This document shows positions 1-64,000 of a stretch of DNA of 64,000 bases, in pieces. A program made the position numbers and the translations under genes. Under the pieces are notes generated by a model, which worked only from the letters and a program-made list of their open reading frames with translations, was not told the DNA's origin and searched no databases. The DNA comes from Actinopolymorpha cephalotaxi (GTDB lineage: Bacteria > Actinomycetota > Actinomycetes > Propionibacteriales > Actinopolymorphaceae). The stretch is taken from assembly GCF_013408535.1 (NCBI RefSeq), contig NZ_JACBZA010000001.1, positions 3,990,850-4,054,849 on the forward strand. The letters are read 5' to 3'. The stretch's first letter is position 1. Each line of letters opens with the position of its first letter.

Positions 1-952
1 GCTGGGTGCCGAGCGCGCCCGCGGCGAACACCACCTGGTCGGCGTGGAAGGTCTGCCGCGCCCGGTCGCCGCGCAGCCGGTCGCGGCGGGGCCGCCCGCC
101 GCGCGTCGGCTCGGTGTCCACGGCGTACCCGCCGCCCGCCAACGGGCGTACCGCCGTCACGGTGGTGAGCGGATGCACCTTCGCGCCGGCCTCCTCGGCG
201 AGGTAGAGGTAGTTGGTGGTCAGGGTGTTCTTGGCGTTGTGCCGGCAGCCGGTCATGCACTCACCGCACTCGATGCAGGAACGCCGGCGGGGCCCCGCGC
301 CACCGAAGTAGGGGTCGTCGACCTCGGTGCCCGGCGGCGTGCCCGGCCGGCCGAAGAAGACCCCGACCGGCGTCTGCCGGAAGGTGTCCCCTACGCCCAT
401 CTCCTCGGCGATCTTGCGCATCACCACGTCGGAGGGCGTCATGGTGGGGTTGACGGTGACGCCGAGCATCCGCTTGGCCTGGTCGTAGTGGGGAGCGAGC
501 TCGGCCCGCCAGTCGGTCAGCCCGCGCCACTGCGGGTCGTCGTAGAACTCCGCCAGGGGTTCGTACAACGTGTTGGCGTAGACCAGTGAGCCACCACCGA
601 CCCCCGCCCCGGACAGCACCAGAACGTCACGCAGCAAGGTGATTCGCTGGATGCCGAGGCAGCCGAGGCGGGGCGCGAAGAGGAAGTCGCGGAGTCGCCA
701 GGACGTCCGCGGCAGCTTCCGTACGCCGTCGTCCTCCGGGGCTCCGGCGACTCCCCCGCCGGCGCCGCGCGAGCCCTCGACGCCGTGGTCGGCGGTGCTC
801 GCGTCGGCGAACCTCGCACCCGCCTCGAGCACGCCGACCCGGTAGCCCTTCTCCGTGAGCCGGAGGGCGGCGACACTTCCACCGAACCCGGAACCCACCA
901 CCACGACGTCGTAGTGCGGCATCCGCGGGTCGCGGCGCCGACGGCGGCCCAT
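1..952 (-). CDS. GMC-type FAD oxidoreductase (cholesterol-oxidase-like), C-terminus cut off by window edge
   Basis: The first 317 residues of a flavoprotein are present; the C-terminal part lies beyond base 1. The N-terminus has the dinucleotide-binding fold motif VVVGSGFGGSVAALRL for FAD, and a Cys-rich stretch (CIECGECMTGC, then RHNAKNTL) typical of the cholesterol-oxidase-like GMC branch. The family oxidises alcohols, including sterols; the substrate here is unknown. I chose the ATG at 952 because it overlaps the stop of the upstream aldehyde dehydrogenase (TGATG) and is preceded by a purine-rich GAAGGGGGG site; an in-frame ATG at 922 begins MPHYDVV and would drop an Arg-rich leader. The overlap implies translational coupling, so the two enzymes may act one after the other (alcohol to aldehyde to acid). 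A similar oxidase lies near guaB in mycobacteria (choD). Confidence 0.85.
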   Translation of the reverse strand, partial: MGRRRRRDPRMPHYDVVVVGSGFGGSVAALRLTEKGYRVGVLEAGARFADASTADHGVEGSRGAGGGVAGAPEDDGVRKLPRTSWRLRDFLFAPRLGCLGIQRITLLRDVLVLSGAGVGGGSLVYANTLYEPLAEFYDDPQWRGLTDWRAELAPHYDQAKRMLGVTVNPTMTPSDVVMRKIAEEMGVGDTFRQTPVGVFFGRPGTPPGTEVDDPYFGGAGPRRRSCIECGECMTGCRHNAKNTLTTNYLYLAEEAGAKVHPLTTVTAVRPLAGGGYAVDTEPTRGGRPRRDRLRGDRARQTFHADQVVFAAGALGTQ

Positions 953-2499
953 CACCTGTGGCCCCCCTTCCGCAGCGCCCGCAACCCGACGGTGAGCCCG
1001 CGGGCGAACGCGTCGTGGGACACCCTGCCCGGCGGCGCCATCGGCATCCGTTGCACGGCGATGGTCTGGGCCTCGGTGTACTTCAGCAGCCCCTCGGCGC
1101 CGTGCCGGCGTCCCATCCCGGAGTCGCCCATGCCGCCCATCGGCGCGTCCACGCTCCCCCACGCCGCGGCGTAGGCCTCGTTGACGTTGACCGTGCCGGC
1201 GCGCAGGCGTTCACCGACCGCGCAGGCCCGGCGTACGTCGCGGCCGTAGACCGCGGCGTTCAGCCCGAACGTCGTGTCGTTGGCCCGCGTCACCGCCTCG
1301 TCCTCGTCGGCGACGCGGTAGACCGACACCACCGGGCCGAACGTCTCCTCGGCGAAGCAGGTCATCTCCGGGGTCACCTCCGCGAGGACGGTGGGCGCGA
1401 AGAAGTGGGGCCCCAGGTCGGGCCGGGCGACCCCACCGGTGAGGACGCGCGCGCCCTTGGCCCTGGCGTCCTCCACGTGCGCGGTGACGGTGCGGAGCTG
1501 GTCGGCGGAGATGAGCGAACCCATGTCCGGGCCGAAGTCCAGCGCCGGGCCGACCCGCATGGCCTCCACCCGGGCCACCAGGCGGTCGACGAACTCGTCG
1601 TACACCGGTGCCGCGACGTAGAGGCGTTCGATCGAGATGCACAGCTGGCCGGCGTTGGAGAAGCAGCCGCGTACCGCGCCCTCGGCGGCCACGTCCGGGT
1701 CGGCGTCGTCGAGAACCAGCATGGCGTTCTTGCCGCCCAGCTCCATGGTGGCGCCGATCAGCCGCTCACCACACCGGGCGGCCACCGAGCGCCCGGTCCC
1801 GGTGGAGCCGGTGAAGCAGACGAAGTCGGAGTGGTCGATCAGGGCGTTCCCGATCGAGGAGCCCGCGCCCACCACCACCTGCCACAGGTCGGGGGGCAGG
1901 CCGGCGTCGGCGACCAGTTCGGCAGCGGCCAGCGCACACAGCGCGGTGAGGCTGGCCGGCTTGGTGACCACCGCGTTGCCGGCGACCAGCGCGGGCAGCG
2001 CGTCGGAGATCGCCAGCGTGAACGGGTAGTTCCAGGGCGCGATGACGCCGACGACCCCCTTCGGGTGGCGCAGCTCGGTGGCCCGGGTGAGGAACGGGAA
2101 CATGCCGGCCCGCCGGGTCGGCAACAGGTGCTGCTGGGCGACCCGGGCGTAGTAGCGCGCGGTGTTCGCGACGTCCGCCAGCTCCTCGAACGCGTGCTTG
2201 CGGGCCTTGCCGGACTCCCACTGGACGAGATCCATGAGGTCGCGCTGACGGTCGAGCACCAGGTCGTGCACCCGCAGCAGCAGGTCGGTGCGCTCGGCCA
2301 CCGGCACCTGAGCCCACTCCGCCTGCGCCGCGCGGGCCCGGGCGAACGCCTCGGCCACGTCGTCGGTGCTCGACACCGGCACCTGGCCCAGCGGCTTGCC
2401 GGTCAGGGGCGAGACGGCGTCCAGGGTCTCCCCCGAGGTGGCGAACACCCGGCCGGTCAGCTCGGCCACCCGGCCGGAGGTGAGTTCCCGCTCAGTCAT
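952..2499 (-). CDS. Aldehyde dehydrogenase, succinate-semialdehyde type
   Basis: A full-length 515-residue NAD(P)-dependent aldehyde dehydrogenase. Visible family motifs are PWNYPF (155-160), the cofactor lysine K180 in VTKPAS, the FTGSTGTG turn (229-236), the general base E253 in MELGGKN, the catalytic C287 in NAGQLC, and EETFGPVV further on. Overall it resembles the succinic-semialdehyde dehydrogenase (GabD2) group, but substrate cannot be read from sequence. Its stop overlaps the start of the GMC oxidase by one base, so the pair is probably one unit. A TAGGCT -10 box at 2506-2511 lies 6 bases before the ATG and there is no clear ribosome site, suggesting a leaderless transcript independent of the MarR gene 40 bases upstream. 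Confidence 0.92.
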   Translation of the reverse strand: MTERELTSGRVAELTGRVFATSGETLDAVSPLTGKPLGQVPVSSTDDVAEAFARARAAQAEWAQVPVAERTDLLLRVHDLVLDRQRDLMDLVQWESGKARKHAFEELADVANTARYYARVAQQHLLPTRRAGMFPFLTRATELRHPKGVVGVIAPWNYPFTLAISDALPALVAGNAVVTKPASLTALCALAAAELVADAGLPPDLWQVVVGAGSSIGNALIDHSDFVCFTGSTGTGRSVAARCGERLIGATMELGGKNAMLVLDDADPDVAAEGAVRGCFSNAGQLCISIERLYVAAPVYDEFVDRLVARVEAMRVGPALDFGPDMGSLISADQLRTVTAHVEDARAKGARVLTGGVARPDLGPHFFAPTVLAEVTPEMTCFAEETFGPVVSVYRVADEDEAVTRANDTTFGLNAAVYGRDVRRACAVGERLRAGTVNVNEAYAAAWGSVDAPMGGMGDSGMGRRHGAEGLLKYTEAQTIAVQRMPMAPPGRVSHDAFARGLTVGLRALRKGGHR

Positions 2500-2505
2500 G
2501 GTGCC

Positions 2506-2511
2506 AGCCTA
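2506..2511 (-). promoter_or_regulatory. Putative leaderless -10 box for the aldehyde dehydrogenase
   Basis: On the minus strand TAGGCT ends 6 bases before the ATG at 2499, the spacing expected if transcription starts at the start codon. No Shine-Dalgarno sequence is visible. No convincing -35 was found. Confidence 0.45.
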
Positions 2512-2539
2512 GGCGGGGGCGGGGCGATCATGGCGCGGA

Positions 2540-3052
2540 TCATGGTGCGGACCGGGCGAGCGGGTGATCAGGGTCACCGCCGGAGTCACCGCCGCCCGCG
2601 CCGCGCTCGGCGGCCACCTCCTCGGCGCAGACCCTGGCCAGCGCCTCCACGGCGGTGGCCATCCCGGACAGAACGTCGTCGTCCAGCCGGGCGAACATCC
2701 TGCGCTGGTACGCCCGGCGCACCTCGTCCACGTCCCCCAGCAGGGTCCGCCCGGCGTCGGTGAGATCCACCCGCCGGATCCGCCGGTCGTGGCCGTCCTG
2801 AATGCGGTGGACCAGGCCGCGTACCTGCAGCCGGTCGACGATCCCGGTGAGCGTGGTGGGCCCCACGCCGAGCGCGTCGGCGAGGTCGTGCGCCGACAGC
2901 GCCCCGGACGCGCCGAGAACGAAAAGTGCCCGCAGCTGGGTCATCGTAAGGTCGACCGAGAACAGGTCCGCCCCACACAGTCGCAGCAGGGACTGACGGA
3001 AATCGTCCTCGGCCGCCTCGATCCGGGCAATCAGCCCAGCCCTGTCCTCCAC
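2540..3052 (-). CDS. MarR-family transcriptional regulator
   Basis: A 170-residue winged-helix protein. The helix-turn-helix lies near residues 53-75 (LSAHDLADALGVGPTTLTGI) and the wing carries the diagnostic DGHDRRIRRV (DxRxxxV) motif, followed by LTDAGR. The C-terminus is a Gly/Asp-rich tail. Translation starts at GTG with GAAGGGG about 10 bases upstream. It is transcribed divergently from the RND exporter at 3220, with 167 bases between. In this family that arrangement usually means the regulator represses itself and the exporter until a small phenolic or lipophilic ligand binds. It could also control the downstream dehydrogenase and oxidase. The ligand is unknown. Confidence 0.92.
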   Translation of the reverse strand: MEDRAGLIARIEAAEDDFRQSLLRLCGADLFSVDLTMTQLRALFVLGASGALSAHDLADALGVGPTTLTGIVDRLQVRGLVHRIQDGHDRRIRRVDLTDAGRTLLGDVDEVRRAYQRRMFARLDDDVLSGMATAVEALARVCAEEVAAERGAGGGDSGGDPDHPLARSAP

Positions 3053-3076
3053 GCCGCGTACCCCTTCTCGTCCCTA

Positions 3077-3092
3077 CGGAGGATCTTCTCCG
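3077..3092. promoter_or_regulatory. Candidate MarR operator (imperfect 16-bp inverted repeat)
   Basis: CGGAGGATCTTCTCCG is an imperfect inverted repeat (six of eight base pairs match) lying 25 bases upstream of the marR start in the divergent promoter region. A second, shorter perfect repeat TCGTCTGACGA is at 3111-3121. Either would fit a MarR dimer site. Assignment rests on position and symmetry only. Confidence 0.35.
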
Positions 3093-3219
3093 GTAAGACC
3101 CTGAAATAGCTCGTCTGACGACGATATTCCGTTCGAGGCGAAGTATTCTCGGCAACGGTCGGAACCGGCCGCCCACCAGCACGTCGCGCCCGCCGGGGCA
3201 GCTAGTCCGAGGGGAACCC

Positions 3220-6200
3220 ATGTCCAGACTGGCCAGACTGAGTCTCGCCTACCGGAGCCTCGTCGCCCTGGTCTCGATCGCCATCCTCGGCTTCGGCCTG
3301 GTCGCCACCGGCGCACTGAAGCAGGAGCTGATCCCGAGCCTGGAGATCCCCGGCGCCTACATCAGCACCGTCTACCCGGGCGCCTCGCCGGACATCGTCG
3401 AACGCGAGGTCACCAAGCCGATCGAGTCCGCCGTCGCCGGCGTCGACGGCCTGGACAAGACCACCTCCACCTCCAGCGACGGCTTCTCCCTCGTACAGGC
3501 CGACTTCACCTACGGCACCGACATCGGCCGGGCCGTGCAGAACATCCAGCAGTCGATCAACCGGCTGTCCGGGCAGCTCCCCAACGACGTCCAGCCGACC
3601 GTTCAGGCCGGCAGCTTCAACGACCTGCCCGTGGTCCTGCTCGCGGTCAGCTCCGACCAGAGCCAGCAGGACCTCGCCCGCGCACTGGACGACCGGGTGG
3701 TTCCGGAGCTGGACAAGCTCACCGACGTACGCCAGGTGACGGTGACCGGGGTGCGCGACCGGCAGGTGTCGGTCACCCTCGACGACAAGAAGTCGGCCGC
3801 GCGCGGGGTCACCCTGCAGGGCGTGGTCGGCGCGCTGCAGGCCAACGGCGTCAACGTGCCGGGTGGGCAGTTCGACTCCGGAGATCGCTCGCTGTCGGTG
3901 TCCGTGGGGTCGCCGTTCACCTCGGTCGCGGACATCCGCAACCTGCCGGTGCTGCCGGGCGGCGGTGCCGCCGGTGCCGGGGGCTCGGCGGGTGCGGGTG
4001 GTTCGGCGGGTGCGGGTGGTTCGGCGGGTGCGGGTGGTGCCGGACAGACCTCCGGTGGGCAGCCGGGTGGCGGCTCCGCGACCGGATCTTCCCGGTCCAC
4101 CGGGTCCGCCGGGTCCGCGGGTGCGGCCGGTCAGGCGGCCCCGGCCGCGCCGACACCGGTGAAGCTCTCCGACGTCGCCACTGTCAAGGAGACCTTGGCA
4201 CCGACGAGTTCGATCACCCGCACCAACGGCCGGCCCACGCTCGGCATCGCGGTCACCAAGACCGCCGACGGCAACACCGTCGCCGTCTCCCACGCGGTCC
4301 AGGACCGGCTGGACGAGCTGCGCACCTCCATCGGCGGCAACGCCAAGCTGACGGTGGTGTTCGACCAGGCGCCGTTCATCGAGGAGTCCATCGACGGGCT
4401 CACGACCGAGGGCGCGATCGGCCTGCTGTTCGCCGTCCTGGTGATCCTGGTCTTTCTGCTGTCGCTGCGGTCGACACTGGTCACCGCCGTCTCCATCCCG
4501 TTCTCGCTGCTGGTCGCGATGCTCGGGCTGTACGCCGGCGGCTACTCCCTCAACATCCTCACGCTGGGCGCGCTCACCGTCGCCATCGGCCGCGTGGTCG
4601 ACGACTCGATCGTCGTACTCGAGAACATCAAACGTCACCTGGCCTACGGCGAGGACAAGCTCCGGGCGATCCTGGACGCCGTACGCGAGGTGGCCGGCGC
4701 GGTCACCGCGTCCACGGTGACCACGGTCGGCGTCTTCGCCCCGATCGCCTTCGTGGGCGGCCAGGTCGGCGAGCTGTTCCGGCCGTTCGCCGTCACGGTG
4801 AGCATCGCGCTGGCCGCGTCGCTGCTGGTGTCGCTGACGATCATCCCCGTCCTCGCGTACTGGTTCCTGCGCCGCCCGAACGTCGACCCCAGCGACGAGG
4901 AGCGAGTGCGGGCCGAGGCGGTGGCGAAGGAACGCCGCAACCCGCTGCAGCGGGCGTACGTCCCGGTGATCAGCTGGACCACCCGGCACAAGGTGGTCAC
5001 CCTGCTGGTCGGCGTGCTCGTGTTCGCCGGGACGATCGGCGCCGCACCGCTGCTGAAGACCAACTTCCTCGACGACAGCGGGCAGAACACCGTCACCGTC
5101 AACCAGGCCATGCCGGTCTCCTCCTCCCTGGCCGCCACCGACACCGCGGCCAAGAAGGTGGAGAAGGTGATCGCCGGCCTGGACGAGGTGGAGTCGTACC
5201 AGACGACCGTGGGTACGGCGGAGTTCGGCAGCTTCTCCACCGGCGGCCGGACCAACCAGGCGACGTTCTCCCTCACCACGAAGGATGGCCTCGACCAGAC
5301 GGTGTTCCGCGACCGGCTGCGCAAGGACCTCGACCGCCTCACCGGGGTGGGGACGGTCACCGTCGAGGGCGCACAGTCCGGTCCGCCCGGCTCCAGCAAC
5401 CTCGAGGTCGAGGTCACCGCGCCCACCACCGGGGCGCTGCGGACCGCCGCGGCACAGGTGGAGAAGGCCGTCCGCGGTGTCGACGGCGCCTCCGACGTGA
5501 GCAACAACCTCAGCTCGGAGCGGCCGACCGTCCAGGTCGAGGTCGACCGGGCGAAGGCGGCCGCGGCCGGGCTGTCCGAGGCCCAGATCGGGCAGGCGGT
5601 ACGCCAGGCGTTCGAGGGGCAGCAGGCGGGCACCGTCACGTTGGACTCCGAGCAGAGCGACGTGATGCTGTACGCCGGCACGACGCCCAAGGACCTCGCG
5701 GCCATGCGCCGGCTGCCGCTGCCCACACCGCTCGGGACCACCGTGCGGCTGGACTCGGTGGCCAAGGTGTCCGAGGTCGCCAAGGCCGCGCAGCTGACCC
5801 GGACCGACGGTCAGCGCACCGCCACCATCTCGGCCACCCCGAACACCTCCAACGTGGGCAAGGTGTCCACCGACCTGAAAACCGCCCTGGGCAAGCTGAA
5901 GTTGACAGGTGGCGCGAGCTACAAGCTCGGTGGGGTGAGCTCGGAGCAGAGCGACGCGTTCGGCCAGCTCGGGATCGCGATGCTCGCCGCGATCGCGATC
6001 GTCTTCCTGGTCATGGTGGCGACCTTCCGCAGCATCGTGCAGCCGCTGATCCTGTTGGTGTCGGTGCCGTTCGCGGCCACCGGCGCGCTCGGGCTGCTGC
6101 TGGCGACCGACACCGCGCTCGGCGTACCCGCCCTGATCGGCATGCTGATGCTGGTCGGCATCGTGGTCACCAACGCGATCGTGCTGATCGACCTGATCAA

Positions 6201-7020
6201 CCAGTACCGCGACCGAGGCATGAGTGTGCGGGAGGCGGTGATCGAGGGTGGCCGGCGGCGGCTGCGGCCGATCCTGATGACCGCGCTGGCGACCATCTGC
6301 GCCCTGGTGCCGATGTCGCTCGGCCTCACCGGCGGCGGGGTGTTCATCTCCCAGCCGCTGGCGATCGTGGTGATCGGCGGCCTGGTCAGCTCCACCCTGC
6401 TGACGCTGGTGCTGGTGCCGACGCTCTACACGCTGGTGGAGGAGTTCAAGGAACGCCGCCGCCGGCGCCGGGGAACCGACACCCGCGAGGGCGAGGGCGA
6501 CGTGGCGCGGCTGGACGCTACGCCGCGCCGCAACGGCGCCCATGCCAAACAGGCGCGCGAGGAGGAGTACGCCGACGAGGGCGAGTACGCACGTGCCGGT
6601 GGACACGCCGGTGGACACGCCGGTGGACACGCCGGTGGACACGCCGGTGGGCACCTCCGCAGCACGCAGGCGGCGGCCCACCACCACGCCGCGCACAGCC
6701 ACCTGGCCGAGCGTTCGGGTGAGTACGACGGCGAGCACGGCGGCGAGGAAGCGGCCATGCACGCCAACGGCGTTGCGGCGGGTGGCCGAACCGGGAACGG
6801 CTCGCCGGCTCCGGCCGGCACCTCCGGAGCGGCAATGGCCGGCGGTGCGTCGGGTGCGGCGGGTGCGGTGGCAGGCAGCGCGGTCACGACGGTGAACGCC
6901 GACCGGCCCCCGTCGGCGGACGGTGCCGGACCTGGTGAGCCGGTCCGGGTCCAGGTCGAGGTGATCGTGCGTACGGCTCCCTCCGAGCCGGACAACCGTC
7001 CCTCCGCCGACGACCGCTGA
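3220..7020 (+). CDS. RND-family (AcrB/SwrC-like) exporter with Gly-rich insert and His-rich C-tail
   Basis: A 1266-residue proton-driven exporter. Two homologous halves each have a large extracytoplasmic loop and about six membrane helices. TM4 holds the paired aspartates (GRVVDDSIVVLENI, near 460) of the proton relay. The AcrB lysine in TM10 is replaced by Thr (GIVVTNAIVLID, near 980), as in Gram-positive SwrC-type members as far as I recall. No membrane-fusion or outer-membrane partner is nearby, as expected in a Gram-positive. Two features are unusual. Residues about 247-311 are a Gly/Ser/Ala-rich insert coded by three perfect 18-bp repeats. After the last helix (about 1070) comes a tail of about 190 residues with five GGHA units, HHHAAHSH, and acidic patches. 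Start ATG follows GAGGGGAACCC. Substrate unknown; probably controlled by the divergent MarR. Confidence 0.9.
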   Translation: MSRLARLSLAYRSLVALVSIAILGFGLVATGALKQELIPSLEIPGAYISTVYPGASPDIVEREVTKPIESAVAGVDGLDKTTSTSSDGFSLVQADFTYGTDIGRAVQNIQQSINRLSGQLPNDVQPTVQAGSFNDLPVVLLAVSSDQSQQDLARALDDRVVPELDKLTDVRQVTVTGVRDRQVSVTLDDKKSAARGVTLQGVVGALQANGVNVPGGQFDSGDRSLSVSVGSPFTSVADIRNLPVLPGGGAAGAGGSAGAGGSAGAGGSAGAGGAGQTSGGQPGGGSATGSSRSTGSAGSAGAAGQAAPAAPTPVKLSDVATVKETLAPTSSITRTNGRPTLGIAVTKTADGNTVAVSHAVQDRLDELRTSIGGNAKLTVVFDQAPFIEESIDGLTTEGAIGLLFAVLVILVFLLSLRSTLVTAVSIPFSLLVAMLGLYAGGYSLNILTLGALTVAIGRVVDDSIVVLENIKRHLAYGEDKLRAILDAVREVAGAVTASTVTTVGVFAPIAFVGGQVGELFRPFAVTVSIALAASLLVSLTIIPVLAYWFLRRPNVDPSDEERVRAEAVAKERRNPLQRAYVPVISWTTRHKVVTLLVGVLVFAGTIGAAPLLKTNFLDDSGQNTVTVNQAMPVSSSLAATDTAAKKVEKVIAGLDEVESYQTTVGTAEFGSFSTGGRTNQATFSLTTKDGLDQTVFRDRLRKDLDRLTGVGTVTVEGAQSGPPGSSNLEVEVTAPTTGALRTAAAQVEKAVRGVDGASDVSNNLSSERPTVQVEVDRAKAAAAGLSEAQIGQAVRQAFEGQQAGTVTLDSEQSDVMLYAGTTPKDLAAMRRLPLPTPLGTTVRLDSVAKVSEVAKAAQLTRTDGQRTATISATPNTSNVGKVSTDLKTALGKLKLTGGASYKLGGVSSEQSDAFGQLGIAMLAAIAIVFLVMVATFRSIVQPLILLVSVPFAATGALGLLLATDTALGVPALIGMLMLVGIVVTNAIVLIDLINQYRDRGMSVREAVIEGGRRRLRPILMTALATICALVPMSLGLTGGGVFISQPLAIVVIGGLVSSTLLTLVLVPTLYTLVEEFKERRRRRRGTDTREGEGDVARLDATPRRNGAHAKQAREEEYADEGEYARAGGHAGGHAGGHAGGHAGGHLRSTQAAAHHHAAHSHLAERSGEYDGEHGGEEAAMHANGVAAGGRTGNGSPAPAGTSGAAMAGGASGAAGAVAGSAVTTVNADRPPSADGAGPGEPVRVQVEVIVRTAPSEPDNRPSADDR
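3985..4038 (+). repeat. Tandem repeat, 18 bp x 3 (codes Gly/Ser/Ala insert of RND exporter)
   Basis: The unit TCGGCGGGTGCGGGTGGT occurs three times without change and is flanked by degenerate copies. It is in frame and codes SAGAGG repeats within the first extracytoplasmic loop of the exporter. Identical copies point to recent expansion. Confidence 0.9.
6595..6654 (+). repeat. Tandem repeat, 12 bp x 5 (codes AGGH units of RND tail)
   Basis: Units of GCCGGTGGACAC are repeated four times and a fifth copy has one change (GGGCAC). In frame, this gives five His residues spaced every four residues in the cytoplasmic tail of the exporter. Confidence 0.93.
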
Positions 7021-7033
7021 CCCGGCCCTCCCG

Positions 7034-7067
7034 GGTGCCGGATTCTTCCGCGGAAGAATCCGGCACC
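7034..7067. terminator. 34-bp perfect palindrome (copy 1), likely bidirectional terminator or protein site
   Basis: A perfect 34-bp palindrome begins 13 bases after the RND stop. Its centre is ATTCTTCCGCGGAAGAAT, flanked by GGTGCCGG and its complement. As RNA it would form a stem of 15 base pairs with a tight loop and no U-tract, like the I-shaped terminators described in actinobacteria. The symmetric core could equally be a dimeric protein site. Confidence 0.6.
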
Positions 7068-7087
7068 GGTCAGCGCAGGGAGGCGAC

Positions 7088-7109
7088 GCATTCTTCCGCG
7101 GAAGAATGC
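7088..7109. terminator. 22-bp perfect palindrome (copy 2) with the same 18-bp core
   Basis: GCATTCTTCCGCGGAAGAATGC is a perfect palindrome whose 18-bp core is identical to that at 7042-7059; the centres are 48 bp apart. The flanks differ from copy 1, so the core rather than the whole hairpin is conserved. Confidence 0.55.
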
Positions 7110-7294
7110 CCGGCCTGGCGGCGCACTGAGGCTCACGGTGCGGTCCGAGGTGGAAGTGTGAAGAGACCGGGTGGCCGGAACCACCGTACGGCTTCACGCT
7201 TCCAACTCGGCCCTGGTCCCGGTCGGGAAGTGTGGAGACACTTCGGCTGCCCGACGAGTCCGGCCTGCGGACGAGGCACCAGGCGAACGCAGCA

Positions 7295-7326
7295 CCGCCC
7301 CCGACCATCGCTCAGGTCGGGGGCGG
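7295..7326 (-). terminator. Rho-independent-type terminator of guaB3
   Basis: A perfect 12-bp stem (CCGCCCCCGACC with its complement) and an 8-base loop lie 26 bases beyond the guaB3 stop. The hairpin is symmetric, so it can also stop readthrough from the RND side. Confidence 0.8.
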
Positions 7327-7351
7327 CTCGCATGCTTGTGGGGCTCGTGGG

Positions 7352-8458
7352 TTACTGGACGACGACCTCGATGCGCTGGAACTCCTTGAGGTCGGTGTAG
7401 CCCGTGGTCGCCATCGCCCGGCGCAGTGCGCCGACGAGGTTCATGGTGCCGTCGGAACGCCGGGACGGCCCGAAGAGGATCTCCTCCAGCGTGCCGATGG
7501 TGCCCACCTCCACCCGGGCTCCCCGCGGCAGTTCGCCGTGGTGTGCCTCCAGGCCCCAGTGGAACCCGTGCCCGGGTGCCTCCTGCGCGCGGGCCAGCGG
7601 CGAGCCGAGCATCACCGCGTCCGCCCCGCAGGCGACGGCCTTGGCGAGGTCACCGGACCGGCCGACCGAACCGTCGGCGATCACGTGGACGTAGCGGCCA
7701 CCGGACTCGTCGAGGTAGTCGCGGCGGGCCGCGGCGACGTCGGCCACCGCGGAGGCCATGGGTACGGCGACGCCGAGGACGCTGCGAGTGGTGTGCGCGG
7801 CACCGCCGCCGAAGCCGACCATCACCCCGGCCGCGCCGGTCCGCATCAGGTGCAGCGCCGCCTGGTACGTCGCACACCCGCCGACCACCACGGGCACGTC
7901 CAGCTCGTAGATGAACTGCTTGAGGTTGAGCGGCTCGATCTGGGAGGAGACGTGCTCGGCGGAGACGGTCGTACCGCGGATCACGAAGATGTCCACGCCG
8001 GCGTCGACTACGGTCTTCCACAGCTGCTTGGTACGCGGCGGCGACAGCGCGCCGGCCACGGTGACACCGGCGGCGCGGATCTCGGCCAGCCGCGCGGTGA
8101 TCAGGTCGGGTTTGATCGGCTCGTCGTAGATCTGCTGCATCCGCGCGGTGGCGGCGTCCGGGTCCAGCTCGGCGATCTCCGCGAGCAGCGGCTCGGGGTC
8201 TTCGTAGCGGGTCCACAGCCCCTCGAGGTTGAGGACGCCGAGCCCGCCGCGCCGGCCGAGCTCGATCACCGTGCTCGGTGAGGCCACCGAGTCCATCGGC
8301 GCGGCGATCACCGGCATCTCGAAGCGGTAGGCGTCGATCTGCCAGGCCGTCGACACCTCCTCGGGGTCGCGGGTGCGCCGGCTGGGCACGATCGCGATGT
8401 CGTCGAAGGAGTATGCGCGGCGACCGCGCTTGCCACGGCCGATCTCGATCTCGGTCAC
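7352..8458 (-). CDS. guaB3: GuaB3-family IMP dehydrogenase-related protein
   Basis: A 368-residue TIM-barrel protein of the IMPDH/GMP reductase superfamily without CBS domains. It carries the N-terminal FDDIAIVPSRRTRDPEEVST motif and FEMPVIAAPMDSV. In the loop where IMPDH has the catalytic Cys (GPGSICTT in the neighbouring gene) this protein reads GFGGGAAHTTR, so that cysteine is missing. It therefore should not make XMP by the usual mechanism. From memory, GMP reductase activity has been reported for GuaB3 proteins; I cannot confirm it for this branch. It lies 53 bases downstream of guaB in the same direction, the standard actinobacterial pair, and ends at a strong terminator. Confidence 0.9.
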   Translation of the reverse strand: MTEIEIGRGKRGRRAYSFDDIAIVPSRRTRDPEEVSTAWQIDAYRFEMPVIAAPMDSVASPSTVIELGRRGGLGVLNLEGLWTRYEDPEPLLAEIAELDPDAATARMQQIYDEPIKPDLITARLAEIRAAGVTVAGALSPPRTKQLWKTVVDAGVDIFVIRGTTVSAEHVSSQIEPLNLKQFIYELDVPVVVGGCATYQAALHLMRTGAAGVMVGFGGGAAHTTRSVLGVAVPMASAVADVAAARRDYLDESGGRYVHVIADGSVGRSGDLAKAVACGADAVMLGSPLARAQEAPGHGFHWGLEAHHGELPRGARVEVGTIGTLEEILFGPSRRSDGTMNLVGALRRAMATTGYTDLKEFQRIEVVVQ

Positions 8459-8511
8459 GGCCCCGATTCTCCCCTACGCCGCGGCGGCGGCGGTCAGGCC
8501 CCCCGGATCGG

Positions 8512-10065
<1,554 letters not shown>

Positions 10066-10137
10066 CTAGCGAGGCGTCCGGGTGGGCCCACGACGCGGGG
10101 CCGGTGTGTCATGTACGGCATTTCCCGTACGCCCGGA

Positions 10138-10188
10138 GTTCCGGCGTCAGGGGCGAGTGCGGTCCGGCAGGGTTCCGGCGTCAGGGGC
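10138..10188. repeat. 17-bp direct repeat spanning the MFS gene stop codon
   Basis: GTTCCGGCGTCAGGGGC occurs at 10138-10154 and again at 10172-10188, 34 bp apart. The second copy contains the stop codon (TGA, complement of 10181-10183) of the MFS permease, so the end of the gene has been duplicated downstream. Confidence 0.85.
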
Positions 10189-11386
10189 TGTGCGGCACCG
10201 GCTGGGGCGCGGGCCCGGGCGGGTGCCGGGGAATCCACCGGCCCATCAGCACCGCCCCGACCAGGCCCACCCCGCCCATCAGGAGCACGGCCGGGCCGAG
10301 CGCCACCGTGGCGCTCACCGCGCCGATCACCAGCGGCCCCGCGCTGTTGCCGGCGTCCGCGCACAGCCGCCAGGCGCCGAGGAACGCCGTCCGCCCGACC
10401 GGCGGGGACACGTCGGCGCCGAGCGTCATGATGATGCCGCTGCCGATGCCGTTCCCGAATCCCATCAGCACCGCGACCCCGGCCAGCGTCACCGCGTGGT
10501 TGGTCATCGGGAGCAGCAGGTGCGCGAGTCCAAGGATCACCATCGACGGCACGGCCACGAACGCCCTGCCCTTTCGGTCCATCACCCGTCCGGCCGGATA
10601 GAACAACAGCATGTCCACCGAGCCGGCGATCCCGAAGATCACGCTGGTGGACGCGGCGTCCAGGCCGATGGAGTCCGCCCACAGCGGGATGACCACCTGC
10701 CGGGATGCCCGGACCGCACCCACCAGCAGGGCACCCATGCCCAGCGTGCGCAGGACGCTCGCGTGGCTGCGGGCCACGTCGATCGTGCGGACCGGGCCGC
10801 CGGCCGGCGCGGCTCTGCCCGCGTGGGCGGGCTCGGGCAGGGCCAGCAGGAGAAGGCCGGCGAGCACCGCAGTGGTGGCGTGCAGTCCGTACGCCCCGTC
10901 CGTTCCCCACACGCCGACGGCGAGCGCGCCGAGGAACGGCCCGATGAACATCCCGATCCGCTGCACCCCGCCGAGTGTCGACATGGCCCGGGCGCGCAGG
11001 TGGAACGGCACCACCTCGGCGAGGTACGCCTGCCGCGCGAGGCCCCACACCGCGCCGGCGAGACCGGTACAGAAGATGCCCACCGCGAGCAGCCACTCGG
11101 TGGACGCCAGCATGCAGGCGCCGAGCGCACCGACCACCAGAGCGGACGCGGCCAGCATCGCCCGGCGTTCGCCGATCCGTCCGGCCAGCGCTCCCGCCGG
11201 CAGGTCCCCGACGAGCTGACCGACGCCGGCGGCGGCCACGACCAGGCTGGCGGAGCCGACCGAGGCGCCGAGGTCGCGCGCGGACAACGCCACGATCGGG
11301 GCGATCGCACCCTGCCCGACGCCGTAGAGCAGGGACGGCAGATACACCCGCACGCCGAGCGACCTGAGGGTGACCTGGGTGGACAT
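10181..11386 (-). CDS. Major facilitator superfamily permease
   Basis: A membrane protein of 401 residues with about 12 predicted helices in two halves; the central loop near residues 185-205 is EPAHAGRAAPAGG. The short loop after TM2 reads GALAGRIGERRAM, the MFS motif A region (GxLaDrxGrr), with a second version, AGRVMDRKGRAFV, in the C-terminal half. It is probably a drug or small-molecule exporter; the substrate cannot be inferred. I start at the ATG at 11386 (MSTQVTLRSL) just ahead of TM1. An in-frame ATG at 11473 would add 29 residues lacking membrane or signal features. No ribosome site is obvious for either. The gene end is duplicated (10138-10188). Confidence 0.8.
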   Translation of the reverse strand: MSTQVTLRSLGVRVYLPSLLYGVGQGAIAPIVALSARDLGASVGSASLVVAAAGVGQLVGDLPAGALAGRIGERRAMLAASALVVGALGACMLASTEWLLAVGIFCTGLAGAVWGLARQAYLAEVVPFHLRARAMSTLGGVQRIGMFIGPFLGALAVGVWGTDGAYGLHATTAVLAGLLLLALPEPAHAGRAAPAGGPVRTIDVARSHASVLRTLGMGALLVGAVRASRQVVIPLWADSIGLDAASTSVIFGIAGSVDMLLFYPAGRVMDRKGRAFVAVPSMVILGLAHLLLPMTNHAVTLAGVAVLMGFGNGIGSGIIMTLGADVSPPVGRTAFLGAWRLCADAGNSAGPLVIGAVSATVALGPAVLLMGGVGLVGAVLMGRWIPRHPPGPAPQPVPHSP

Positions 11387-11499
11387 CAGACCTATTGTCG
11401 CCCGTTCCGGGTTCGGGCGATTCGCGCGGGTCGGCAACCAGGACGCGCCGGGGCACCGTCGGCCGGGAGGCATGCAAGGGATCCGGGCTCCGCGACGTC

Positions 11500-11539
11500 A
11501 GTGTCGGTATGAGGTCCGTACGAGTGTCGGCGTGAGGTC
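11500..11539. repeat. Near-perfect 17-bp direct repeat upstream of the sigma-factor remnant
   Basis: AGTGTCGGTATGAGGTC (11500-11516) and AGTGTCGGCGTGAGGTC (11523-11539) match at 15 of 17 positions with a 23-bp period, directly before the ATG at 11543. It may be an old promoter or regulator site. Confidence 0.6.
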
Positions 11540-11542
11540 GAC

Positions 11543-11824
11543 ATGAGCGTGATATCCATCCGGCACGAGCAGAACGGGGGTTCGCCGGTGCCTGATGTCT
11601 GCGATGTCTCCGATGTCACGGAGGAGTTCCAGGCCTACGTCGCCTCGCGCCAGCGCGCGCTGGTGAGAACGGCGTACCTGCTGACCGGGAACCTGCACGA
11701 GGCCGAGGACCTGGTTCAGTCCGCGCTGACCCGCACCTATCTCGCCTGGCACCGCATCCGCGGGGTCCAGGCGGTCGATGCGTACGTGCGCCGCGTCCTG
11801 GTCAACGAGCACAGCACCGGCTGA
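11543..11824 (+). pseudogene. 5' remnant of an ECF sigma-70 factor gene (region 2 only)
   Basis: The 93-codon frame codes a typical start and region 2 of an actinobacterial SigE-type ECF sigma factor: FQAYVASRQRALVRTAYLLT, then EAEDLVQSALTRTY and VDAYVRRVLVNEHS. ECF factors are usually about 160-190 residues and need region 4 to contact the -35 element. Here the frame stops (TGA at 11822-11824) straight after region 2, and no region 4 is found in any frame before groEL. The following sequence looks like the end of a different gene, so a deletion probably joined the two. I regard it as non-functional, although a sigma-2 fragment could still be made. Confidence 0.75.
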
Positions 11825-12087
11825 ACGCGGCCTCGGCCGGCAACCCGGTCGTGGAGCCGGACGGCCAGGGCGGCGGGGACGGTGCGTTCCTGGCCCGGGT
11901 CACCCAGGGGCCGCGCGCGGCACTCGTGCGCTGCACGCTCTCCGGGCGGTGCGAACTCGCCACGCCCGTACGCCCGATCCCCCACGCAGGCGCGGGCCCG
12001 GTGCTGCCGACCACCTTCGGCCCGATGGCCGCGGGGAACGTGGCGATCGGCGGGAACGCGGGGGACGCCGGTGCGGCCGGGAACTGA
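11825..12087 (+). pseudogene. Possible 3' remnant of the gene that followed the sigma factor
   Basis: A frame different from the sigma remnant reads AASAGNPVVEPDGQGGGDGAFLARVTQGPRAAL..., then VRCTLSGRCELATPVRP, and ends at TGA 12085-12087. The pattern of a short strand ending in VRCTLSGRCE then a Gly-rich end resembles the C-terminus of the secreted beta-propeller-like proteins often coded after SigE-type sigma genes. No start codon with a ribosome site precedes it. The assignment is inference from composition and position. Confidence 0.4.
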
Positions 12088-12122
12088 CTCCCGTCCCCCA
12101 ACCCACACAGGAAACGGCCGAA

Positions 12123-12157
12123 GGGCCGGGACTCCTCCGTGGAGGAAGTCCCGGCCC
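12123..12157 (-). terminator. Terminator of groES-groEL
   Basis: GGGCCGGGACT-CCTCC pairs with GGAGG-(A)-AGTCCCGGCCC across a two-base loop: 16 base pairs with one bulged A. It lies 97 bases beyond the groEL stop. Confidence 0.8.
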
Positions 12158-12166
12158 CTCGGCCTT

Positions 12167-12191
12167 GCTGCGTGCTGCGTGCTGCGTGCTG
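12167..12191. repeat. 7-bp tandem repeat (CGTGCTG x 3 plus partial)
   Basis: Three perfect copies of CGTGCTG (12171-12191), preceded by a partial copy, lie between the groEL stop and its terminator, in the transcribed 3' region. Confidence 0.85.
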
Positions 12192-12253
12192 TCCGGCGTA
12201 CGCCGGAGTCAGCGGCCTGCGCCGAAGCCGGCCGGTGTCAGCCGGCTGCCGGA

Positions 12254-14137
<1,884 letters not shown>

Positions 14138-14434
14138 CTACTTCTCGACGACGGCGAGCACGTCGCGCGCGGAGAGGATGAGGAACTCCTCGCCGCTGTA
14201 CTTCACCTCGGTGCCGCCGTACTTGCTGAAGATCACCTTGTTGCCGACGGCAACGTCGAGCGGGACCCGGTTGCCGTTGTCGTCGATGCGACCCGGACCG
14301 ACCGCGACGACTTCGCCCTCCTGGGGCTTCTCCTTCGCGGTGTCAGGAATCACCAGACCCGACGCGGTTGTCTCTTCGGCGTCGAGGGTCTTGATGACGA
14401 TGCGGTCCTCGAGCGGCTTGATGGAGACCGACAC
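14138..14434 (-). CDS. groES: Co-chaperonin GroES
   Basis: The 10-kDa cap of the chaperonin, 98 residues, normal length. It has the N-terminal [13 protein letters not shown], the mobile-loop region [19 protein letters not shown] that docks on GroEL, and the C-terminal [21 protein letters not shown] at 14434 follows GGGGGAGG. It is first in the groES-groEL operon behind a sigma-A promoter with two CIRCE operators, so it should be repressed by HrcA and induced by heat. Confidence 0.98.
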
Positions 14435-14553
14435 TACTGACCTCCCCCTTCACGGGATGTCACGGTGAACACGAGTTCGTGAGTTGTTTTCACCTGTGGA
14501 GCGACGCTGGCGAGCCGTCGTCGCGGTGCCGGCCGCCTCGTCGCGGGCTGTTG

Positions 14554-14580
14554 CTGGCACCCTAAGGTCGAGAGTGCCAA
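14554..14580 (-). promoter_or_regulatory. CIRCE operator, second copy (HrcA site)
   Basis: On the minus strand TTGGCACTC-N9-GGGTGCCAG matches the CIRCE inverted repeat (TTAGCACTC-N9-GAGTGCTAA) with four changes. It covers the expected transcription start, just downstream of the -10. Confidence 0.8.
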
Positions 14581-14585
14581 AGCCG

Positions 14586-14614
14586 AATCTATGCGGTTGT
14601 TAGCACTCGGTCAA
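14586..14614 (-). promoter_or_regulatory. groES promoter
   Basis: On the minus strand: -35 TTGACC (14609-14614), 17-base spacer, -10 TAGATT (14586-14591). The -35 lies within one CIRCE element, and the start region (about 14579) within the other. Confidence 0.8.
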
Positions 14615-14626
14615 CCTGAGTGCCAG
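14600..14626 (-). promoter_or_regulatory. CIRCE operator, first copy (HrcA site)
   Basis: TTAGCACTC-N9-GAGTGCCAG read on the plus strand has one perfect CIRCE arm and one arm with two changes. It overlaps the -35 of the groES promoter. HrcA repression of groES through CIRCE is well established in actinobacteria. Confidence 0.93.
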
Positions 14627-14708
14627 GCGGGTCGGAACCGGACCCGGAAACCGCGACCTCCGGACGGCGGCCGGAGGAGCCGGACCGACGGGAGGGGCGG
14701 AGGAGCCG

Positions 14709-16022
14709 ATGGACCTCGAGGTGTTCCGGGCGCTCCGTGGACCCGCCGGCCAGGACCTGCTCGCCGAGGCGCAGGCGGCCTACGACGAGCGCGCCGCGAT
14801 CACCCTCGCCACCCGGCTGCGCCGCGACCACCCCGCCGACCTGGTGGCCGCCGCGCTCACCCAGGCCGCCCTGCGCCGGCGGGCCCGGACCAAGTTCGGA
14901 GCCGACGCGGACCGGATGTTCTTCACCCGCGACGGGCTGGAGCAGGCGACCACCGCCGGGGTCGCGGCCCACCGGGCCGGGCGGATCGCCGCCGTCCTCG
15001 GCGCCGACGAGGGCGGCCCGGCGGGTGGCGCCGCAGAACGGGCCGAGCCCGCGCGGGTGGCCGACCTGTGCTGCGGCATCGGCGGAGACCTGCTGGCGCT
15101 GGCCCGGGCCGGCCTGGCCGTGACCGGCTTCGACCGGGACCCGCTGACCGCCGAGATCGCGCGGGCCAACCTTGCCGACCTGGCCAACCTGGCCACTCCG
15201 GCCGGCTCCGGCGATCCGGCCGGCCGGAGTGTCCAGGCGCACGCCCGGGTCGAGGTGGCCGACGTCACCGAGGTGGACCGCTCCCCCTACGCCGGGGTGG
15301 TGGCCGACCCGGCCAGGCGCTCGGGCCGGGGCAGGGTCTTCGACCCGGCCGACTACTCACCGCCCTGGTCGTTCGTGACCGACCTGCTCACCGGCACCGC
15401 CTGCGTCAAGACGGCGCCGATCATCCCCCACGCCCTGATTCCCGCCGAGGTGGAGGCGGAGTGGGTCAGCGAGGGCCGCGAGGTGAAGGAGGCGGCCCTG
15501 TGGTCGGGTGCCCTGAGGTCGCGGGCGGAGGGATCCGGTGAGCCGGTACGCCGGCGCGCGACCGTGCTGCCGGCGGGTACCGCCCTCACCGACGCCGACG
15601 ATCCGGGCGATGCGCCGGTCAGCGAACCGCTCGGCTACCTCTACGAACCCGACGGCGCGGTGATCCGCGCCGGCCTGGTGACCGCGGTGGCGCCGCTGGT
15701 GGACGGGGCGCTGGTGCACCCGAAGATCGCCTACCTCACCTCCGCCCGATGGGTGCCGACGCCGTTCGCCACGGCGTACCGCATCGAGGAGGTGCTGCCG
15801 TACGACGTGAAGGTGCTCAGGCGCGCGTTGCGTGCCCGCGACGTCGGCGCCCTGACCGTGAAGAAGCGGGGCGTGGACGTGGACCCGGACGTCCTCCGCA
15901 AGCGCCTCGCCCCGCGGGGGTCGGCCGCGGCGACGCTGGTGGTGACCAGGACCGCCGGCGGTAGCGTCGCCCTGCTGGTGACGCCGCTGGTGACGCCTCC
16001 GGGGGAACCCCCGGCCGCGTGA
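14709..16022 (+). CDS. Class I SAM-dependent methyltransferase with THUMP-like domain
   Basis: A 437-residue putative RNA methyltransferase. After an alpha-helical N-terminal region (about 1-110) comes the SAM-binding motif VADLCCGIGGDLLALARAG, then VTGFDRDP, and a catalytic-site-like ADPARRSGRGRVFDP. The C-terminal third (LVHPKIAYLTSA, TAYRIEEVLPYDVKVLRRAL, VKKRGVDVDPDVLRKRL) matches the THUMP-like domain described in this family. Substrate is unknown; related proteins are annotated as methyltransferases without an assigned base. A strong GGAGGAG lies 6 bases before ATG. It diverges from groES, so the promoter region is shared with the CIRCE sites. Confidence 0.85.
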   Translation: MDLEVFRALRGPAGQDLLAEAQAAYDERAAITLATRLRRDHPADLVAAALTQAALRRRARTKFGADADRMFFTRDGLEQATTAGVAAHRAGRIAAVLGADEGGPAGGAAERAEPARVADLCCGIGGDLLALARAGLAVTGFDRDPLTAEIARANLADLANLATPAGSGDPAGRSVQAHARVEVADVTEVDRSPYAGVVADPARRSGRGRVFDPADYSPPWSFVTDLLTGTACVKTAPIIPHALIPAEVEAEWVSEGREVKEAALWSGALRSRAEGSGEPVRRRATVLPAGTALTDADDPGDAPVSEPLGYLYEPDGAVIRAGLVTAVAPLVDGALVHPKIAYLTSARWVPTPFATAYRIEEVLPYDVKVLRRALRARDVGALTVKKRGVDVDPDVLRKRLAPRGSAAATLVVTRTAGGSVALLVTPLVTPPGEPPAA

Positions 16023-16119
16023 GGACGCGTGCCGACGCCCCGGGCGAGCGAGCCGGGCGTACCCGTTAGTGTCGTTTTGCGGCAGTACCGGCCGCAGCCG
16101 ACCGAGTGGAAGGACCTCC

Positions 16120-16500
16120 ATGGCCAAGGAAGCGATCCGGACCGACCAGGCGCCCAACCCGGCCGGTGCCTACTCCCAGGGCATCGTGGCCAACGGCTTC
16201 CTCTACACCGCGGGCTTCGGCCCGGCCGACCCGAAGACCGGCGAGCTCGTGGAGGGCGGTGTCGCCGAGCAGACCGCACAGGTGATGCGCAACGTCGCCG
16301 CGGTGCTCGCCGAGCGCGGCCTCACCTTCGACGACGTGGTGAAGGCCACCGTGCACCTCGCCGACCTGGCCGACTTCGCGGACTTCAACCGGGTGTACGA
16401 GTCGTTCCTCGAGGCGCCCTACCCCGTCCGCACCACGGTGGGGTCCCAGCTGAACAACATCCTGGTGGAGATCGACGTGGTGGCCGCGCTGCGGTCCTGA
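16120..16500 (+). CDS. ridA: RidA family reactive-intermediate deaminase
   Basis: A 126-residue Rid/YjgF/UK114 protein that hydrolyses enamine and imine by-products of PLP enzymes such as 2-aminoacrylate. It has the N-terminal AYSQGIVANGFLYTAG, the conserved R104 in YPVRTTVGS that binds the carboxylate, and E117 in ILVEIDVVA. I start at the ATG at 16120, preceded by GGAAGGACCTCC; an in-frame start at 16069 would add 17 residues without similarity. It follows the methyltransferase by 97 bases. Confidence 0.93.
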   Translation: MAKEAIRTDQAPNPAGAYSQGIVANGFLYTAGFGPADPKTGELVEGGVAEQTAQVMRNVAAVLAERGLTFDDVVKATVHLADLADFADFNRVYESFLEAPYPVRTTVGSQLNNILVEIDVVAALRS

Positions 16501-16528
16501 CCCGCACTCCCCCGTCCCCCGCACGCGT

Positions 16529-16565
16529 TCCGGCCCGCGATCTCGTTGCAGAGACGCGGGCCGGA
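16529..16565. terminator. Bidirectional terminator between ridA and the GH3 gene
   Basis: TCCGGCCCGCG pairs with CGCGGGCCGGA, extended by TCTC/GAGA after a one-base bulge, with loop GTTGCA: 15 base pairs between convergent genes. Confidence 0.85.
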
Positions 16566-16590
16566 TCGCGTACGGGAAAGCGATGCGGCG

Positions 16591-18279
16591 CTAGCGGCAG
16601 TGCTGCGCGGGCAGGTCCCCGGCGTGCACCGGAAGCCGGCCGCCGCCGCGGGCCTTGCCGGTCAGCACGTCGACCAAGGCGCGGAACGCTTCCGGCGTAC
16701 GCCCGTACAACCCGATCCGCGCCGTGGACGCGGAGCTGCGCGCCAGGCCGTAAGGGGTGTCCAGGGCGACGACCACCGCGCCCGAGCCCGCCTCGCCGCG
16801 GTTCAGCAGGTGTACGACGTCGCCGCCCTCGCCCACTGTCAAGCCTGCCTTGCGGGCGGCCTCGGTGAGCCGGGCACGGTCCTCGGACCGGCCACCGACG
16901 ACGCTGATCCGCTTGTCCACCAGGCGTCCTTCGCACTTGCCCGACACCACGGTGAGTCCCTGCAGCGAGGCGGCGTAGGAGAGGTCCTTCGCCCCGCCGA
17001 ACTCGACCTGGGACGGCGTCTTCTGCGCGGTCGACCTCGCGTGCAGCATCAACGCGATCGAACGCGCGGCAGCCTCGTCAAGCCGCGCTTGCGGCAGCCG
17101 GCCCGTACGCAGCGCCGCCATGATCGCGTCGTGCGTCTTCGCCGCACTGGCCGGCAACAGGAGCACGTCGGCGCCGGCGAGCAGGGCGCGTACGCCTGCC
17201 TCGGCGCTGCCGTACTTGTCGGCCACCGCGGCCATCTCCAGCGCGTCGGTGAACACCGCACCCTGGAAGCCGAGCTGTCTGCGCAGGACGCCGTCGATCA
17301 TCGGCTTCGACACCGACGCCGGCGTGCCCGGATCGACCGCGCGTACGTCGATGTGGGCGACCATGACCGCCGACGCACCGTCCTTGACCGCCATGGCGAA
17401 CGGCACCAGGTCGCGGCGCTTCAACGTGGCCAGGGAGGCGTGCTGGACGGGCAGGCTGACGTGGCTGTCGGCGGGAACGCTGCCGTGCCCGGGAAAGTGC
17501 TTGGGAACGGACAGGATCCCGGCGTCGGCGTACCCCCGCAAGGATCCCTTGACGATGGCGGCGACCTCCTCGGGGTCGTCACCTGCGGAGCGGCTGGCGA
17601 TGGTCGGGTCGTCCGGGCCGGTGGTCACGTCGGCGTCCGGCGCGAAGACCATGGTGAAGCCGAGCTTGCGCAGCTCCTCCCCGCTGGCCCGGGCGACGCG
17701 GCGGGCGAGCTTCGGGTCGCGGGCGGCGCCGAGCGTCATGTACGCGGGGAACTCCGTCAACGGCGCCTTGACTCTGGCGACGAGCCCACCTTCCTGGTCC
17801 ACGCCGACCAGCAGCGGCCAGTCCCGGCCCTCCTTGCGGGCCTCGGCGTGCAGGGCGGCGTTGACAGCGCTCACCTGCGCGACCGAATCGACGTTGTACC
17901 CCATCACGATCACGCCGCCGACGTGGTACCTGCGCAGCGACTCGATCGGCGCCTCGGTCCCCTGGAAGCCGGCCACGATCACCTGGCCGGCCTTCTGGCT
18001 GGCCGTCATGCCGGCAACGGTCTGCTGGGCGCGGCGCCACTCCGCCTCGGTCGGGCCCCAGGACAGCTTCCGGTCCGGGCTCGGCGCGGGGGTGGCGGTG
18101 GGCCGGCTCGGGCTGCTCGCCGGTGTCGCCTTCGGGTCGGCCCGGGCGCCCCGGCCCGCGCTCCCCGGCCCGTCACCGCCGCCGTCGTCACCGGCTCCAC
18201 CACAGGCGGTGGACATGATCAGCAGGAGCGCGAGCGCGACGGCGCGAGCCGTCCTTGCCCGCCATCGGCGTGCCAGCAT
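16591..18279 (-). CDS. Glycoside hydrolase family 3 lipoprotein (NagZ-like beta-N-acetylhexosaminidase)
   Basis: A 562-residue secreted lipoprotein. The N-terminus has an Arg-rich start, a hydrophobic run and a lipobox-like MSTAC, followed by a Pro/Ser/Thr linker. The catalytic domain has GVDQEGG, KHFPGHG and ADSHVSLP (the NagZ acid/base His-Asp loop) and VFTDALEM with the nucleophile Asp. Such enzymes remove N-acetylglucosamine from peptidoglycan fragments or glycans at the cell surface. A C-terminal alpha/beta domain follows (about 420-562). A frame start 8 bases upstream (ATG at 18287) has the better-placed GGAGG but codes only 22 residues in another frame; the main gene may be read through overlapping starts. 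The ATG at 18279 is chosen as it opens the signal peptide. Confidence 0.85.
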   Translation of the reverse strand: MLARRWRARTARAVALALLLIMSTACGGAGDDGGGDGPGSAGRGARADPKATPASSPSRPTATPAPSPDRKLSWGPTEAEWRRAQQTVAGMTASQKAGQVIVAGFQGTEAPIESLRRYHVGGVIVMGYNVDSVAQVSAVNAALHAEARKEGRDWPLLVGVDQEGGLVARVKAPLTEFPAYMTLGAARDPKLARRVARASGEELRKLGFTMVFAPDADVTTGPDDPTIASRSAGDDPEEVAAIVKGSLRGYADAGILSVPKHFPGHGSVPADSHVSLPVQHASLATLKRRDLVPFAMAVKDGASAVMVAHIDVRAVDPGTPASVSKPMIDGVLRRQLGFQGAVFTDALEMAAVADKYGSAEAGVRALLAGADVLLLPASAAKTHDAIMAALRTGRLPQARLDEAAARSIALMLHARSTAQKTPSQVEFGGAKDLSYAASLQGLTVVSGKCEGRLVDKRISVVGGRSEDRARLTEAARKAGLTVGEGGDVVHLLNRGEAGSGAVVVALDTPYGLARSSASTARIGLYGRTPEAFRALVDVLTGKARGGGRLPVHAGDLPAQHCR

Positions 18280-18440
18280 CCGCTCATGGTGCCAAACCTC
18301 CGTAGGACCCGCCTGACCCACGGCAGGCATTGGGCGATCGGGTGAGTTCGTGGCCACCGTCGATTGTGACCACCAGGCCGGTGAGCGCGTTCGCCCGGGG
18401 TCTCACGTCGGCCTGACCGGTGGCCGGGGAGGATGGCCGG

Positions 18441-18863
18441 ATGACGGCGATTCCACCGGAGGCGGAGGAGGTCGACCTGACCGTGGCGCGGGCGCTGTGG
18501 GCGGCCGGCGATCCGGTGGTCGACGTACGAAGCCCGCAGGAGTACGCCGCCGGCCACGTCGCGGGCGCGGTGAACGTCCCGCTGGACCGGCTGCCGTTCG
18601 TCCTCGACACGCTGCCACCCGGCCAGGTGCTGACGGTGTGCTCGCTCGGCACCCGGTCGCGGCAGGGTGCGGAGCGGCTGGCCCGCCTCGGCCGACCGGC
18701 GGTGTCCCTGCGTGGCGGCACCAAGGCGTGGGCGGCGGCCGGCCTGCCCACCCGTACCGGCTCCGACCCCGGCGAACGCGTCCGCTCACCCCGATCGCGC
18801 CGCCGGTGGTGGCCCTGGCGGCGACCCGGTCGTAGGACCGGCGGGACCGGCGACAACGACTGA
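18441..18863 (+). CDS. Rhodanese-like domain protein
   Basis: A single-domain rhodanese of 140 residues. VVDVRSPQEYAAGHVAGAVN is the substrate-binding N-terminal half, and CSLGTRS with C67 is the persulfide-carrying active loop. It probably transfers sulfur to a thiol acceptor. The C-terminal 35 residues are basic and Trp-rich (SRRRWWPWRRPGRRTGG), which is unusual and may bind nucleic acid or membrane. The ATG at 18441 has GGGGAGGA at about 10 bases; an upstream in-frame GTG (18420) is less likely. Confidence 0.88.
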   Translation: MTAIPPEAEEVDLTVARALWAAGDPVVDVRSPQEYAAGHVAGAVNVPLDRLPFVLDTLPPGQVLTVCSLGTRSRQGAERLARLGRPAVSLRGGTKAWAAAGLPTRTGSDPGERVRSPRSRRRWWPWRRPGRRTGGTGDND

Positions 18864-18916
18864 ACGACGCGCGGGCAGGCGGCGGTTCGTGGGTTCTCGA
18901 CGGGTCCGTGCTGTCC

Positions 18917-18922
18917 TACGCT
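18917..18922 (+). promoter_or_regulatory. Putative leaderless -10 box for the PRC/MgtE_N gene
   Basis: TACGCT ends 6 bases before the ATG at 18929 with no ribosome site, as expected for a leaderless mRNA. Confidence 0.45.
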
Positions 18923-18928
18923 CGGCTC

Positions 18929-19855
18929 ATGCTGGCCCTCACCGGCGAGACGGGGCAGCCGGTCCGGACCGCCGACGGCACCACCGTCGGCCACCTGCGC
19001 GACCTCACCGCGCGGATCGGCTCACCGCATCCGGTCGTACACCGGTTGCTGGTCGGCACCCGCCACCGGGCCACGCACCTGGTGCCCTGGAGCGAGGTCG
19101 CGTCGTTCGAGCGGTCGGGCGTCCAGTTGCGCGACGCCGAACCGATCTCCGCGTACGCCGACGGCTTCGAGCTCGGCGACGACGAACTCCTGCTGGTACG
19201 CGACGTCCTGGACACCCAGATCGTCGACGTCGTGGGGCACCGGCTGGCCCGGGTGGCCGACGTCCTGCTCACCCGGCTGCCCGACCAGCGCCTCGAGGTC
19301 GCCGCCGTCGACGTCGGGATGGGCGCGGTCTGCCGCCGGCTCGGCCTGCGGCTCCTCGGCGAGCGGCTGCCCGAGCGCGCCGTCGACTGGCGCGACCTGC
19401 ACCTGACGTCGAGCCGCGGGCACCTCGTCCAGCTCGCCACCACGGCTGCCGCGGTGCACCGCCTGGACGCCCGCGGGCTGGCCGAACTCCTCACCCGGCT
19501 CGACGTGGACAGCGCCACCGACGTGCTGCGGACCGTCGGCCCCGAACGCGCGGCGAACGCGGTCGCGGCCACCCATCCCGACGTCGGCGGCCGGCTGATG
19601 CTCGCGCTCGGCTCCGAGGACGCCGGCCGGGTGCTCGACCAGCTTCCCGAGGAGGCCGGACACCACTACCGCCACGTCCTGCGGTCGCGGTCTCCCCTGA
19701 CCAGGCGGCGGTTCTTCCGGCTGCGCGGCTGGCGTACGCACCGGCCGCGGCACCTCGGCCGGCGACCCGGCGGCAACCACGGCAACCACGGCGACCAGCG
19801 CAACCACGGCGACCACGGCGACCAGCGCGGGCCGCGGGAAGACGGCGCGCCGTGA
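18929..19855 (+). CDS. PRC-barrel plus MgtE N-terminal-domain protein, His-rich tail
   Basis: A soluble 308-residue protein with no membrane helix. Residues about 8-60 and 85-140 look like two PRC-barrel-type units (TADGTTVGHLRDL and DTQIVDVVGHRLARVADV). Residues about 165-255 match the superhelical MgtE_N fold (LDARGLAELLTRLDVDSATD, EDAGRVLDQLPEEAG), which in the Mg2+ channel MgtE senses cytosolic Mg2+. No channel domain follows. The tail GGNHGNHGDQRNHGDHGDQR has five His. Its stop overlaps the GTG start of the NRAMP transporter (GTGA), so the two are co-translated; I infer a metal-sensing partner of that transporter. Start ATG at 18929 is preferred over GTG 18908 because of the -10 box. Confidence 0.82.
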   Translation: MLALTGETGQPVRTADGTTVGHLRDLTARIGSPHPVVHRLLVGTRHRATHLVPWSEVASFERSGVQLRDAEPISAYADGFELGDDELLLVRDVLDTQIVDVVGHRLARVADVLLTRLPDQRLEVAAVDVGMGAVCRRLGLRLLGERLPERAVDWRDLHLTSSRGHLVQLATTAAAVHRLDARGLAELLTRLDVDSATDVLRTVGPERAANAVAATHPDVGGRLMLALGSEDAGRVLDQLPEEAGHHYRHVLRSRSPLTRRRFFRLRGWRTHRPRHLGRRPGGNHGNHGDQRNHGDHGDQRGPREDGAP

Positions 19856-21114
19856 CCCCCCGCGTCGGTGACCGGGCCGCGCCGCCCCGGGCCGCCTGGC
19901 GGGTACGCATGCTGGCGCTGGTCTCGGTGCTCGGGCCCGGGCTGCTGGCCGGACTGTCCGACGACGACCCGGCCGGCATCACGACGTACTCCGTGCTCGG
20001 CGCCGACCACGGCTACCAGCTGCTGTGGGTGCTCCTGCTGTCCACCGTCGCGCTGGTCGTCTTCCACAACCTCGGCGCCCGGATGGGCGTGGTCACCGGG
20101 CAGGGCCTGACCGGCCTGATCCGCCAGCGGTACGGCGTGCGCGCGGCCGGGCTCGCCGTCCTCGCCCTGGTGGTGGCGAACGTCGGCACGACCTGCGCGG
20201 AGTTCGCCGGGATCGCGGCCGGCTTCGAGCTGTTCGGCGTCAGCCGGTACGTCTCCGTCCCGCTGGCCGCCGTCGTGGTGTCGCTGCTCGTCCTGCGCGG
20301 CAGCTTCCACCGGGTCGAGCACATCCTGATGGCGCTGGCCACGGTGTTCGTGGCATACGTCGCGGCCGGCCTGCTCGGCCATCCGGACTGGGGGCAGGTC
20401 GCCCGCGGGATGGTGGTGCCGACGATGCCGTTCGACCGGGACGCGCTGCTGATCGCCACCGCCACGGTCGGCACCACGCTCGCGCCGTGGGGCCTGAGCT
20501 TCATCCAGTCCTACGCGGTGGACAAGAAGCTGCGGCCGGCCGACCTGCGCTACGAACGGGTCGACGTGGTGACCGGCGCGGTGCTCACCGGCGTGATCGG
20601 CGCGTTCGTCGTGGTCGCCTGCGCGAGCACCCTGCACGCGAGGGGCGTCCGGATCGACACCGCCGCGGACGCCGCCCGTGCGCTGGAACCGGTCGCCGGT
20701 CAGCTCGCCAGCGGGCTGTTCGGCATCGGACTGATCGGCGCGGGCCTGCTCGCGGCGGCGATCCTGCCGCTGTCGACGGCGTACTCGGTGTGCGAGTTCA
20801 CCGGGTACGAGGCCGCGCTGGACGACAGCATGCGCGACGCCTCCCTGTTCTACCTGACGTACCTGCTGGTCACCGGTGTGGCGGCGGCTGTCGTGCTGGT
20901 GCCGGGCGCGCCGCTGATCCCGATCCTGGTGCTGACGCAGGTGCTGAACGCCGTGCTCCTGCTTCCCCTGCTGGGGTTCATGTACGGCATCTCGCGCGAC
21001 CGTGACCTGATGGGGCCCTACACCGCGACGCCGGGTGTGGCCGGGCTCTACCTCGCCACCATCGCGTTCATCGCCGCGTGTGTGCTCGGCCTGTTCGTGC
21101 TCGGGTTCGGCTGA
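19852..21114 (+). CDS. NRAMP/SLC11-family metal transporter with non-canonical metal-site motifs
   Basis: A 420-residue membrane protein with about 11 helices. The TM1 motif, DPGN in Mn/Fe transporters, reads DPAG (GLSDDDPAGITTYSV); the TM6 MPHN motif reads APWG (TTLAPWGLSFIQSYAVDKK). Loss of the metal-binding Asn and of the soft-metal-selective Met argues against a classical Mn2+/Fe2+ importer. Reported SLC11-related Mg2+ transporters (NRMT) also lack that Met, so Mg2+ is plausible, which fits the co-translated MgtE_N protein. Translation starts at GTG within the upstream stop (GTGA). Fold confident; ion specificity inferred. Confidence 0.88.
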   Translation: MTPRVGDRAAPPRAAWRVRMLALVSVLGPGLLAGLSDDDPAGITTYSVLGADHGYQLLWVLLLSTVALVVFHNLGARMGVVTGQGLTGLIRQRYGVRAAGLAVLALVVANVGTTCAEFAGIAAGFELFGVSRYVSVPLAAVVVSLLVLRGSFHRVEHILMALATVFVAYVAAGLLGHPDWGQVARGMVVPTMPFDRDALLIATATVGTTLAPWGLSFIQSYAVDKKLRPADLRYERVDVVTGAVLTGVIGAFVVVACASTLHARGVRIDTAADAARALEPVAGQLASGLFGIGLIGAGLLAAAILPLSTAYSVCEFTGYEAALDDSMRDASLFYLTYLLVTGVAAAVVLVPGAPLIPILVLTQVLNAVLLLPLLGFMYGISRDRDLMGPYTATPGVAGLYLATIAFIAACVLGLFVLGFG

Positions 21115-21142
21115 CCCCGGCCGGATCCGCTCGACGTGCGTC

Positions 21143-22372
21143 TCAGCGGGGGTGGACGACGCACCGGAACCCGACGTGGCAGGTCGCGGTGACGGAGTCG
21201 CTCGGCTGCCTGGCCGCCGGGCGGTACCGCAGACAGAACGTCGCCGAGCACAGGTACGAGCCGCCCTTGACCACCCGCACCACCCGGTCGACGTCGTAGC
21301 TGCCGTCCGCCGGCAGTTCGGTGCCCGACGGGTCGTCGGTGGCCGCGCGCTGCCGGGGCAGCGGTCCCGACCGGTCGAGTGGTACGACGAGTGGCACCGG
21401 TACGCAGACCGCCTTGGCCGCGCGGTCCGGCTCCGGCGCGTGGTAGAGGTCGCTGGTCCACTCCCACACGTTGCCGGTCATGTCCAGCAGTCCGTACCCG
21501 TTGGCCGGGAACAGTCCGGTCGGTGACGTTCGCCGGTACGGACCGAGCCCCGCGCGGCGCCACGGGAAGTCGCCCTGCCAGACGTTGGCCATCAGCCGCC
21601 CGCGTGGGCTGAAGTCGTTGCCCCAGGCGTAGACCGCGCCGTCCAGCCCGCCGCGCGCGGCGTACTCCCACTCGGTCTCGGTCGGAAGCTGCTTGCCCGA
21701 CCAGGCGGCGTACGCCTCGGCGTCCTCGTAGGCGACGTGCGTCACCGGGTGGCGCTCACGTCCGTGCGGAGCGCTGACCGGACCCTCGGGCCGGCGCCAG
21801 CACGCGCCCGGAACGTAGGACCACCAGCTACCCCAGTCGGACAGGTCCACCGGCCCCGGCGTGGGACGGAAGACCAGCGAGCCCGGCGTCGCCGGCCGGG
21901 GGTCCACGCCGGAAGCGCTGCCGGAAGCGCGGCCTGCGTCGAGGTGGCGTTCGGCGACCGTGACGTAGCCGGTGGCCCGGACGAACCGGCGGTACTCCGC
22001 CACCGTGACCGGGTGCTCGTCCATCCAGAAGCCGGCCACCTCGACGGTGCGGACGGGGCGCTCCTCGGGGTAGAAGTCGTCGCTGCCCATCGCGAACGTG
22101 CCGCCGGGCACCCACACCATCCGCCTGCCGGGCCGGGCACGGGTCCGGTTTCCGGGCCTGGTCGAGGTCTCGCTGCGATGCCGCCCGCTGGGCTGACTTC
22201 TGGGCTCGCTCCTGGGCTGGCTTCTGGGCTGACTCGTGAGCTCACCGTTGAGCCGGCCCGAGGGCTGACCCGTGAGCTGACCTCTGAGCCGACTCCGGCC
22301 GGAACCGCCTTCCTGGCCGCCGGGCTCGTCTCCGGGGACGACGCCGGACCCCGTCTCGGTGCGAGTGGTCAT
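21143..22372 (-). CDS. Formylglycine-generating enzyme (sulfatase-modifying factor family)
   Basis: A 409-residue protein with an N-terminal low-complexity region (1-85: repeats of QPRSQPRSEPRSQP type) followed by the FGE-sulfatase domain starting VWVPGGTFAMGSDDFYPEE. Both catalytic cysteines of true formylglycine-generating enzymes are present as GGSYLCSATFCLRYR (C375 and C380), so it should bind Cu(I) and oxidise a sulfatase Cys to formylglycine, rather than being an EgtB-type relative. Other family signatures are LPTETEWEYAARGG and GNVWEW. No sulfatase gene lies in the window, so its client is elsewhere. The N-terminal repeats lack a clear signal peptide. It converges on the NRAMP gene with only 28 bases between. 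Confidence 0.9.
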   Translation of the reverse strand: MTTRTETGSGVVPGDEPGGQEGGSGRSRLRGQLTGQPSGRLNGELTSQPRSQPRSEPRSQPSGRHRSETSTRPGNRTRARPGRRMVWVPGGTFAMGSDDFYPEERPVRTVEVAGFWMDEHPVTVAEYRRFVRATGYVTVAERHLDAGRASGSASGVDPRPATPGSLVFRPTPGPVDLSDWGSWWSYVPGACWRRPEGPVSAPHGRERHPVTHVAYEDAEAYAAWSGKQLPTETEWEYAARGGLDGAVYAWGNDFSPRGRLMANVWQGDFPWRRAGLGPYRRTSPTGLFPANGYGLLDMTGNVWEWTSDLYHAPEPDRAAKAVCVPVPLVVPLDRSGPLPRQRAATDDPSGTELPADGSYDVDRVVRVVKGGSYLCSATFCLRYRPAARQPSDSVTATCHVGFRCVVHPR

Positions 22373-22562
22373 GGCGGCTCCGGTGAGCTGTGGCGCGTTC
22401 CTACCCGCCTCCTATCCGCTCACCCGTCCCGCCAATCGTGCGACCGGAATTCCCCGGCACCGAGCGGGCGCAAGCTGACATTGACACCGAGCCGGTAAGC
22501 CGACCGGCGACCGGTTCGACCGTGACGATCGACCCGATTCGTCCTACTGCGGGCCGGTCCAA

Positions 22563-22590
22563 ACTAGTTCGAACTAATTCGAACTAATTC
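22563..22590. repeat. AT-rich tandem 10-bp repeat with TTCGAA palindromes
   Basis: GAACTAATTC is repeated twice exactly (22571-22580, 22581-22590), preceded by a degenerate copy ending ACTAGTTC. The array creates two TTCGAA palindromes 10 bp, one helical turn, apart. It lies 30 bases beyond the tsaD stop and about 200 bases upstream of the FGE start, in a 248-base spacer with nothing else recognised. Its low GC content stands out strongly from its surroundings. Confidence 0.8.
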
Positions 22591-22620
22591 AGAACCCAAC
22601 GTACGAAGGGGAACCCGGTG

Positions 22621-23667
22621 TCAGCCGGCGATCGTGGTGACCGGAAGCGAGGAGTCGGCCACCAGGTCCAGCCGGGACGCGGTCCGCCCGCGGGCCAGCA
22701 TCTGCGCGCCCAGCGCGGCCACCATCGCTCCGTTGTCCGTGCACAGCTTGGGTCGCGGCACCCGCAGCCGGATCCCGGCCGTGTCGCAGCGCTCCTGCGC
22801 CATCGCCCGCAACCTGGAGTTGGCAGCGACCCCGCCACCGATCAGCAGGTCGTCCACACCCCTGCTGCGGCAGGCGTCCACCGCCTTGCGGGTGAGCACG
22901 TCGCACACCGCCTCCTGGAAGGACGCGGCCACGTCGGCCACCGGCACCGGCTCACCGGCACGCTCCCTGGTCTCCACCCAGCGGGCGACGGCGGTCTTCA
23001 GACCGGAGAAGGAGAAGTCGAACCGGTGCCGCGCAAGGTCACGTTGACCGGTCAGCCCGCGCGGGAACCGGACGTACGCCGAGTCGCCGGCCTTCGCCTC
23101 CCGGTCGACGTACGGCCCACCCGGGAACGGCAGCCCCAGCAGCCTGGCCACCTTGTCGAACGCCTCGCCCGCCGCGTCGTCCATGGTGGAGCCGAGCGGG
23201 TCCACGGTGTCGGTGACGTCCTCGACCAGCAGCAGCGAGGAGTGTCCGCCGGACACCAGCAGGGACACGCACGGCTCGGGCAGCGGGCCGTGTTCGAGGG
23301 TGTCCACGGCGACGTGGGCGGCCAGGTGGTTGACGCCGTACAGCGGCTTGCCGAGCCCCAGTGCCAGCGCCTTCGCGGCGGCGACGCCGACGAGGAGGGC
23401 TCCGGCGAGCCCGGGCCCGCTGGTCACCGAGATCGCGTCCACGTCGGCGAGCCGGACCCCGGCCGTCTCGCAGGCACGGTCCAGCGACGGGATCATCGCC
23501 TCCAGGTGCGCCCGGCTGGCGACCTCGGGCACCACGCCGCCGAACCGCGCGTGCTCCTCCAGACTGGAGGCGACCGCGTCGGCGAGCAGGGTGCCACCCC
23601 GGACGATTCCGACACCCGTCTCATCGCACGACGTTTCGATGCCCAGCACCAACGGCTCGTCGCTCAC
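22621..23667 (-). CDS. tsaD: tRNA N6-threonylcarbamoyladenosine transferase TsaD
   Basis: The catalytic subunit, 348 residues, that transfers the threonylcarbamoyl group to A37 of ANN-decoding tRNAs. It begins [15 protein letters not shown]; the metal-binding histidines are H114 and H118 (NHLAAH); [30 protein letters not shown] and [10 protein letters not shown] are all present. Start is GTG. It works with TsaB and TsaE, coded 3-5 kb upstream on the same strand, but is separated from them here by a binding-protein gene and a strong terminator, so it is probably transcribed alone. Confidence 0.97.
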
Positions 23668-23717
23668 GCGACCACCCCGGCCCGCTCCTCGTTCACACCA
23701 CGGTTCACCCAGCGCAC

Positions 23718-23762
23718 GACCGCGAGCCTAGCCCGCCACCGTGGCGGGCCGAGCTCGCGGTC
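23718..23762 (-). terminator. Strong two-part hairpin terminator after the peptide-binding protein gene
   Basis: Outer arms GACCGCGAGC/GCTCGCGGTC (10 bp) and inner arms GCCCGCCAC/GTGGCGGGC (9 bp) are separated by a 3+3 interior loop. It starts 25 bases beyond the stop at 23788 and ends 51 bases before the tsaD start. Confidence 0.88.
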
Positions 23763-23787
23763 GGCGTTCGTTGCTGTCGTCGTACGG

Positions 23788-25917
23788 TCAGATCGTGTGC
23801 TGGTCCGGGTTGGTCCAGAACCACGTCTCCGGGTCGTAGACCGCCGGCGTCGGGTGGATCCAGGGTGCGGCGAACCCGCCCATGGCCAGCTCGTTCCGCG
23901 CGGGGACGTTCTTCATGTCCGCGTGCACGAGCAGGATGTACGGCGTGTTCGCCACGACGCCCAGCAGGTACGGGCCGTCGGTGATGTGGATCTTCACCAT
24001 CTCCCAGACGAGCTGGTGGCGCTTCAGCTCGTCCGGCTCGATCTTGGTCTGGTCGTAGATCTTCCACAGCCGGGCGACCGGGCCACCCGGCTCGGCGTCC
24101 ATCCGTGGCGGCGTGCGCTTGTACGGGTCGACGTCGAGCTGCTTCCTCTCGTTCGGCCCACCGCGCTGGTTGTAGAACTCACCCTGCAGCGGCGCCCAGC
24201 GCGAGGACTCCATCGGCACCAGCCACTGCGGGTAGACCAGGCAGTTGGGCCCGTCGCCGGTCTCCCACGTGGTGTTGGTCATCAGCTTGCCGAACCGCCA
24301 CTGGTCGCCGTAGCCGTCCGGCGGGACCGGGTTGAGCCGGGTGTCGATCCCGATCGCGTCCCAGTCCTTCTTCAGCAGGTTGTTCTTGTGCTGGTGCTCC
24401 GGAGCGGTGTCGGCCTGGTAGTCCAGTCGTACGACGAGCTTGGAGCCGTCGGGCATCTCCCGCTTGCCGTCGCCGTCCTTGTCCACCACGCCGATCTCGT
24501 CGAGGATCTTCTTGGCCAGCTCGGGGTCGTACTTGATGTAGCTGTCCCGCCAGGACCTGTAGACCTTCTTGCCCTCGTCGTTGACGTGGAACTCGATCGC
24601 CTTCGGGCTCATCGTCCCGGTGGTGAGCTCGCCGGTGTTGTAGTAGACCGCCTTCTGCACCTCGGCCCGGTTGTAGGCGTGCGACAGGGCCTGGCGGAAC
24701 TTGGCGGTCCGGATCAGCTTGCGCATCTTCGGCTCGTAGTAGTCCTGGTTGAAGAACACCAGCGAACCGCTGCCGTCGCCTGCGTCCCACAGGACCACCG
24801 CGAGCTTGGTCTTGGCCTGCGACTGCTTGAGCGAGGAGATGTCGCTGAGGAACAGCGAGGTGAACCCGCCGAAGAGGAAGTTCAGCTTCCCCTCCACGGC
24901 CTGCAGCTTCTGCACCTCGGGGTTCTGGACGACGTTGAAGTTCAGCGCGTCGAGGTAGGGAAGCTGGGCGCCGTCGGGCGCGACGCACCAGTAGTACGGG
25001 TTGCGTTCGAAGACGACCCGGCGGCCGTCCTTGTAGGACTGGCACTTCCAGCCGGTCATCACCGGGCAGTCGGGGTTGCGGATCCACGCCCGCTTCTGGT
25101 CGAACAGGCCCTTGTCGGTGGCCCAGTCCTTCCCCACCGACTTGTTGTACTTCGGGTGCCACTGCTTGAGGTAGTGCTTGGGCTCCATCCAGCCGGGGCC
25201 GTTGCCGCGGTTGACCCACATGGCCAGCCGGTCGGCGGTCAGCGGGGCGGGCGCGTCGAACTTCATCGAGATGGTCAGCGCGTCCGGCGCCGTCATCGTC
25301 ATCACGGTGCCCTTGCCCGAGCGTGCCTCGTCCGGAGGGACCTCGCTGTGCTCGGTGTTGAGCACCATGTCCTTCCACCAGAACATGATGTCGTCGGTCG
25401 ACCACGGCTGGCCGTCGGACCACTTCAGCCCCTCGCGGAAGTGCAGCGTCCACTCGCTGGCGTCGGCGTTGGACTCCCACGACTCCACCAGGCCCGGGCC
25501 GATGTCCTGGCCGTCGTTGAGGTAGCGCAGCAGGGAGTGGCCGTACATGTACTCCGCATGGGTGCCGGAGTCACTGGCGGAGGTGACGGTGCTGATCACG
25601 CCGCCGTACTTCCCCGGCGTCAGCCAGTTGTGCGGTACGACGTAGGGCTTCCTGGGCAGTCGTTCCTCGAGCTTGGGCAGCTTGCCGGCCTGCACCAGCT
25701 TGGCGAGCTCGGGCGACTCCTTCAGCTTCGCCGGCACCGCGACCGGCTTGACGCGCGATCCCTTGCGGGCCTGCGCTGTCGGCTTGGCGCCGCCCTTCGG
25801 GCCGCCGCCCTCCGTCTGGTTGTCGCCGCCCGAACATCCCGCGAGGACCACGCTGCCGGCCGCGACCGCGGACAGGTGCAGCAGGGCGCGGCGGCTCAGG
25901 CCGAGTCGGTCGTTCAT
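23788..25917 (-). CDS. Orphan ABC-transporter substrate-binding lipoprotein (SBP_bac_5, oligopeptide type)
   Basis: A 709-residue family-5 solute-binding protein. The signal region SRRALLHLSAVAAGSVVLAGC has a twin arginine and a perfect lipobox (C28). The fold signatures are GPGLVESWESNADASEWTLHFREG, WSDGQPWSTDDIMFWW and the FNQDYYEP/RQALSHAYNR segment. DKDGDGKREMPDG is a DxDxDG-type loop, common in this family. Length is larger than E. coli OppA (about 540). No permease or ATPase gene is adjacent, so it must share components coded elsewhere or act as a sensor. It interrupts the usual tsaD-rimI-tsaB order. A strong GGGAGGG precedes the ATG; it has its own promoter and terminator. Confidence 0.9.
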   Translation of the reverse strand: MNDRLGLSRRALLHLSAVAAGSVVLAGCSGGDNQTEGGGPKGGAKPTAQARKGSRVKPVAVPAKLKESPELAKLVQAGKLPKLEERLPRKPYVVPHNWLTPGKYGGVISTVTSASDSGTHAEYMYGHSLLRYLNDGQDIGPGLVESWESNADASEWTLHFREGLKWSDGQPWSTDDIMFWWKDMVLNTEHSEVPPDEARSGKGTVMTMTAPDALTISMKFDAPAPLTADRLAMWVNRGNGPGWMEPKHYLKQWHPKYNKSVGKDWATDKGLFDQKRAWIRNPDCPVMTGWKCQSYKDGRRVVFERNPYYWCVAPDGAQLPYLDALNFNVVQNPEVQKLQAVEGKLNFLFGGFTSLFLSDISSLKQSQAKTKLAVVLWDAGDGSGSLVFFNQDYYEPKMRKLIRTAKFRQALSHAYNRAEVQKAVYYNTGELTTGTMSPKAIEFHVNDEGKKVYRSWRDSYIKYDPELAKKILDEIGVVDKDGDGKREMPDGSKLVVRLDYQADTAPEHQHKNNLLKKDWDAIGIDTRLNPVPPDGYGDQWRFGKLMTNTTWETGDGPNCLVYPQWLVPMESSRWAPLQGEFYNQRGGPNERKQLDVDPYKRTPPRMDAEPGGPVARLWKIYDQTKIEPDELKRHQLVWEMVKIHITDGPYLLGVVANTPYILLVHADMKNVPARNELAMGGFAAPWIHPTPAVYDPETWFWTNPDQHTI

Positions 25918-26007
25918 GGTTTCCCTCCCGACCGGCGGTGCGCCTCACCAAGAGCCGCCGGCGTCGAACGCACGGAGAAAGCGTGCGAGCAATCGATTTC
26001 CCGCACG

Positions 26008-26036
26008 ACCGTAAGAGGCCACCACAGGCGCGTCAA
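26008..26036 (-). promoter_or_regulatory. Promoter of the peptide-binding lipoprotein gene
   Basis: On the minus strand: -35 TTGACG (26031-26036), 17-base spacer, -10 TACGGT (26008-26013). Predicted start about 26001, giving an 83-base leader before ATG 25917. Confidence 0.7.
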
Positions 26037-26055
26037 GAAATTGCGGCAAGATCGT

Positions 26056-26092
26056 CCGGGACCGGCAAACGAGGGCGTTGCCGACGGCCCGG
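26056..26092 (-). terminator. Terminator of the tsaE-tsaB-rimI group
   Basis: CCGGG/CCCGG and CGGCAA/TTGCCG arms with small bulges form a hairpin 2 bases after the rimI stop codon. Confidence 0.6.
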
Positions 26093-26094
26093 AG

Positions 26095-26706
26095 CTACTG
26101 CTCCAGCGGGGCCAGCCGGAGCACCAGGGCGTCGGCCACACCGTGGTAGTAGCCGCGCCGCCGGGCGATCTGCTCGAAGCCGATCGCCTCGTACATCGCC
26201 AGCGCCGCGGCGTTGTCGTGGCGCACCTCCAGCAGCGCCTCGGCGCAGCCACGCTCCCGGGCCTGGTCGAGCAGCGCGTCCAGCAGCGCCCGCCCGATCC
26301 CCTCCCGGCGGCGATCCGGTCGTACGGCGATGCGTTGTACGTCGGCCGTGGCCGCGACCGCGAGCAGGGACGCGTACCCCGCGATCGCGGACTCGCCGGT
26401 GCCCGTGCCGGTCCCGGTGCCCCAGCAGGTGTCGACGTCGTCGACTTCGTGGACGTCGTCGACCTCGTGGACGTCGTTGACTTCGTGGACGTCGTCGCCG
26501 GCGTCGATGTCGCAGACGACGTGGCCGTCCTCGGAGGTGCGGGCAGGGCCGGCGTCCTCGGCCACGAGGACGCACCTGGTGTCGGGCACCCCGGCGAGCT
26601 CGCCTTCCAGCGCCTGTTCGCCCCAGGCGTCCCGGCCGAAGCAGGCCGTCTCCAGCGCGCGCAACGTCACGAGGTCCTCGAAACGAGCCGGCCGGATGGC
26701 GATCAT
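26095..26706 (-). CDS. rimI: Ribosomal protein S18 alanine N-acetyltransferase with acidic repeat insert
   Basis: A GNAT acetyltransferase of 203 residues; RimI is usually about 150. The core reads IAIRPARFEDLVTLRALETACF, then IAGYASLLAVAATADVQRIAVRP, the acetyl-CoA loop RREGIGRALLDALL, and NAAALAMYEAIGFEQIARRRGYY. About 50 residues (from PARTSEDG to GTGTGTGES) are inserted between two strands of the core. They contain DDVHEVNDVHEVDDVHEVDD, coded by 18-bp tandem repeats, and a single Cys. The insert lies at a surface turn, so activity may be kept. Its ATG overlaps the tsaB stop (ATGA). Confidence 0.9.
   Translation of the reverse strand: MIAIRPARFEDLVTLRALETACFGRDAWGEQALEGELAGVPDTRCVLVAEDAGPARTSEDGHVVCDIDAGDDVHEVNDVHEVDDVHEVDDVDTCWGTGTGTGTGESAIAGYASLLAVAATADVQRIAVRPDRRREGIGRALLDALLDQARERGCAEALLEVRHDNAAALAMYEAIGFEQIARRRGYYHGVADALVLRLAPLEQ
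26434..26487 (-). repeat. Tandem repeat, 18 bp x 3, inside rimI
   Basis: Units GACGTCGTCGACTTCGTG (plus-strand reading) at 26434-26451, 26452-26469 and 26470-26487 differ at one or two bases. In frame on the minus strand they code His-Glu-Val-Asp-Asp-Val units of the acidic insert. Confidence 0.88.
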
Positions 26707-27365
26707 GTCGGGACCCGCTCCTCGCGGGTGGTCAGGACGCGCTTGCCACGGGTGCGGGGCTCGACCGCGTCCGGGCGGCGCAGATACATCGGTGTCGCGG
26801 GTACGACCTTCGCCGTACCCGAGGCCACCAGGTCGGCGAGCACCGCGGCGTCGGGGTCGAGCGGGCCGGCCGCCGTCGGGAACGCCGCGGGATACAGCGT
26901 CGCGCCACGCCCCACCACGGGGTCCGCGGTGGCGAGGGCGTCCGGCCGGTCCACCCGGGGTCCGTCGACGCGGGTGTGCCGGTCGGCGTACCTCCCCCAG
27001 TAGACCTCCTTGCGGCGTGCGTCCGTCGCCACGCAGAACGGCCCGGTGCCGATCTCGGCGGCTGCCGCGAGCACGTCGAGAGTGCACACGCCGTGCACCG
27101 GAATGTCCAGGACATGCCCCAGCGTCCGGGCCGTCACCAGCCCCACCCGCAGCCCGGTGAACGGGCCGGGGCCGACGCCGACGGCGATGTCGGTGAGGTC
27201 GGTCCGGTCCGCGCCGGCCTGGTCGAGTACGGCCGCGATGCCGGGGGCGAGGAGCTCGCCGTGACGCATGGCGTCCACGACCGTTGACGTCGCCACCACC
27301 GACGTACCGTCGTGGAGCGCGACCGTGATCGCCGGGGTGGCCGTGTCGAACGCGAGGAGCAGCAC
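26703..27365 (-). CDS. tsaB: tRNA threonylcarbamoyladenosine biosynthesis protein TsaB
   Basis: A 220-residue ASKHA-fold partner of TsaD in the t6A complex. It begins LLLAFDTATPAITVALHDG and has GVGPGPFTGLRVGLVTARTLG, the family core. It lacks the metal-site histidines of TsaD, as expected for the scaffold subunit. Start is GTG with TAGCCT 7 bases upstream (27373-27378), suggesting leaderless initiation in the 33-base gap after tsaE. The stop overlaps the rimI start. Confidence 0.95.
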   Translation of the reverse strand: MLLLAFDTATPAITVALHDGTSVVATSTVVDAMRHGELLAPGIAAVLDQAGADRTDLTDIAVGVGPGPFTGLRVGLVTARTLGHVLDIPVHGVCTLDVLAAAAEIGTGPFCVATDARRKEVYWGRYADRHTRVDGPRVDRPDALATADPVVGRGATLYPAAFPTAAGPLDPDAAVLADLVASGTAKVVPATPMYLRRPDAVEPRTRGKRVLTTREERVPT

Positions 27366-27372
27366 GTTGGTC

Positions 27373-27378
27373 AGGCTA
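27373..27378 (-). promoter_or_regulatory. Putative leaderless -10 box for tsaB
   Basis: On the minus strand TAGCCT ends 7 bases before the GTG at 27365. No ribosome site is visible. It would allow tsaB-rimI transcription apart from tsaE. Confidence 0.35.
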
Positions 27379-27398
27379 GCCCGGGCCGGTGGCGAAGG

Positions 27399-28463
27399 TC
27401 AGTGCGGGACGGACCTGACGTCGGCCGCGAGACCGTCGGCGAGCGCGTCGCGGACCGCGACGTCCAGCCAGCGCCGGCCGACCGGGACGACCCGGACCTG
27501 CCGGACATCCGCGTGTTCGTCCTCTGGTTCGTCCTCGGGTTCGCTGTCGAGTGCGCCGTCGGGTGTGCGTTCGGGCGCGCCGGCGCTCTCGTCCGCGGAC
27601 CGGTCCTCGCGTTCGCTCGTGGCGTCCTCCCCCACGCCCCGGCTGACCACGACCTCCAACCGGTCCTCGGCCAGGCCCTCGGCGAGCCCCTCACCCCACT
27701 CGACCACCGTGACCGCGTCGTCCACGGAGGTGTCCAGGTCGAGGTCGTCGAGTTCGGCCACGCCGCCCAGCCGGTACGCGTCGACGTGCACCAGCGGCGG
27801 GCCGCCGACCGTCGACGGGTGCGCACGCGAGATCACGAACGTGGGCGAGGTGACCTGGCCGCGGACCCCGAGCCCGGCGCCGATTCCCTGCGTCAACGTC
27901 GTCTTGCCGGCACCGAGCTCACCCGTCAGCAGCACCAGGTCACCGGCGCGCAGGATCGTCGCGAGCCGCCGGCCGACCTCCTGGGTGTCCTCGACGCTGA
28001 CCGCGGTCACCTCCACCGGCAGCCGCTTGGCCAGGTGGATGTTCGGCCCGTCCTCGCCGGCCACGAGGTAACCGCGGTGCCGCCAGAACGTGAGCGTGGC
28101 CGGCAGCTCCGCCCGGGCGACCAGGCGTACGCCGGCGAGCCCGTGGTCGGCCGCGACCTCCTCCGCGCAGCCGACCATCGCGGTGGCCACGCCACGGTGC
28201 TGGAACCTCGGGTGTACCGACACCCGGCGCAGGTCGAGCCACCCGTCGTTCTCGGCGAGCAGCATCGCGCCGGCGGGGCGGCCGTCGACCTGGGCCAGCA
28301 GCCCGCCGTAGGAACGCACCGCGTCCTCCACCGTCCGCACCGTCTCCCGCAGCGCGGTGCCGGGTGGGTTCAGCGGCGGCCGGGCGCCGAACGCCGCGTG
28401 GATGACGCCCACCAGGGCAGCCGCGTCCGTGGGCTTGGCCTCGACGACGTGCAGGTCGGTCAC
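27399..28463 (-). CDS. tsaE: Fusion of GNAT acetyltransferase and t6A ATPase TsaE
   Basis: A 354-residue two-domain protein. Residues 1 to about 150 are a GNAT domain (LRRVSVHPRFQHRGVATAMV holds the acetyl-CoA loop; FWRHRGYLVAGEDG). Residues about 155-354 are TsaE: Walker A LTGELGAGKTTLTQGIG, TSPTFVISRAHP, HVDAYRLGGVAELDDLDLD, VVEWGEGL. TsaE uses ATP to reset the TsaBD complex. An acidic low-complexity stretch (SEREDRSADESAG to EDEPEDEHADV) interrupts TsaE near its end. Start GTG at 28463 follows GCGGAGCG; the same frame stays open upstream through a repeat tract but lacks start codons there. What the GNAT half acetylates is unknown. Confidence 0.9.
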   Translation of the reverse strand: MTDLHVVEAKPTDAAALVGVIHAAFGARPPLNPPGTALRETVRTVEDAVRSYGGLLAQVDGRPAGAMLLAENDGWLDLRRVSVHPRFQHRGVATAMVGCAEEVAADHGLAGVRLVARAELPATLTFWRHRGYLVAGEDGPNIHLAKRLPVEVTAVSVEDTQEVGRRLATILRAGDLVLLTGELGAGKTTLTQGIGAGLGVRGQVTSPTFVISRAHPSTVGGPPLVHVDAYRLGGVAELDDLDLDTSVDDAVTVVEWGEGLAEGLAEDRLEVVVSRGVGEDATSEREDRSADESAGAPERTPDGALDSEPEDEPEDEHADVRQVRVVPVGRRWLDVAVRDALADGLAADVRSVPH

Positions 28464-28483
28464 CGTGTGCGCTCCGCTTCGTC

Positions 28484-28560
28484 CACTCGTTCGGTCGTTC
28501 GGTCGTCTTGGTTCGTACGGTGGTTCTGGTTCGTACGGTTCTGGTTCGTACGGTCGCTCG
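28484..28560. repeat. Tandem repeats between hydrolase and tsaE
   Basis: TTCTGGTTCGTACGG is repeated at 28524-28538 and 28539-28553 with a degenerate copy before it; shorter TCGTTCGG repeats lie at about 28489-28505. The tract fills most of the 125-base spacer and is open in the tsaE frame, where it would read as PYEPEP units if translated. Confidence 0.85.
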
Positions 28561-28588
28561 TCCTCGATCCGGCCGGTCCAGTAGCCGG

Positions 28589-29851
28589 TCAGCCGGTCTC
28601 GTCCACCGGTCGTTCCGTCATCGAACCCGCCGCCGTGGCGGCCCGGCCGAGGAGGTCCAGCAGCGCGGCGTTGACCACGTCCGGATGCTCGATCAGGAAC
28701 ATGTGCCCACTGTCGGACAGCTCGATGTACTCCGCGGCGGGATGCCGCTCGGCGATCTCCCGGCTGTGCTCCACCGGAGTGATCAGGTCCTCGCGGCCGC
28801 CGATGACCAGCGTCTCCACGCCGTGCAGCGCCTCCAGCGCGTGGAACTTGTCGTGCTGGGCGAACCCCGGGTAGAAGTCCGCCACCACCTCGATCGGCGT
28901 ACCCGCGAGCATCTCCGCCACGAACTCCACGCGCGCCCGGGAGACCCTCGAGCCGAAGGAGTAGTGCTTGGTGAGGAAGTACGCCACGTCGCTGCCGGCC
29001 TTGCGGCCCCGCTCGATCAGGCCGGGCGCCCGGGACATCGCGGCCACCGCGGCGGGGGTCAGCCGGTGCACCAGCCGTCCCACCGGGCCCGGCACCCCGA
29101 GCGTCACCGAGTCCAGGCCGCCGGCGCTGCTGGCCAGCAACGCGACACCGACGACCCGCTCGGCGAAGATCTCCGGGTGCTGGTCGGCCAGCGCCAGCAC
29201 CGACATGCCGCCCATCGAGTGGCCGACCAGCACGATGGGGCCCTCCGGGGCGAGGGCGGCGAGCACCTCGCCGAGGTCCTTGCCGAGCTGGTCGACGTTG
29301 CACAGGTCGCTCGGCGAGCGGCCGGAGCGGCCGTGGGACCGCTGGTCGTAGAACACCAGCCGCGCCTCACCCTCCAGCGCGGACCGCTGGAAGTGCCAGC
29401 AGTCGAGGTTGAGGGCGTACCCGTGGCAGAAGACCACGGTGAGCGGGTCGGCCACCCGGGGGTTCGGCTCGTCGACCTCGGCGTACAGCTCCAGGCCGTC
29501 GGTGGTCTTCACGATCGTCGGGTCGCCGCGCCGGATGCCGAGCGGCCCGTCGTCGCGCAGGTCGGCGCTGCGGCGCCGGCCCACGACGTAGCGTTCGAGC
29601 GCGATCCCGGCGGCGGCACCGGCAGCCAGCATGCCGGTGGCGGCACCGAGAACACCGGTGCGGCTACCGAGCAGCTCGACCATCCGATCCGCGGCGTCGG
29701 TCCGGCCGGCGCCGTCCGACCGGCCCGGCCGCGCTGCCCTGGCGGCCTTCGCGACCTGCGAGATCCGGGAGCCCCGAGCGGGGCGCCCGAGCCTGCCCGC
29801 CTGAGCGGCGCGATCGACGGCGCGGCCGACGCGGTTCAGCTCACCTGCCAT
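28589..29851 (-). CDS. Alpha/beta hydrolase with N-terminal membrane segment
   Basis: A 420-residue serine hydrolase. The first 60 residues are basic and Ala/Arg-rich, and residues about 65-90 (GVLGAATGMLAAGAAAGIAL) form one membrane helix. The catalytic domain has HGYALNLDCW (oxyanion region), YDQRSHGRSG, the nucleophile elbow GHSMGG, an acid in IGGREDLITP and the His in SDSGHMFLIEHPD. It is likely an esterase or lipase anchored to the membrane; substrate unknown. Its ATG overlaps the alr stop (TGATG), so it is coupled to alanine racemase, an arrangement also common in actinobacteria. Confidence 0.9.
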   Translation of the reverse strand: MAGELNRVGRAVDRAAQAGRLGRPARGSRISQVAKAARAARPGRSDGAGRTDAADRMVELLGSRTGVLGAATGMLAAGAAAGIALERYVVGRRRSADLRDDGPLGIRRGDPTIVKTTDGLELYAEVDEPNPRVADPLTVVFCHGYALNLDCWHFQRSALEGEARLVFYDQRSHGRSGRSPSDLCNVDQLGKDLGEVLAALAPEGPIVLVGHSMGGMSVLALADQHPEIFAERVVGVALLASSAGGLDSVTLGVPGPVGRLVHRLTPAAVAAMSRAPGLIERGRKAGSDVAYFLTKHYSFGSRVSRARVEFVAEMLAGTPIEVVADFYPGFAQHDKFHALEALHGVETLVIGGREDLITPVEHSREIAERHPAAEYIELSDSGHMFLIEHPDVVNAALLDLLGRAATAAGSMTERPVDETG

Positions 29852-31083
29852 CAGGCCCTCCCCCCGACGTAGTGCCGGGGCACCCGGGCACCGATGCGGG
29901 TGACGATCTCCCAGGAGATCGTGCCGGTGGCGTCGGCCCAGTCCTGGGCGGTCGGCTCACCGGAGGTCCCCGCGCCGAACAGCACCACCTCGTCTCCGGC
30001 GACGGTGGCGTCGTCGCCGAGATCGAGAACGAACTGGTCCATGCACACGGTGCCGGCGATCGTACGCCGCCGCCCGCCGGCCCACACCGGCCCGACGTTG
30101 CTCGCCGCCCGCGGCACCCCGTCGGCGTACCCGAGCGGCACCAGGCCGAGCGTGGTCTCGGCGGGAGTGACGTACCGGTGGCCGTACGACACGCCCTCGC
30201 CGGCCGGCACGCGTTTGACCAGGGCCAGCCGGGCCCGCACCGACATCGCGGGGACCAGGCCGAGCTCCTCCGGCGAGGACACCTCGGGCACCGGGGACAG
30301 GCCGTAGACGGCGAGGCCGGGGCGTACGAGGTCGAAGTGGGTGTCGGACCGGGTGAGCGTCGCGGCGGAGTTGGCGAGGTGGCGTACCTCGGGGCGGACC
30401 CCCACCCGCTCGGCGAACGCCAGCGCCTCCTCGAACACCGCGAGCTGCCGGTCGACCGACGGATGGCCGAGCTCGTCGGCGCAGGCCAGGTGGGACCAGA
30501 TCCCGGCGACCCGGACCGTGCCCTCCGCCTCGGCACTGAGCGCCGCGTCGATCAGGGCCGGCCAGTCCTTCGGGCCGGCGCCGCCGCGGTTGAGTCCGCT
30601 GTCGATCTTCAGGTGCACCCGCGCGGTGGTGCCGGTGTGCTCGGCCGCCTCGGCGATCTCGTTCAGCTGCCAGGCGGAGTAGGCGGCGACGTCGACGTCC
30701 GCGGCCAGCGCCGGCCGCCACCGCTCGCCGGGCGAGGCCAGCCAGGACAGGATCCGCGGCGCGGTCAGCCCGGCCGCCCGCAGAGCCAGCGCCTCCTCGA
30801 CCGTGGCCACGCCCAGCCAGCCGGCCCCGCCGTCGACCGCGGCCCGGGCCGCCGGCACCAGGCCGTGGCCGTAACCGTCGGCCTTGACCACTGCCAGCAC
30901 GGCGGCGCCACCGACCCGGCCAAGGATCGCCTCGACGTTGGCGCGGATAGCGGCGAGGTCGATCCGTGCCTCGGCGCGGCCGGGGGCGTTGCCGTGCTCG
31001 GGGCTGGCAGCGCGCGCGGCGGTGCCGTCCGCGCCCTGCCGGTCCGCGGCGACGCGGGGTGAGTGCGTTCTGCCTGTGTCCAT
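29851..31083 (-). CDS. alr: Alanine racemase
   Basis: A PLP enzyme, 410 residues, making D-alanine for peptidoglycan. The cofactor lysine is K67 in AVVKADGYGHG; the second catalytic residue is the Tyr in GVSYGHRYVTP; VCMDQFVLDLGDD completes the active site. The dimer-contact motif reads KIDSGLNRGG rather than the commoner DTGMGRLG form. The first 38 residues are an extra low-complexity leader; no alternative start codon lies within it, and the ribosome site (AGAGGG) touches the ATG, so the true start is uncertain. Confidence 0.95.
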   Translation of the reverse strand: MDTGRTHSPRVAADRQGADGTAARAASPEHGNAPGRAEARIDLAAIRANVEAILGRVGGAAVLAVVKADGYGHGLVPAARAAVDGGAGWLGVATVEEALALRAAGLTAPRILSWLASPGERWRPALAADVDVAAYSAWQLNEIAEAAEHTGTTARVHLKIDSGLNRGGAGPKDWPALIDAALSAEAEGTVRVAGIWSHLACADELGHPSVDRQLAVFEEALAFAERVGVRPEVRHLANSAATLTRSDTHFDLVRPGLAVYGLSPVPEVSSPEELGLVPAMSVRARLALVKRVPAGEGVSYGHRYVTPAETTLGLVPLGYADGVPRAASNVGPVWAGGRRRTIAGTVCMDQFVLDLGDDATVAGDEVVLFGAGTSGEPTAQDWADATGTISWEIVTRIGARVPRHYVGGRA

Positions 31084-31410
31084 CCCTCTGCCCGTTCGAC
31101 CTGGTGCTCGTTCGACCTGGCGTCCTTCTTGGCCTGGTGTCTTTCTCGACGTCTTGTGCGCTCGACCTGTTGCCCGGGCGGCGGCCCGCGTTTCGGCGAA
31201 CCGCGTTCACGACGGCTCCAGTGTTCCAGGCCGCACCCCCAAGGTCGGTGCGGGCAGGGTCGCCACGCTGCCCGCGCACTCCCGGGGACGGCCCAGGCGG
31301 GCCGCCGGCCGGTCCCGCGCCTCCGGGGGCGGCCGGACGGCCCCCTCGGACCTGGTCGAAGCCGGTCTGAACGCCAGGATTCATGACCGAAGCCCCTAAG
31401 CTCGGCCCTT
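31084..31410. other. Divergent spacer between alr and the P1 peptidase
   Basis: No gene is recognised in these 327 bases. About 31094-31160 has imperfect repeats of GTTCGACCTGG type. The rest is GC-rich. A -10 box for the peptidase lies at 31397-31402. No clear alr promoter was found. Confidence 0.6.
31397..31402 (+). promoter_or_regulatory. Putative leaderless -10 box for the P1 peptidase
   Basis: TAAGCT ends 8 bases before the GTG at 31411; no ribosome site is visible. Confidence 0.4.
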
Positions 31411-32541
31411 GTGGACGAACAGCAGATCGCGGACGTGCTGGTCAACCCGTACGGCGCGCTGACAGACGTGCCGGACGTGCTGGTGGGCCAGGTCGAGCGG
31501 GTCGGTGGCGGCTGGCTGACCGGCGTCACGGCGGTGATCCCGCCGTCCGGGACCATCGGGGCGGTCGACGTCCGCGGGGGCGGGCCGGGTACGCACGAGA
31601 CGGACGCGCTGGCACCCGGGACGCTGGTCGACACCGTGGACGCGGTGACGCTGGCCGGCGGAAGCTCGTTCGGGCTGGCCGCCGCCACCGGCGTGCAGCG
31701 CTGGTGTGAGGAGCAGGGCCGCGGCGTGGCCATCGGCCCGGAAGCCGTGGTGCCGGTGGTCCCGGCCGCGATCGTCTTCGACCTGGGCAAGGGCGGGGAC
31801 CTCCGCAACCGCCCGGACGCCGACCTCGGCTACGCCGCCGCCACCGAGGCCGCCGCCGGCGTGGTGCGCACCGGCTCGGTGGGCGCGGGCACCGGCGCGT
31901 CGTTCAGCCTCCCCCGGCTCAAGGGCGGCGTGGGTACGGCGAGCGTGCGACTGCCCGGCGGCATCGTGGTCGGCGCGCTGGTGGTGGCCAACGCCTACGG
32001 TTCGCCCTGCCTGGACGACACGGGTGCGCTGCTGGCCGCGCAGTACGTCACCGACGAGACCCTGCGGCCCGGAGTCCCGTCGCCCGCGGAGCACGCCCGG
32101 GCGCAGGCCGACCCGGCGGCGCGGAGAGGTGGTCCGGCCGAGCAACCGGACGTCCTGAACACCACCCTCGCCGTCGTGGCCACCAACGCCCGGCTCACCC
32201 ACCCGCAGACGCAGCGGATGGCCGCGGCGGCCCACGACGGCCTGGCCCGGTCGGTCCGGCCGGTGCACACCCTGGTCGACGGGGACACGATCTTCGCCCT
32301 CGCCACGGGCACGGCCGACGTGGTCGCGGCCGCGCCGGAGTCCTGGCCCGGTGCGGCCGAGATCGGTGGCGCGGCCGCGGTGCAGGCGGCCGCCGCCGAC
32401 GCCGTGACGCTCGCGATGGTGGACGCGATCCTCGCCGCCACCCGGGTGCGGACGCCCGCCGTGGACCTGCCGGGTTACCTCGACCGTTATCCGTCCGCGC
32501 GGCCGACCGGGCGTTCGGACCGCAGCTTCCCGTCGGCGTAG
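31411..32541 (+). CDS. P1-family (DmpA/NylC-like) self-processing N-terminal nucleophile hydrolase
   Basis: A 376-residue enzyme related to the aminopeptidase DmpA and nylon-oligomer hydrolase NylC. TAVIPPSGTIGAVDVRGGGPGT and LAGGSSFGLAAATG are typical of the alpha part. VLNTTLAVVATNA contains the Asn-Thr cleavage site at which the chain self-cuts, leaving Thr as nucleophile at the start of the beta subunit. It would hydrolyse small peptides or amides with D- or beta-residues; the natural substrate is unknown. Its last 55 bases overlap the end of the convergent ABC ATPase gene. Confidence 0.88.
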   Translation: MDEQQIADVLVNPYGALTDVPDVLVGQVERVGGGWLTGVTAVIPPSGTIGAVDVRGGGPGTHETDALAPGTLVDTVDAVTLAGGSSFGLAAATGVQRWCEEQGRGVAIGPEAVVPVVPAAIVFDLGKGGDLRNRPDADLGYAAATEAAAGVVRTGSVGAGTGASFSLPRLKGGVGTASVRLPGGIVVGALVVANAYGSPCLDDTGALLAAQYVTDETLRPGVPSPAEHARAQADPAARRGGPAEQPDVLNTTLAVVATNARLTHPQTQRMAAAAHDGLARSVRPVHTLVDGDTIFALATGTADVVAAAPESWPGAAEIGGAAAVQAAAADAVTLAMVDAILAATRVRTPAVDLPGYLDRYPSARPTGRSDRSFPSA

Positions 32542-33716
32542 ACCAGCGCCCGCCCGAACGTCACCGGCACCGTCTCCTGGCCGACCGGGGTGTCCGCGCC
32601 GACGAAGGCGCGCAGGGTGAGCGGCCCGAGCTCGAGGACGAACTCGGTGAAGTGGCCACGGGGCACCTCCCGGACCACCCGGGCCGGCACGCCGCCGGGC
32701 TGCCCGACCCGCACGTCCTCCGGGCGGACCCCGACCAGGCCGGGCTGCTCGGTGAGGGCGGACGGCGCCTGGCACGGCACCGCGACGTCGCCGACCTCCA
32801 CCACGGCGCCCGGGCCGGCCACCCGGCCGATCCCGCCTGCCCCGCCCGCCGGAGCCTCGCGCACCCGCGCCTCGAAGAAGTTCATCGTCCCCACGAAGTC
32901 GGCCACGAACCGGGTGCGCGGCTCGCGGTAGAGGTCGTGCGCGCCGGCGTACTGCTCGATCCTCCCCGCGTTCATCACCGCGATCCGGTCGGAGATGGAC
33001 AGCGCCTCGTCCTGGTCGTGGGTGACGAAGACCGTCGTGATGCCGACCCGCTGCTGGATCTCCTTGATGTCCTCGCGCACCTTGACCCGCAGCTTGGCGT
33101 CCAGGTTGGACAGCGGCTCGTCCAGCAGCAGCACCTCCGGCTCCAGGACGAGCGCCCGGGCCAGCGCGACACGCTGCTGCTCGCCGCCGGAGATCTGCGC
33201 CGGGAAGCTGCGGATGTGGTGGGTCAGGTTGACCAGGGCGAGAGTGCGCTCGACGCGTTCGGCGATCTCGGCTTTGGGCAGCTTGCGCAGCCGCAGCCCG
33301 AAGGCGACGTTCCTGAAGACGTTCATGTGCGGCCAGAGCGCGTAGTTCTGGAACACCATCGCGGTCGGGCGGCGCTCCGGCGGGGTGGTCGTGTAGCCGC
33401 GGCCACCGATCAGCACCTGGCCGGCGTCGGGCCGCAGGAAGCCGCCGATCATCCGCAGCGTGGTCGTCTTGCCGCAGCCGGACGGGCCGAGCAGGCAGAC
33501 GAGCTCACCGCGCCGCACCCGCAGGTCGAGGTTGTCCACGATCAGCCGGCCGCCGAGCGTCTTGGCCACCTGGTGCAGCACCAGCCCGGCGTCGGCGTCG
33601 CGGTCCGCGCCCCCAGCACTCGCGGCCGTGCCGGTCGCGCCGGCGGCACCCGTCGCGGCGTTCGCCGGGTCGTCCGGGCCCTGCCGGTCGCTGACCGCGG
33701 AGGTGGGTTCGGCCAT
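32487..33716 (-). CDS. ABC importer ATP-binding protein (PotA/FbpC type)
   Basis: A 409-residue ATPase of the polyamine/iron/thiamine importer class. Walker A GPSGCGKTTT, signature SGGEQQRVALARAL, Walker B VLLLDEPLSNLDAKLR, and the switch His in FVTHDQDEA are all present. The C-terminal 150 residues form a TOBE-type regulatory domain (LVGVRPEDVRVG). The N-terminal 40 residues are low-complexity Ala/Gly/Asp. I start at ATG 33716 (MAEPTSAV) after AGGGGCAACGCC; an upstream ATG at 33761 would read back into the permease gene. It is last in a four-gene operon and its end overlaps the P1 peptidase by 55 bases on the other strand. Confidence 0.93.
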   Translation of the reverse strand: MAEPTSAVSDRQGPDDPANAATGAAGATGTAASAGGADRDADAGLVLHQVAKTLGGRLIVDNLDLRVRRGELVCLLGPSGCGKTTTLRMIGGFLRPDAGQVLIGGRGYTTTPPERRPTAMVFQNYALWPHMNVFRNVAFGLRLRKLPKAEIAERVERTLALVNLTHHIRSFPAQISGGEQQRVALARALVLEPEVLLLDEPLSNLDAKLRVKVREDIKEIQQRVGITTVFVTHDQDEALSISDRIAVMNAGRIEQYAGAHDLYREPRTRFVADFVGTMNFFEARVREAPAGGAGGIGRVAGPGAVVEVGDVAVPCQAPSALTEQPGLVGVRPEDVRVGQPGGVPARVVREVPRGHFTEFVLELGPLTLRAFVGADTPVGQETVPVTFGRALVYADGKLRSERPVGRADG

Positions 33717-33726
33717 GGCGTTGCCC

Positions 33727-34620
33727 CTAACGAAGCTGGAAGCCCTCGGCCAGATGCCCACCCATCACGTGCCGGCGGACCAGCAGCATGAGCACCACCG
33801 AGGGAATCGACAACAGGATGGAGAAGACCGCCGCGGCCTGCTCGGGATAGTTGAGGACGAGGGTGTACATCTCCGTCGGCATGGTGACGTACGTCGGCGC
33901 GCCGACCAGGAACGTGCCCTGCGCCTCGTCGAAGGACGCGAGGAACGACAGGATCATCGCCACCAGGATGCCCGGCGCGGCCAGCGGGAACGTCACCCGG
34001 AAGAACACCGTCAGCGGCCGGGCGCCGACGTCGCGGGCCGCCTCCTCCAGGCTGCGCGGCACGGACGCGAACGCCGCCGCCGGGATCCAGGTCATGAACA
34101 CCACCGTGCCGAGCACCTGGATCACCACGACGCCGACGAACGTGCCCATCAGGTGCAGGGAGTAGAACAGCCCGGCGATGGACACGAACAGCCCGATCTT
34201 GGGGAACGCGTTGGTGGCGAACAGCGAGATCAGCAGCACCCGCCGGCCCGGGAACTGGTAGCGGGAGAAGGCGTACGCCGCCGGCAGGCAGATCACCGCC
34301 GACACCACCGTCACCACCGGCGCGAACGTGAAGCTGAGCCGGATCGAACTGCCGAGTGTCTGGTCCGACAGCACCTGCCGCCACCAGTGCAGCGTCCACT
34401 CCCCCGGCAGCAGCGAAGGGAACGTCCACGCACCGCTGAACGCCCGGACGGCCAGCCACACCAGCGGCCCCATCACGAACACGCCGAGCACCAGCACGAA
34501 CGCGGCCAGCAGGACGCGGGCAACCACCCGGCCGACCAGCCCGCCCGGCGGCGCGACGTCGGGCACCGGCGGCGCGTCGAGGTCGTCCGGACGGACGACC
34601 GGGACCTCCGGCGCCGTCAC
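33727..34620 (-). CDS. ABC importer permease subunit 2
   Basis: A 297-residue membrane protein with about six helices. The ATPase-docking EAA loop is EEAARDVGARPLTVFFRVTF followed by PLAAPGILVA. Start GTG overlaps the stop of the first permease (GTGA). The N-terminus is a Pro-rich cytosolic stretch of about 35 residues. It pairs with the permease at 34617 to form the channel of an importer in the polyamine/iron/thiamine superfamily. Confidence 0.93.
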   Translation of the reverse strand: MTAPEVPVVRPDDLDAPPVPDVAPPGGLVGRVVARVLLAAFVLVLGVFVMGPLVWLAVRAFSGAWTFPSLLPGEWTLHWWRQVLSDQTLGSSIRLSFTFAPVVTVVSAVICLPAAYAFSRYQFPGRRVLLISLFATNAFPKIGLFVSIAGLFYSLHLMGTFVGVVVIQVLGTVVFMTWIPAAAFASVPRSLEEAARDVGARPLTVFFRVTFPLAAPGILVAMILSFLASFDEAQGTFLVGAPTYVTMPTEMYTLVLNYPEQAAAVFSILLSIPSVVLMLLVRRHVMGGHLAEGFQLR

Positions 34621-35510
34621 AGCACCGCCCCCGAACGCTTGGCGGTACGGAAGTTGGCCCACACGTAGACCGCGCCGATCACCGCCGCGAGCGCGAACAC
34701 CACCATCGCCATCACCTGCGCCTGCTGGGGCTGGTTGAACGACCCGAACGTGTTCGTCATCTGCGGCCCGAGCATGTTCGGCGCCGACGGCCCGGTGAGG
34801 TAGGGCACGGTGAAGCTGCCGAGCACCGAGATGCCGGTGAACGTCGCCACGATGACGGTGGGTACGACGTTCATCGGCAACATCACCGACCACACCGCGC
34901 GGGGCAGCGTGGCACCCGCGTCGCGGGCGGCGTCGACGAGCACGGTGGGTACGGCGTTCAGGCCCGAGGTCATCATCAGCACGCCGAACGGCAGGCTGAC
35001 CCAGATCTGCCCGATCGTCACCGCCACCATCGTGTAGCTCAGCGTCGGCGCGGACTCCCAGCCGACCAGATGGGCGACCGTGCGCAGGAAGCCGTCCTGG
35101 GCGTAGAAGGTGAGGATGGCGTACGACGCGATCACCACCGGGATGAACAACGGCACCACCGCGAGAGCGGAGAACACCTTCGCCAGCCGGCTCCCGGACA
35201 GCCGGACGTACAGCCCGATCGCCCACGCCAGCACGACGGTCACCACCACCGCCACCACCGTGACCACCACCGAGGCGCTCACGCTGCGGCGGAACTGCCC
35301 GCTCGCGAACACCTCGGAGTAGGCGGCGGTGGTGCCCCACCAGTGGTCGGCGGGGTACTGGCGCTGGGCGATCGAGGCGATGACGGAGTTGGGCCCGCCG
35401 GTGTGGCCGAGGGTGTACATCGCCGCGGCCACCACCGGGAAGCCGACGAACAGCGCCACCACCAGCACCGGCGGTGCGGCCATCAGCAGGCCGCGCAGGC
35501 GGTTGCTCAA
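34617..35510 (-). CDS. ABC importer permease subunit 1
   Basis: A 297-residue membrane protein with about six helices and the EAA loop VDAARDAGATLPRAVWSVMLP. It starts at TTG, overlapping the TGA of the binding-protein gene (TTGA), with AAGGTG 6 bases upstream. An internal ATG (35483) would give a protein nine residues shorter. Together with its partner it forms a heterodimeric pore. Confidence 0.92.
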   Translation of the reverse strand: MSNRLRGLLMAAPPVLVVALFVGFPVVAAAMYTLGHTGGPNSVIASIAQRQYPADHWWGTTAAYSEVFASGQFRRSVSASVVVTVVAVVVTVVLAWAIGLYVRLSGSRLAKVFSALAVVPLFIPVVIASYAILTFYAQDGFLRTVAHLVGWESAPTLSYTMVAVTIGQIWVSLPFGVLMMTSGLNAVPTVLVDAARDAGATLPRAVWSVMLPMNVVPTVIVATFTGISVLGSFTVPYLTGPSAPNMLGPQMTNTFGSFNQPQQAQVMAMVVFALAAVIGAVYVWANFRTAKRSGAVL

Positions 35511-36694
35511 CCCGGCACCTTCTGCTGCCAGAGGTTGTTCAGGTCGTTGGTCATCTTCTGGGAGTAGGTCTGGCGCAGGTGCTGGGTGTCCAGGCCGGCG
35601 AACTTCGAGCGCACGTCGGCGGGCAGCTTGTCCAGCGACACCGCGGGGTAGCCGGCCAGCACGTCGACGACCTTCTTCTGCTGGGCCGGCTCGAGCAGCC
35701 AGTCGAGCAGCTTGTACGCCGCGTCCTTGTTGGGCGCGCTCGCGGCCACGCCGAGGTAGACCGCGCCACCGGTGAACGACGGCTCACTGATCTGGGCGAG
35801 CTTGATCTCCTTGCCCAGCAGCCCGGTCTGCTTGCCCGACAGCGCCATGTCCGACCACACCGGGGCGACCCAGATCTGGCCCTTGGCCAGCAGGTTGAGC
35901 ACGTCCTGGTTGCCGTTGGGATAGACGTGCTGGTAGATCGAGCCGTTCAGGCCCTTCAGCTCCGCGAACCCGCGGTCCCAGTCCTTCTCCAGGTCGGGCA
36001 CGTAGTCGGTGACCATCTTCTGCCGGTCACCGGCGGGGACGTACTTGTCCAGCACCGTGGTGACGAACGACTGCCCGGACCCGCCGGTGGGCGGGGAGTT
36101 GTAGGTGAACTTCCCCGGGTGTGCCTTGATCCAGGCCAGCAGGTCGTCGAGGGTCTTCGGCGGGTCGGGCACGTGCTCGGCGTTGTAGGCGAGCACCACC
36201 GACGAGCCGCGGTAGGGAACCGCCGACTGCTTCACCGGCGTGAGCAGGCCCGCGTCGACGTTGGTCAGGTTGGGCACCTGCTTGGTGCTCACCTTGGTGA
36301 GCAGGCCGGACAGCGCGGCGGTGCCGATGAACCCGCTCTCGGCCAGGTCGAAGCCGGGGTCCTGTTTGCCCTTGACCGCGGCGCCGAGCTTGGCCAGCGT
36401 CGTGGTGTCGTTGACGCCGTGCTCGGAGAACGTCAGCTTGACGTCGTAGCCGGGATTGTCCTTGCGGAACGCCGGGATGAGGGACTTCTGCCACATGTCC
36501 CGGAGGTTGACGTCACCGCCGACGTAGAGCCGGGCGGTCTTCCCGCCGCCACCGCCGGACGACGAGTCGGTGCCGCCGTTGCCGCCGCACGCGGTGCCGG
36601 CGAGTCCGAGCGCCAGCACGACCACCGAGGACAGCACCGCTTTGTGCCATGAACGCCAATGCCACGAACGCCTGTGCCACGAACGCGAACGCAC
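35507..36694 (-). CDS. ABC importer solute-binding lipoprotein (family 1)
   Basis: A 395-residue extracellular binding protein. After a repeat-derived start RSWHRRSWHWRSWH comes a signal helix SSVVVLALGLAGTAC with lipobox Cys, then a Gly/Ser linker. The mature part begins TARLYVGGDVNLRDMW and has AVPYRGSSVVLAYNAEHVP and LLDWLLEP, typical of the spermidine/iron/thiamine-type binding fold. The ligand cannot be told. Start GTG at 36694 follows GAAAGGA. First gene of the operon; a promoter is proposed at 36749-36778. Confidence 0.9.
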   Translation of the reverse strand: MRSRSWHRRSWHWRSWHKAVLSSVVVLALGLAGTACGGNGGTDSSSGGGGGKTARLYVGGDVNLRDMWQKSLIPAFRKDNPGYDVKLTFSEHGVNDTTTLAKLGAAVKGKQDPGFDLAESGFIGTAALSGLLTKVSTKQVPNLTNVDAGLLTPVKQSAVPYRGSSVVLAYNAEHVPDPPKTLDDLLAWIKAHPGKFTYNSPPTGGSGQSFVTTVLDKYVPAGDRQKMVTDYVPDLEKDWDRGFAELKGLNGSIYQHVYPNGNQDVLNLLAKGQIWVAPVWSDMALSGKQTGLLGKEIKLAQISEPSFTGGAVYLGVAASAPNKDAAYKLLDWLLEPAQQKKVVDVLAGYPAVSLDKLPADVRSKFAGLDTQHLRQTYSQKMTNDLNNLWQQKVPG

Positions 36695-36748
36695 GACCGC
36701 ATTCCTTTCGCCCGGTCGCGCGCGGTGTGCACGTGACCACGCGGGAGA

Positions 36749-36778
36749 TTACTACGGTCTGCCGACAGAACCGGTGAA
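36749..36778 (-). promoter_or_regulatory. Putative promoter of the ABC importer operon
   Basis: On the minus strand: -35 TTCACC (36773-36778), 18-base spacer, -10 TAGTAA (36749-36754), giving a leader of about 45 bases before GTG 36694. The region is the most AT-rich part of the spacer. Confidence 0.5.
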
Positions 36779-36792
36779 CATTCGCCGGTGTT

Positions 36793-36829
36793 GGCGGACG
36801 TTTCTCGCGCGGGCCACCTCCCGTCCGCC
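36793..36829 (-). terminator. Terminator of the acpS-nnr pair
   Basis: GGCGGAC (36793-36799) pairs with GTCCGCC (36823-36829); an inner GGG/CCC can extend the fold. It begins 7 bases after the nnr stop. Confidence 0.55.
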
Positions 36830-36836
36830 TTCGGGC

Positions 36837-38282
36837 TCAGCCGCGCTCGGCGTCCTCGCCCTCGCCGACCCCCCGTACGAACCGATAGGCGTCCGGCAGT
36901 GCGGCGGCGATGTCCTCGGCGACGATCGGGCCGCCGCGCGAGGCGAGGATGCCGGCCGTCTCGTGCAGGAAACAGCCCACGCTGCCCGCGTCCAGCGGTG
37001 AGAGCCCGCCGGCCAGCAGCGCACCGCAGATGCCGGACAGCACGTCGCCGGACCCGGCGGTCGCCACCCAGGGCGTGCTCACCGAGTTGACCCGGACCGG
37101 CCCGGTCGGCGGCGCCACCACCGTGGTCGCGCCCTTGAGCAGCACGGTGGCGTTCCAGCGGTCGGCGGCCGCCCGCGCGTAGTGCAGCCGGCGGGCGGCG
37201 ACGTCCGTACGCTCCACCTCCAGCATCCGGGCGAGCTCGCCCTCGTGCGGCGTGAGCAGCACCTCGCCCTCGCACCGCCCGAGCACGTGCCGCAGCCCGT
37301 CCGCGTCGACGAGCACGGGTACGTCCGCGGCCAGCGCGCGGGCGACGTCCTCGGCGCGTTCGGGTGCCTCGCCCAGGCCGGACCCGACCACCCAGGCCTG
37401 CACCCGGCCCTCACCCGCCACCACCTCGGGCCAGCGGGCCCGGACCAGCCGGGCGGGTTCGTCCGGGCCGACGTAGCGGACCATGCCGAGCGGCCCGCCC
37501 AGGGCGCCGCTGACCGCGAGCACCGCCGCGCCGGTGTACTGCTCGGAACCGGCCACCACGCCCAGGACGCCGCGGGTGTACTTGTGCGAGGTGCGGTCCG
37601 GCACCGGCAGCAGGGCGGCCACGTCCGAGGCCTGCAGTGACTCCACCACCGGATCCGGGAGGTACGGGCCGAGCCCGATGTCGACCAGGTGCACCACCCC
37701 GGCAGCGGAGGCGCCCGGGTCGACGAGCAGGCCCACCTTGTGGGTGCCGAACGTCACCGTCACGTCGGCGCGCACGTGTGGCTCGGGCGTCTCGCCGGTG
37801 TCCACGTCGATGCCGGACGGCACGTCGACCGCGACCACGGGTACGTCGTGGCGCCGGACCAGGTCCATCACCGCGACCGCGTCCGGGCGCAGGCCGGGCT
37901 TGCCCCCGATGCCGACGATGCCGTCCAGCACCAGATCGGCGCGGGCCACGGCGTCCTCGCGTTCGTTCGCGGGTACGACGTGACCGCCGGCCGAACGCAG
38001 CGCGGCCAGGCCACCGGCGTGCGCCTTGTCCGGGCTCAGCAGGATCGCGGCCACCCGGGCGCCGCGCCGGGCGAGCCGGGCTCCGGCGTACAACGCGTCG
38101 CCGCCGTTCGCGCCCGACCCCGCCACGATCACGACGTCGGCGCCGTAGGTGCCGCCCAGGAAGTCCACACAGGCGTGCGCCAGTCCGGTTGCGGCGCGGT
38201 CCATCAACGTGCCGTCGGGAACGGTCGCCATCAGCGCGGCCTCGGCGGCCCTGACCTGGACGACGGTGTGCGCGGTGCGCAT
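36837..38282 (-). CDS. nnr: Bifunctional NAD(P)H-hydrate epimerase / ADP-dependent dehydratase
   Basis: A 481-residue repair enzyme for damaged NADH and NADPH. The N-terminal half (1 to about 215) is the YjeF_N epimerase with VVIVAGSGANGGDALYAGARL and DVPSGIDVDTG. The C-terminal half is the ribokinase-like dehydratase with LTPHEGELARML, VLLKGATTVVAPP and ATAGSGDVLSGICGALLAGG. It follows acpS after only 9 bases; an acpS-nnr-alr order is standard in actinobacteria, here interrupted by the importer operon. Confidence 0.96.
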   Translation of the reverse strand: MRTAHTVVQVRAAEAALMATVPDGTLMDRAATGLAHACVDFLGGTYGADVVIVAGSGANGGDALYAGARLARRGARVAAILLSPDKAHAGGLAALRSAGGHVVPANEREDAVARADLVLDGIVGIGGKPGLRPDAVAVMDLVRRHDVPVVAVDVPSGIDVDTGETPEPHVRADVTVTFGTHKVGLLVDPGASAAGVVHLVDIGLGPYLPDPVVESLQASDVAALLPVPDRTSHKYTRGVLGVVAGSEQYTGAAVLAVSGALGGPLGMVRYVGPDEPARLVRARWPEVVAGEGRVQAWVVGSGLGEAPERAEDVARALAADVPVLVDADGLRHVLGRCEGEVLLTPHEGELARMLEVERTDVAARRLHYARAAADRWNATVLLKGATTVVAPPTGPVRVNSVSTPWVATAGSGDVLSGICGALLAGGLSPLDAGSVGCFLHETAGILASRGGPIVAEDIAAALPDAYRFVRGVGEGEDAERG

Positions 38283-38291
38283 CGGCTGTGG

Positions 38292-38645
38292 TCAGCCCCT
38301 CTCGAGTACGACGACCGCGGACGCGATCCCGGCGTCGTGCGACATGGACAGGTGCATGGAGGTGACGCCCAGCTTCTCGGCCTGGGTGGCCACCGTGCCG
38401 CGGACCTCCAGCCAGGGCCGGCCGTCGTCGTCGGTGACCACCTCGGCGTCGTGCCAGCGCATGCCCACCGGGGCGCCGAGCGCCTTGGCCAGCGCCTCCT
38501 TCGCCGCGAACCGGGCGGCCAGCCCCGCGATCGGGCGGGTGCGCTCGACCTCGGTGAACAGCCGGGTGCGCAACCCGGGCGTACGGTCCAGGGTCGCCTC
38601 GAATCGCTCGACGTCGACCACGTCGATTCCCAGCCCGACGATCAT
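38292..38645 (-). CDS. acpS: Holo-[acyl-carrier-protein] synthase
   Basis: A 117-residue 4'-phosphopantetheinyl transferase that activates acyl carrier protein for fatty-acid synthesis. [15 protein letters not shown] holds the Mg-binding Asp, [13 protein letters not shown] the second motif, and [15 protein letters not shown] the C-terminal motif. I start at ATG 38645, preceded by AAGGATG; the reading frame stays open upstream but without similarity. Confidence 0.96.
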
Positions 38646-38711
38646 CGGTCCATCCTTGCGCATCGCTCCCACCGGATGCGTGAGGCGGGCCGCCTCCCGG
38701 ACCGGACGCGG

Positions 38712-40915
<2,204 letters not shown>

Positions 40916-40998
40916 TCACGTTACGTGCACACCGGCCGCGGCGGCGCGACTCGGGGTCGGTGAGGCTGTCCTCGCTACCGTCTGTCGGTCGTACTGGC

Positions 40999-41004
40999 TA
41001 GCGT
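40999..41004 (+). promoter_or_regulatory. Putative leaderless -10 box for the VIT-family gene
   Basis: TAGCGT ends 6 bases before ATG 41011; only a C-run lies between, with no ribosome site. Confidence 0.45.
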
Positions 41005-41010
41005 TCCCCC

Positions 41011-41751
41011 ATGAGCGACGCGCGGACCGAAACCGGCACCGAGGAGATCCACGAGAACGACGCGGGCCAGGGCATCGGCAGCGTCTCGAACAGGCTGAAC
41101 TGGCTGCGTGCGGGCGTCCTCGGTGCCAACGACGGGATCGTCTCCGTCGCGGGCATCGTCGTGGGCGTGGCCGCGGCCACCGCCGAGGTGTCGGCGATCC
41201 TGGTGGCCGGCATCGCCGGTCTGCTGGCCGGGGCGTTCTCCATGGCCGCGGGTGAGTACGTCTCGGTGAGCACTCAGCGTGACACCGAGAAGGCGCTGCT
41301 GGACAAGGAGCGCTGGGAGCTCGCCAACATGCCCGACCAGGAACTGGACGAGCTGGCCAGGATGTGGGAGGCCAAGGGCATCTCACCGGAGCTGGCCCGC
41401 AAGATCGCCGAGGAGCTCACCGAGCGGGACGCGCTCCGGGCGCACGCGGAGATCGAGTTCGGGATCGACCCCGACGAGCTCACCAGCCCGTGGCACGCCG
41501 CCCTCGCGTCGTTCGTCGCGTTCACCGTCGGCGCCCTGCTGCCGATGGCGGCGATCATCCTTCCCCCCACCAGCCTGCGGGTGCCGGTCACCTTCGCCGC
41601 CGTCGTGGTCGCACTGGTGGTCACCGGCACCGTGAGCGCCCGCCTCGGCGGCGCCAAGGCCCGCCGGGCCGCCATCCGCACCGTCGTCGGCGGCGCGCTG
41701 GCGATGGTGGTCACCTACGTCGTCGGCCACCTGGTGGGCGTCGGCATCTGA
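41011..41751 (+). CDS. VIT1/CCC1-family iron/manganese carrier
   Basis: A 246-residue membrane protein. TM1 region LRAGVLGANDGIVSVAGIVVGV and FSMAAGEYVSVSTQRDTEKA are the VIT signatures; a charged helical cytosolic domain (residues about 90-150, KERWELANMPDQELDELARMW) carries the Glu-rich metal-binding region; three more helices follow. Members move Fe2+ or Mn2+ out of the cytosol. A run of 11 C lies just after the stop (41760-41770). Confidence 0.92.
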   Translation: MSDARTETGTEEIHENDAGQGIGSVSNRLNWLRAGVLGANDGIVSVAGIVVGVAAATAEVSAILVAGIAGLLAGAFSMAAGEYVSVSTQRDTEKALLDKERWELANMPDQELDELARMWEAKGISPELARKIAEELTERDALRAHAEIEFGIDPDELTSPWHAALASFVAFTVGALLPMAAIILPPTSLRVPVTFAAVVVALVVTGTVSARLGGAKARRAAIRTVVGGALAMVVTYVVGHLVGVGI

Positions 41752-41800
41752 CAGTGATGCCCCCCCCCCCGCCTGATCCAGCCCCGAAGGCCGGGCCCGC

Positions 41801-43654
41801 CTACTCCACCGTCACCGACTTGGCGAGGTTGCGCGGCTGGTCGACGTCGTTGCCCCGCGCCATCGCGAGCTCGCAGGCGAAGATCTGCAGCGGAACCGTC
41901 GCGACCAGCGGCTGCAACAGGGTGGGCACTCGTGGCAGCCTGATCAGCGTGTCCGCCCACGGGACGACGGACTCGTCGCCCTCCTCGGCGAGCACGATGG
42001 TGCGGGCGCCACGGGCCCGGATCTCCTGAACGTTGCTGACGATCTTGTCGTGCAGGACGTCGCGACCACGCGGGGGTACGACCACCACGACCGGCAGCCC
42101 CTCCTCGATCAGCGCGATCGGCCCGTGCTTCAGCTCGCCCGCCGCGAACGCCTCCGCGTGCATGTAGGCGAGCTCCTTGAGCTTCAGCGCACCCTCCAGC
42201 GCCACCGGATAACCGACGTGCCGGCCGATGAACAGCACCGACTTCGCCGTGGCGAGCTCGCGGGCCAGCGCCCGGATGTCGGACATCGTCCCCAGCACGG
42301 TTCGCACCGCCTCGGGCATCTGGTCCAGCTGGTCGACCTCGGCGGCCACCTCGTCCCCGAACTTCGACTCGCGCACCTGCGCGAGGTACAGGCCGATGAG
42401 GTAGCAGGCCACAACCTGCGTGAGGAACGTCTTGGTTGCGGCCACCCCGACCTCGGGGCCCGCGTGGGTGTAGAGCACGGCGTCGGACTCGCGCGGAATC
42501 GTCGAGCCGTTGGTGTTGCAGATCGCGAGCACCCGGGCCCGCTGCTCACGGGCGTGCCGCAGCGCCATCAGGGTGTCCATCGTCTCCCCGGACTGCGAGA
42601 TCGCGATCACCAGCGTGGCCCGGTCGAGGATCGGGTCGCGGTAGCGGAACTCGCTGGACAGCTCCACCTCGCACGGGATGCGGGTCCAGTGCTCGATGGC
42701 GTACTTCGCGGTGAGGCCGGCGTAGAACGCCGAGCCGCAGGCGATGATGACGATCTTGTCGATCTCGCGCAGCTCGTCGTGGGACAGCCGCATCTCGTCC
42801 AGCCGGAGCCGGCCCTGCGGCGTGAGCCGGCCGAGCAGGGTGTCGGCGACCGCCTTGGGCTGCTCGGCGATCTCCTTCAGCATGAAGTAGTCGTGGCCGC
42901 CCTTCTCGGCGGCGGAGATGTCCCAGTCGACGTGGTAGTCGCGGGTCGGTGCCGGCTGGCCGGCGAAGTCGGTGACGGTCACCGCGTCGGCGGTGATCGT
43001 CACCACCTGGTCCTGGCCCAGCTCGACCGCGTTGCGGGTGTGCTCGATGAACGCCGCCACGTCGGAGGCGAGGAAGTTCTCCCCCTCACCGCGCCCCACG
43101 ACCAGCGGGGAGTTGCGGCGGGCGCCGACCACGACGTCCGGGGCCTCCGCGTGCACCGCGACCAGCGTGAACGCGCCGTCCAGCCGGCGGCACACGCGGC
43201 GCATCGCCTCGGCGAGGTCGTGGCCGCTGGCCTCCCAGGCGTCCTCCAGCAGATGGGCGACCGCCTCGGTGTCGGTCTGGGAGGTCAGCTGGTGACCCTG
43301 CGCCTCGAGCTCCGCACGCAGTGCCGCGAAGTTCTCGATGATGCCGTTGTGGACCACCGCCAGCCGGCCCGCGCAGTCGATGTGCGGGTGGGCGTTGGGG
43401 TCGGTCGGCGCCCCGTGGGTGGCCCAGCGGGTGTGGCCCATCGCCGTACCACTGGCCGGCAGGGGATCCTCGCTGAGCGCCGCCTGGAGGTTGGCGAGCT
43501 TGCCGGCCCGCTTGCGGACCCGCACCCCGCCGCGGTCGGCGACCGCGACCCCGGCTGAGTCGTACCCGCGGTACTCCAGCCGCCGCAGGCCCTCGACCAC
43601 GACGTCGACACCCTTGGTCGAACCCGAACCTACGTACCCGACGATTCCGCACAT
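41801..43654 (-). CDS. glmS: Glutamine-fructose-6-phosphate aminotransferase (isomerising)
   Basis: A 617-residue enzyme making glucosamine-6-phosphate, the first step to UDP-GlcNAc. The N-terminal glutaminase has the nucleophile Cys2 (MCGIVGYVG), [18 protein letters not shown] and HNGIIENF. Two SIS sugar-isomerase domains follow ([31 protein letters not shown]) with the ending [11 protein letters not shown]. Together with glmM (46108) it supplies the cell-wall precursor path. A TACCCT box 8 bases before the ATG suggests a leaderless start; there is no visible glmS riboswitch. Confidence 0.98.
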
Positions 43655-43662
43655 GGAAGCTC

Positions 43663-43668
43663 AGGGTA
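43663..43668 (-). promoter_or_regulatory. Putative leaderless -10 box for glmS
   Basis: On the minus strand TACCCT ends 8 bases before the ATG at 43654; no ribosome site is seen. Confidence 0.4.
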
Positions 43669-43767
43669 GCCACCAGGGGTGAACGCCGGGCGACCATCGG
43701 GCAAGAGAAGGCCCTACGAGCACCGCCTGTGACCGGCCCGAACGGAGGTCAGGGAAGAATCGGGGAC

Positions 43768-44811
43768 ATGCAGCGCATCCGGGAGGCCCGCCTCGTGAAC
43801 GGCACGACCACGCCGTACGTCGAACTCGACCGGGCCGCCTGGTCCCGGCTGGCCGCCTCCACCCCGCTCCCCCTCACCGCCGAGGACGTCGAACGCCTGC
43901 GCGGCCTGAGCGACGAGATCGACCTGACCGAGGTCCGCGAGGTCTACCTCCCGCTCACCCGGCTGCTCAACCTCTACGTCCGGGCCACGAGTGCGCTGCA
44001 CCAGGCCACCCAGACGTTCCTGACCAGCGAGCCGCCACATCCGGGCAAGCCGGGCGAGCCGGATGTGAACGGCGGAACCGGCACGAACGGTGGTGCCGCC
44101 CCGGCGGCCGGGCGTACGCCGTTCGTCATCGGCATCGCCGGCTCGGTCGCCGTGGGCAAGAGCACGGTGGCCCGGCTGCTGCGCGAGCTGCTCGCCCGCT
44201 GGCCGGACCACCCGCGGGTGTCGCTGGTCACCACGGACGGCTTCCTGCTCCCGAACGCCGAACTGGAACGCCGGGGCCTGCTGCAGCGCAAGGGCTTCCC
44301 CGAGTCCTACGACCAGCGGGCGCTGCTGCGGTTCGTGGTGGCGGTGAAGTCCGGCGTCCCGGTGGTCACCGCGCCGGTCTACTCCCACCTGAAGTACGAC
44401 ATCGTTCCGGACAAGCGCCTCGAGGTGCACGCACCGGACATCCTGCTCATCGAGGGCCTGAACGTCCTGCAGCCGGCGCGGGCGCACGAGGACGGCCGGC
44501 GCGGCCTCGCGGTCAGCGACTTCTTCGACTTCTCGATCTACCTCGACGCCTCGCCCGTCGACGTGCGGGAGTGGTACGTCAAGCGGTTCCTGGCCCTGCG
44601 GGAGACGGCGTTCCGGGAGGAGGAGTCGTACTTCCGCAGGTACGCCGACCTCAGCCACGCCGAGGCGGTCGAGCGCGCCTGCCGGTTGTGGGACACCATC
44701 AACGGGCCCAACCTCGAGCGAAACGTCCAGCCCACCAGGGGACGGGCCAGGCTGGTGCTGCACAAGGGCGCCGACCACTCGGTGACCCGGGTGCGGCTCC
44801 GCAAGATCTGA
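43768..44811 (+). CDS. coaA: Pantothenate kinase (type I)
   Basis: The first, regulated step of CoA synthesis; 347 residues. The P-loop is [57 protein letters not shown] and [10 protein letters not shown] are type I signatures. A Gly/Pro-rich insert ([20 protein letters not shown]) precedes the P-loop. I start at ATG 43768 (MQRIREA) with GGGGAC before it; an in-frame GTG at 43729 would add 13 residues. Confidence 0.95.
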
Positions 44812-44840
44812 GCAGCCGAGGCGAGCGGCCCGTCCGCCGC

Positions 44841-44885
44841 GACGCGAGGGGCTACGACGTTAGGGGCTACGACGCGAGGGGCTAC
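44841..44885. repeat. 15-bp tandem repeat x 3 spanning the GNAT gene stop codon
   Basis: GACGCGAGGGGCTAC at 44841-44855 and 44871-44885 and GACGTTAGGGGCTAC at 44856-44870. The last unit includes the TAG stop (complement of 44882-44884) of the double-GNAT gene, so each copy carries a potential TAG in the same frame. Confidence 0.9.
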
Positions 44886-45988
44886 AGGGGCTGGAGGTCG
44901 CGCTGCCACTCCTGGCAGTAGTCCATGATCCGGTAGCCGAGCTCGACGTTCACCGCCACCATCGGGCCGTTCTGGACGGCGTTCCAGGTGTCGATGCGGG
45001 CCACCTCCGGGTGTGCCTGGGACAGCGCCTGGGTGTTGGCGACCTTCAGCGCGAGGCCGAGCCGGTGGCCGCGGTGCGCGGCGTGCACCAGGGTGTCCCA
45101 CTGGTAGGCGCGTCCGGGCTCGTGCCGGGGTACGGCGAGCTGGGTGTGGCCGGCGAGGGTTCCGTCCGGCGCGACGGCGACGGTGGTGTGCAGCGTCCGG
45201 CCCTGTGCCACCGCGCGGTCCTCGGTCTCCCGCAGCCGGGCGACGTCCCAGACCTCCTGCTCGTAGTCCATGTCACCGAGCGGTGCGTCGGCCGAGAGCC
45301 GGCCCTTCAGCTCGGCGTACTGCTCGGCGTACTCCGCGGGACACGGACCCGACCAGGACACCAGGCGGTAGTCCGACGCGCGCTGGGCGGCCTTGCCGGC
45401 GAGAGTACGCAGGTGCACCGGCTCGACCGGCAGTCGCAACTGACGCCGCAGTTCGGTGTTGCGCAGGGTGAAGCCGGCCTTCTGGGCGAACGCCACCCCC
45501 GGCCACTCCTCCTGCGGCGTGCCGTCGGGGACGTTGACCTCGGTCAGCAGGCTGGTGCGACCCTCGGCGTGCCCCCGCTCGACCACGTGGCCGTACAGCG
45601 CGCTGCCCACGCCTCGCCGCCGGTGCTCCGGCGGTACGCCGATCTCGCAGATCGCCAGCCGTGGGTTCTCCCGCAACGGGAACGTCAGTTCGCCCGCACC
45701 GACGACCTCGCCACTGTCGTCGACGGCGACGAACGCCTCCCTGCGCATGCTGGAGTCGGGCGCGCGGTAGAGGACCAGGACCTCCTGGAGGGTCCAGGCG
45801 GGCGGGTCCGGCAGGCCTGCCACCAGGCCGGTGTGGAACGCCGCGTGCCAGCGCGCGAGCGCGGCCTCGTCGGCAGGGTCGACGGTGGAGATCGTCACCT
45901 TCGGGGCGACCTTCGCCCCGGGTTCGTTGCCTGGCCGCGGGGCCACGTCGGGGGTCGGCTGCTGCCGGACGTCGTTGTCTTCGCGCAC
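44882..45988 (-). CDS. Double-domain GNAT acetyltransferase
   Basis: A 368-residue protein with two GNAT folds. The first (about 32-185) has ICEIGVPPEHRRRGVGSALYG; the second (about 215-360) has LVHAAHRGHRLGLALKVAN and GPMVAVNVELGYRIMDYCQEW. The first 30 residues are disordered. Related actinobacterial proteins resemble mycothiol synthase-type tandem GNATs, but specific residues for that activity are not evident here. Substrate unknown. The gene end lies in a 15-bp tandem repeat. Confidence 0.85.
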   Translation of the reverse strand: MREDNDVRQQPTPDVAPRPGNEPGAKVAPKVTISTVDPADEAALARWHAAFHTGLVAGLPDPPAWTLQEVLVLYRAPDSSMRREAFVAVDDSGEVVGAGELTFPLRENPRLAICEIGVPPEHRRRGVGSALYGHVVERGHAEGRTSLLTEVNVPDGTPQEEWPGVAFAQKAGFTLRNTELRRQLRLPVEPVHLRTLAGKAAQRASDYRLVSWSGPCPAEYAEQYAELKGRLSADAPLGDMDYEQEVWDVARLRETEDRAVAQGRTLHTTVAVAPDGTLAGHTQLAVPRHEPGRAYQWDTLVHAAHRGHRLGLALKVANTQALSQAHPEVARIDTWNAVQNGPMVAVNVELGYRIMDYCQEWQRDLQPL

Positions 45989-46107
45989 GCGGGGAGCCTG
46001 CCACGAGCACTCCCACCCCGCAACGGCGTTTTGTCAGCGCATCACAGCTCGACCACGACCACGCCGTTCAGCGCTTGCGGGCCGTCGAGCGTGGTGCTTC
46101 CGCGGGG

Positions 46108-47454
46108 TTACAGCGCCAGCGCGCGCTGGACGGTTCGGGCGAGGTCGTCCGCCACCTGCTGCGCGTGGTCGAACGTCGGCGCCTCGACCATCACCCGCAC
46201 CACGGGCTCGGTGCCCGAAGGCCGGAGTACGACCCGGCCGGTCTCCCCCAGCTCGGCGGTCGCCGCGGTCACCGCGGCCGCCACGTCGGGATCGGCGTCG
46301 GCCCTGGTGCGGTCGACGCCGCGGACGTTGACCATCACCTGCGGAAGCCGGGTCATCACCGCGGCCAGCTCGTCCAGCGGACGGCCGGTGGACGACATCC
46401 GCGCCAGCAGGTGCGCCGCGGCCAGCACACCGTCGCCGGTGGTGGCGTGGTCGAGCAGGACGACGTGCCCTGACTGCTCGCCGCCGAGGTTGAACTTGCC
46501 GGCCTTCATGGCTTCCAGGACGTACCGGTCGCCGACCTTGGTCTGCTCCACCGCGATGCCCTCACGCTGCATCGCCAGCGAGAACCCGAGGTTGCTCAAC
46601 ACCGTGGCGACCACGGTGCCGGAGGCGAGCCGGCCCGCGTCGCGCAGGCCGAGGGCGAGGATCGCCAGGATCTGGTCGCCGTCGACGACGTTGCCGAACC
46701 GGTCGACCGCCAGGCACCGGTCGGCGTCACCGTCGTGGGCGATGCCGGCGTCGGCGCCGTGTGCGGCGACCGCGGCGATCAGCGACTCCGGATGGGTGGA
46801 TCCGCATCCGTCGTTGATGTTCAGGCCGTCGGGCTCGGCGTGGATGGGAATCACCGTCGCGCCGAGCCGGCCCAGAGTCTCCGGAGCGGTGCGGTAGGCG
46901 GCCCCGTTGGCGCAGTCGACCACCACCCGGAGTCCGTCGAACCGGTTGGGCACCGACCGCACCAGGTGGGCGACGTAAGCGTCGAACCCGTCCCGGTCGT
47001 CGGTGACCCGGCCCACGCCCGCGCCGGTGGGCCGCTGCCACGGCTCCCGCAGGCGGGCCTCGATGAGGTCCTCGAGGGCGTCGTCGAGTTTGTGCCCGCC
47101 CTTGGAGAAGAACTTCACGCCGTTGTCCGGCATCGGGTTGTGCGACGCGGACAGCATCACGCCGACGTCGACGCCCATGGCGTCGGTCAGGTGAGCGACC
47201 GCGGGCGTGGGGACGACGCCGAGACGTACGACATCGATGCCCGCGCCCGCCAGGCCGGCCACGACCGCGGCCTCCAGGAACTCCCCGGAGGCACGCGGAT
47301 CACGCCCGACCACTGCTCGAGGCCGGTGTCCCTCGAACGCACCGACCTCGCCGAGCACATGCGCCGCGGCGACCGACAGGTCGAGAGCGAGTTCGGCGGT
47401 GAGCTCGCCGTTGGCGAGCCCCCGCACTCCGTCGGTGCCGAACAGCCGGCCCAC
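46108..47454 (-). CDS. glmM: Phosphoglucosamine mutase
   Basis: Converts glucosamine-6-phosphate to glucosamine-1-phosphate; 448 residues. The phosphoserine loop is [13 protein letters not shown], the metal loop [10 protein letters not shown], the sugar-binding region GGEQSGHVV, and the phosphate-binding end [15 protein letters not shown]. It begins [11 protein letters not shown] from a GTG 9 bases after the rpsI stop, so it is co-transcribed with rplM-rpsI, as in other actinobacteria. Confidence 0.98.
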
Positions 47455-47463
47455 GGTGAGGAC

Positions 47464-47994
47464 TTACCGCTTGGAGTACTGGGGAGCCTTGCGGGCCTTC
47501 TTCAGCCCGGCCTTGCGACGCTCCTTGGCCCGCGGGTCACGCGTCAGCATGCCGGCCCGCTTCAGCGGCGGGCGGTTGGCCTCGGCGTCGACCTCGTTCA
47601 GCGCCCGGGAGATGCCGAGCCGCAGCGCACCGGCCTGGCCGGTGAACCCACCGCCGTCGATGCGGGCGATCACGTCGTACTGGCCGTCCAGGTCGAGCAG
47701 GACGAACGGCTCGTTGACGTGCTGCTGGTGGACCTTGTTGGGGAAGTACTGGTCCAGCGTCTTGCCGTTGATCCGCCACTGGCCACTGCCGGGGAAGACC
47801 CGCACCCGCGCCACGGCTTCCTTGCGACGACCGGTCGCGGCGGCCGGGCCGATGGCAGCCGGGCGAGGCGCGGCCGAGGCGGCCTCGGGTGCGCTCTCGG
47901 AGCTGTAGGCGACGGTCGCGTCGCCCTCGGTCTGGCCGGCGGCGCCCTCGACGGTCGCGCCCTCGGCCTCGACAGTGGTGGTGGACTCAGCCAC
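47464..47994 (-). CDS. rpsI: 30S ribosomal protein S9
   Basis: A 176-residue S9 with a non-conserved Ala/Glu-rich N-terminal extension of about 45 residues before [17 protein letters not shown]. The C-terminus [12 protein letters not shown] reaches the ribosomal P-site tRNA. I start at GTG 47994 ([12 protein letters not shown]) after GAGGAATCCC. Second gene of rplM-rpsI-glmM. Confidence 0.97.
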
Positions 47995-48020
47995 GGGATT
48001 CCTCACTTCGGCGCAGTCGG

Positions 48021-48473
48021 TTACTGCGAAATCTGGGTGATCTGGGTGATGGCGTAGGTCTGCGGCTGCTGGGCCTGGTGCGGGTGGTTGGGGCCCGCGT
48101 AGACCTTGAGCTTCTTCAGCAGCTTCCGGCTCAGGCGGTTCTTGGGAAGCATTCCCCACACCGCCCGCTCGATCGCCTTACGGGGGTCCTTCTCCAGCAG
48201 TTCGCCATAAGGAACCGCGGAGAGCCCGCCCGGGTAACCGGAGTGCCGGTAGGCGAACTTGGTCTCACGCTTGTTGCCGGACAGCGCGACCTTCTCCGCG
48301 TTGACGATGACGACGAAGTCGCCGGTGTCCACGTGCGGCGCGAAGGTCGGCTTGTGCTTGCCGCGCAACAGCGTCGCCGCCTGGCTCGCGAGCCGGCCGA
48401 GGACGACGTCGGAGGCGTCGATGACGTGCCACTCGCGTGGGACGTCGCCGGGCTTGGGGCTGTAGGTGCGCAC
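48021..48473 (-). CDS. rplM: 50S ribosomal protein L13
   Basis: A 150-residue L13: [38 protein letters not shown], the RHSGYPGG loop and [18 protein letters not shown]. The C-terminus carries a short extension with ITQITQIS from a small repeat. Start GTG 48473 follows AAGGTCGACGACT. It has its own promoter and a 122-base structured leader. Confidence 0.97.
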
Positions 48474-48504
48474 AGTCGTCGACCTTCGCTGATCGTCGGG
48501 GTGA

Positions 48505-48595
48505 GCCGTGCCATGGCGACACGGCTGGTCTGGTGTCGAACTTCTCCGGAACGGAGAGTGCGCTCGCACATGGCAGCAGCCAGCAGGCGCAACGA
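48505..48595 (-). promoter_or_regulatory. Structured 5' leader of rplM-rpsI
   Basis: The predicted 122-base leader contains at least two hairpins: GCCGTG/CACGGC (arms 48505-48510 and 48520-48525) and TTCTCCG/CGGAGAG (48542-48558). Ribosomal protein operons are often controlled by such leaders; L13 leaders are known in Firmicutes. Whether this one binds protein is inference. Confidence 0.4.
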
Positions 48596-48601
48596 CCGCC
48601 C

Positions 48602-48631
48602 AGAATACTCGGGGCTCGGCGGACTGGTCAA
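48602..48631 (-). promoter_or_regulatory. Promoter of rplM-rpsI-glmM
   Basis: On the minus strand: -35 TTGACC (48626-48631), 18-base spacer, -10 TATTCT (48602-48607). A close match to the primary sigma consensus. Confidence 0.75.
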
Positions 48632-48781
48632 AATGGGTCCGGTTCTGCCCCGAGAGTGGGCTCGGGAACGACCCCGGCCGCCGCCCGGGCTCGGCTCCGG
48701 CGAGCAGGATACCCCGCTCGCCCGGATCCGTACGCACTCCGGGCGCACACGAACGGTCGCCGTCCGCGTACCTTCGGCAAC

Positions 48782-48787
48782 TAGGCT
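48782..48787 (+). promoter_or_regulatory. Putative leaderless -10 box for the sugar dehydrogenase
   Basis: TAGGCT ends 6 bases before GTG 48794 without a ribosome site. Confidence 0.45.
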
Positions 48788-48793
48788 GAGGCG

Positions 48794-50215
48794 GTGCTCC
48801 CCGCTCGTCGTCGCCGCGCCGGGACACCTGTGACGACCGCGACCCGAGCGGTCGCCGGCCTGGTCGTGCCGGCCGGCCTGGTCACCGCATGCGCGGTGCT
48901 GCCGGTCGCGGCACCCTCTCCCGCGCCCTCGCCGACCCCCACCGTGCTCAACGGCCCGAAGCCGACAAGCTTCGCGTATCTGCGCGCTCCCCGAAACGTG
49001 GGGCGGGGCGACAGCCTGATCGCGTCCCAGCGGACACTCGTCACCCAGCTGGACATTCCGTGGGGAGTCACGTTTCTGCCCGACGGCAGCGCCCTGGTCA
49101 CCGAACGCGCCAAGCGCCGCATCCTCAGGGTCGGACCGGGGCGCGCCGCGAGCGGTGAGTTGACCGTCCGCCCGCTGACCTCGATCGAGGGCGTGTACGC
49201 CAACAACGAGGGCGGCCTGCTCGGCATCGCGGCGTCCCCCCGCTTCGCCCGGGACAGGACGGTGTTCATCTACTACACGACGAAGCTGGACAACCGGATC
49301 GCCCGGCTGCGCCTCGTCGGCCCCCGGCCCGAACCGGAGGCGATCGTCACCGGCATCCCGCTGGCCGGCGTCCACAACGGCGGCCGGCTGGCGTTCGGCC
49401 CGGACGGATATCTGTACGCCAGTACCGGCGACGCCTCCCGGGCGGGCGCGTCCCAGAACGTTGCCAACCTCGGCGGGAAGATCCTGCGGATGACCACCGC
49501 CGGCAGGCCCCCGCCCGGCAACCCGTTCCCCGGCTCGCTGGTCTGGTCCTACGGCCACCGCAACCCCGAGGGGATGGCCTGGGACGCGAGCGGCCGGATG
49601 TACGTCGCCGAGATCGGCGAGGCGATGTGGGACGAGCTCAACCTCATCCAGCCGGGCCGCAACTACGGCTGGCCGAAGGTGCAGGGCATGGGCCGGATGG
49701 CGGGCATGACCAACCCACTCGCCGTGTGGCGGCCCGAGGTGGGCGTGACCAACGGCATCGTCGTCCTCGGGCACGCCGCGCTGATCACCTGCCTGCGCGG
49801 GCAGCGGATCTATCTCGTGGACCTGGGCCGCCCGATCGACTTCGCCAGCACCCGTATCGTCGGCGCGGGCACGGGCGAGGCGAGCATCCGGTGGCGGCCG
49901 GCGGCCGGTGTGCTGGGCCGGCCGCTGGCGGCGCTGGTCGGGAAGTACGGCCGGCTGCGGGCGGCGATCCGCGCACCCGACGGCAGCGTGTGGCTCACCA
50001 CGTCCAACCGGGACGGACGCAACCAGCCGGTGGCCGACGACGACCGGATCATCCGGCTCACCCTGAGCCCGGCCGCGTTGCCGGGTGCCGTCGGCGACGC
50101 CGGTGGTACGCCCGGTCCGACACCGAGCCAGATGCCGAGCCAGATGCCGAGCCCGACACCGAGTCCGATGCCGAGTCCGATGCCGAGTCCGATGCCGAGT
50201 CCGATGAGCCGCTGA
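48794..50215 (+). CDS. PQQ-dependent sugar dehydrogenase-like secreted protein
   Basis: A 473-residue glucose/sorbosone dehydrogenase-family beta-propeller. An N-terminal hydrophobic segment ends in LVTACAVLP, a lipobox-like Cys, then a Pro/Ser linker. The propeller has [32 protein letters not shown], the catalytic-His segment [22 protein letters not shown], and [15 protein letters not shown]. It probably oxidises sugars outside the membrane using PQQ, although no pqq genes are here. The C-terminus is a repeat tail of Met-Pro-Ser units, perhaps a cell-wall spacer. GTG start with a close -10 box. Confidence 0.88.
50123..50206 (+). repeat. 12-bp tandem repeat x 7 at the sugar dehydrogenase C-terminus
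   Basis: Four perfect CCGAGTCCGATG units (50159-50206) follow three diverged ones (50123-50158). They code Pro-Ser-Pro-Met units ending three codons before the stop. Confidence 0.92.
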
Positions 50216-50378
50216 CGACGCAACGACGTAACAGGTCGATGCGGTGACCGACGGGACGGATCGGGCGAACACGCGAGGTCACGTGGCGATGGCGTACCGA
50301 AGCACCGGCTGTCGCTGTCGGACGGAAAGCGTCCGTCGGCTCGTTTCCACGTCCCGACCTGGGGAATCATCGCCTGCG

Positions 50379-50804
50379 ATGATCGACCTTGACCCCGTGC
50401 TCCGCCCCTGGCGAGGCACCACGCCCTGGCAGACACCGCTGCCCACCTGGGGACGAGAGAGCGCCGGATCGGCCTTTCGGTCCCTGGTACGCGCGTACGG
50501 GTTGAACCTCACCGCCTACGAGCCACCGGACGAGGAGTGGATCGTCGTCCGCAACGGCGAGGCCACCGCGATCGCCTCCGCGTTGTTTCCGCTCGCGTTC
50601 GTCACCGACGGGCTGGCCGCGATCGTCCGCACGACACTGCCGCAGCTGACCCTGGTGGCACTCGCCTCGACCGTCGCGGTCGACTACCGCGCGTCGGCCG
50701 ACGTCCTGCGCGACACGCTGTTGCGCGACGGCTGGACGAACGACTTCTCCCCCGACGGGTTCTGCGTCTCCGACCTGCTGGTGGAAAGCGTCCAACCGGT
50801 CTAG
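50379..50804 (+). CDS. Conserved-looking hypothetical protein
   Basis: I do not recognise this 141-residue protein. It starts MIDLDPVLRPWRGTTPW and appears to be a small mixed alpha/beta domain: EEWIVVRNGEATAIASALF, a hydrophobic helix, LTLVALASTVAVDYRASADVLR, and GWTNDFSPDGFCVSDLLVE. Cytosolic, no signal. Codon use is normal, so I believe it is real. The ATG at 50379 is chosen because the upstream open frame lacks coding character; the ribosome site is weak. Confidence 0.6.
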   Translation: MIDLDPVLRPWRGTTPWQTPLPTWGRESAGSAFRSLVRAYGLNLTAYEPPDEEWIVVRNGEATAIASALFPLAFVTDGLAAIVRTTLPQLTLVALASTVAVDYRASADVLRDTLLRDGWTNDFSPDGFCVSDLLVESVQPV

Positions 50805-50825
50805 GGCCCGTCCGAGGAAGGGCCC
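50804..50825. terminator. Possible bidirectional hairpin
   Basis: GGGCCC, 10-base loop, GGGCCC begins at the last base of the stop codon of the hypothetical gene and faces the convergent ABC-F gene. A short stem, so modest confidence. Confidence 0.35.
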
Positions 50826-50842
50826 GTGTCGCCCGGGCCGGG

Positions 50843-52525
50843 TCACCGCGCCCGGCGGACCCGGCCCTCGTCCCACACCGGCTCGTCGGACTCGTAGACC
50901 TCCCCGTCGGCGCCGAACACCAGGAACCGGTCGTACCCGCGCGCGAACCACCGGTCGTGCGTCACCGCCAGCACGGTCCCCGCGTACGACGCCAGCCCCT
51001 CCTCCAGCGCGTCCGCCGACGCCACGTCGAGGTTGTCGGTCGGCTCGTCCAGCAGCAGCAACGTCGCGCCGGACAGCTCCAGCAGCAGGATCTGCAGGCG
51101 TGCCTGCTGGCCGCCCGACAGCGAGTCGAAGGTCTGCTCACTCGCCTCGGCGAGTTCGTACCGGTCCAGCGCCCGGGCCGCCTCCTCCCGCGGCATTCCC
51201 GCACGGTGCTCGTCCCCGCGGTGCAGGATCTCCAGCAGGGTTCGGCCCACGAGTTCGGGATGCTCGTGCGTCTGCGCGAACCAGCCCGGTCGCACCCGGG
51301 CGCCGAGCTTCGCGCGTCCGCTGTGCGCAACGGGGGTGATGACCGCGTCGCCGACCGGCAGGTGCTCGCGTTCGGGCAGGGTGCCGCCGGTGGCCAGCAG
51401 CCGCAGGAAGTGTGACTTGCCCGAGCCGTTGGAGCCCAGCACGGCCACGCGTTCGCCGTACCACACCTCCAGGTCGAACGGCTTCATCAGACCGGTGAGC
51501 TCCAGGTCGGTGCACACCACCGCCCGTTTGCCGGTACGCCCCCCGCGCAACCGGACCTTGACGTTCTGCTCGCGCGGCACCGCCTGCGGCGGCCCCTTCT
51601 CCTCGAACTTCCGCAGCCGCGTCTGTGCCGCCTTGTACGCCGCCGCCGCGCCGTCGTTCAGCGTGGCCTTGAGTTTGTACAACGCCACCAGGTCCTTGAG
51701 CTTCTGGTGCTCCTCGTCCCAGCGCCGGCGCAGCTCCTCCAGCCGGGCGAACCGGTCCCGCCGTGCCTGGTGGTAGGTCGCGTACCCCTGCGGGTGCGTC
51801 CACGCGGTGTTGCCGGCCGCCCCCAGCTCGACCGTCACCACCCGGGTTGCGGTGTTGGCCAGCAGCTCGCGGTCGTGGGAGACGTACAGCACGGTCTTCT
51901 GGCTCTCCCTGAGCCGCTCCTCCAGCCAGCGCTTCGCGGGTACGTCGAGGTAGTTGTCCGGCTCGTCGAGCAGCAGCACCTCGTCCGGTCCGCGGAGCAG
52001 CGCCTCCAGTACCAGCCGCTTCTGCTCACCACCGGACAGCGTGCGCACCTCGCGGTAGCGCGCCCGGTCGAAGGGCAGGCCGATCGCCTCGGTGCAGCAG
52101 ACGTCCCACAGCACCTCCGCGTCGTACCCGCCGGCGTCCGCCCAGTCCGACAGCACCTGCGCGTACCGCAGCTGGGTCCGCTCGTCGTCGTGTTCCATCA
52201 TCGCCAGCTCGGCCCGGTCGACCGCGGCCGCGGCGTCGCGGATCCGCGGCGGCGCCACCGACAGCAGCAACTCGGCAACGGTGGTGGCGTCGCGCACACT
52301 GCCGACGAACTGCCGCATCACGCCCAGGCCGCCGCCGCGGGTCACCGCGCCGTCGTGGGGGGCGAGGTCACCGGCGACGATCCGGAGCAGCGTGGTCTTG
52401 CCCGAGCCGTTCGCACCGACCAGGGCGACCTTGGCGCCCTCGCCGACGCGGAACGACACGTCGTCCAGCAGCACCCTGCCGTCGGGGAGCTCGTACCTGA
52501 TCCCGGCCACATCCACATGTCCCAC
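50843..52525 (-). CDS. ABC-F family ATPase (ribosome-associated type)
   Basis: A 560-residue soluble protein with two ABC domains and no membrane helix. Domain 1: Walker A GANGSGKTT, signature LSGGEQKR, Walker B VLLLDEPDNYLD. A helical charged linker (about 230-310, RFARLEELRRRWDEEHQKLK) is the ribosome-reaching arm. Domain 2: GSNGSGKSH, LSGGQQAR, LLLLDEPTDNLD. ABC-F proteins act on stalled ribosomes or protect them from antibiotics; which applies is unclear. I start at GTG 52525 (VGHVDVAGIRYELPDG); an in-frame start at 52585 would add 20 residues without similarity. Confidence 0.92.
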   Translation of the reverse strand: MGHVDVAGIRYELPDGRVLLDDVSFRVGEGAKVALVGANGSGKTTLLRIVAGDLAPHDGAVTRGGGLGVMRQFVGSVRDATTVAELLLSVAPPRIRDAAAAVDRAELAMMEHDDERTQLRYAQVLSDWADAGGYDAEVLWDVCCTEAIGLPFDRARYREVRTLSGGEQKRLVLEALLRGPDEVLLLDEPDNYLDVPAKRWLEERLRESQKTVLYVSHDRELLANTATRVVTVELGAAGNTAWTHPQGYATYHQARRDRFARLEELRRRWDEEHQKLKDLVALYKLKATLNDGAAAAYKAAQTRLRKFEEKGPPQAVPREQNVKVRLRGGRTGKRAVVCTDLELTGLMKPFDLEVWYGERVAVLGSNGSGKSHFLRLLATGGTLPEREHLPVGDAVITPVAHSGRAKLGARVRPGWFAQTHEHPELVGRTLLEILHRGDEHRAGMPREEAARALDRYELAEASEQTFDSLSGGQQARLQILLLELSGATLLLLDEPTDNLDVASADALEEGLASYAGTVLAVTHDRWFARGYDRFLVFGADGEVYESDEPVWDEGRVRRAR

Positions 52526-52648
52526 GGGACCCAAGTGTGACGGGTGGCCCCCGCCGGGAGCGAACCCGTTTTCGCGTCGGGCCACCCGGCTCCGCGGATG
52601 CCGGAGTTCGCCGGGTTCGTTCCGGTTGCCGTCAGGCGGGCTTTGCTG

Positions 52649-53251
52649 TCAGGCGGGACGTCGTACGGTGAGCACGCGGAAACCCTTGGCGCTGGCGTGC
52701 CGATCGCACCGCCAGCCCTGCTCGGTCAGCCACCGCTGCAGCGAGTCCGCGCCCAGGTTGCGGCCCACCACCAGCCAGGCCACCCCGTCGGGGGCGAGCC
52801 GGGGCAGCCAGCGTTCCAGCAACTCGTGCAGGGCCGGCTTGCCGATCCGGATCGGCGGGTTGGACCAGATCTGGTCGAAACGGACGTCGTCGGGTACGTC
52901 CTCGGGCACGGCCACCCGGACCCGGTCGGCCACGCCCAGCCGGGCGGCGTTGTCGCGGGTGAGGTCGAGCGCCCGGGAGTTGACGTCCACCGCCCACACG
53001 GTCGCGCCGGGAACCTGGTTCGCCAGCACGCTCGCGATCGGCCCCCAGCCGCAGCCGAGGTCGAGGAAGGTGCCCGGCCGCGGGGGCGCCGGCGCCTCCC
53101 GCAACAGCACGGAGGTCCCGAGGTCGAGCCGGTCCCCCGAGAAGACACCGCTGGAGGACCCCAGCGTGTAGGTCTGTCCGTACGCCGAGAACGTCACCGT
53201 CCGGGGCGTCGCCTTCGATACCGGGGTGGCGGCGAAGTAGTGGTCGCTCAC
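52649..53251 (-). CDS. RsmC-like class I methyltransferase
   Basis: A 200-residue single-domain methyltransferase. HYFAATP and GSSSGVFSGDRLDLGTSVLL precede the SAM motif TFLDLGCGWGPIASVLA; the catalytic IWSNPPIRIGK motif (NPPxR) is typical of RsmC/RlmG-type rRNA guanine-N2 methyltransferases. E. coli RsmC has an additional N-terminal half that is missing here, as in other actinobacterial members. Start GTG overlaps the truA stop (GTGA) with AGGAGG upstream. Confidence 0.9.
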   Translation of the reverse strand: MSDHYFAATPVSKATPRTVTFSAYGQTYTLGSSSGVFSGDRLDLGTSVLLREAPAPPRPGTFLDLGCGWGPIASVLANQVPGATVWAVDVNSRALDLTRDNAARLGVADRVRVAVPEDVPDDVRFDQIWSNPPIRIGKPALHELLERWLPRLAPDGVAWLVVGRNLGADSLQRWLTEQGWRCDRHASAKGFRVLTVRRPA

Positions 53252-54186
53252 GGTGCCGGTGTCCTCCTTCGGCGGGCCTGTTCCGCCCTGGCGGCGAGTT
53301 CTGCGGCCGGCGGGTAGCCGACCTCCTCCAGCGTCAGCCCACGCGCGGGCACGACGTGTACGCCGGAGTCGCGGACGCGCCCGGACAGCACCCGCGCCGG
53401 CCACTCGGCCGGACGCCCACCCTCACCCACCCGGAGCAGGGCACCCACCAGCGCCCGGACCATCGAGTGGCAGAACGCGTCCGCCACCACCCGGCAGACC
53501 AGCATCCCGGACGGCTCGCGGTCCCACCCGAGCTCCAGCAGCCGCCGGATCGTGGTGGCGCCCTCCCTCCGCCGGCAGAACGCCGCGAAGTCGTGCTCGC
53601 CGAGCAGCAGGCCGGCGGCGGCGTTCATGGCGGCCAGGTCCAGCGGCCGGCGGTGGTGCTGGAGCACCTCGTGCCGGCGCACCGGGTCCTCCGCTGCCGG
53701 GTCGGCGCAGACGCGGTAGGCGTAGCGGCGCCACAGCGCGGAGAAGCGCGCGTCGAAACCGGGTGGCGCCACCCGCACGTCCCGGACGCGGACGTCGGGC
53801 GGGAGAGCGCCGAGCAGCCGGGTGGTCAGCGCACGCTCGGGGCTTCGGGTGGAACGGCCGGACGCCGCCGCGAAGGACGTGGAGGGTACGTCGAGGTGAC
53901 ACACCTGGCCGCGGGCGTGCACCCCGGCGTCAGTACGGCCCGCGCAGGTGACGGCGGCCGGCCCGGGCAGGCGCAGCACCCGCACCAGCGCCTCCTCCAG
54001 CTCACCCTGCACGGTGCGCTGACCCGGCTGGGCGGCCCAGCCGGCGAAGTCGGTGCCGTCGTAGGCCACGTCCAGCCGCAGGCGTACGACCCGCTCGTCC
54101 CGCTCCCCCGGCTCTGCACCCTCCCCAGGATCACGCCGCTCGCCCGGAAGGCACGCGAGCCCGCCGGCCTCCGGGGTGGGAGGCAC
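53248..54186 (-). CDS. truA: tRNA pseudouridine(38-40) synthase
   Basis: A 312-residue TruA. LDVAYDGTDFAGWAAQPGQRTVQ, the catalytic Asp in CAGRTDAGVHARGQVCH, FDARFSALWRRYAYRV, and DAFCHSMVRALVG are all present. It modifies the anticodon arm of several tRNAs. The start is uncertain: the only available start codon before the domain is GTG 54186, which lies within a hairpin after rplQ and lacks a good ribosome site. Coupled to the downstream methyltransferase. Confidence 0.94.
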   Translation of the reverse strand: MPPTPEAGGLACLPGERRDPGEGAEPGERDERVVRLRLDVAYDGTDFAGWAAQPGQRTVQGELEEALVRVLRLPGPAAVTCAGRTDAGVHARGQVCHLDVPSTSFAAASGRSTRSPERALTTRLLGALPPDVRVRDVRVAPPGFDARFSALWRRYAYRVCADPAAEDPVRRHEVLQHHRRPLDLAAMNAAAGLLLGEHDFAAFCRRREGATTIRRLLELGWDREPSGMLVCRVVADAFCHSMVRALVGALLRVGEGGRPAEWPARVLSGRVRDSGVHVVPARGLTLEEVGYPPAAELAARAEQARRRRTPAP

Positions 54187-54194
54187 AGCGGGCT
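54158..54194 (-). terminator. Hairpin after rplQ, overlapping the truA start
   Basis: AGCCCGC/GCGGGCT outer arms and GCCTCC/GGAGGC inner arms around loop GGGGTG, 27 bases beyond the rplQ stop. It would both attenuate readthrough and hide the truA start. Confidence 0.55.
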
Positions 54195-54221
54195 CGTCGT
54201 GCGTAGGCGGACGGTCGGCCG

Positions 54222-54782
54222 TCAGGACTTACCGTCCTGGTCGCCCTCACCGGCCTGCTCGGCGCCGCTGGAGTCGGCCGAGTCCTGCGCCGGGGTCTCC
54301 GCCGAGGTGTCCTGCGCCGGGGCCTCCGCCTCGGTCGTGGTCTCTTCCTCGGTGGCAGCCGCGGCCGGAGCCGGCGTCGTCGCGGCGGTGCGGTTACCGC
54401 CGCCGGTCGACGTCGAGGTGAGCGGGCCGCTCTCGACCAGCTCGATCACGGCCATCGGGGCGTTGTCGCCCTTGCGCGGGCCGATCTTGGTGATGCGGGT
54501 GTACCCGCCCGGACGGCTCTCGAAGCCCGGGCCGATCTCGGCGAACAGCGTGTGCACGACCTGCTTGTCGCGGATCACCGCGTGCACCTGCCGACGCGCG
54601 TGCAGGTCACCTCGCTTGGCCTTGGTGACCAGCCGCTCCGCGAACGGGCGCAGCCGACGGGCCTTGGTCTCCGTCGTGGTGATACGGCCGTGGCTGAACA
54701 GCGCCGTCGCGAGGTTGGCCAGCATCAGCCGCTCGTGCGAAGGGCTGCCGCCCAGACGGGCGCCCTTGGTGGGAGTAGGCAT
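54222..54782 (-). CDS. rplQ: 50S ribosomal protein L17 with acidic C-terminal extension
   Basis: A 186-residue L17. The first 120 residues are the usual fold ([57 protein letters not shown]). The remaining 65 are an acidic Thr/Ala/Glu-rich tail ([18 protein letters not shown]) absent from most bacteria but seen in some actinobacteria. Follows rpoA after 126 bases. Confidence 0.97.
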
Positions 54783-54831
54783 CGAACAGGTTCTCCTTCC
54801 TGCACCGGCCGGATCAGGTACCGGTGGCAGT

Positions 54832-54860
54832 GCGGGCGAGTACGCGGAGGTCTCGCCCGC
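54832..54860 (-). terminator. Hairpin in the rpoA-rplQ spacer
   Basis: GCGGGCGAG/CTCGCCCGC, a perfect 9-bp stem with an 11-base loop, 48 bases after the rpoA stop. A second pairing GCAGTAC/GTACTGC (54886-54892, 54912-54918) spans the stop itself. Confidence 0.5.
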
Positions 54861-54908
54861 GGGTGGGTGGGGTCACTGCGACCAGGCAGTACGTGCGTAC
54901 GTCGTACG

Positions 54909-55922
54909 TCAGTACTGCTCGGTCTCGGCGTAGCTCTCTTCCTCCTCGTCGAAGGAGTCGACCGCCGCCGTCGGGTCGAACCCGGGCGCGCTGTCCTTGA
55001 GGGACAGGCCCATGCCGACCAGCTTCTGCTTCACCTCGTCGATGGACTTGGCGCCGAAGTTGCGGATGTCCAGCAGGTCCTGCTCGCTGCGCGAGATCAG
55101 CTCACCCACGGTGTGGATGCCCTCGCGCTTGAGGCAGTTGTACGACCGGACGGTGAGGTTGAGGTCCTCGACCGGAAGCGCCAGGTCGGCGGCGAGCTGG
55201 GCGTCCACCGGCGACGGGCCGATGTCGATGCCCTCCGCGTCGACGTTCAGCTCCCGGGCCAGACCGAACAGCTCGACCAGGGTCTTGCCGGCGCTGGCCA
55301 CCGCGTCGCGCGGGCGCATGCTCGGCTTGGTCTCGACGTCGACGATCAGCCGGTCGAAGTCGGTGCGCTGCTCGACCCGGGTCGCCTCCACCTTGTAGGT
55401 GACCTTGAGGACCGGCGAGTAGATCGAGTCGACCGGGATCCGGCCGATCTCGGCGTCCGCACGCTTGTTCTGAACGGCGGAGACGTAGCCGCGGCCGCGC
55501 TCGACGACCAGCTCCATCTCCAGCTTGCCCTTGCTGTTCAGCGTGGCGATCTGCAGCTGCGGGTTGTGCACCTCGACACCGGCCGGCGGCGCGATGTCGG
55601 CCGCGGTGACGTCACCGGGGCCCTGCTTGCGGAGGTACATCGTCACCGGCTCGTCGTGCTCGCTGGAGACGACGAGCTCCTTGAGGTTGAGGACGACCTC
55701 GGTCACGTCCTCCTTCACCCCGGGGATGGTGGAGAACTCGTGCAGGACACCGTCGATCTTGACGCTGGTGACCGCCGCGCCGGGGATCGACGACAGCAGC
55801 GTGCGCCGCAGGGAGTTGCCGAGCGTGTAGCCGAAGCCGGGCTCGAGGGGCTCGAGGACGAACCGCGAACGGTGTTCGTCGACGACTTCCTCGGTCAGGG
55901 ACGGGCGCTGTGCGATGAGCAT
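54909..55922 (-). CDS. rpoA: DNA-directed RNA polymerase subunit alpha
   Basis: A 337-residue alpha subunit. The N-terminal domain (assembly) has [31 protein letters not shown]; the C-terminal domain, which contacts promoter DNA and activators, has [20 protein letters not shown] and the helix-hairpin-helix [17 protein letters not shown], then an acidic end. I start at ATG 55922 (MLIAQRP) following GGAAAGGAACGAAC; an ATG 21 bases upstream is less likely. Confidence 0.98.
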
Positions 55923-55972
55923 GTTCGTTCCTTTCCGCGACATCCGCCATATGACGTCGCGAATGGGTGATG

Positions 55973-55997
55973 CCCCGGGGGCACGTGGCCCCCGGGG
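55973..55997 (-). terminator. Perfect 10-bp hairpin after rpsD
   Basis: CCCCGGGGGC/GCCCCCGGGG with a 5-base loop, 6 bases beyond the rpsD stop and 50 bases before the rpoA start. No U-tract. Likely partial terminator or 3'-end stabiliser. Confidence 0.6.
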
Positions 55998-56003
55998 GTT
56001 GGA

Positions 56004-56612
56004 TCAGACCTTCGAGTAGTACTCGACGATCAGCTGCTCCTGGACCGGGATGTCGATCTGGGACCGGACCGGGAGCTGGTGGACGAGGACCCGAAGGCTG
56101 CCGGGGAGAACCTCCAGCCAGCCGGGAACGGGTCGTTCGCCGTGGGTTTCGCGGGCGATCACGAACGGCGTCGACTCACGCGACTTCGTTCGCACGTCGA
56201 TCACGTCGTGTGCACTGACCTGGTAACTCGGCACGTTGACCTTCTGGCCGTTGACCTGGAAGTGGCCGTGTACGACCAGCTGCCGGGCCTGCCGCCGGGT
56301 CCGGGCGATGCCGGAGCGGTAGATCACGTTGTCGAGCCGGCACTCCAGCAGCTGGAGCAGGTTGTCACCGGTCTTGCCCGCGCGGCGGTGGGCCTCCGCG
56401 TAGTACCGGCTGAACTGCTTCTCCAGAATGCCGTAGGAGAAGCGGGCCTTCTGCTTCTCCCGCAGCTGCAGGAGGTACTCGCTCTCCTTGATGCGGCCGC
56501 GGCCGTGCTGGCCGGGCGGGTACGGACGGCGCTCGAACGCCTTGTCGCCGCCGACGAGGTCGGTTCCGAGTCGGCGCGACTTCTTGCTCATCGGTCCGGT
56601 GTAACGGGCCAT
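56004..56612 (-). CDS. rpsD: 30S ribosomal protein S4 (zinc-free form)
   Basis: A 202-residue S4 beginning MARYTGPMSKKSRRLGTDL. The RRPYPPGQHGRGR segment and the S4 RNA-binding domain (RLDNVIYRSGIARTRRQARQLV, HGHFQVNGQKV) are present. The N-terminal Cys cluster of zinc-binding S4 proteins is absent, so this is the C-minus form, which does not need Zn2+. S4 is the autoregulator of this operon in E. coli. Confidence 0.98.
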   Translation of the reverse strand: MARYTGPMSKKSRRLGTDLVGGDKAFERRPYPPGQHGRGRIKESEYLLQLREKQKARFSYGILEKQFSRYYAEAHRRAGKTGDNLLQLLECRLDNVIYRSGIARTRRQARQLVVHGHFQVNGQKVNVPSYQVSAHDVIDVRTKSRESTPFVIARETHGERPVPGWLEVLPGSLRVLVHQLPVRSQIDIPVQEQLIVEYYSKV

Positions 56613-56650
56613 GGTTGAGTCCTACTCCTTCGTGATACGCGCAGACCGGA

Positions 56651-57058
56651 TCAGACGCGACGCCGCTTCGGCGGCCGGCATCCGTTGTGAGGCACGGGGG
56701 TGACGTCCTGGATGGTGCCCACCTCGAGGCCGGTGGCCGTGAGGGAGCGGATCGCGGTCTCGCGGCCGGAACCCGGTCCGCGGACGTAGACGTCGACCTT
56801 CTTCATGCCGTGTTCCATCGCCCGGCGGGCGGCCGCCTCGGCGGCCATCTGCGCGGCGAACGGCGTCGACTTGCGCGAGCCCTTGAAGCCCACGGTGCCG
56901 GCGCTGGCCCAGGCGATCACCGAACCGTTGGGGTCGGTGACGGTCACGATCGTGTTGTTGAACGTGCTCTTCACGTGCGCGTGCCCGAAGGCGATGTTCT
57001 TCTTTTCCTTGCGGCGCACCTTCTTGGCGGCGCCGGCGGTCCTGCTCTTGGGAGGCAT
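56651..57058 (-). CDS. rpsK: 30S ribosomal protein S11
   Basis: 135 residues, normal length: [40 protein letters not shown], and the C-terminal [18 protein letters not shown]. Part of the platform of the 30S subunit. It lies between rpsM (81 bases upstream) and rpsD (38 bases downstream). Confidence 0.98.
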
Positions 57059-57139
57059 GAGCTCGGCAAACTCCTGAAGTCGAGGCGGGAACGACGTCCC
57101 GGTTTCGGTTGACGATGCGGGCTGGGTGGGGCCGGCGGA

Positions 57140-57520
57140 CTACTTCCGGCCGACCTTCTTCTTCCCGGCGACGGTCTTCTTGGGGCCCTTACGGGTGCGC
57201 GCGTTGGTACGCGTGCGCTGACCGTGTACGGGGAGACCGCGGCGGTGCCGCACGCCCTCGTAACAACCGATCTCGATCTTGCGCCGGATGTCGGCGGAGA
57301 CCTCACGACGGAGGTCACCCTCGGTCCGGTAGTTCGCCTCGATCCAGTCGCGGAGCTTCACGAGCTCCTCGTCGCCCAGCTGGTGGACGCGGAGGTCGGG
57401 GTTGACCCCGGTACCGTCCAGCGTCGCCAGGGCGCGGGTGCGACCGATGCCGAAGATGTAGGTGAGTGCGACCTCGATGCGCTTGTCGCGCGGGAGGTCG
57501 ACACCGACGAGTCGTGCCAT
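57140..57520 (-). CDS. rpsM: 30S ribosomal protein S13
   Basis: 126 residues: [20 protein letters not shown], the helix-hairpin-helix [15 protein letters not shown], and [22 protein letters not shown] with the basic end reaching the P-site tRNA. Start ATG 57520 after AAAGGAACCTGCCCC. It is preceded by a 207-base leader with several hairpins. Confidence 0.98.
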
Positions 57521-57727
57521 GTGGGGCAGGTTCCTTTCGGTTTGCGGAGGTCTGCTCACGTGCCGCGTCCCGGTCTGCCCTGGACCGCCGAGCCGTTCCG
57601 ACTCGGGCGTTCCGACCGGGCCCCGGCCTCCGCCGGGGGTGACACCGGTGCGGATGCACCGATGAGCGGTCACGCTTGGGTTGGGTGAGGTGACCCGCAC
57701 CCGCTGGCGAACCGCGCCAGGCTCAGC
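57521..57727 (-). promoter_or_regulatory. Long structured rpmJ-rpsM spacer
   Basis: The 207-base spacer holds three clear hairpins: CTGGCG/CGCCAG (57704-57720, 7 bases after the rpmJ stop), GGTGC/GCACC (about 57646-57659) and CCCCGG/CCGGGG (57621-57638). In E. coli the rpsM leader binds S4 to shut down the alpha operon. A similar role here is possible but unproven. Confidence 0.4.
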
Positions 57728-57841
57728 TCAGCCCTGGCGCTGCTTGTGCCGCGGGTTCTCGCAGATCACCATGACCCGGCCGTGCCGCCGGATCACTTTG
57801 CACTTGTCACAGATCTTCTTGACGCTGGGCTGGACCTTCAT
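57728..57841 (-). CDS. rpmJ: 50S ribosomal protein L36
   Basis: Only 37 residues: [20 protein letters not shown], then [17 protein letters not shown]. The zinc knuckle C-x2-C ... C-x4-H is complete, so this is the zinc-binding form. Found by reading the minus strand between infA and rpsM. ATG 57841 follows GAGAAGAAGTC. Confidence 0.97.
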
Positions 57842-57920
57842 GACTTCTTCTCCGGACGGGAGCGCTGCTCCCATCAGTCCACTCGGCGGGCTGGCCCCGC
57901 GTACGGGAATGTCGGCTCCA

Positions 57921-57937
57921 CGGGGGCGGCACCCCCG
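57921..57937 (-). terminator. Hairpin after infA
   Basis: CGGGGG/CCCCCG with a 5-base loop, 6 bases after the infA stop. Probably partial termination or mRNA end protection, as rpmJ follows. Confidence 0.45.
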
Positions 57938-57943
57938 CTGTTG

Positions 57944-58165
57944 CTAGCGGTAGCGGTAGACGATCCGTCCACGAGTCAGGTCGTAGGGTGAGAGCTCCAC
58001 CACCACGCGGTCCTCGGGGAGGATCCGGATGTAGTGCTGCCGCATCTTGCCGCTGATGTGCGCGAGGACCTTGTGGCCGTTCTGGAGCTCCACGCGAAAC
58101 ATCGCGTTGGGGAGCGCCTCGACAACCGTGCCCTCGATCTCGATGACACCTTCCTTTTTCGGCAT
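57944..58165 (-). CDS. infA: Translation initiation factor IF-1
   Basis: 73 residues, standard length: [40 protein letters not shown] and [21 protein letters not shown] single S1-like OB fold that occupies the ribosomal A site during initiation. It heads the infA-rpmJ-rpsM-rpsK-rpsD-rpoA-rplQ cluster. ATG preceded by GCGGAGGAC. Confidence 0.98.
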
Positions 58166-58493
58166 GTCCTCCGCACTTCGCCTGGCTTGTGTGAACGTCG
58201 CGGGCGTATGTCCTGGTCAGCGTATGTCCTGGTCACTGCCCACCCGCGTCTGTGCCCGCCCACGCACAATCGACCAGCCGCAGGGCAGGGAGAGACCGAC
58301 GTCAGAGTTTACGTCACGGGTGGGCAGGATGCGAAACCGGCATCGAACCGACGCCCGGGCGAGCCGTGCCGTCCTCCGAAATCCCCCCGAACCGGGTCGA
58401 TTCGACCACGACGGCTGGGCTCGACGTCTGGACTGGGCGACTGGGCTGGGTGACCGGACGCAGGACGCGGCGGCCGCGCAAGATCCCGGCCGG
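58166..58493. other. infA upstream region (promoter and 16-bp tandem repeat), no gene seen
   Basis: This 328-base spacer between the DUF1707 gene and infA contains a predicted infA promoter with -10 TAAACT (58306-58311, minus strand) and a possible -35 TTCGCA 18 bases upstream. GCGTATGTCCTGGTCA is repeated exactly at 58204-58219 and 58220-58235 in the expected leader. Nothing else is recognised. Confidence 0.6.
58204..58235. repeat. 16-bp perfect tandem duplication in the infA leader
   Basis: GCGTATGTCCTGGTCA occurs twice without gap. Each copy holds a minus-strand CATACG, a weak -10-like hexamer, so the duplication may have copied a promoter element. Confidence 0.88.
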
Positions 58494-58916
58494 TCAGTCC
58501 CGGGAGTACCGCCGGCCCACCGTGATCGCGGCCAGGACGGCGCCCCACGGGCCGGCCACCCAGGCCGGCCAGAAGTAGGTCCATCCGCTGGTGACCGTCA
58601 CCAGCATCCAGACCACCAGGTTGACGCTGACCGCCGCGGCCCAGACGGTCCACATGGCCGCCATGGTCTTGTCCCGGCGGGCTGGGCGGGCGGGGTGGTC
58701 GGCCGTCGGCCCCGACCGGTCCGGCACGACCGCCTGGGTCCGCGGCGTGCGGGTCACCGGGAGGTCGCGTACGAGTGGCTCGAGCTCGCCGTAGGTCTGC
58801 GCGGAGTAGAGCGCGTCCAGGCGGTCCTGGAACTCCCCGAGGGACAGCCGTCCCTCCGCGTGCGCGTCGCGCAGTCGGGAGGCGATCTTCTCCCGGTCGC
58901 CGTCGGAGGCGCGCAT
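58494..58916 (-). CDS. DUF1707 and two-transmembrane domain protein
   Basis: A 140-residue protein. The N-terminal DUF1707 motif reads MRASDGDREKIASRLRDAHA, then EGRLSLGEFQDRLDALYSA, a SHOCT-like element common in actinobacterial envelope proteins. After a basic, Pro-rich linker come two membrane helices (MWTVWAAAVSVNLVVWMLV and FWPAWVAGPWGAVLAAITV). Function unknown; probably a small membrane-associated regulator. Start ATG 58916 opens the domain; the ribosome site is weak. Confidence 0.85.
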   Translation of the reverse strand: MRASDGDREKIASRLRDAHAEGRLSLGEFQDRLDALYSAQTYGELEPLVRDLPVTRTPRTQAVVPDRSGPTADHPARPARRDKTMAAMWTVWAAAVSVNLVVWMLVTVTSGWTYFWPAWVAGPWGAVLAAITVGRRYSRD

Positions 58917-59087
58917 GTCCGGTCCATATGGCACGAGGACAGTCTGCCCGCCCACACCCGGGACCGCATCCGGGATGACCCCCCAGAGGGAAGGGAGTAC
59001 TCCCCCGGGACGACGTGGGGTTTGCCCTACCCGACGCACCAGCGTTCCTACCCGGTCCGCTGGTACGGCGTACCCAGGAGTCTGCTC

Positions 59088-59921
59088 CTACCCGACGGGC
59101 TGGTGGCCGTGCCCGCCGACGGAAATTCCGAGCTCGGCGAACTTCGCCGCTCCCCCGTCCAGCGCGGTGAGCACCCACGGGCCGCTCTCGGTCAACGCCA
59201 CCGTGTGCTCCACGTGCGCCGCCGTGCCGCCGTCGCGGGTGACCACGGTCCAGTCGTCGTCGAGGACGTCGGTGTCCTGGGAGCCCAGGGTGATCATCGG
59301 CTCCACCGCGATCGTCAGCCCCGGCTGCAGCCGCGGGCCCTTGCCGGGCTTGCCGAGGTTGGGGACGTTGGGCGGCATGTGCATCTGGGTGCCGATGCCG
59401 TGCCCGACGTAGTCCTCGACGATGCCGTAGTCGCCGTTGCCGCGTACGTGGGTCTCCACCGCGGCGGAGACGTCGCTGAGCCGTCCCCCGGAGCGCACCG
59501 CGGCGAGTCCCCGCCACAGTGCCTCCTCGCAGATCCGGGCGAGCTCGAGCAGTCGCGGCTCCACCTCCCCCACCGGGACGGTGATCGCCGCGTCGCCGTG
59601 CCAGCCCTCCACGATCGCGCCGCAGTCGATGGAGATGAGGTCGCCCTCACGCAGGGTCCGGCCGCCGGGGATCCCGTGCACCACCTCGTCGTTGACCGAG
59701 GTGCAGATCGAGGCCGGGTAGCCGTGATAGCCGAGGAAGGACGGAACCGCTCCGGCCGCCCGGATCCGCTCCTCGGCCAGCGCGTCGAGGTCTGCGGTGG
59801 TGACGCCCGGCGCCACCGCCGCGCGCAGCGCCTCCAGGGTCTGCCCGACCACCAGGCCCGCCGCCCGCATGAGCGAGATCTCGGCCGGCTTCTTCAGGTG
59901 CAGCCTGCGGTCTGAGAACAC
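59088..59921 (-). CDS. map: Methionine aminopeptidase, type I
   Basis: A 277-residue metallopeptidase that removes initiator Met. The five metal ligands are visible: Asp in LISIDCGAIVEG, Asp in WHGDAAITV, His in VGHGIGTQMHM, Glu in IAVEPMITLG and Glu in AHVEHTVAL. It is in the secY-adk-map cluster, 20 bases after adk. Confidence 0.97.
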   Translation of the reverse strand: MFSDRRLHLKKPAEISLMRAAGLVVGQTLEALRAAVAPGVTTADLDALAEERIRAAGAVPSFLGYHGYPASICTSVNDEVVHGIPGGRTLREGDLISIDCGAIVEGWHGDAAITVPVGEVEPRLLELARICEEALWRGLAAVRSGGRLSDVSAAVETHVRGNGDYGIVEDYVGHGIGTQMHMPPNVPNLGKPGKGPRLQPGLTIAVEPMITLGSQDTDVLDDDWTVVTRDGGTAAHVEHTVALTESGPWVLTALDGGAAKFAELGISVGGHGHQPVG

Positions 59922-59941
59922 GGTGCCTCCTGTCGCCCCGC

Positions 59942-60508
59942 TTACTTGGCGAGCGCGGACAGCACCCGTTCGGTCACCTCGTTGACCTCGCCCATGCCGT
60001 TCACCGGCACCAGGAACCCACGGCCGGCGTACACGTCGAGCAGCGGCTCCGTCTGCTCGGAGTAGACCTCCAGCCGGCGCCGGATGACGTCCTCGGTGTC
60101 GTCGCTGCGGCCGCTCTCCTGGGCGCGGTTGAGCACCCGCTTGACCAGCTCGTCGGGGTCGACGGTGAGCACCAGCACGCGCTCCAGCGACACCCCCTCG
60201 TCGGCGAGGATGTCGTCGAGCGTGCCCACCTGGGCGAGGGTGCGCGGGTAGCCGTCGAGCAGGAAGCCGTTCTCGGTGTCCCGCTCGTCCAGCCGGGCCC
60301 GCACCATGCCGTTGATGATCTCGTCGGGGACGAGCTCGCCCGCGTCGAGGTAGCGGGCCGCCTCCCGGCCGAGGAGCGTGCGGTCCTCCACGTTCTGCCG
60401 AAGGATGTCGCCGGTCGAGATGGCCGGAATGTGCAGTCGTTCGGCGATCTTCTTCGCCTGGGTGCCCTTGCCCGCTCCGGGTGGACCCATGATGAGCAGG
60501 CGCGTCAA
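59942..60508 (-). CDS. adk: Adenylate kinase (short form)
   Basis: A 188-residue kinase interconverting AMP, ADP and ATP. The P-loop is GPPGAGKGTQAKKIAERL; ISTGDILR and FLLDGYPRT are the nucleotide-binding motifs. The LID is short (RAQESGRSDDTEDVIRRRL) with no zinc finger. It starts at TTG overlapping the secY stop (TTGA), with AAGGG upstream; an ATG six codons later (60490) would cut into the first strand. Confidence 0.97.
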   Translation of the reverse strand: MTRLLIMGPPGAGKGTQAKKIAERLHIPAISTGDILRQNVEDRTLLGREAARYLDAGELVPDEIINGMVRARLDERDTENGFLLDGYPRTLAQVGTLDDILADEGVSLERVLVLTVDPDELVKRVLNRAQESGRSDDTEDVIRRRLEVYSEQTEPLLDVYAGRGFLVPVNGMGEVNEVTERVLSALAK

Positions 60509-61803
60509 CGCAGGAACCCTTCGTAGTGCCGCTGCTGGAGCTGGCTCTCGATCTGCTTCACCGTGTCGAGACCCACCCCGACCACGATCAGGATGGACGT
60601 GCCGCCGAACGGGAAGTTCTGGTTGGCCCCGATGAGCGCGAACGCGATCAGCGGGATCAGCGCGAGCACACCGAGGTAGAGCGAACCCGGTGCGGTGATG
60701 CGCGAGAGCACGTACTGCAGGTAGTCCTCGGTGGGCTTGCCGGCACGGATGCCAGGGATGAAGCCGCCGTGCTTCTTCATGTTGTCCGCGACCTCGGTCG
60801 GGTTGAACGTGATGCCCACGTAGAAGTACGTGAACGCCACGATCAGCAGGAAGAAGCCGAGCATGTAGGCCGGGTGGTCACCCCGGGAGATGTTGGTGGT
60901 GATCCACTGCGCCCATGGCGCGTTGGGGTTGAACTGCGCGGCGAGCACCGGCACGTACAGCAGGCTGGACGCGAAGATCACCGGGATGACGCCGGCCTGG
61001 TTGACCTTGAGCGGGATGTACGTCGAACTGCCGCCGTAGGCGCGCCGGCCGAGCATCCGCTTGGCGTACTGCACCGGAATCCGGCGCTGGGCCTGCTCGA
61101 CATAGATGACCGCACCCATGATGACCAGGCCGATCGCGATCACCGCGAGGAAGGTGACCCAGCCCTTCTGCTGGCGGATCCCCCACAGCGCGGTCGGGAA
61201 GCCCGCCGCGATCGACACGAAGATCAGCACCGACATCCCGTTGCCGACGCCACGGTCGGTGATCAGCTCGCCGAACCACATGATCACGCCGGTGCCGGCG
61301 GTCATGGTCAGCACCATCGTCACCAGGGTGAGGATGCTGTCGTTCGGGATGATCGTCTCGTTGCAGCCCTGGAACATCCGGCCCGACCGCGCCAGCGCCA
61401 CGATGGTGGTCGACTGCAGGATGGCCAGGCCGATGGTGAGATAACGGGTGTACTGCGTGATCTTCTGCGTACCGGAGTGCCCCTCCTTCTTGAGGGTCTC
61501 CAGGCGTGGGATGACGACCGTGAGCAGCTGGATGATGATGCTCGCCGTGATGTACGGCATGATCGTGAGCGCGAAGACCGACAGCTGCAGCAGCGCGCCG
61601 CCGGAGAAGAGGTTGAGCATCCCGTAGATGTTGTTGCCGCCACCCGACAGCGCGGGATTCAGGCAACGGCGTACGGCCGCGGCGTCCACCCCTGGTGTGG
61701 GTAGCACCGAACCGACCCGGAACAACGCGACGATGAAGAGCGTGAACAGCAGCTTCTTGCGCAGGTCCGGCGTCTTGAACGCGTTGACGAACGCGGTGAG
61801 CAC
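60505..61803 (-). CDS. secY: Protein translocase subunit SecY
   Basis: The channel subunit, 432 residues with ten helices. Signatures: FVNAFKTPDLRKKLLFTLF, VGSVLPTPGVD, SVFALTIMPYITASIIIQLL, TRYLTIGLAILQ, RRIPVQYAKRMLG, and NPTEVADNMKKHGGFIPGIRAG. I start at GTG 61803 because AGGAGGACTGG lies immediately upstream; the open frame extends 18 codons further without similarity. A very strong hairpin separates it from rplO. Confidence 0.97.
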   Translation of the reverse strand: MLTAFVNAFKTPDLRKKLLFTLFIVALFRVGSVLPTPGVDAAAVRRCLNPALSGGGNNIYGMLNLFSGGALLQLSVFALTIMPYITASIIIQLLTVVIPRLETLKKEGHSGTQKITQYTRYLTIGLAILQSTTIVALARSGRMFQGCNETIIPNDSILTLVTMVLTMTAGTGVIMWFGELITDRGVGNGMSVLIFVSIAAGFPTALWGIRQQKGWVTFLAVIAIGLVIMGAVIYVEQAQRRIPVQYAKRMLGRRAYGGSSTYIPLKVNQAGVIPVIFASSLLYVPVLAAQFNPNAPWAQWITTNISRGDHPAYMLGFFLLIVAFTYFYVGITFNPTEVADNMKKHGGFIPGIRAGKPTEDYLQYVLSRITAPGSLYLGVLALIPLIAFALIGANQNFPFGGTSILIVVGVGLDTVKQIESQLQQRHYEGFLR

Positions 61804-61936
61804 CCAGTCCTCCTGCGTACCGCCTGACGGCGGATCCTCGTGATCGGTGGACACCACTGGGAACCGACGCGACGCCGCCCCGGAGCCCTGACGTTCCCTC
61901 GGACAATACAGCCCGCTCGGGCCGGCGACGCCGCAC

Positions 61937-61984
61937 GGGGCGCCCTGGCGGGGTTCCTTGGAACCTTACCGCCAGCGGCGCCCC
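61937..61984 (-). terminator. Strong 21-bp hairpin between rplO and secY
   Basis: Three stacked stems, GGGGCGCC/GGCGCCCC (8 bp), CTGGCGG/CCGCCAG (7 bp) and GGTTCC/GGAACC (6 bp), with only small bulges. It begins 25 bases after the rplO stop. It should terminate or attenuate the spc operon before secY. Confidence 0.8.
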
Positions 61985-62009
61985 ACTTTGTCGCGTGTGT
62001 GACGAACTT

Positions 62010-62498
62010 CTACAGCTCGGTGACCGTTCCGCCCGCGGCGGTGATCTTGTCACGGGCGCTCTGGGAGAACCTGTGGGCGGTCACCTCGAACGCCGCCGAC
62101 GCCTCGCCGGTGCCGAGCACCTTGACGGGGCGGTCCGGCCGAACCGCGCCATGGGCGACCAGCGCCTCGACGGTGACGTTGCCGCCGTCGGGGTAGAGCG
62201 CGCTGATCTTGTCCAGGTTGACCACTTGGTACTCGGTGCGGAAGGGGTTCGTGAAGCCCTTCAGCTTCGGCATCCGCATGTGCAGCGGCATCTGGCCGCC
62301 CTCGAACGTCGCGGGAACGCTGCCACGTGCCTTGCGGCCCTTGGTGCCGCGCCCGGCGGTCTTGCCCTTGCTGCCCTCACCGCGTCCCACGCGGGTACGG
62401 GCGGTCTTGGCACCCGGCGCGGGCCGCAGGTGGTGGACGCGCAGCGGCGTGCCGCCCGTCTCCCGCTCGGCCGTGGTGTTCTTGGCCTGGTTAGCCAT
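62010..62498 (-). CDS. rplO: 50S ribosomal protein L15
   Basis: 162 residues: the N-terminal Gly/Arg-rich [35 protein letters not shown], and [18 protein letters not shown] are typical; the extra N-terminal 16 residues are not conserved. It starts 2 bases after rpmD. Confidence 0.98.
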
Positions 62499-62500
62499 CG

Positions 62501-62683
62501 TCAGTCGACCTCCTCGACCGCGACCAGGTGGGAAACGGTCGCGATCATGCCCCGGATCTCGGGACGATCCTCCTTGACCACCACGTCGTTCAGGCGCTTG
62601 AGCCCGAGCGACCGGAGGGTGTCCCGCTGGTTCTGCTTGCGGCCGATCTTCGATCGGACCTGGCGGACCTTGAGCTGCGCCAT
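62501..62683 (-). CDS. rpmD: 50S ribosomal protein L30
   Basis: 60 residues, standard: [40 protein letters not shown] and [19 protein letters not shown]. The ATG overlaps the rpsE stop (TGATG). Confidence 0.97.
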
Positions 62684-63285
62684 CACGCGCTCACCTCCGC
62701 CCGGGCCCGCAGCAACGCGGCCGGAGCGACGTCCTCGACCGGCAGCCCGCGGCGCGCCGCGACCTGCTCCGGCGACTCGAGCATCCGCAGCGCCTCCGCC
62801 GTCGCGTGGACGATGTTGATCGCGTTGGAGGACCCGAGGGACTTGGACAGAATGTCGTGGATGCCCGCGCACTCCAGCACGGCCCGCACCGGTCCGCCGG
62901 CGATCACACCGGTACCGGGCGAAGCCGGACGAAGGAGGACGACACCGGCCGCCTTCTCGCCCTGCACGGGGTGCGGGATGGTGCCCTGGATACGGGGGAC
63001 TTTGAAGAAGTGCTTCTTGGCCTCCTCGACGCCCTTGGCGATCGCGGAGGGCACTTCCTTCGCCTTGCCGTAGCCAACGCCCACGGTGCCGTCACCGTCG
63101 CCCACGATGACCAGCGCGGTGAAGCTGAAGCGCCGGCCACCCTTCACGACCTTGGCGACACGGTTGATCGAGACGACCCGCTCGATGTACGCGGTCTTCT
63201 CCGCCGCCGAACCGCCCCGACGTTCGTCCCGGCGGTCCCGGCGGTCACCAGTGCCGCTACCGCGGCGCTGCTGGGGTCCAGCCAT
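62683..63285 (-). CDS. rpsE: 30S ribosomal protein S5
   Basis: 200 residues. [39 protein letters not shown]-type loop (here [20 protein letters not shown]), and [20 protein letters not shown] are canonical. The first 28 residues are an Arg/Gly-rich extension. Preceded by AGAGAGGTAACC. Confidence 0.98.
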
Positions 63286-63312
63286 GGTTACCTCTCTTCT
63301 CCTGGTCGAACG

Positions 63313-63696
63313 TCAGAACTCGAGCCCGGCTTCGCGGGCTCCGTCCGCGAGCGCGGCGACGCGCCCCTGATACCGGTTGCCGGCGCGGTCGAACACCACC
63401 GCTGACACGCCGGCGCCCTTGGCACGGTCGGCGACCAGCGCGCCGACCCGACGGGCCCGCGCTGTCTTGTCGCCGTCCGAGGCACGCAGGTCGGCTTCCA
63501 GAGTGGAGGCCGAGGCCAGCGTGCGGCCCACGGTGTCATCCACGATCTGCGCCACCACGTGGCGAGCGGATCGGGTGACGACCAGGCGGGGACGCTCGGG
63601 CGTGCCGAAGATCTTCTTCCGCACCCGCAGCTGGCGGCGCAGTCGCGCGCGCGTCTTGGCGTTGGCGGTCCTGTGGCTGCTGAGACTGGCGGCCAT
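63313..63696 (-). CDS. rplR: 50S ribosomal protein L18
   Basis: 127 residues: [60 protein letters not shown] and GAREAGLEF are the 5S-rRNA-binding L18 fold. It starts 3 bases after rplF. Confidence 0.98.
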
Positions 63697-63699
63697 CGC

Positions 63700-64000
63700 C
63701 TACTTACCCGCCTTTCCGACCTTGCGTCGAATCTGCTCGCCGGCGTAACGAATGCCCTTGCCCTTGTACGGCTCCGGCTTGCGCAGCTTGCGGATGTTGG
63801 CGGCGACCTCACCGACCTGCTGCTTGTTGATCCCGGAGACCGAGAACTTCGTGGCCGACTCCACCGCGAAGGAAATCCCTTCGGGGGCGTCGAACGTGAT
63901 CGAGTGGCTGTAACCGAGCGAGAGCTCCAGCTGGGTCGGGCCCTTGGGCACGACGCGGTAGCCGACGCCGACGATCTCCAGCTTGCGCTCGTAGCCCTGC
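63700..64000 (-). CDS. rplF: 50S ribosomal protein L6, C-terminal part (cut by window edge)
   Basis: The last 100 residues are present: [40 protein letters not shown] and [20 protein letters not shown] are the second L6 domain that binds 23S rRNA near the sarcin-ricin loop. The N-terminal half lies beyond base 64000. Confidence 0.97.

Follow-up and report, generated by a model that had tools for sequence, protein, structure and literature searches.

The window analysed here, a stretch of 64,000 nucleotides from Actinopolymorpha cephalotaxi, carries on its forward strand a gene for a soluble partner protein followed directly by a gene for a carrier of the NRMT group (SLC11/NRAMP-related), the GTG start of the carrier overlapping the stop of the partner so that the four bases GTGA are common to both genes (Table 1). 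An earlier note made from the letters had described a soluble protein with an MgtE_N fold and PRC units whose stop overlaps the start of the carrier, and the open reading frames, the shared GTGA and an AlphaFold2 model all bear this out. The TACGCT box in front of the partner suggests a leaderless transcript start. No M-box or other riboswitch precedes the pair at Rfam gathering thresholds; the sole RNA family matched in the window is an L17 ribosomal protein leader (54800-54860, reverse strand, 55.4 bits).

Table 1. Genes, domains and sequence elements of the partner-carrier pair and its flanks
Feature	Position in window	Strand	Details
Rhodanese-domain protein gene	18420-18863	+	Upstream flank of the pair
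Possible -10 element TACGCT	18917-18922	+	Six bases 5' of the partner ATG; same in A. rutila
Partner gene, 308 aa soluble protein	18929-19855	+	PRC-PRC-MgtE_N-like, no CBS; ATG 18929, stop 19853-19855
First PRC barrel	18929-19156	+	Residues about 1-76; AlphaFold2 model, fold search
Second PRC barrel	19181-19411	+	Residues about 85-161; highest conservation within the partner
MgtE_N-like helical domain	19436-19696	+	Residues about 170-256; lacks the conserved acidic pattern of relatives
Basic-aromatic C-terminal motif	19703-19747	+	RRRFFRLRGWRTHRP; form common to the CBS-less clade
His/Asp-rich tail	19775-19825	+	Genus-specific; predicted disordered
NRMT (SLC11/NRAMP-related) carrier gene, 420 aa	19852-21114	+	GTG 19852, stop 21112-21114
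TM1 site D39-P-A-G42	19966-19977	+	NRMT DxxG; EleNRMT D55-G58
TM6 site T208-T-L-A-P-W213	20473-20490	+	NRMT TxxA
FGE-sulfatase-domain protein gene	21143-22372	-	Downstream flank of the pair

Judged by its sequence, the carrier is an ordinary NRMT. It matches the Pfam Nramp family at 7.9e-86, and its closest solved structure is EleNRMT (7qia; PMC8806188), which it resembles in fold and metal-site residues and matches at 1.9e-93, the next structure following at 5.1e-28; a score of 317 bits against 7qia, compared with at most 102 bits against any other NRAMP structure, places it nearer to NRMT than to MntH. In NRMTs the motifs DPGN and MPH give way to a published consensus of DxxG-TxxA/T (PMC8806188), and the carrier has D39-PA-G42 and T208-TL-A211 at these sites. 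Both proton-accepting histidines of TM6b are gone (W213 stands at the first position and I218 at the second), the TM3 glutamate E117 is kept, and D39, G42, E117, T208, A211 and W213 are the commonest residues at their positions among 67 aligned NRMTs. The earlier note was therefore right that DPGN and MPHN are absent, but its word 'atypical' does not hold, since DPAG and TTLAPW fit the NRMT consensus. Its view that the locus pairs an SLC11-type carrier, from the Mg2+-transporting branch, with a soluble partner of its own is sustained by this assignment together with the pairing described below.

Placing the domains of the partner required a fold search, as phmmer with its sequence against the PDB gave no match and the Pfam scores fell short of their cut-offs for both MgtE_N (23.6 against 25.9 bits) and PRC (20.2 against 21.2 bits). 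In an AlphaFold2 model built on a 14-sequence alignment (mean pLDDT 78), residues 1-161 resemble the tandem PRC protein CdpB (8qzo_A, Z 11.6) and residues 170-256 both FliG and the MgtE N domain (Z about 9-10), the tail from residue 267 onward being disordered in the model. Membership of the PRC fold follows from the match to 8qzo_A and from Pfam PRC scores of 20-40 bits in several related CBS-less partners, weaker or missing in L056 and L057. The likeness to CdpB1/CdpB2 and to the reaction-centre H subunit is one of fold and tandem arrangement, whereas their functions are unrelated and identity is low (13%). The helical domain likewise resembles the N domain of the MgtE channel (TtMgtE, 2zy9 / 2yvy; Z about 10), but the partner has no plug helix, channel or CBS domain, the last by both Pfam and our own HMM, and carries two PRC barrels in addition.

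Comparison with A. rutila, the nearest named relative and a member of this genus, gives a dN/dS of 0.09 for the carrier and 0.27 for the whole partner, within which the PRC pair (0.18) and the helical part (0.28) are more constrained than the tail (0.43); both therefore look like maintained genes, the tail being under the loosest constraint. A basic-aromatic C-terminal segment, RRRFFRLRGWR in the window's protein, is present in each of the CBS-less partners (10/10) and may dock on the membrane or on the carrier. These observations bear on two alternatives. A partner that is vestigial in this lineage and heading for loss would account for the progressive loss of CBS and a helical domain shortened across the clade, yet the PRC pair and the helical part are under purifying selection, the gene overlap is retained and a similar C-terminal motif recurs in every member, so we consider this most improbable. 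Scarcely better placed is the idea that the partner chaperones or buffers metal with its His/Asp-rich tail (NHGNHGDQRNHGDHGDQ), although a chaperone role is among the alternatives raised by Shin et al. (PMC4072509): the tail that the earlier note pointed out does exist, but it is an addition confined to this genus, predicted to be disordered and under the weakest constraint of any part.

The gene pair itself has been known since 2014, contrary to the earlier note, which had taken it to be undescribed. Shin et al. (2014) reported that a homologue of the cytoplasmic N-terminal domain of MgtE adjoins most nrmT genes, suggested feedback regulation or a chaperone role for this MgtE-N-like fragment, and tested one pair (PMC4072509). 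Their pairs, from C. acetobutylicum (Ca_c0685, Ca_c3329) and A. capsulatum, share with the window the carrier family and an adjacent, co-directional, upstream partner related to MgtE_N; the window differs in that its partner has no CBS domain, the start of its carrier overlaps the stop, and no M-box is present, an element found upstream of only a subset of such pairs and not required for pairing. The main text of that paper makes no mention of PRC or CBS domains, and the structural paper on EleNRMT (Ramanadane et al. 2022; PMC8806188) makes none of a partner protein. In literature whose coverage was incomplete, we found no paper linking the PRC barrel with MgtE or with NRAMP, and no description of the CBS-less variant, which is weak evidence given that coverage.

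Conservation of the gene pair had been set beforehand as a check, and it is near complete: 78 of the 80 NRMTs found in the phylum from the carrier alone have an adjacent partner. A search of 296 genomes with the carrier alone returned 60 matches of at least 250 bits, and among the MgtE_N matches listed, 42 of these 60 carriers are preceded on their own strand, at a distance of 177-1307 bases, by a Pfam MgtE_N domain. The remaining 18 were examined with our own HMMs, partner domains being called from matches in six frames of the fetched loci. At 13 of them the partner is a PRC-only gene downstream; G287 has a full partner, G233 a CBS-less one and G398 one that a contig end truncates, so that 16 of the 18 are paired, and the same HMMs found no adjacent partner at the carriers of G253 and G316. 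This brings the count to 58 of 60, and a class-level search added 20 further carriers, every one with a partner (20/20). Of six genomes of the genus, the two that have one gene also have the other, and on an Alicyclobacillus (Bacillota) plasmid the gene order is the same, with 10 bases between the end of a CBS-domain protein and the NRMT. The two NRMTs that have no neighbouring partner (L060, L061) are sisters with 61% identity to that of the window, and no fusion of partner and carrier in one frame occurs in the loci examined. None of 24 weaker NRAMPs has an MgtE_N domain upstream among the matches listed, a weak control given that such a partner domain set adjoins a weaker NRAMP at L082. A scan of genome contigs with the partner matched only A. 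rutila, its patterns being too specific.

The architecture of the partner was surveyed at 67 loci, 62 found by the carrier and 5 by the partner, and a partner is present at 65 of them. The commonest form is PRC-PRC-MgtE_N-CBS (33 loci); six loci add an MgtE-like membrane domain to this, and three more add both that domain and a downstream PRC-only gene. Ten, including the window, have the PRC pair and a short MgtE_N-like part with no CBS, thirteen have only a PRC gene, located downstream of the NRMT (L069-L071, L107-L116), and two have no partner. The PRC pair went undetected in L036 and L073, where the partner is cut short by the end of the fetched stretch or of the contig (that of L073 holds only its CBS end). 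These counts make the PRC pair the near-constant element of the partner, with the MgtE_N, CBS and membrane parts variable, and in literature of incomplete coverage we found no report of this, nor of a degenerate MgtE channel in some NRMT partners.

Such degenerate MgtE-like membrane domains are seen in L065 (1451-3286), L066 (1450-3252), L035-L038, L042, L043 and L046, and suggest that the partner descended from a whole MgtE channel. In L042, L043 and L046 the PRC-only gene downstream of the NRMT is additional to the upstream partner. The membrane domain of L066 can be recognised as related to MgtE (Pfam 2.8e-9, PDB 4.2e-6); in its alignment the SDVTG stretch, where we read TtMgtE D432 (site Mg1) to lie, has no acidic residue, so that a dead MgtE channel is likely. 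Another form is found in the EleNRMT lineage (L041, L045, L048, L051, L067, L068), where the partner lies upstream and ends in a single hydrophobic membrane helix. The L051 carrier is 96% identical to EleNRMT, which was studied without a partner, whereas its relatives at 91-96% have an upstream PRC-MgtE_N-CBS protein with that C-terminal helix. Proteins with a PRC pair also occur at L074 (2877-3335) and L075 (3082-3540), where they score 99-103 bits and neither an NRMT nor a DUF1003 gene was detected close by.

All ten members of the window's clade lack CBS. A single change on the carrier tree accounts for these ten loci (support 87/77; the same in 82% of bootstrap trees), so they probably form one clade, with moderate support, and as full partners stand on both sides of the tree, loss of CBS is the simpler reading. 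In MgtE, the N domain, CBS and plug helix are bridged by Mg2+ ions at sites to which residues 59, 91, 95, 226, 247 and 250 contribute; mutating these residues impairs closure, and D91 with D247 forms site Mg4, needed for closure (PMC5882242). Partners with CBS keep an acidic residue, where covered, at the TtMgtE-equivalent positions 59, 91, 95, 246, 247 and 250, though not at 226, and among them the equivalents of D91, D246 and D247 are invariant where covered, whereas the CBS-less clade either lacks or does not conserve these. Of the acidic residues at sites Mg4-Mg7, those equivalent to D226, D247 and D250 are missing along with CBS in the window's protein. The equivalents of D91, D95 and E59 appear unconserved in the clade, in an N-domain register that its helical repeats leave uncertain by about one repeat; the missing CBS is unaffected by this, and the loss of D91 and D95 is accordingly the less certain of the two.

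With no CBS and no conserved acid at the Mg2+ sites, the window's partner probably does not sense Mg2+ in the manner of MgtE. The earlier note had cast it as a Mg2+ sensor gating the carrier through its MgtE_N domain, and the MgtE_N-like fold of the model, the strict pairing, the NRMT-type carrier and the feedback regulation proposed for the family (PMC4072509) would all agree with that role. MgtE sensing, however, needs Mg2+ to bridge the N domain, CBS and plug helix (PMC5882242), and without the CBS and the acidic residues that relatives share with MgtE the protein is a poor candidate, so that we regard such gating as unlikely here.

We think it rather probable that the two genes form a system of a type already known, in which a cytosolic partner is dedicated to an NRMT, and that the MgtE-type unit of this partner has been cut back in the window's lineage. 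The carrier, of SLC11 fold, would import Mg2+, and probably Mn2+ as well, without coupling to protons. The partner would most likely dock on it through its tandem PRC barrels and basic-aromatic C-terminal segment, and in most relatives an MgtE-type MgtE_N-CBS unit may throttle the carrier at high cytosolic Mg2+. Where that unit has been reduced, with neither CBS nor conserved Mg2+-site residues, the remaining role could be that of a docking, assembly or stability subunit, or of a responder to another signal. Against this two-gene reading stands the A. capsulatum (Acidobacterium) pair, in which co-expression of the fragment gave no better Mg2+ rescue and nrmT behaved as a Mn2+ transporter, rescuing Mn2+ uptake and Mg2+ only weakly (PMC4072509).

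The same result is one argument for taking the pair as a Mn2+ uptake system with a partner that is Mn2+-responsive or independent of Mg2+. EleNRMT transports both Mg2+ and Mn2+ (PMC8806188), no M-box precedes the pair, and three CorA proteins in the genome could serve for Mg2+; an MgtE membrane domain was not found in this genome. On the other side, the carrier keeps Ala in place of the transition-metal Met, and a second NRAMP with DPGN and MPH, encoded elsewhere in the same genome, would serve for Mn2+. We consider a Mn2+ system rather unlikely, though the most credible of the alternatives to an NRMT with a cut-back partner.

More broadly, and as a tentative suggestion that we hold plausible rather than probable, NRMTs may generally be two-part, with a near-obligatory tandem PRC-barrel subunit and with MgtE-type sensing (MgtE_N-CBS, in some cases accompanied by a dead MgtE channel) as an add-on that the window's lineage has lost; the regulatory module would serve DUF1003 membrane proteins as well. 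The EleNRMT structure was obtained from the carrier alone although close relatives have an adjacent partner gene, and regulation of this class of Mg2+ transporter may thus have been missed. In the natural series of partners (dead channel, one membrane helix, CBS, no CBS, PRC only) docking is set apart from sensing, and the role of the MgtE-like fragment, a question raised in 2014, becomes directly testable; the PRC protein as constant partner of NRMTs is the part that deserves specialist attention.

PRC-MgtE_N-CBS proteins that lie away from an NRAMP-type carrier have an adjacent DUF1003 gene in eight of eight genomes, and in literature of incomplete coverage we found no paper linking DUF1003 with MgtE. 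The genome of the window holds such a case: a second PRC-MgtE_N-CBS protein (L081:2630-4739; C1, about 676.6-678.7 kb, reverse strand) adjoins a DUF1003 membrane protein, with mrp, tatB and corA close by.
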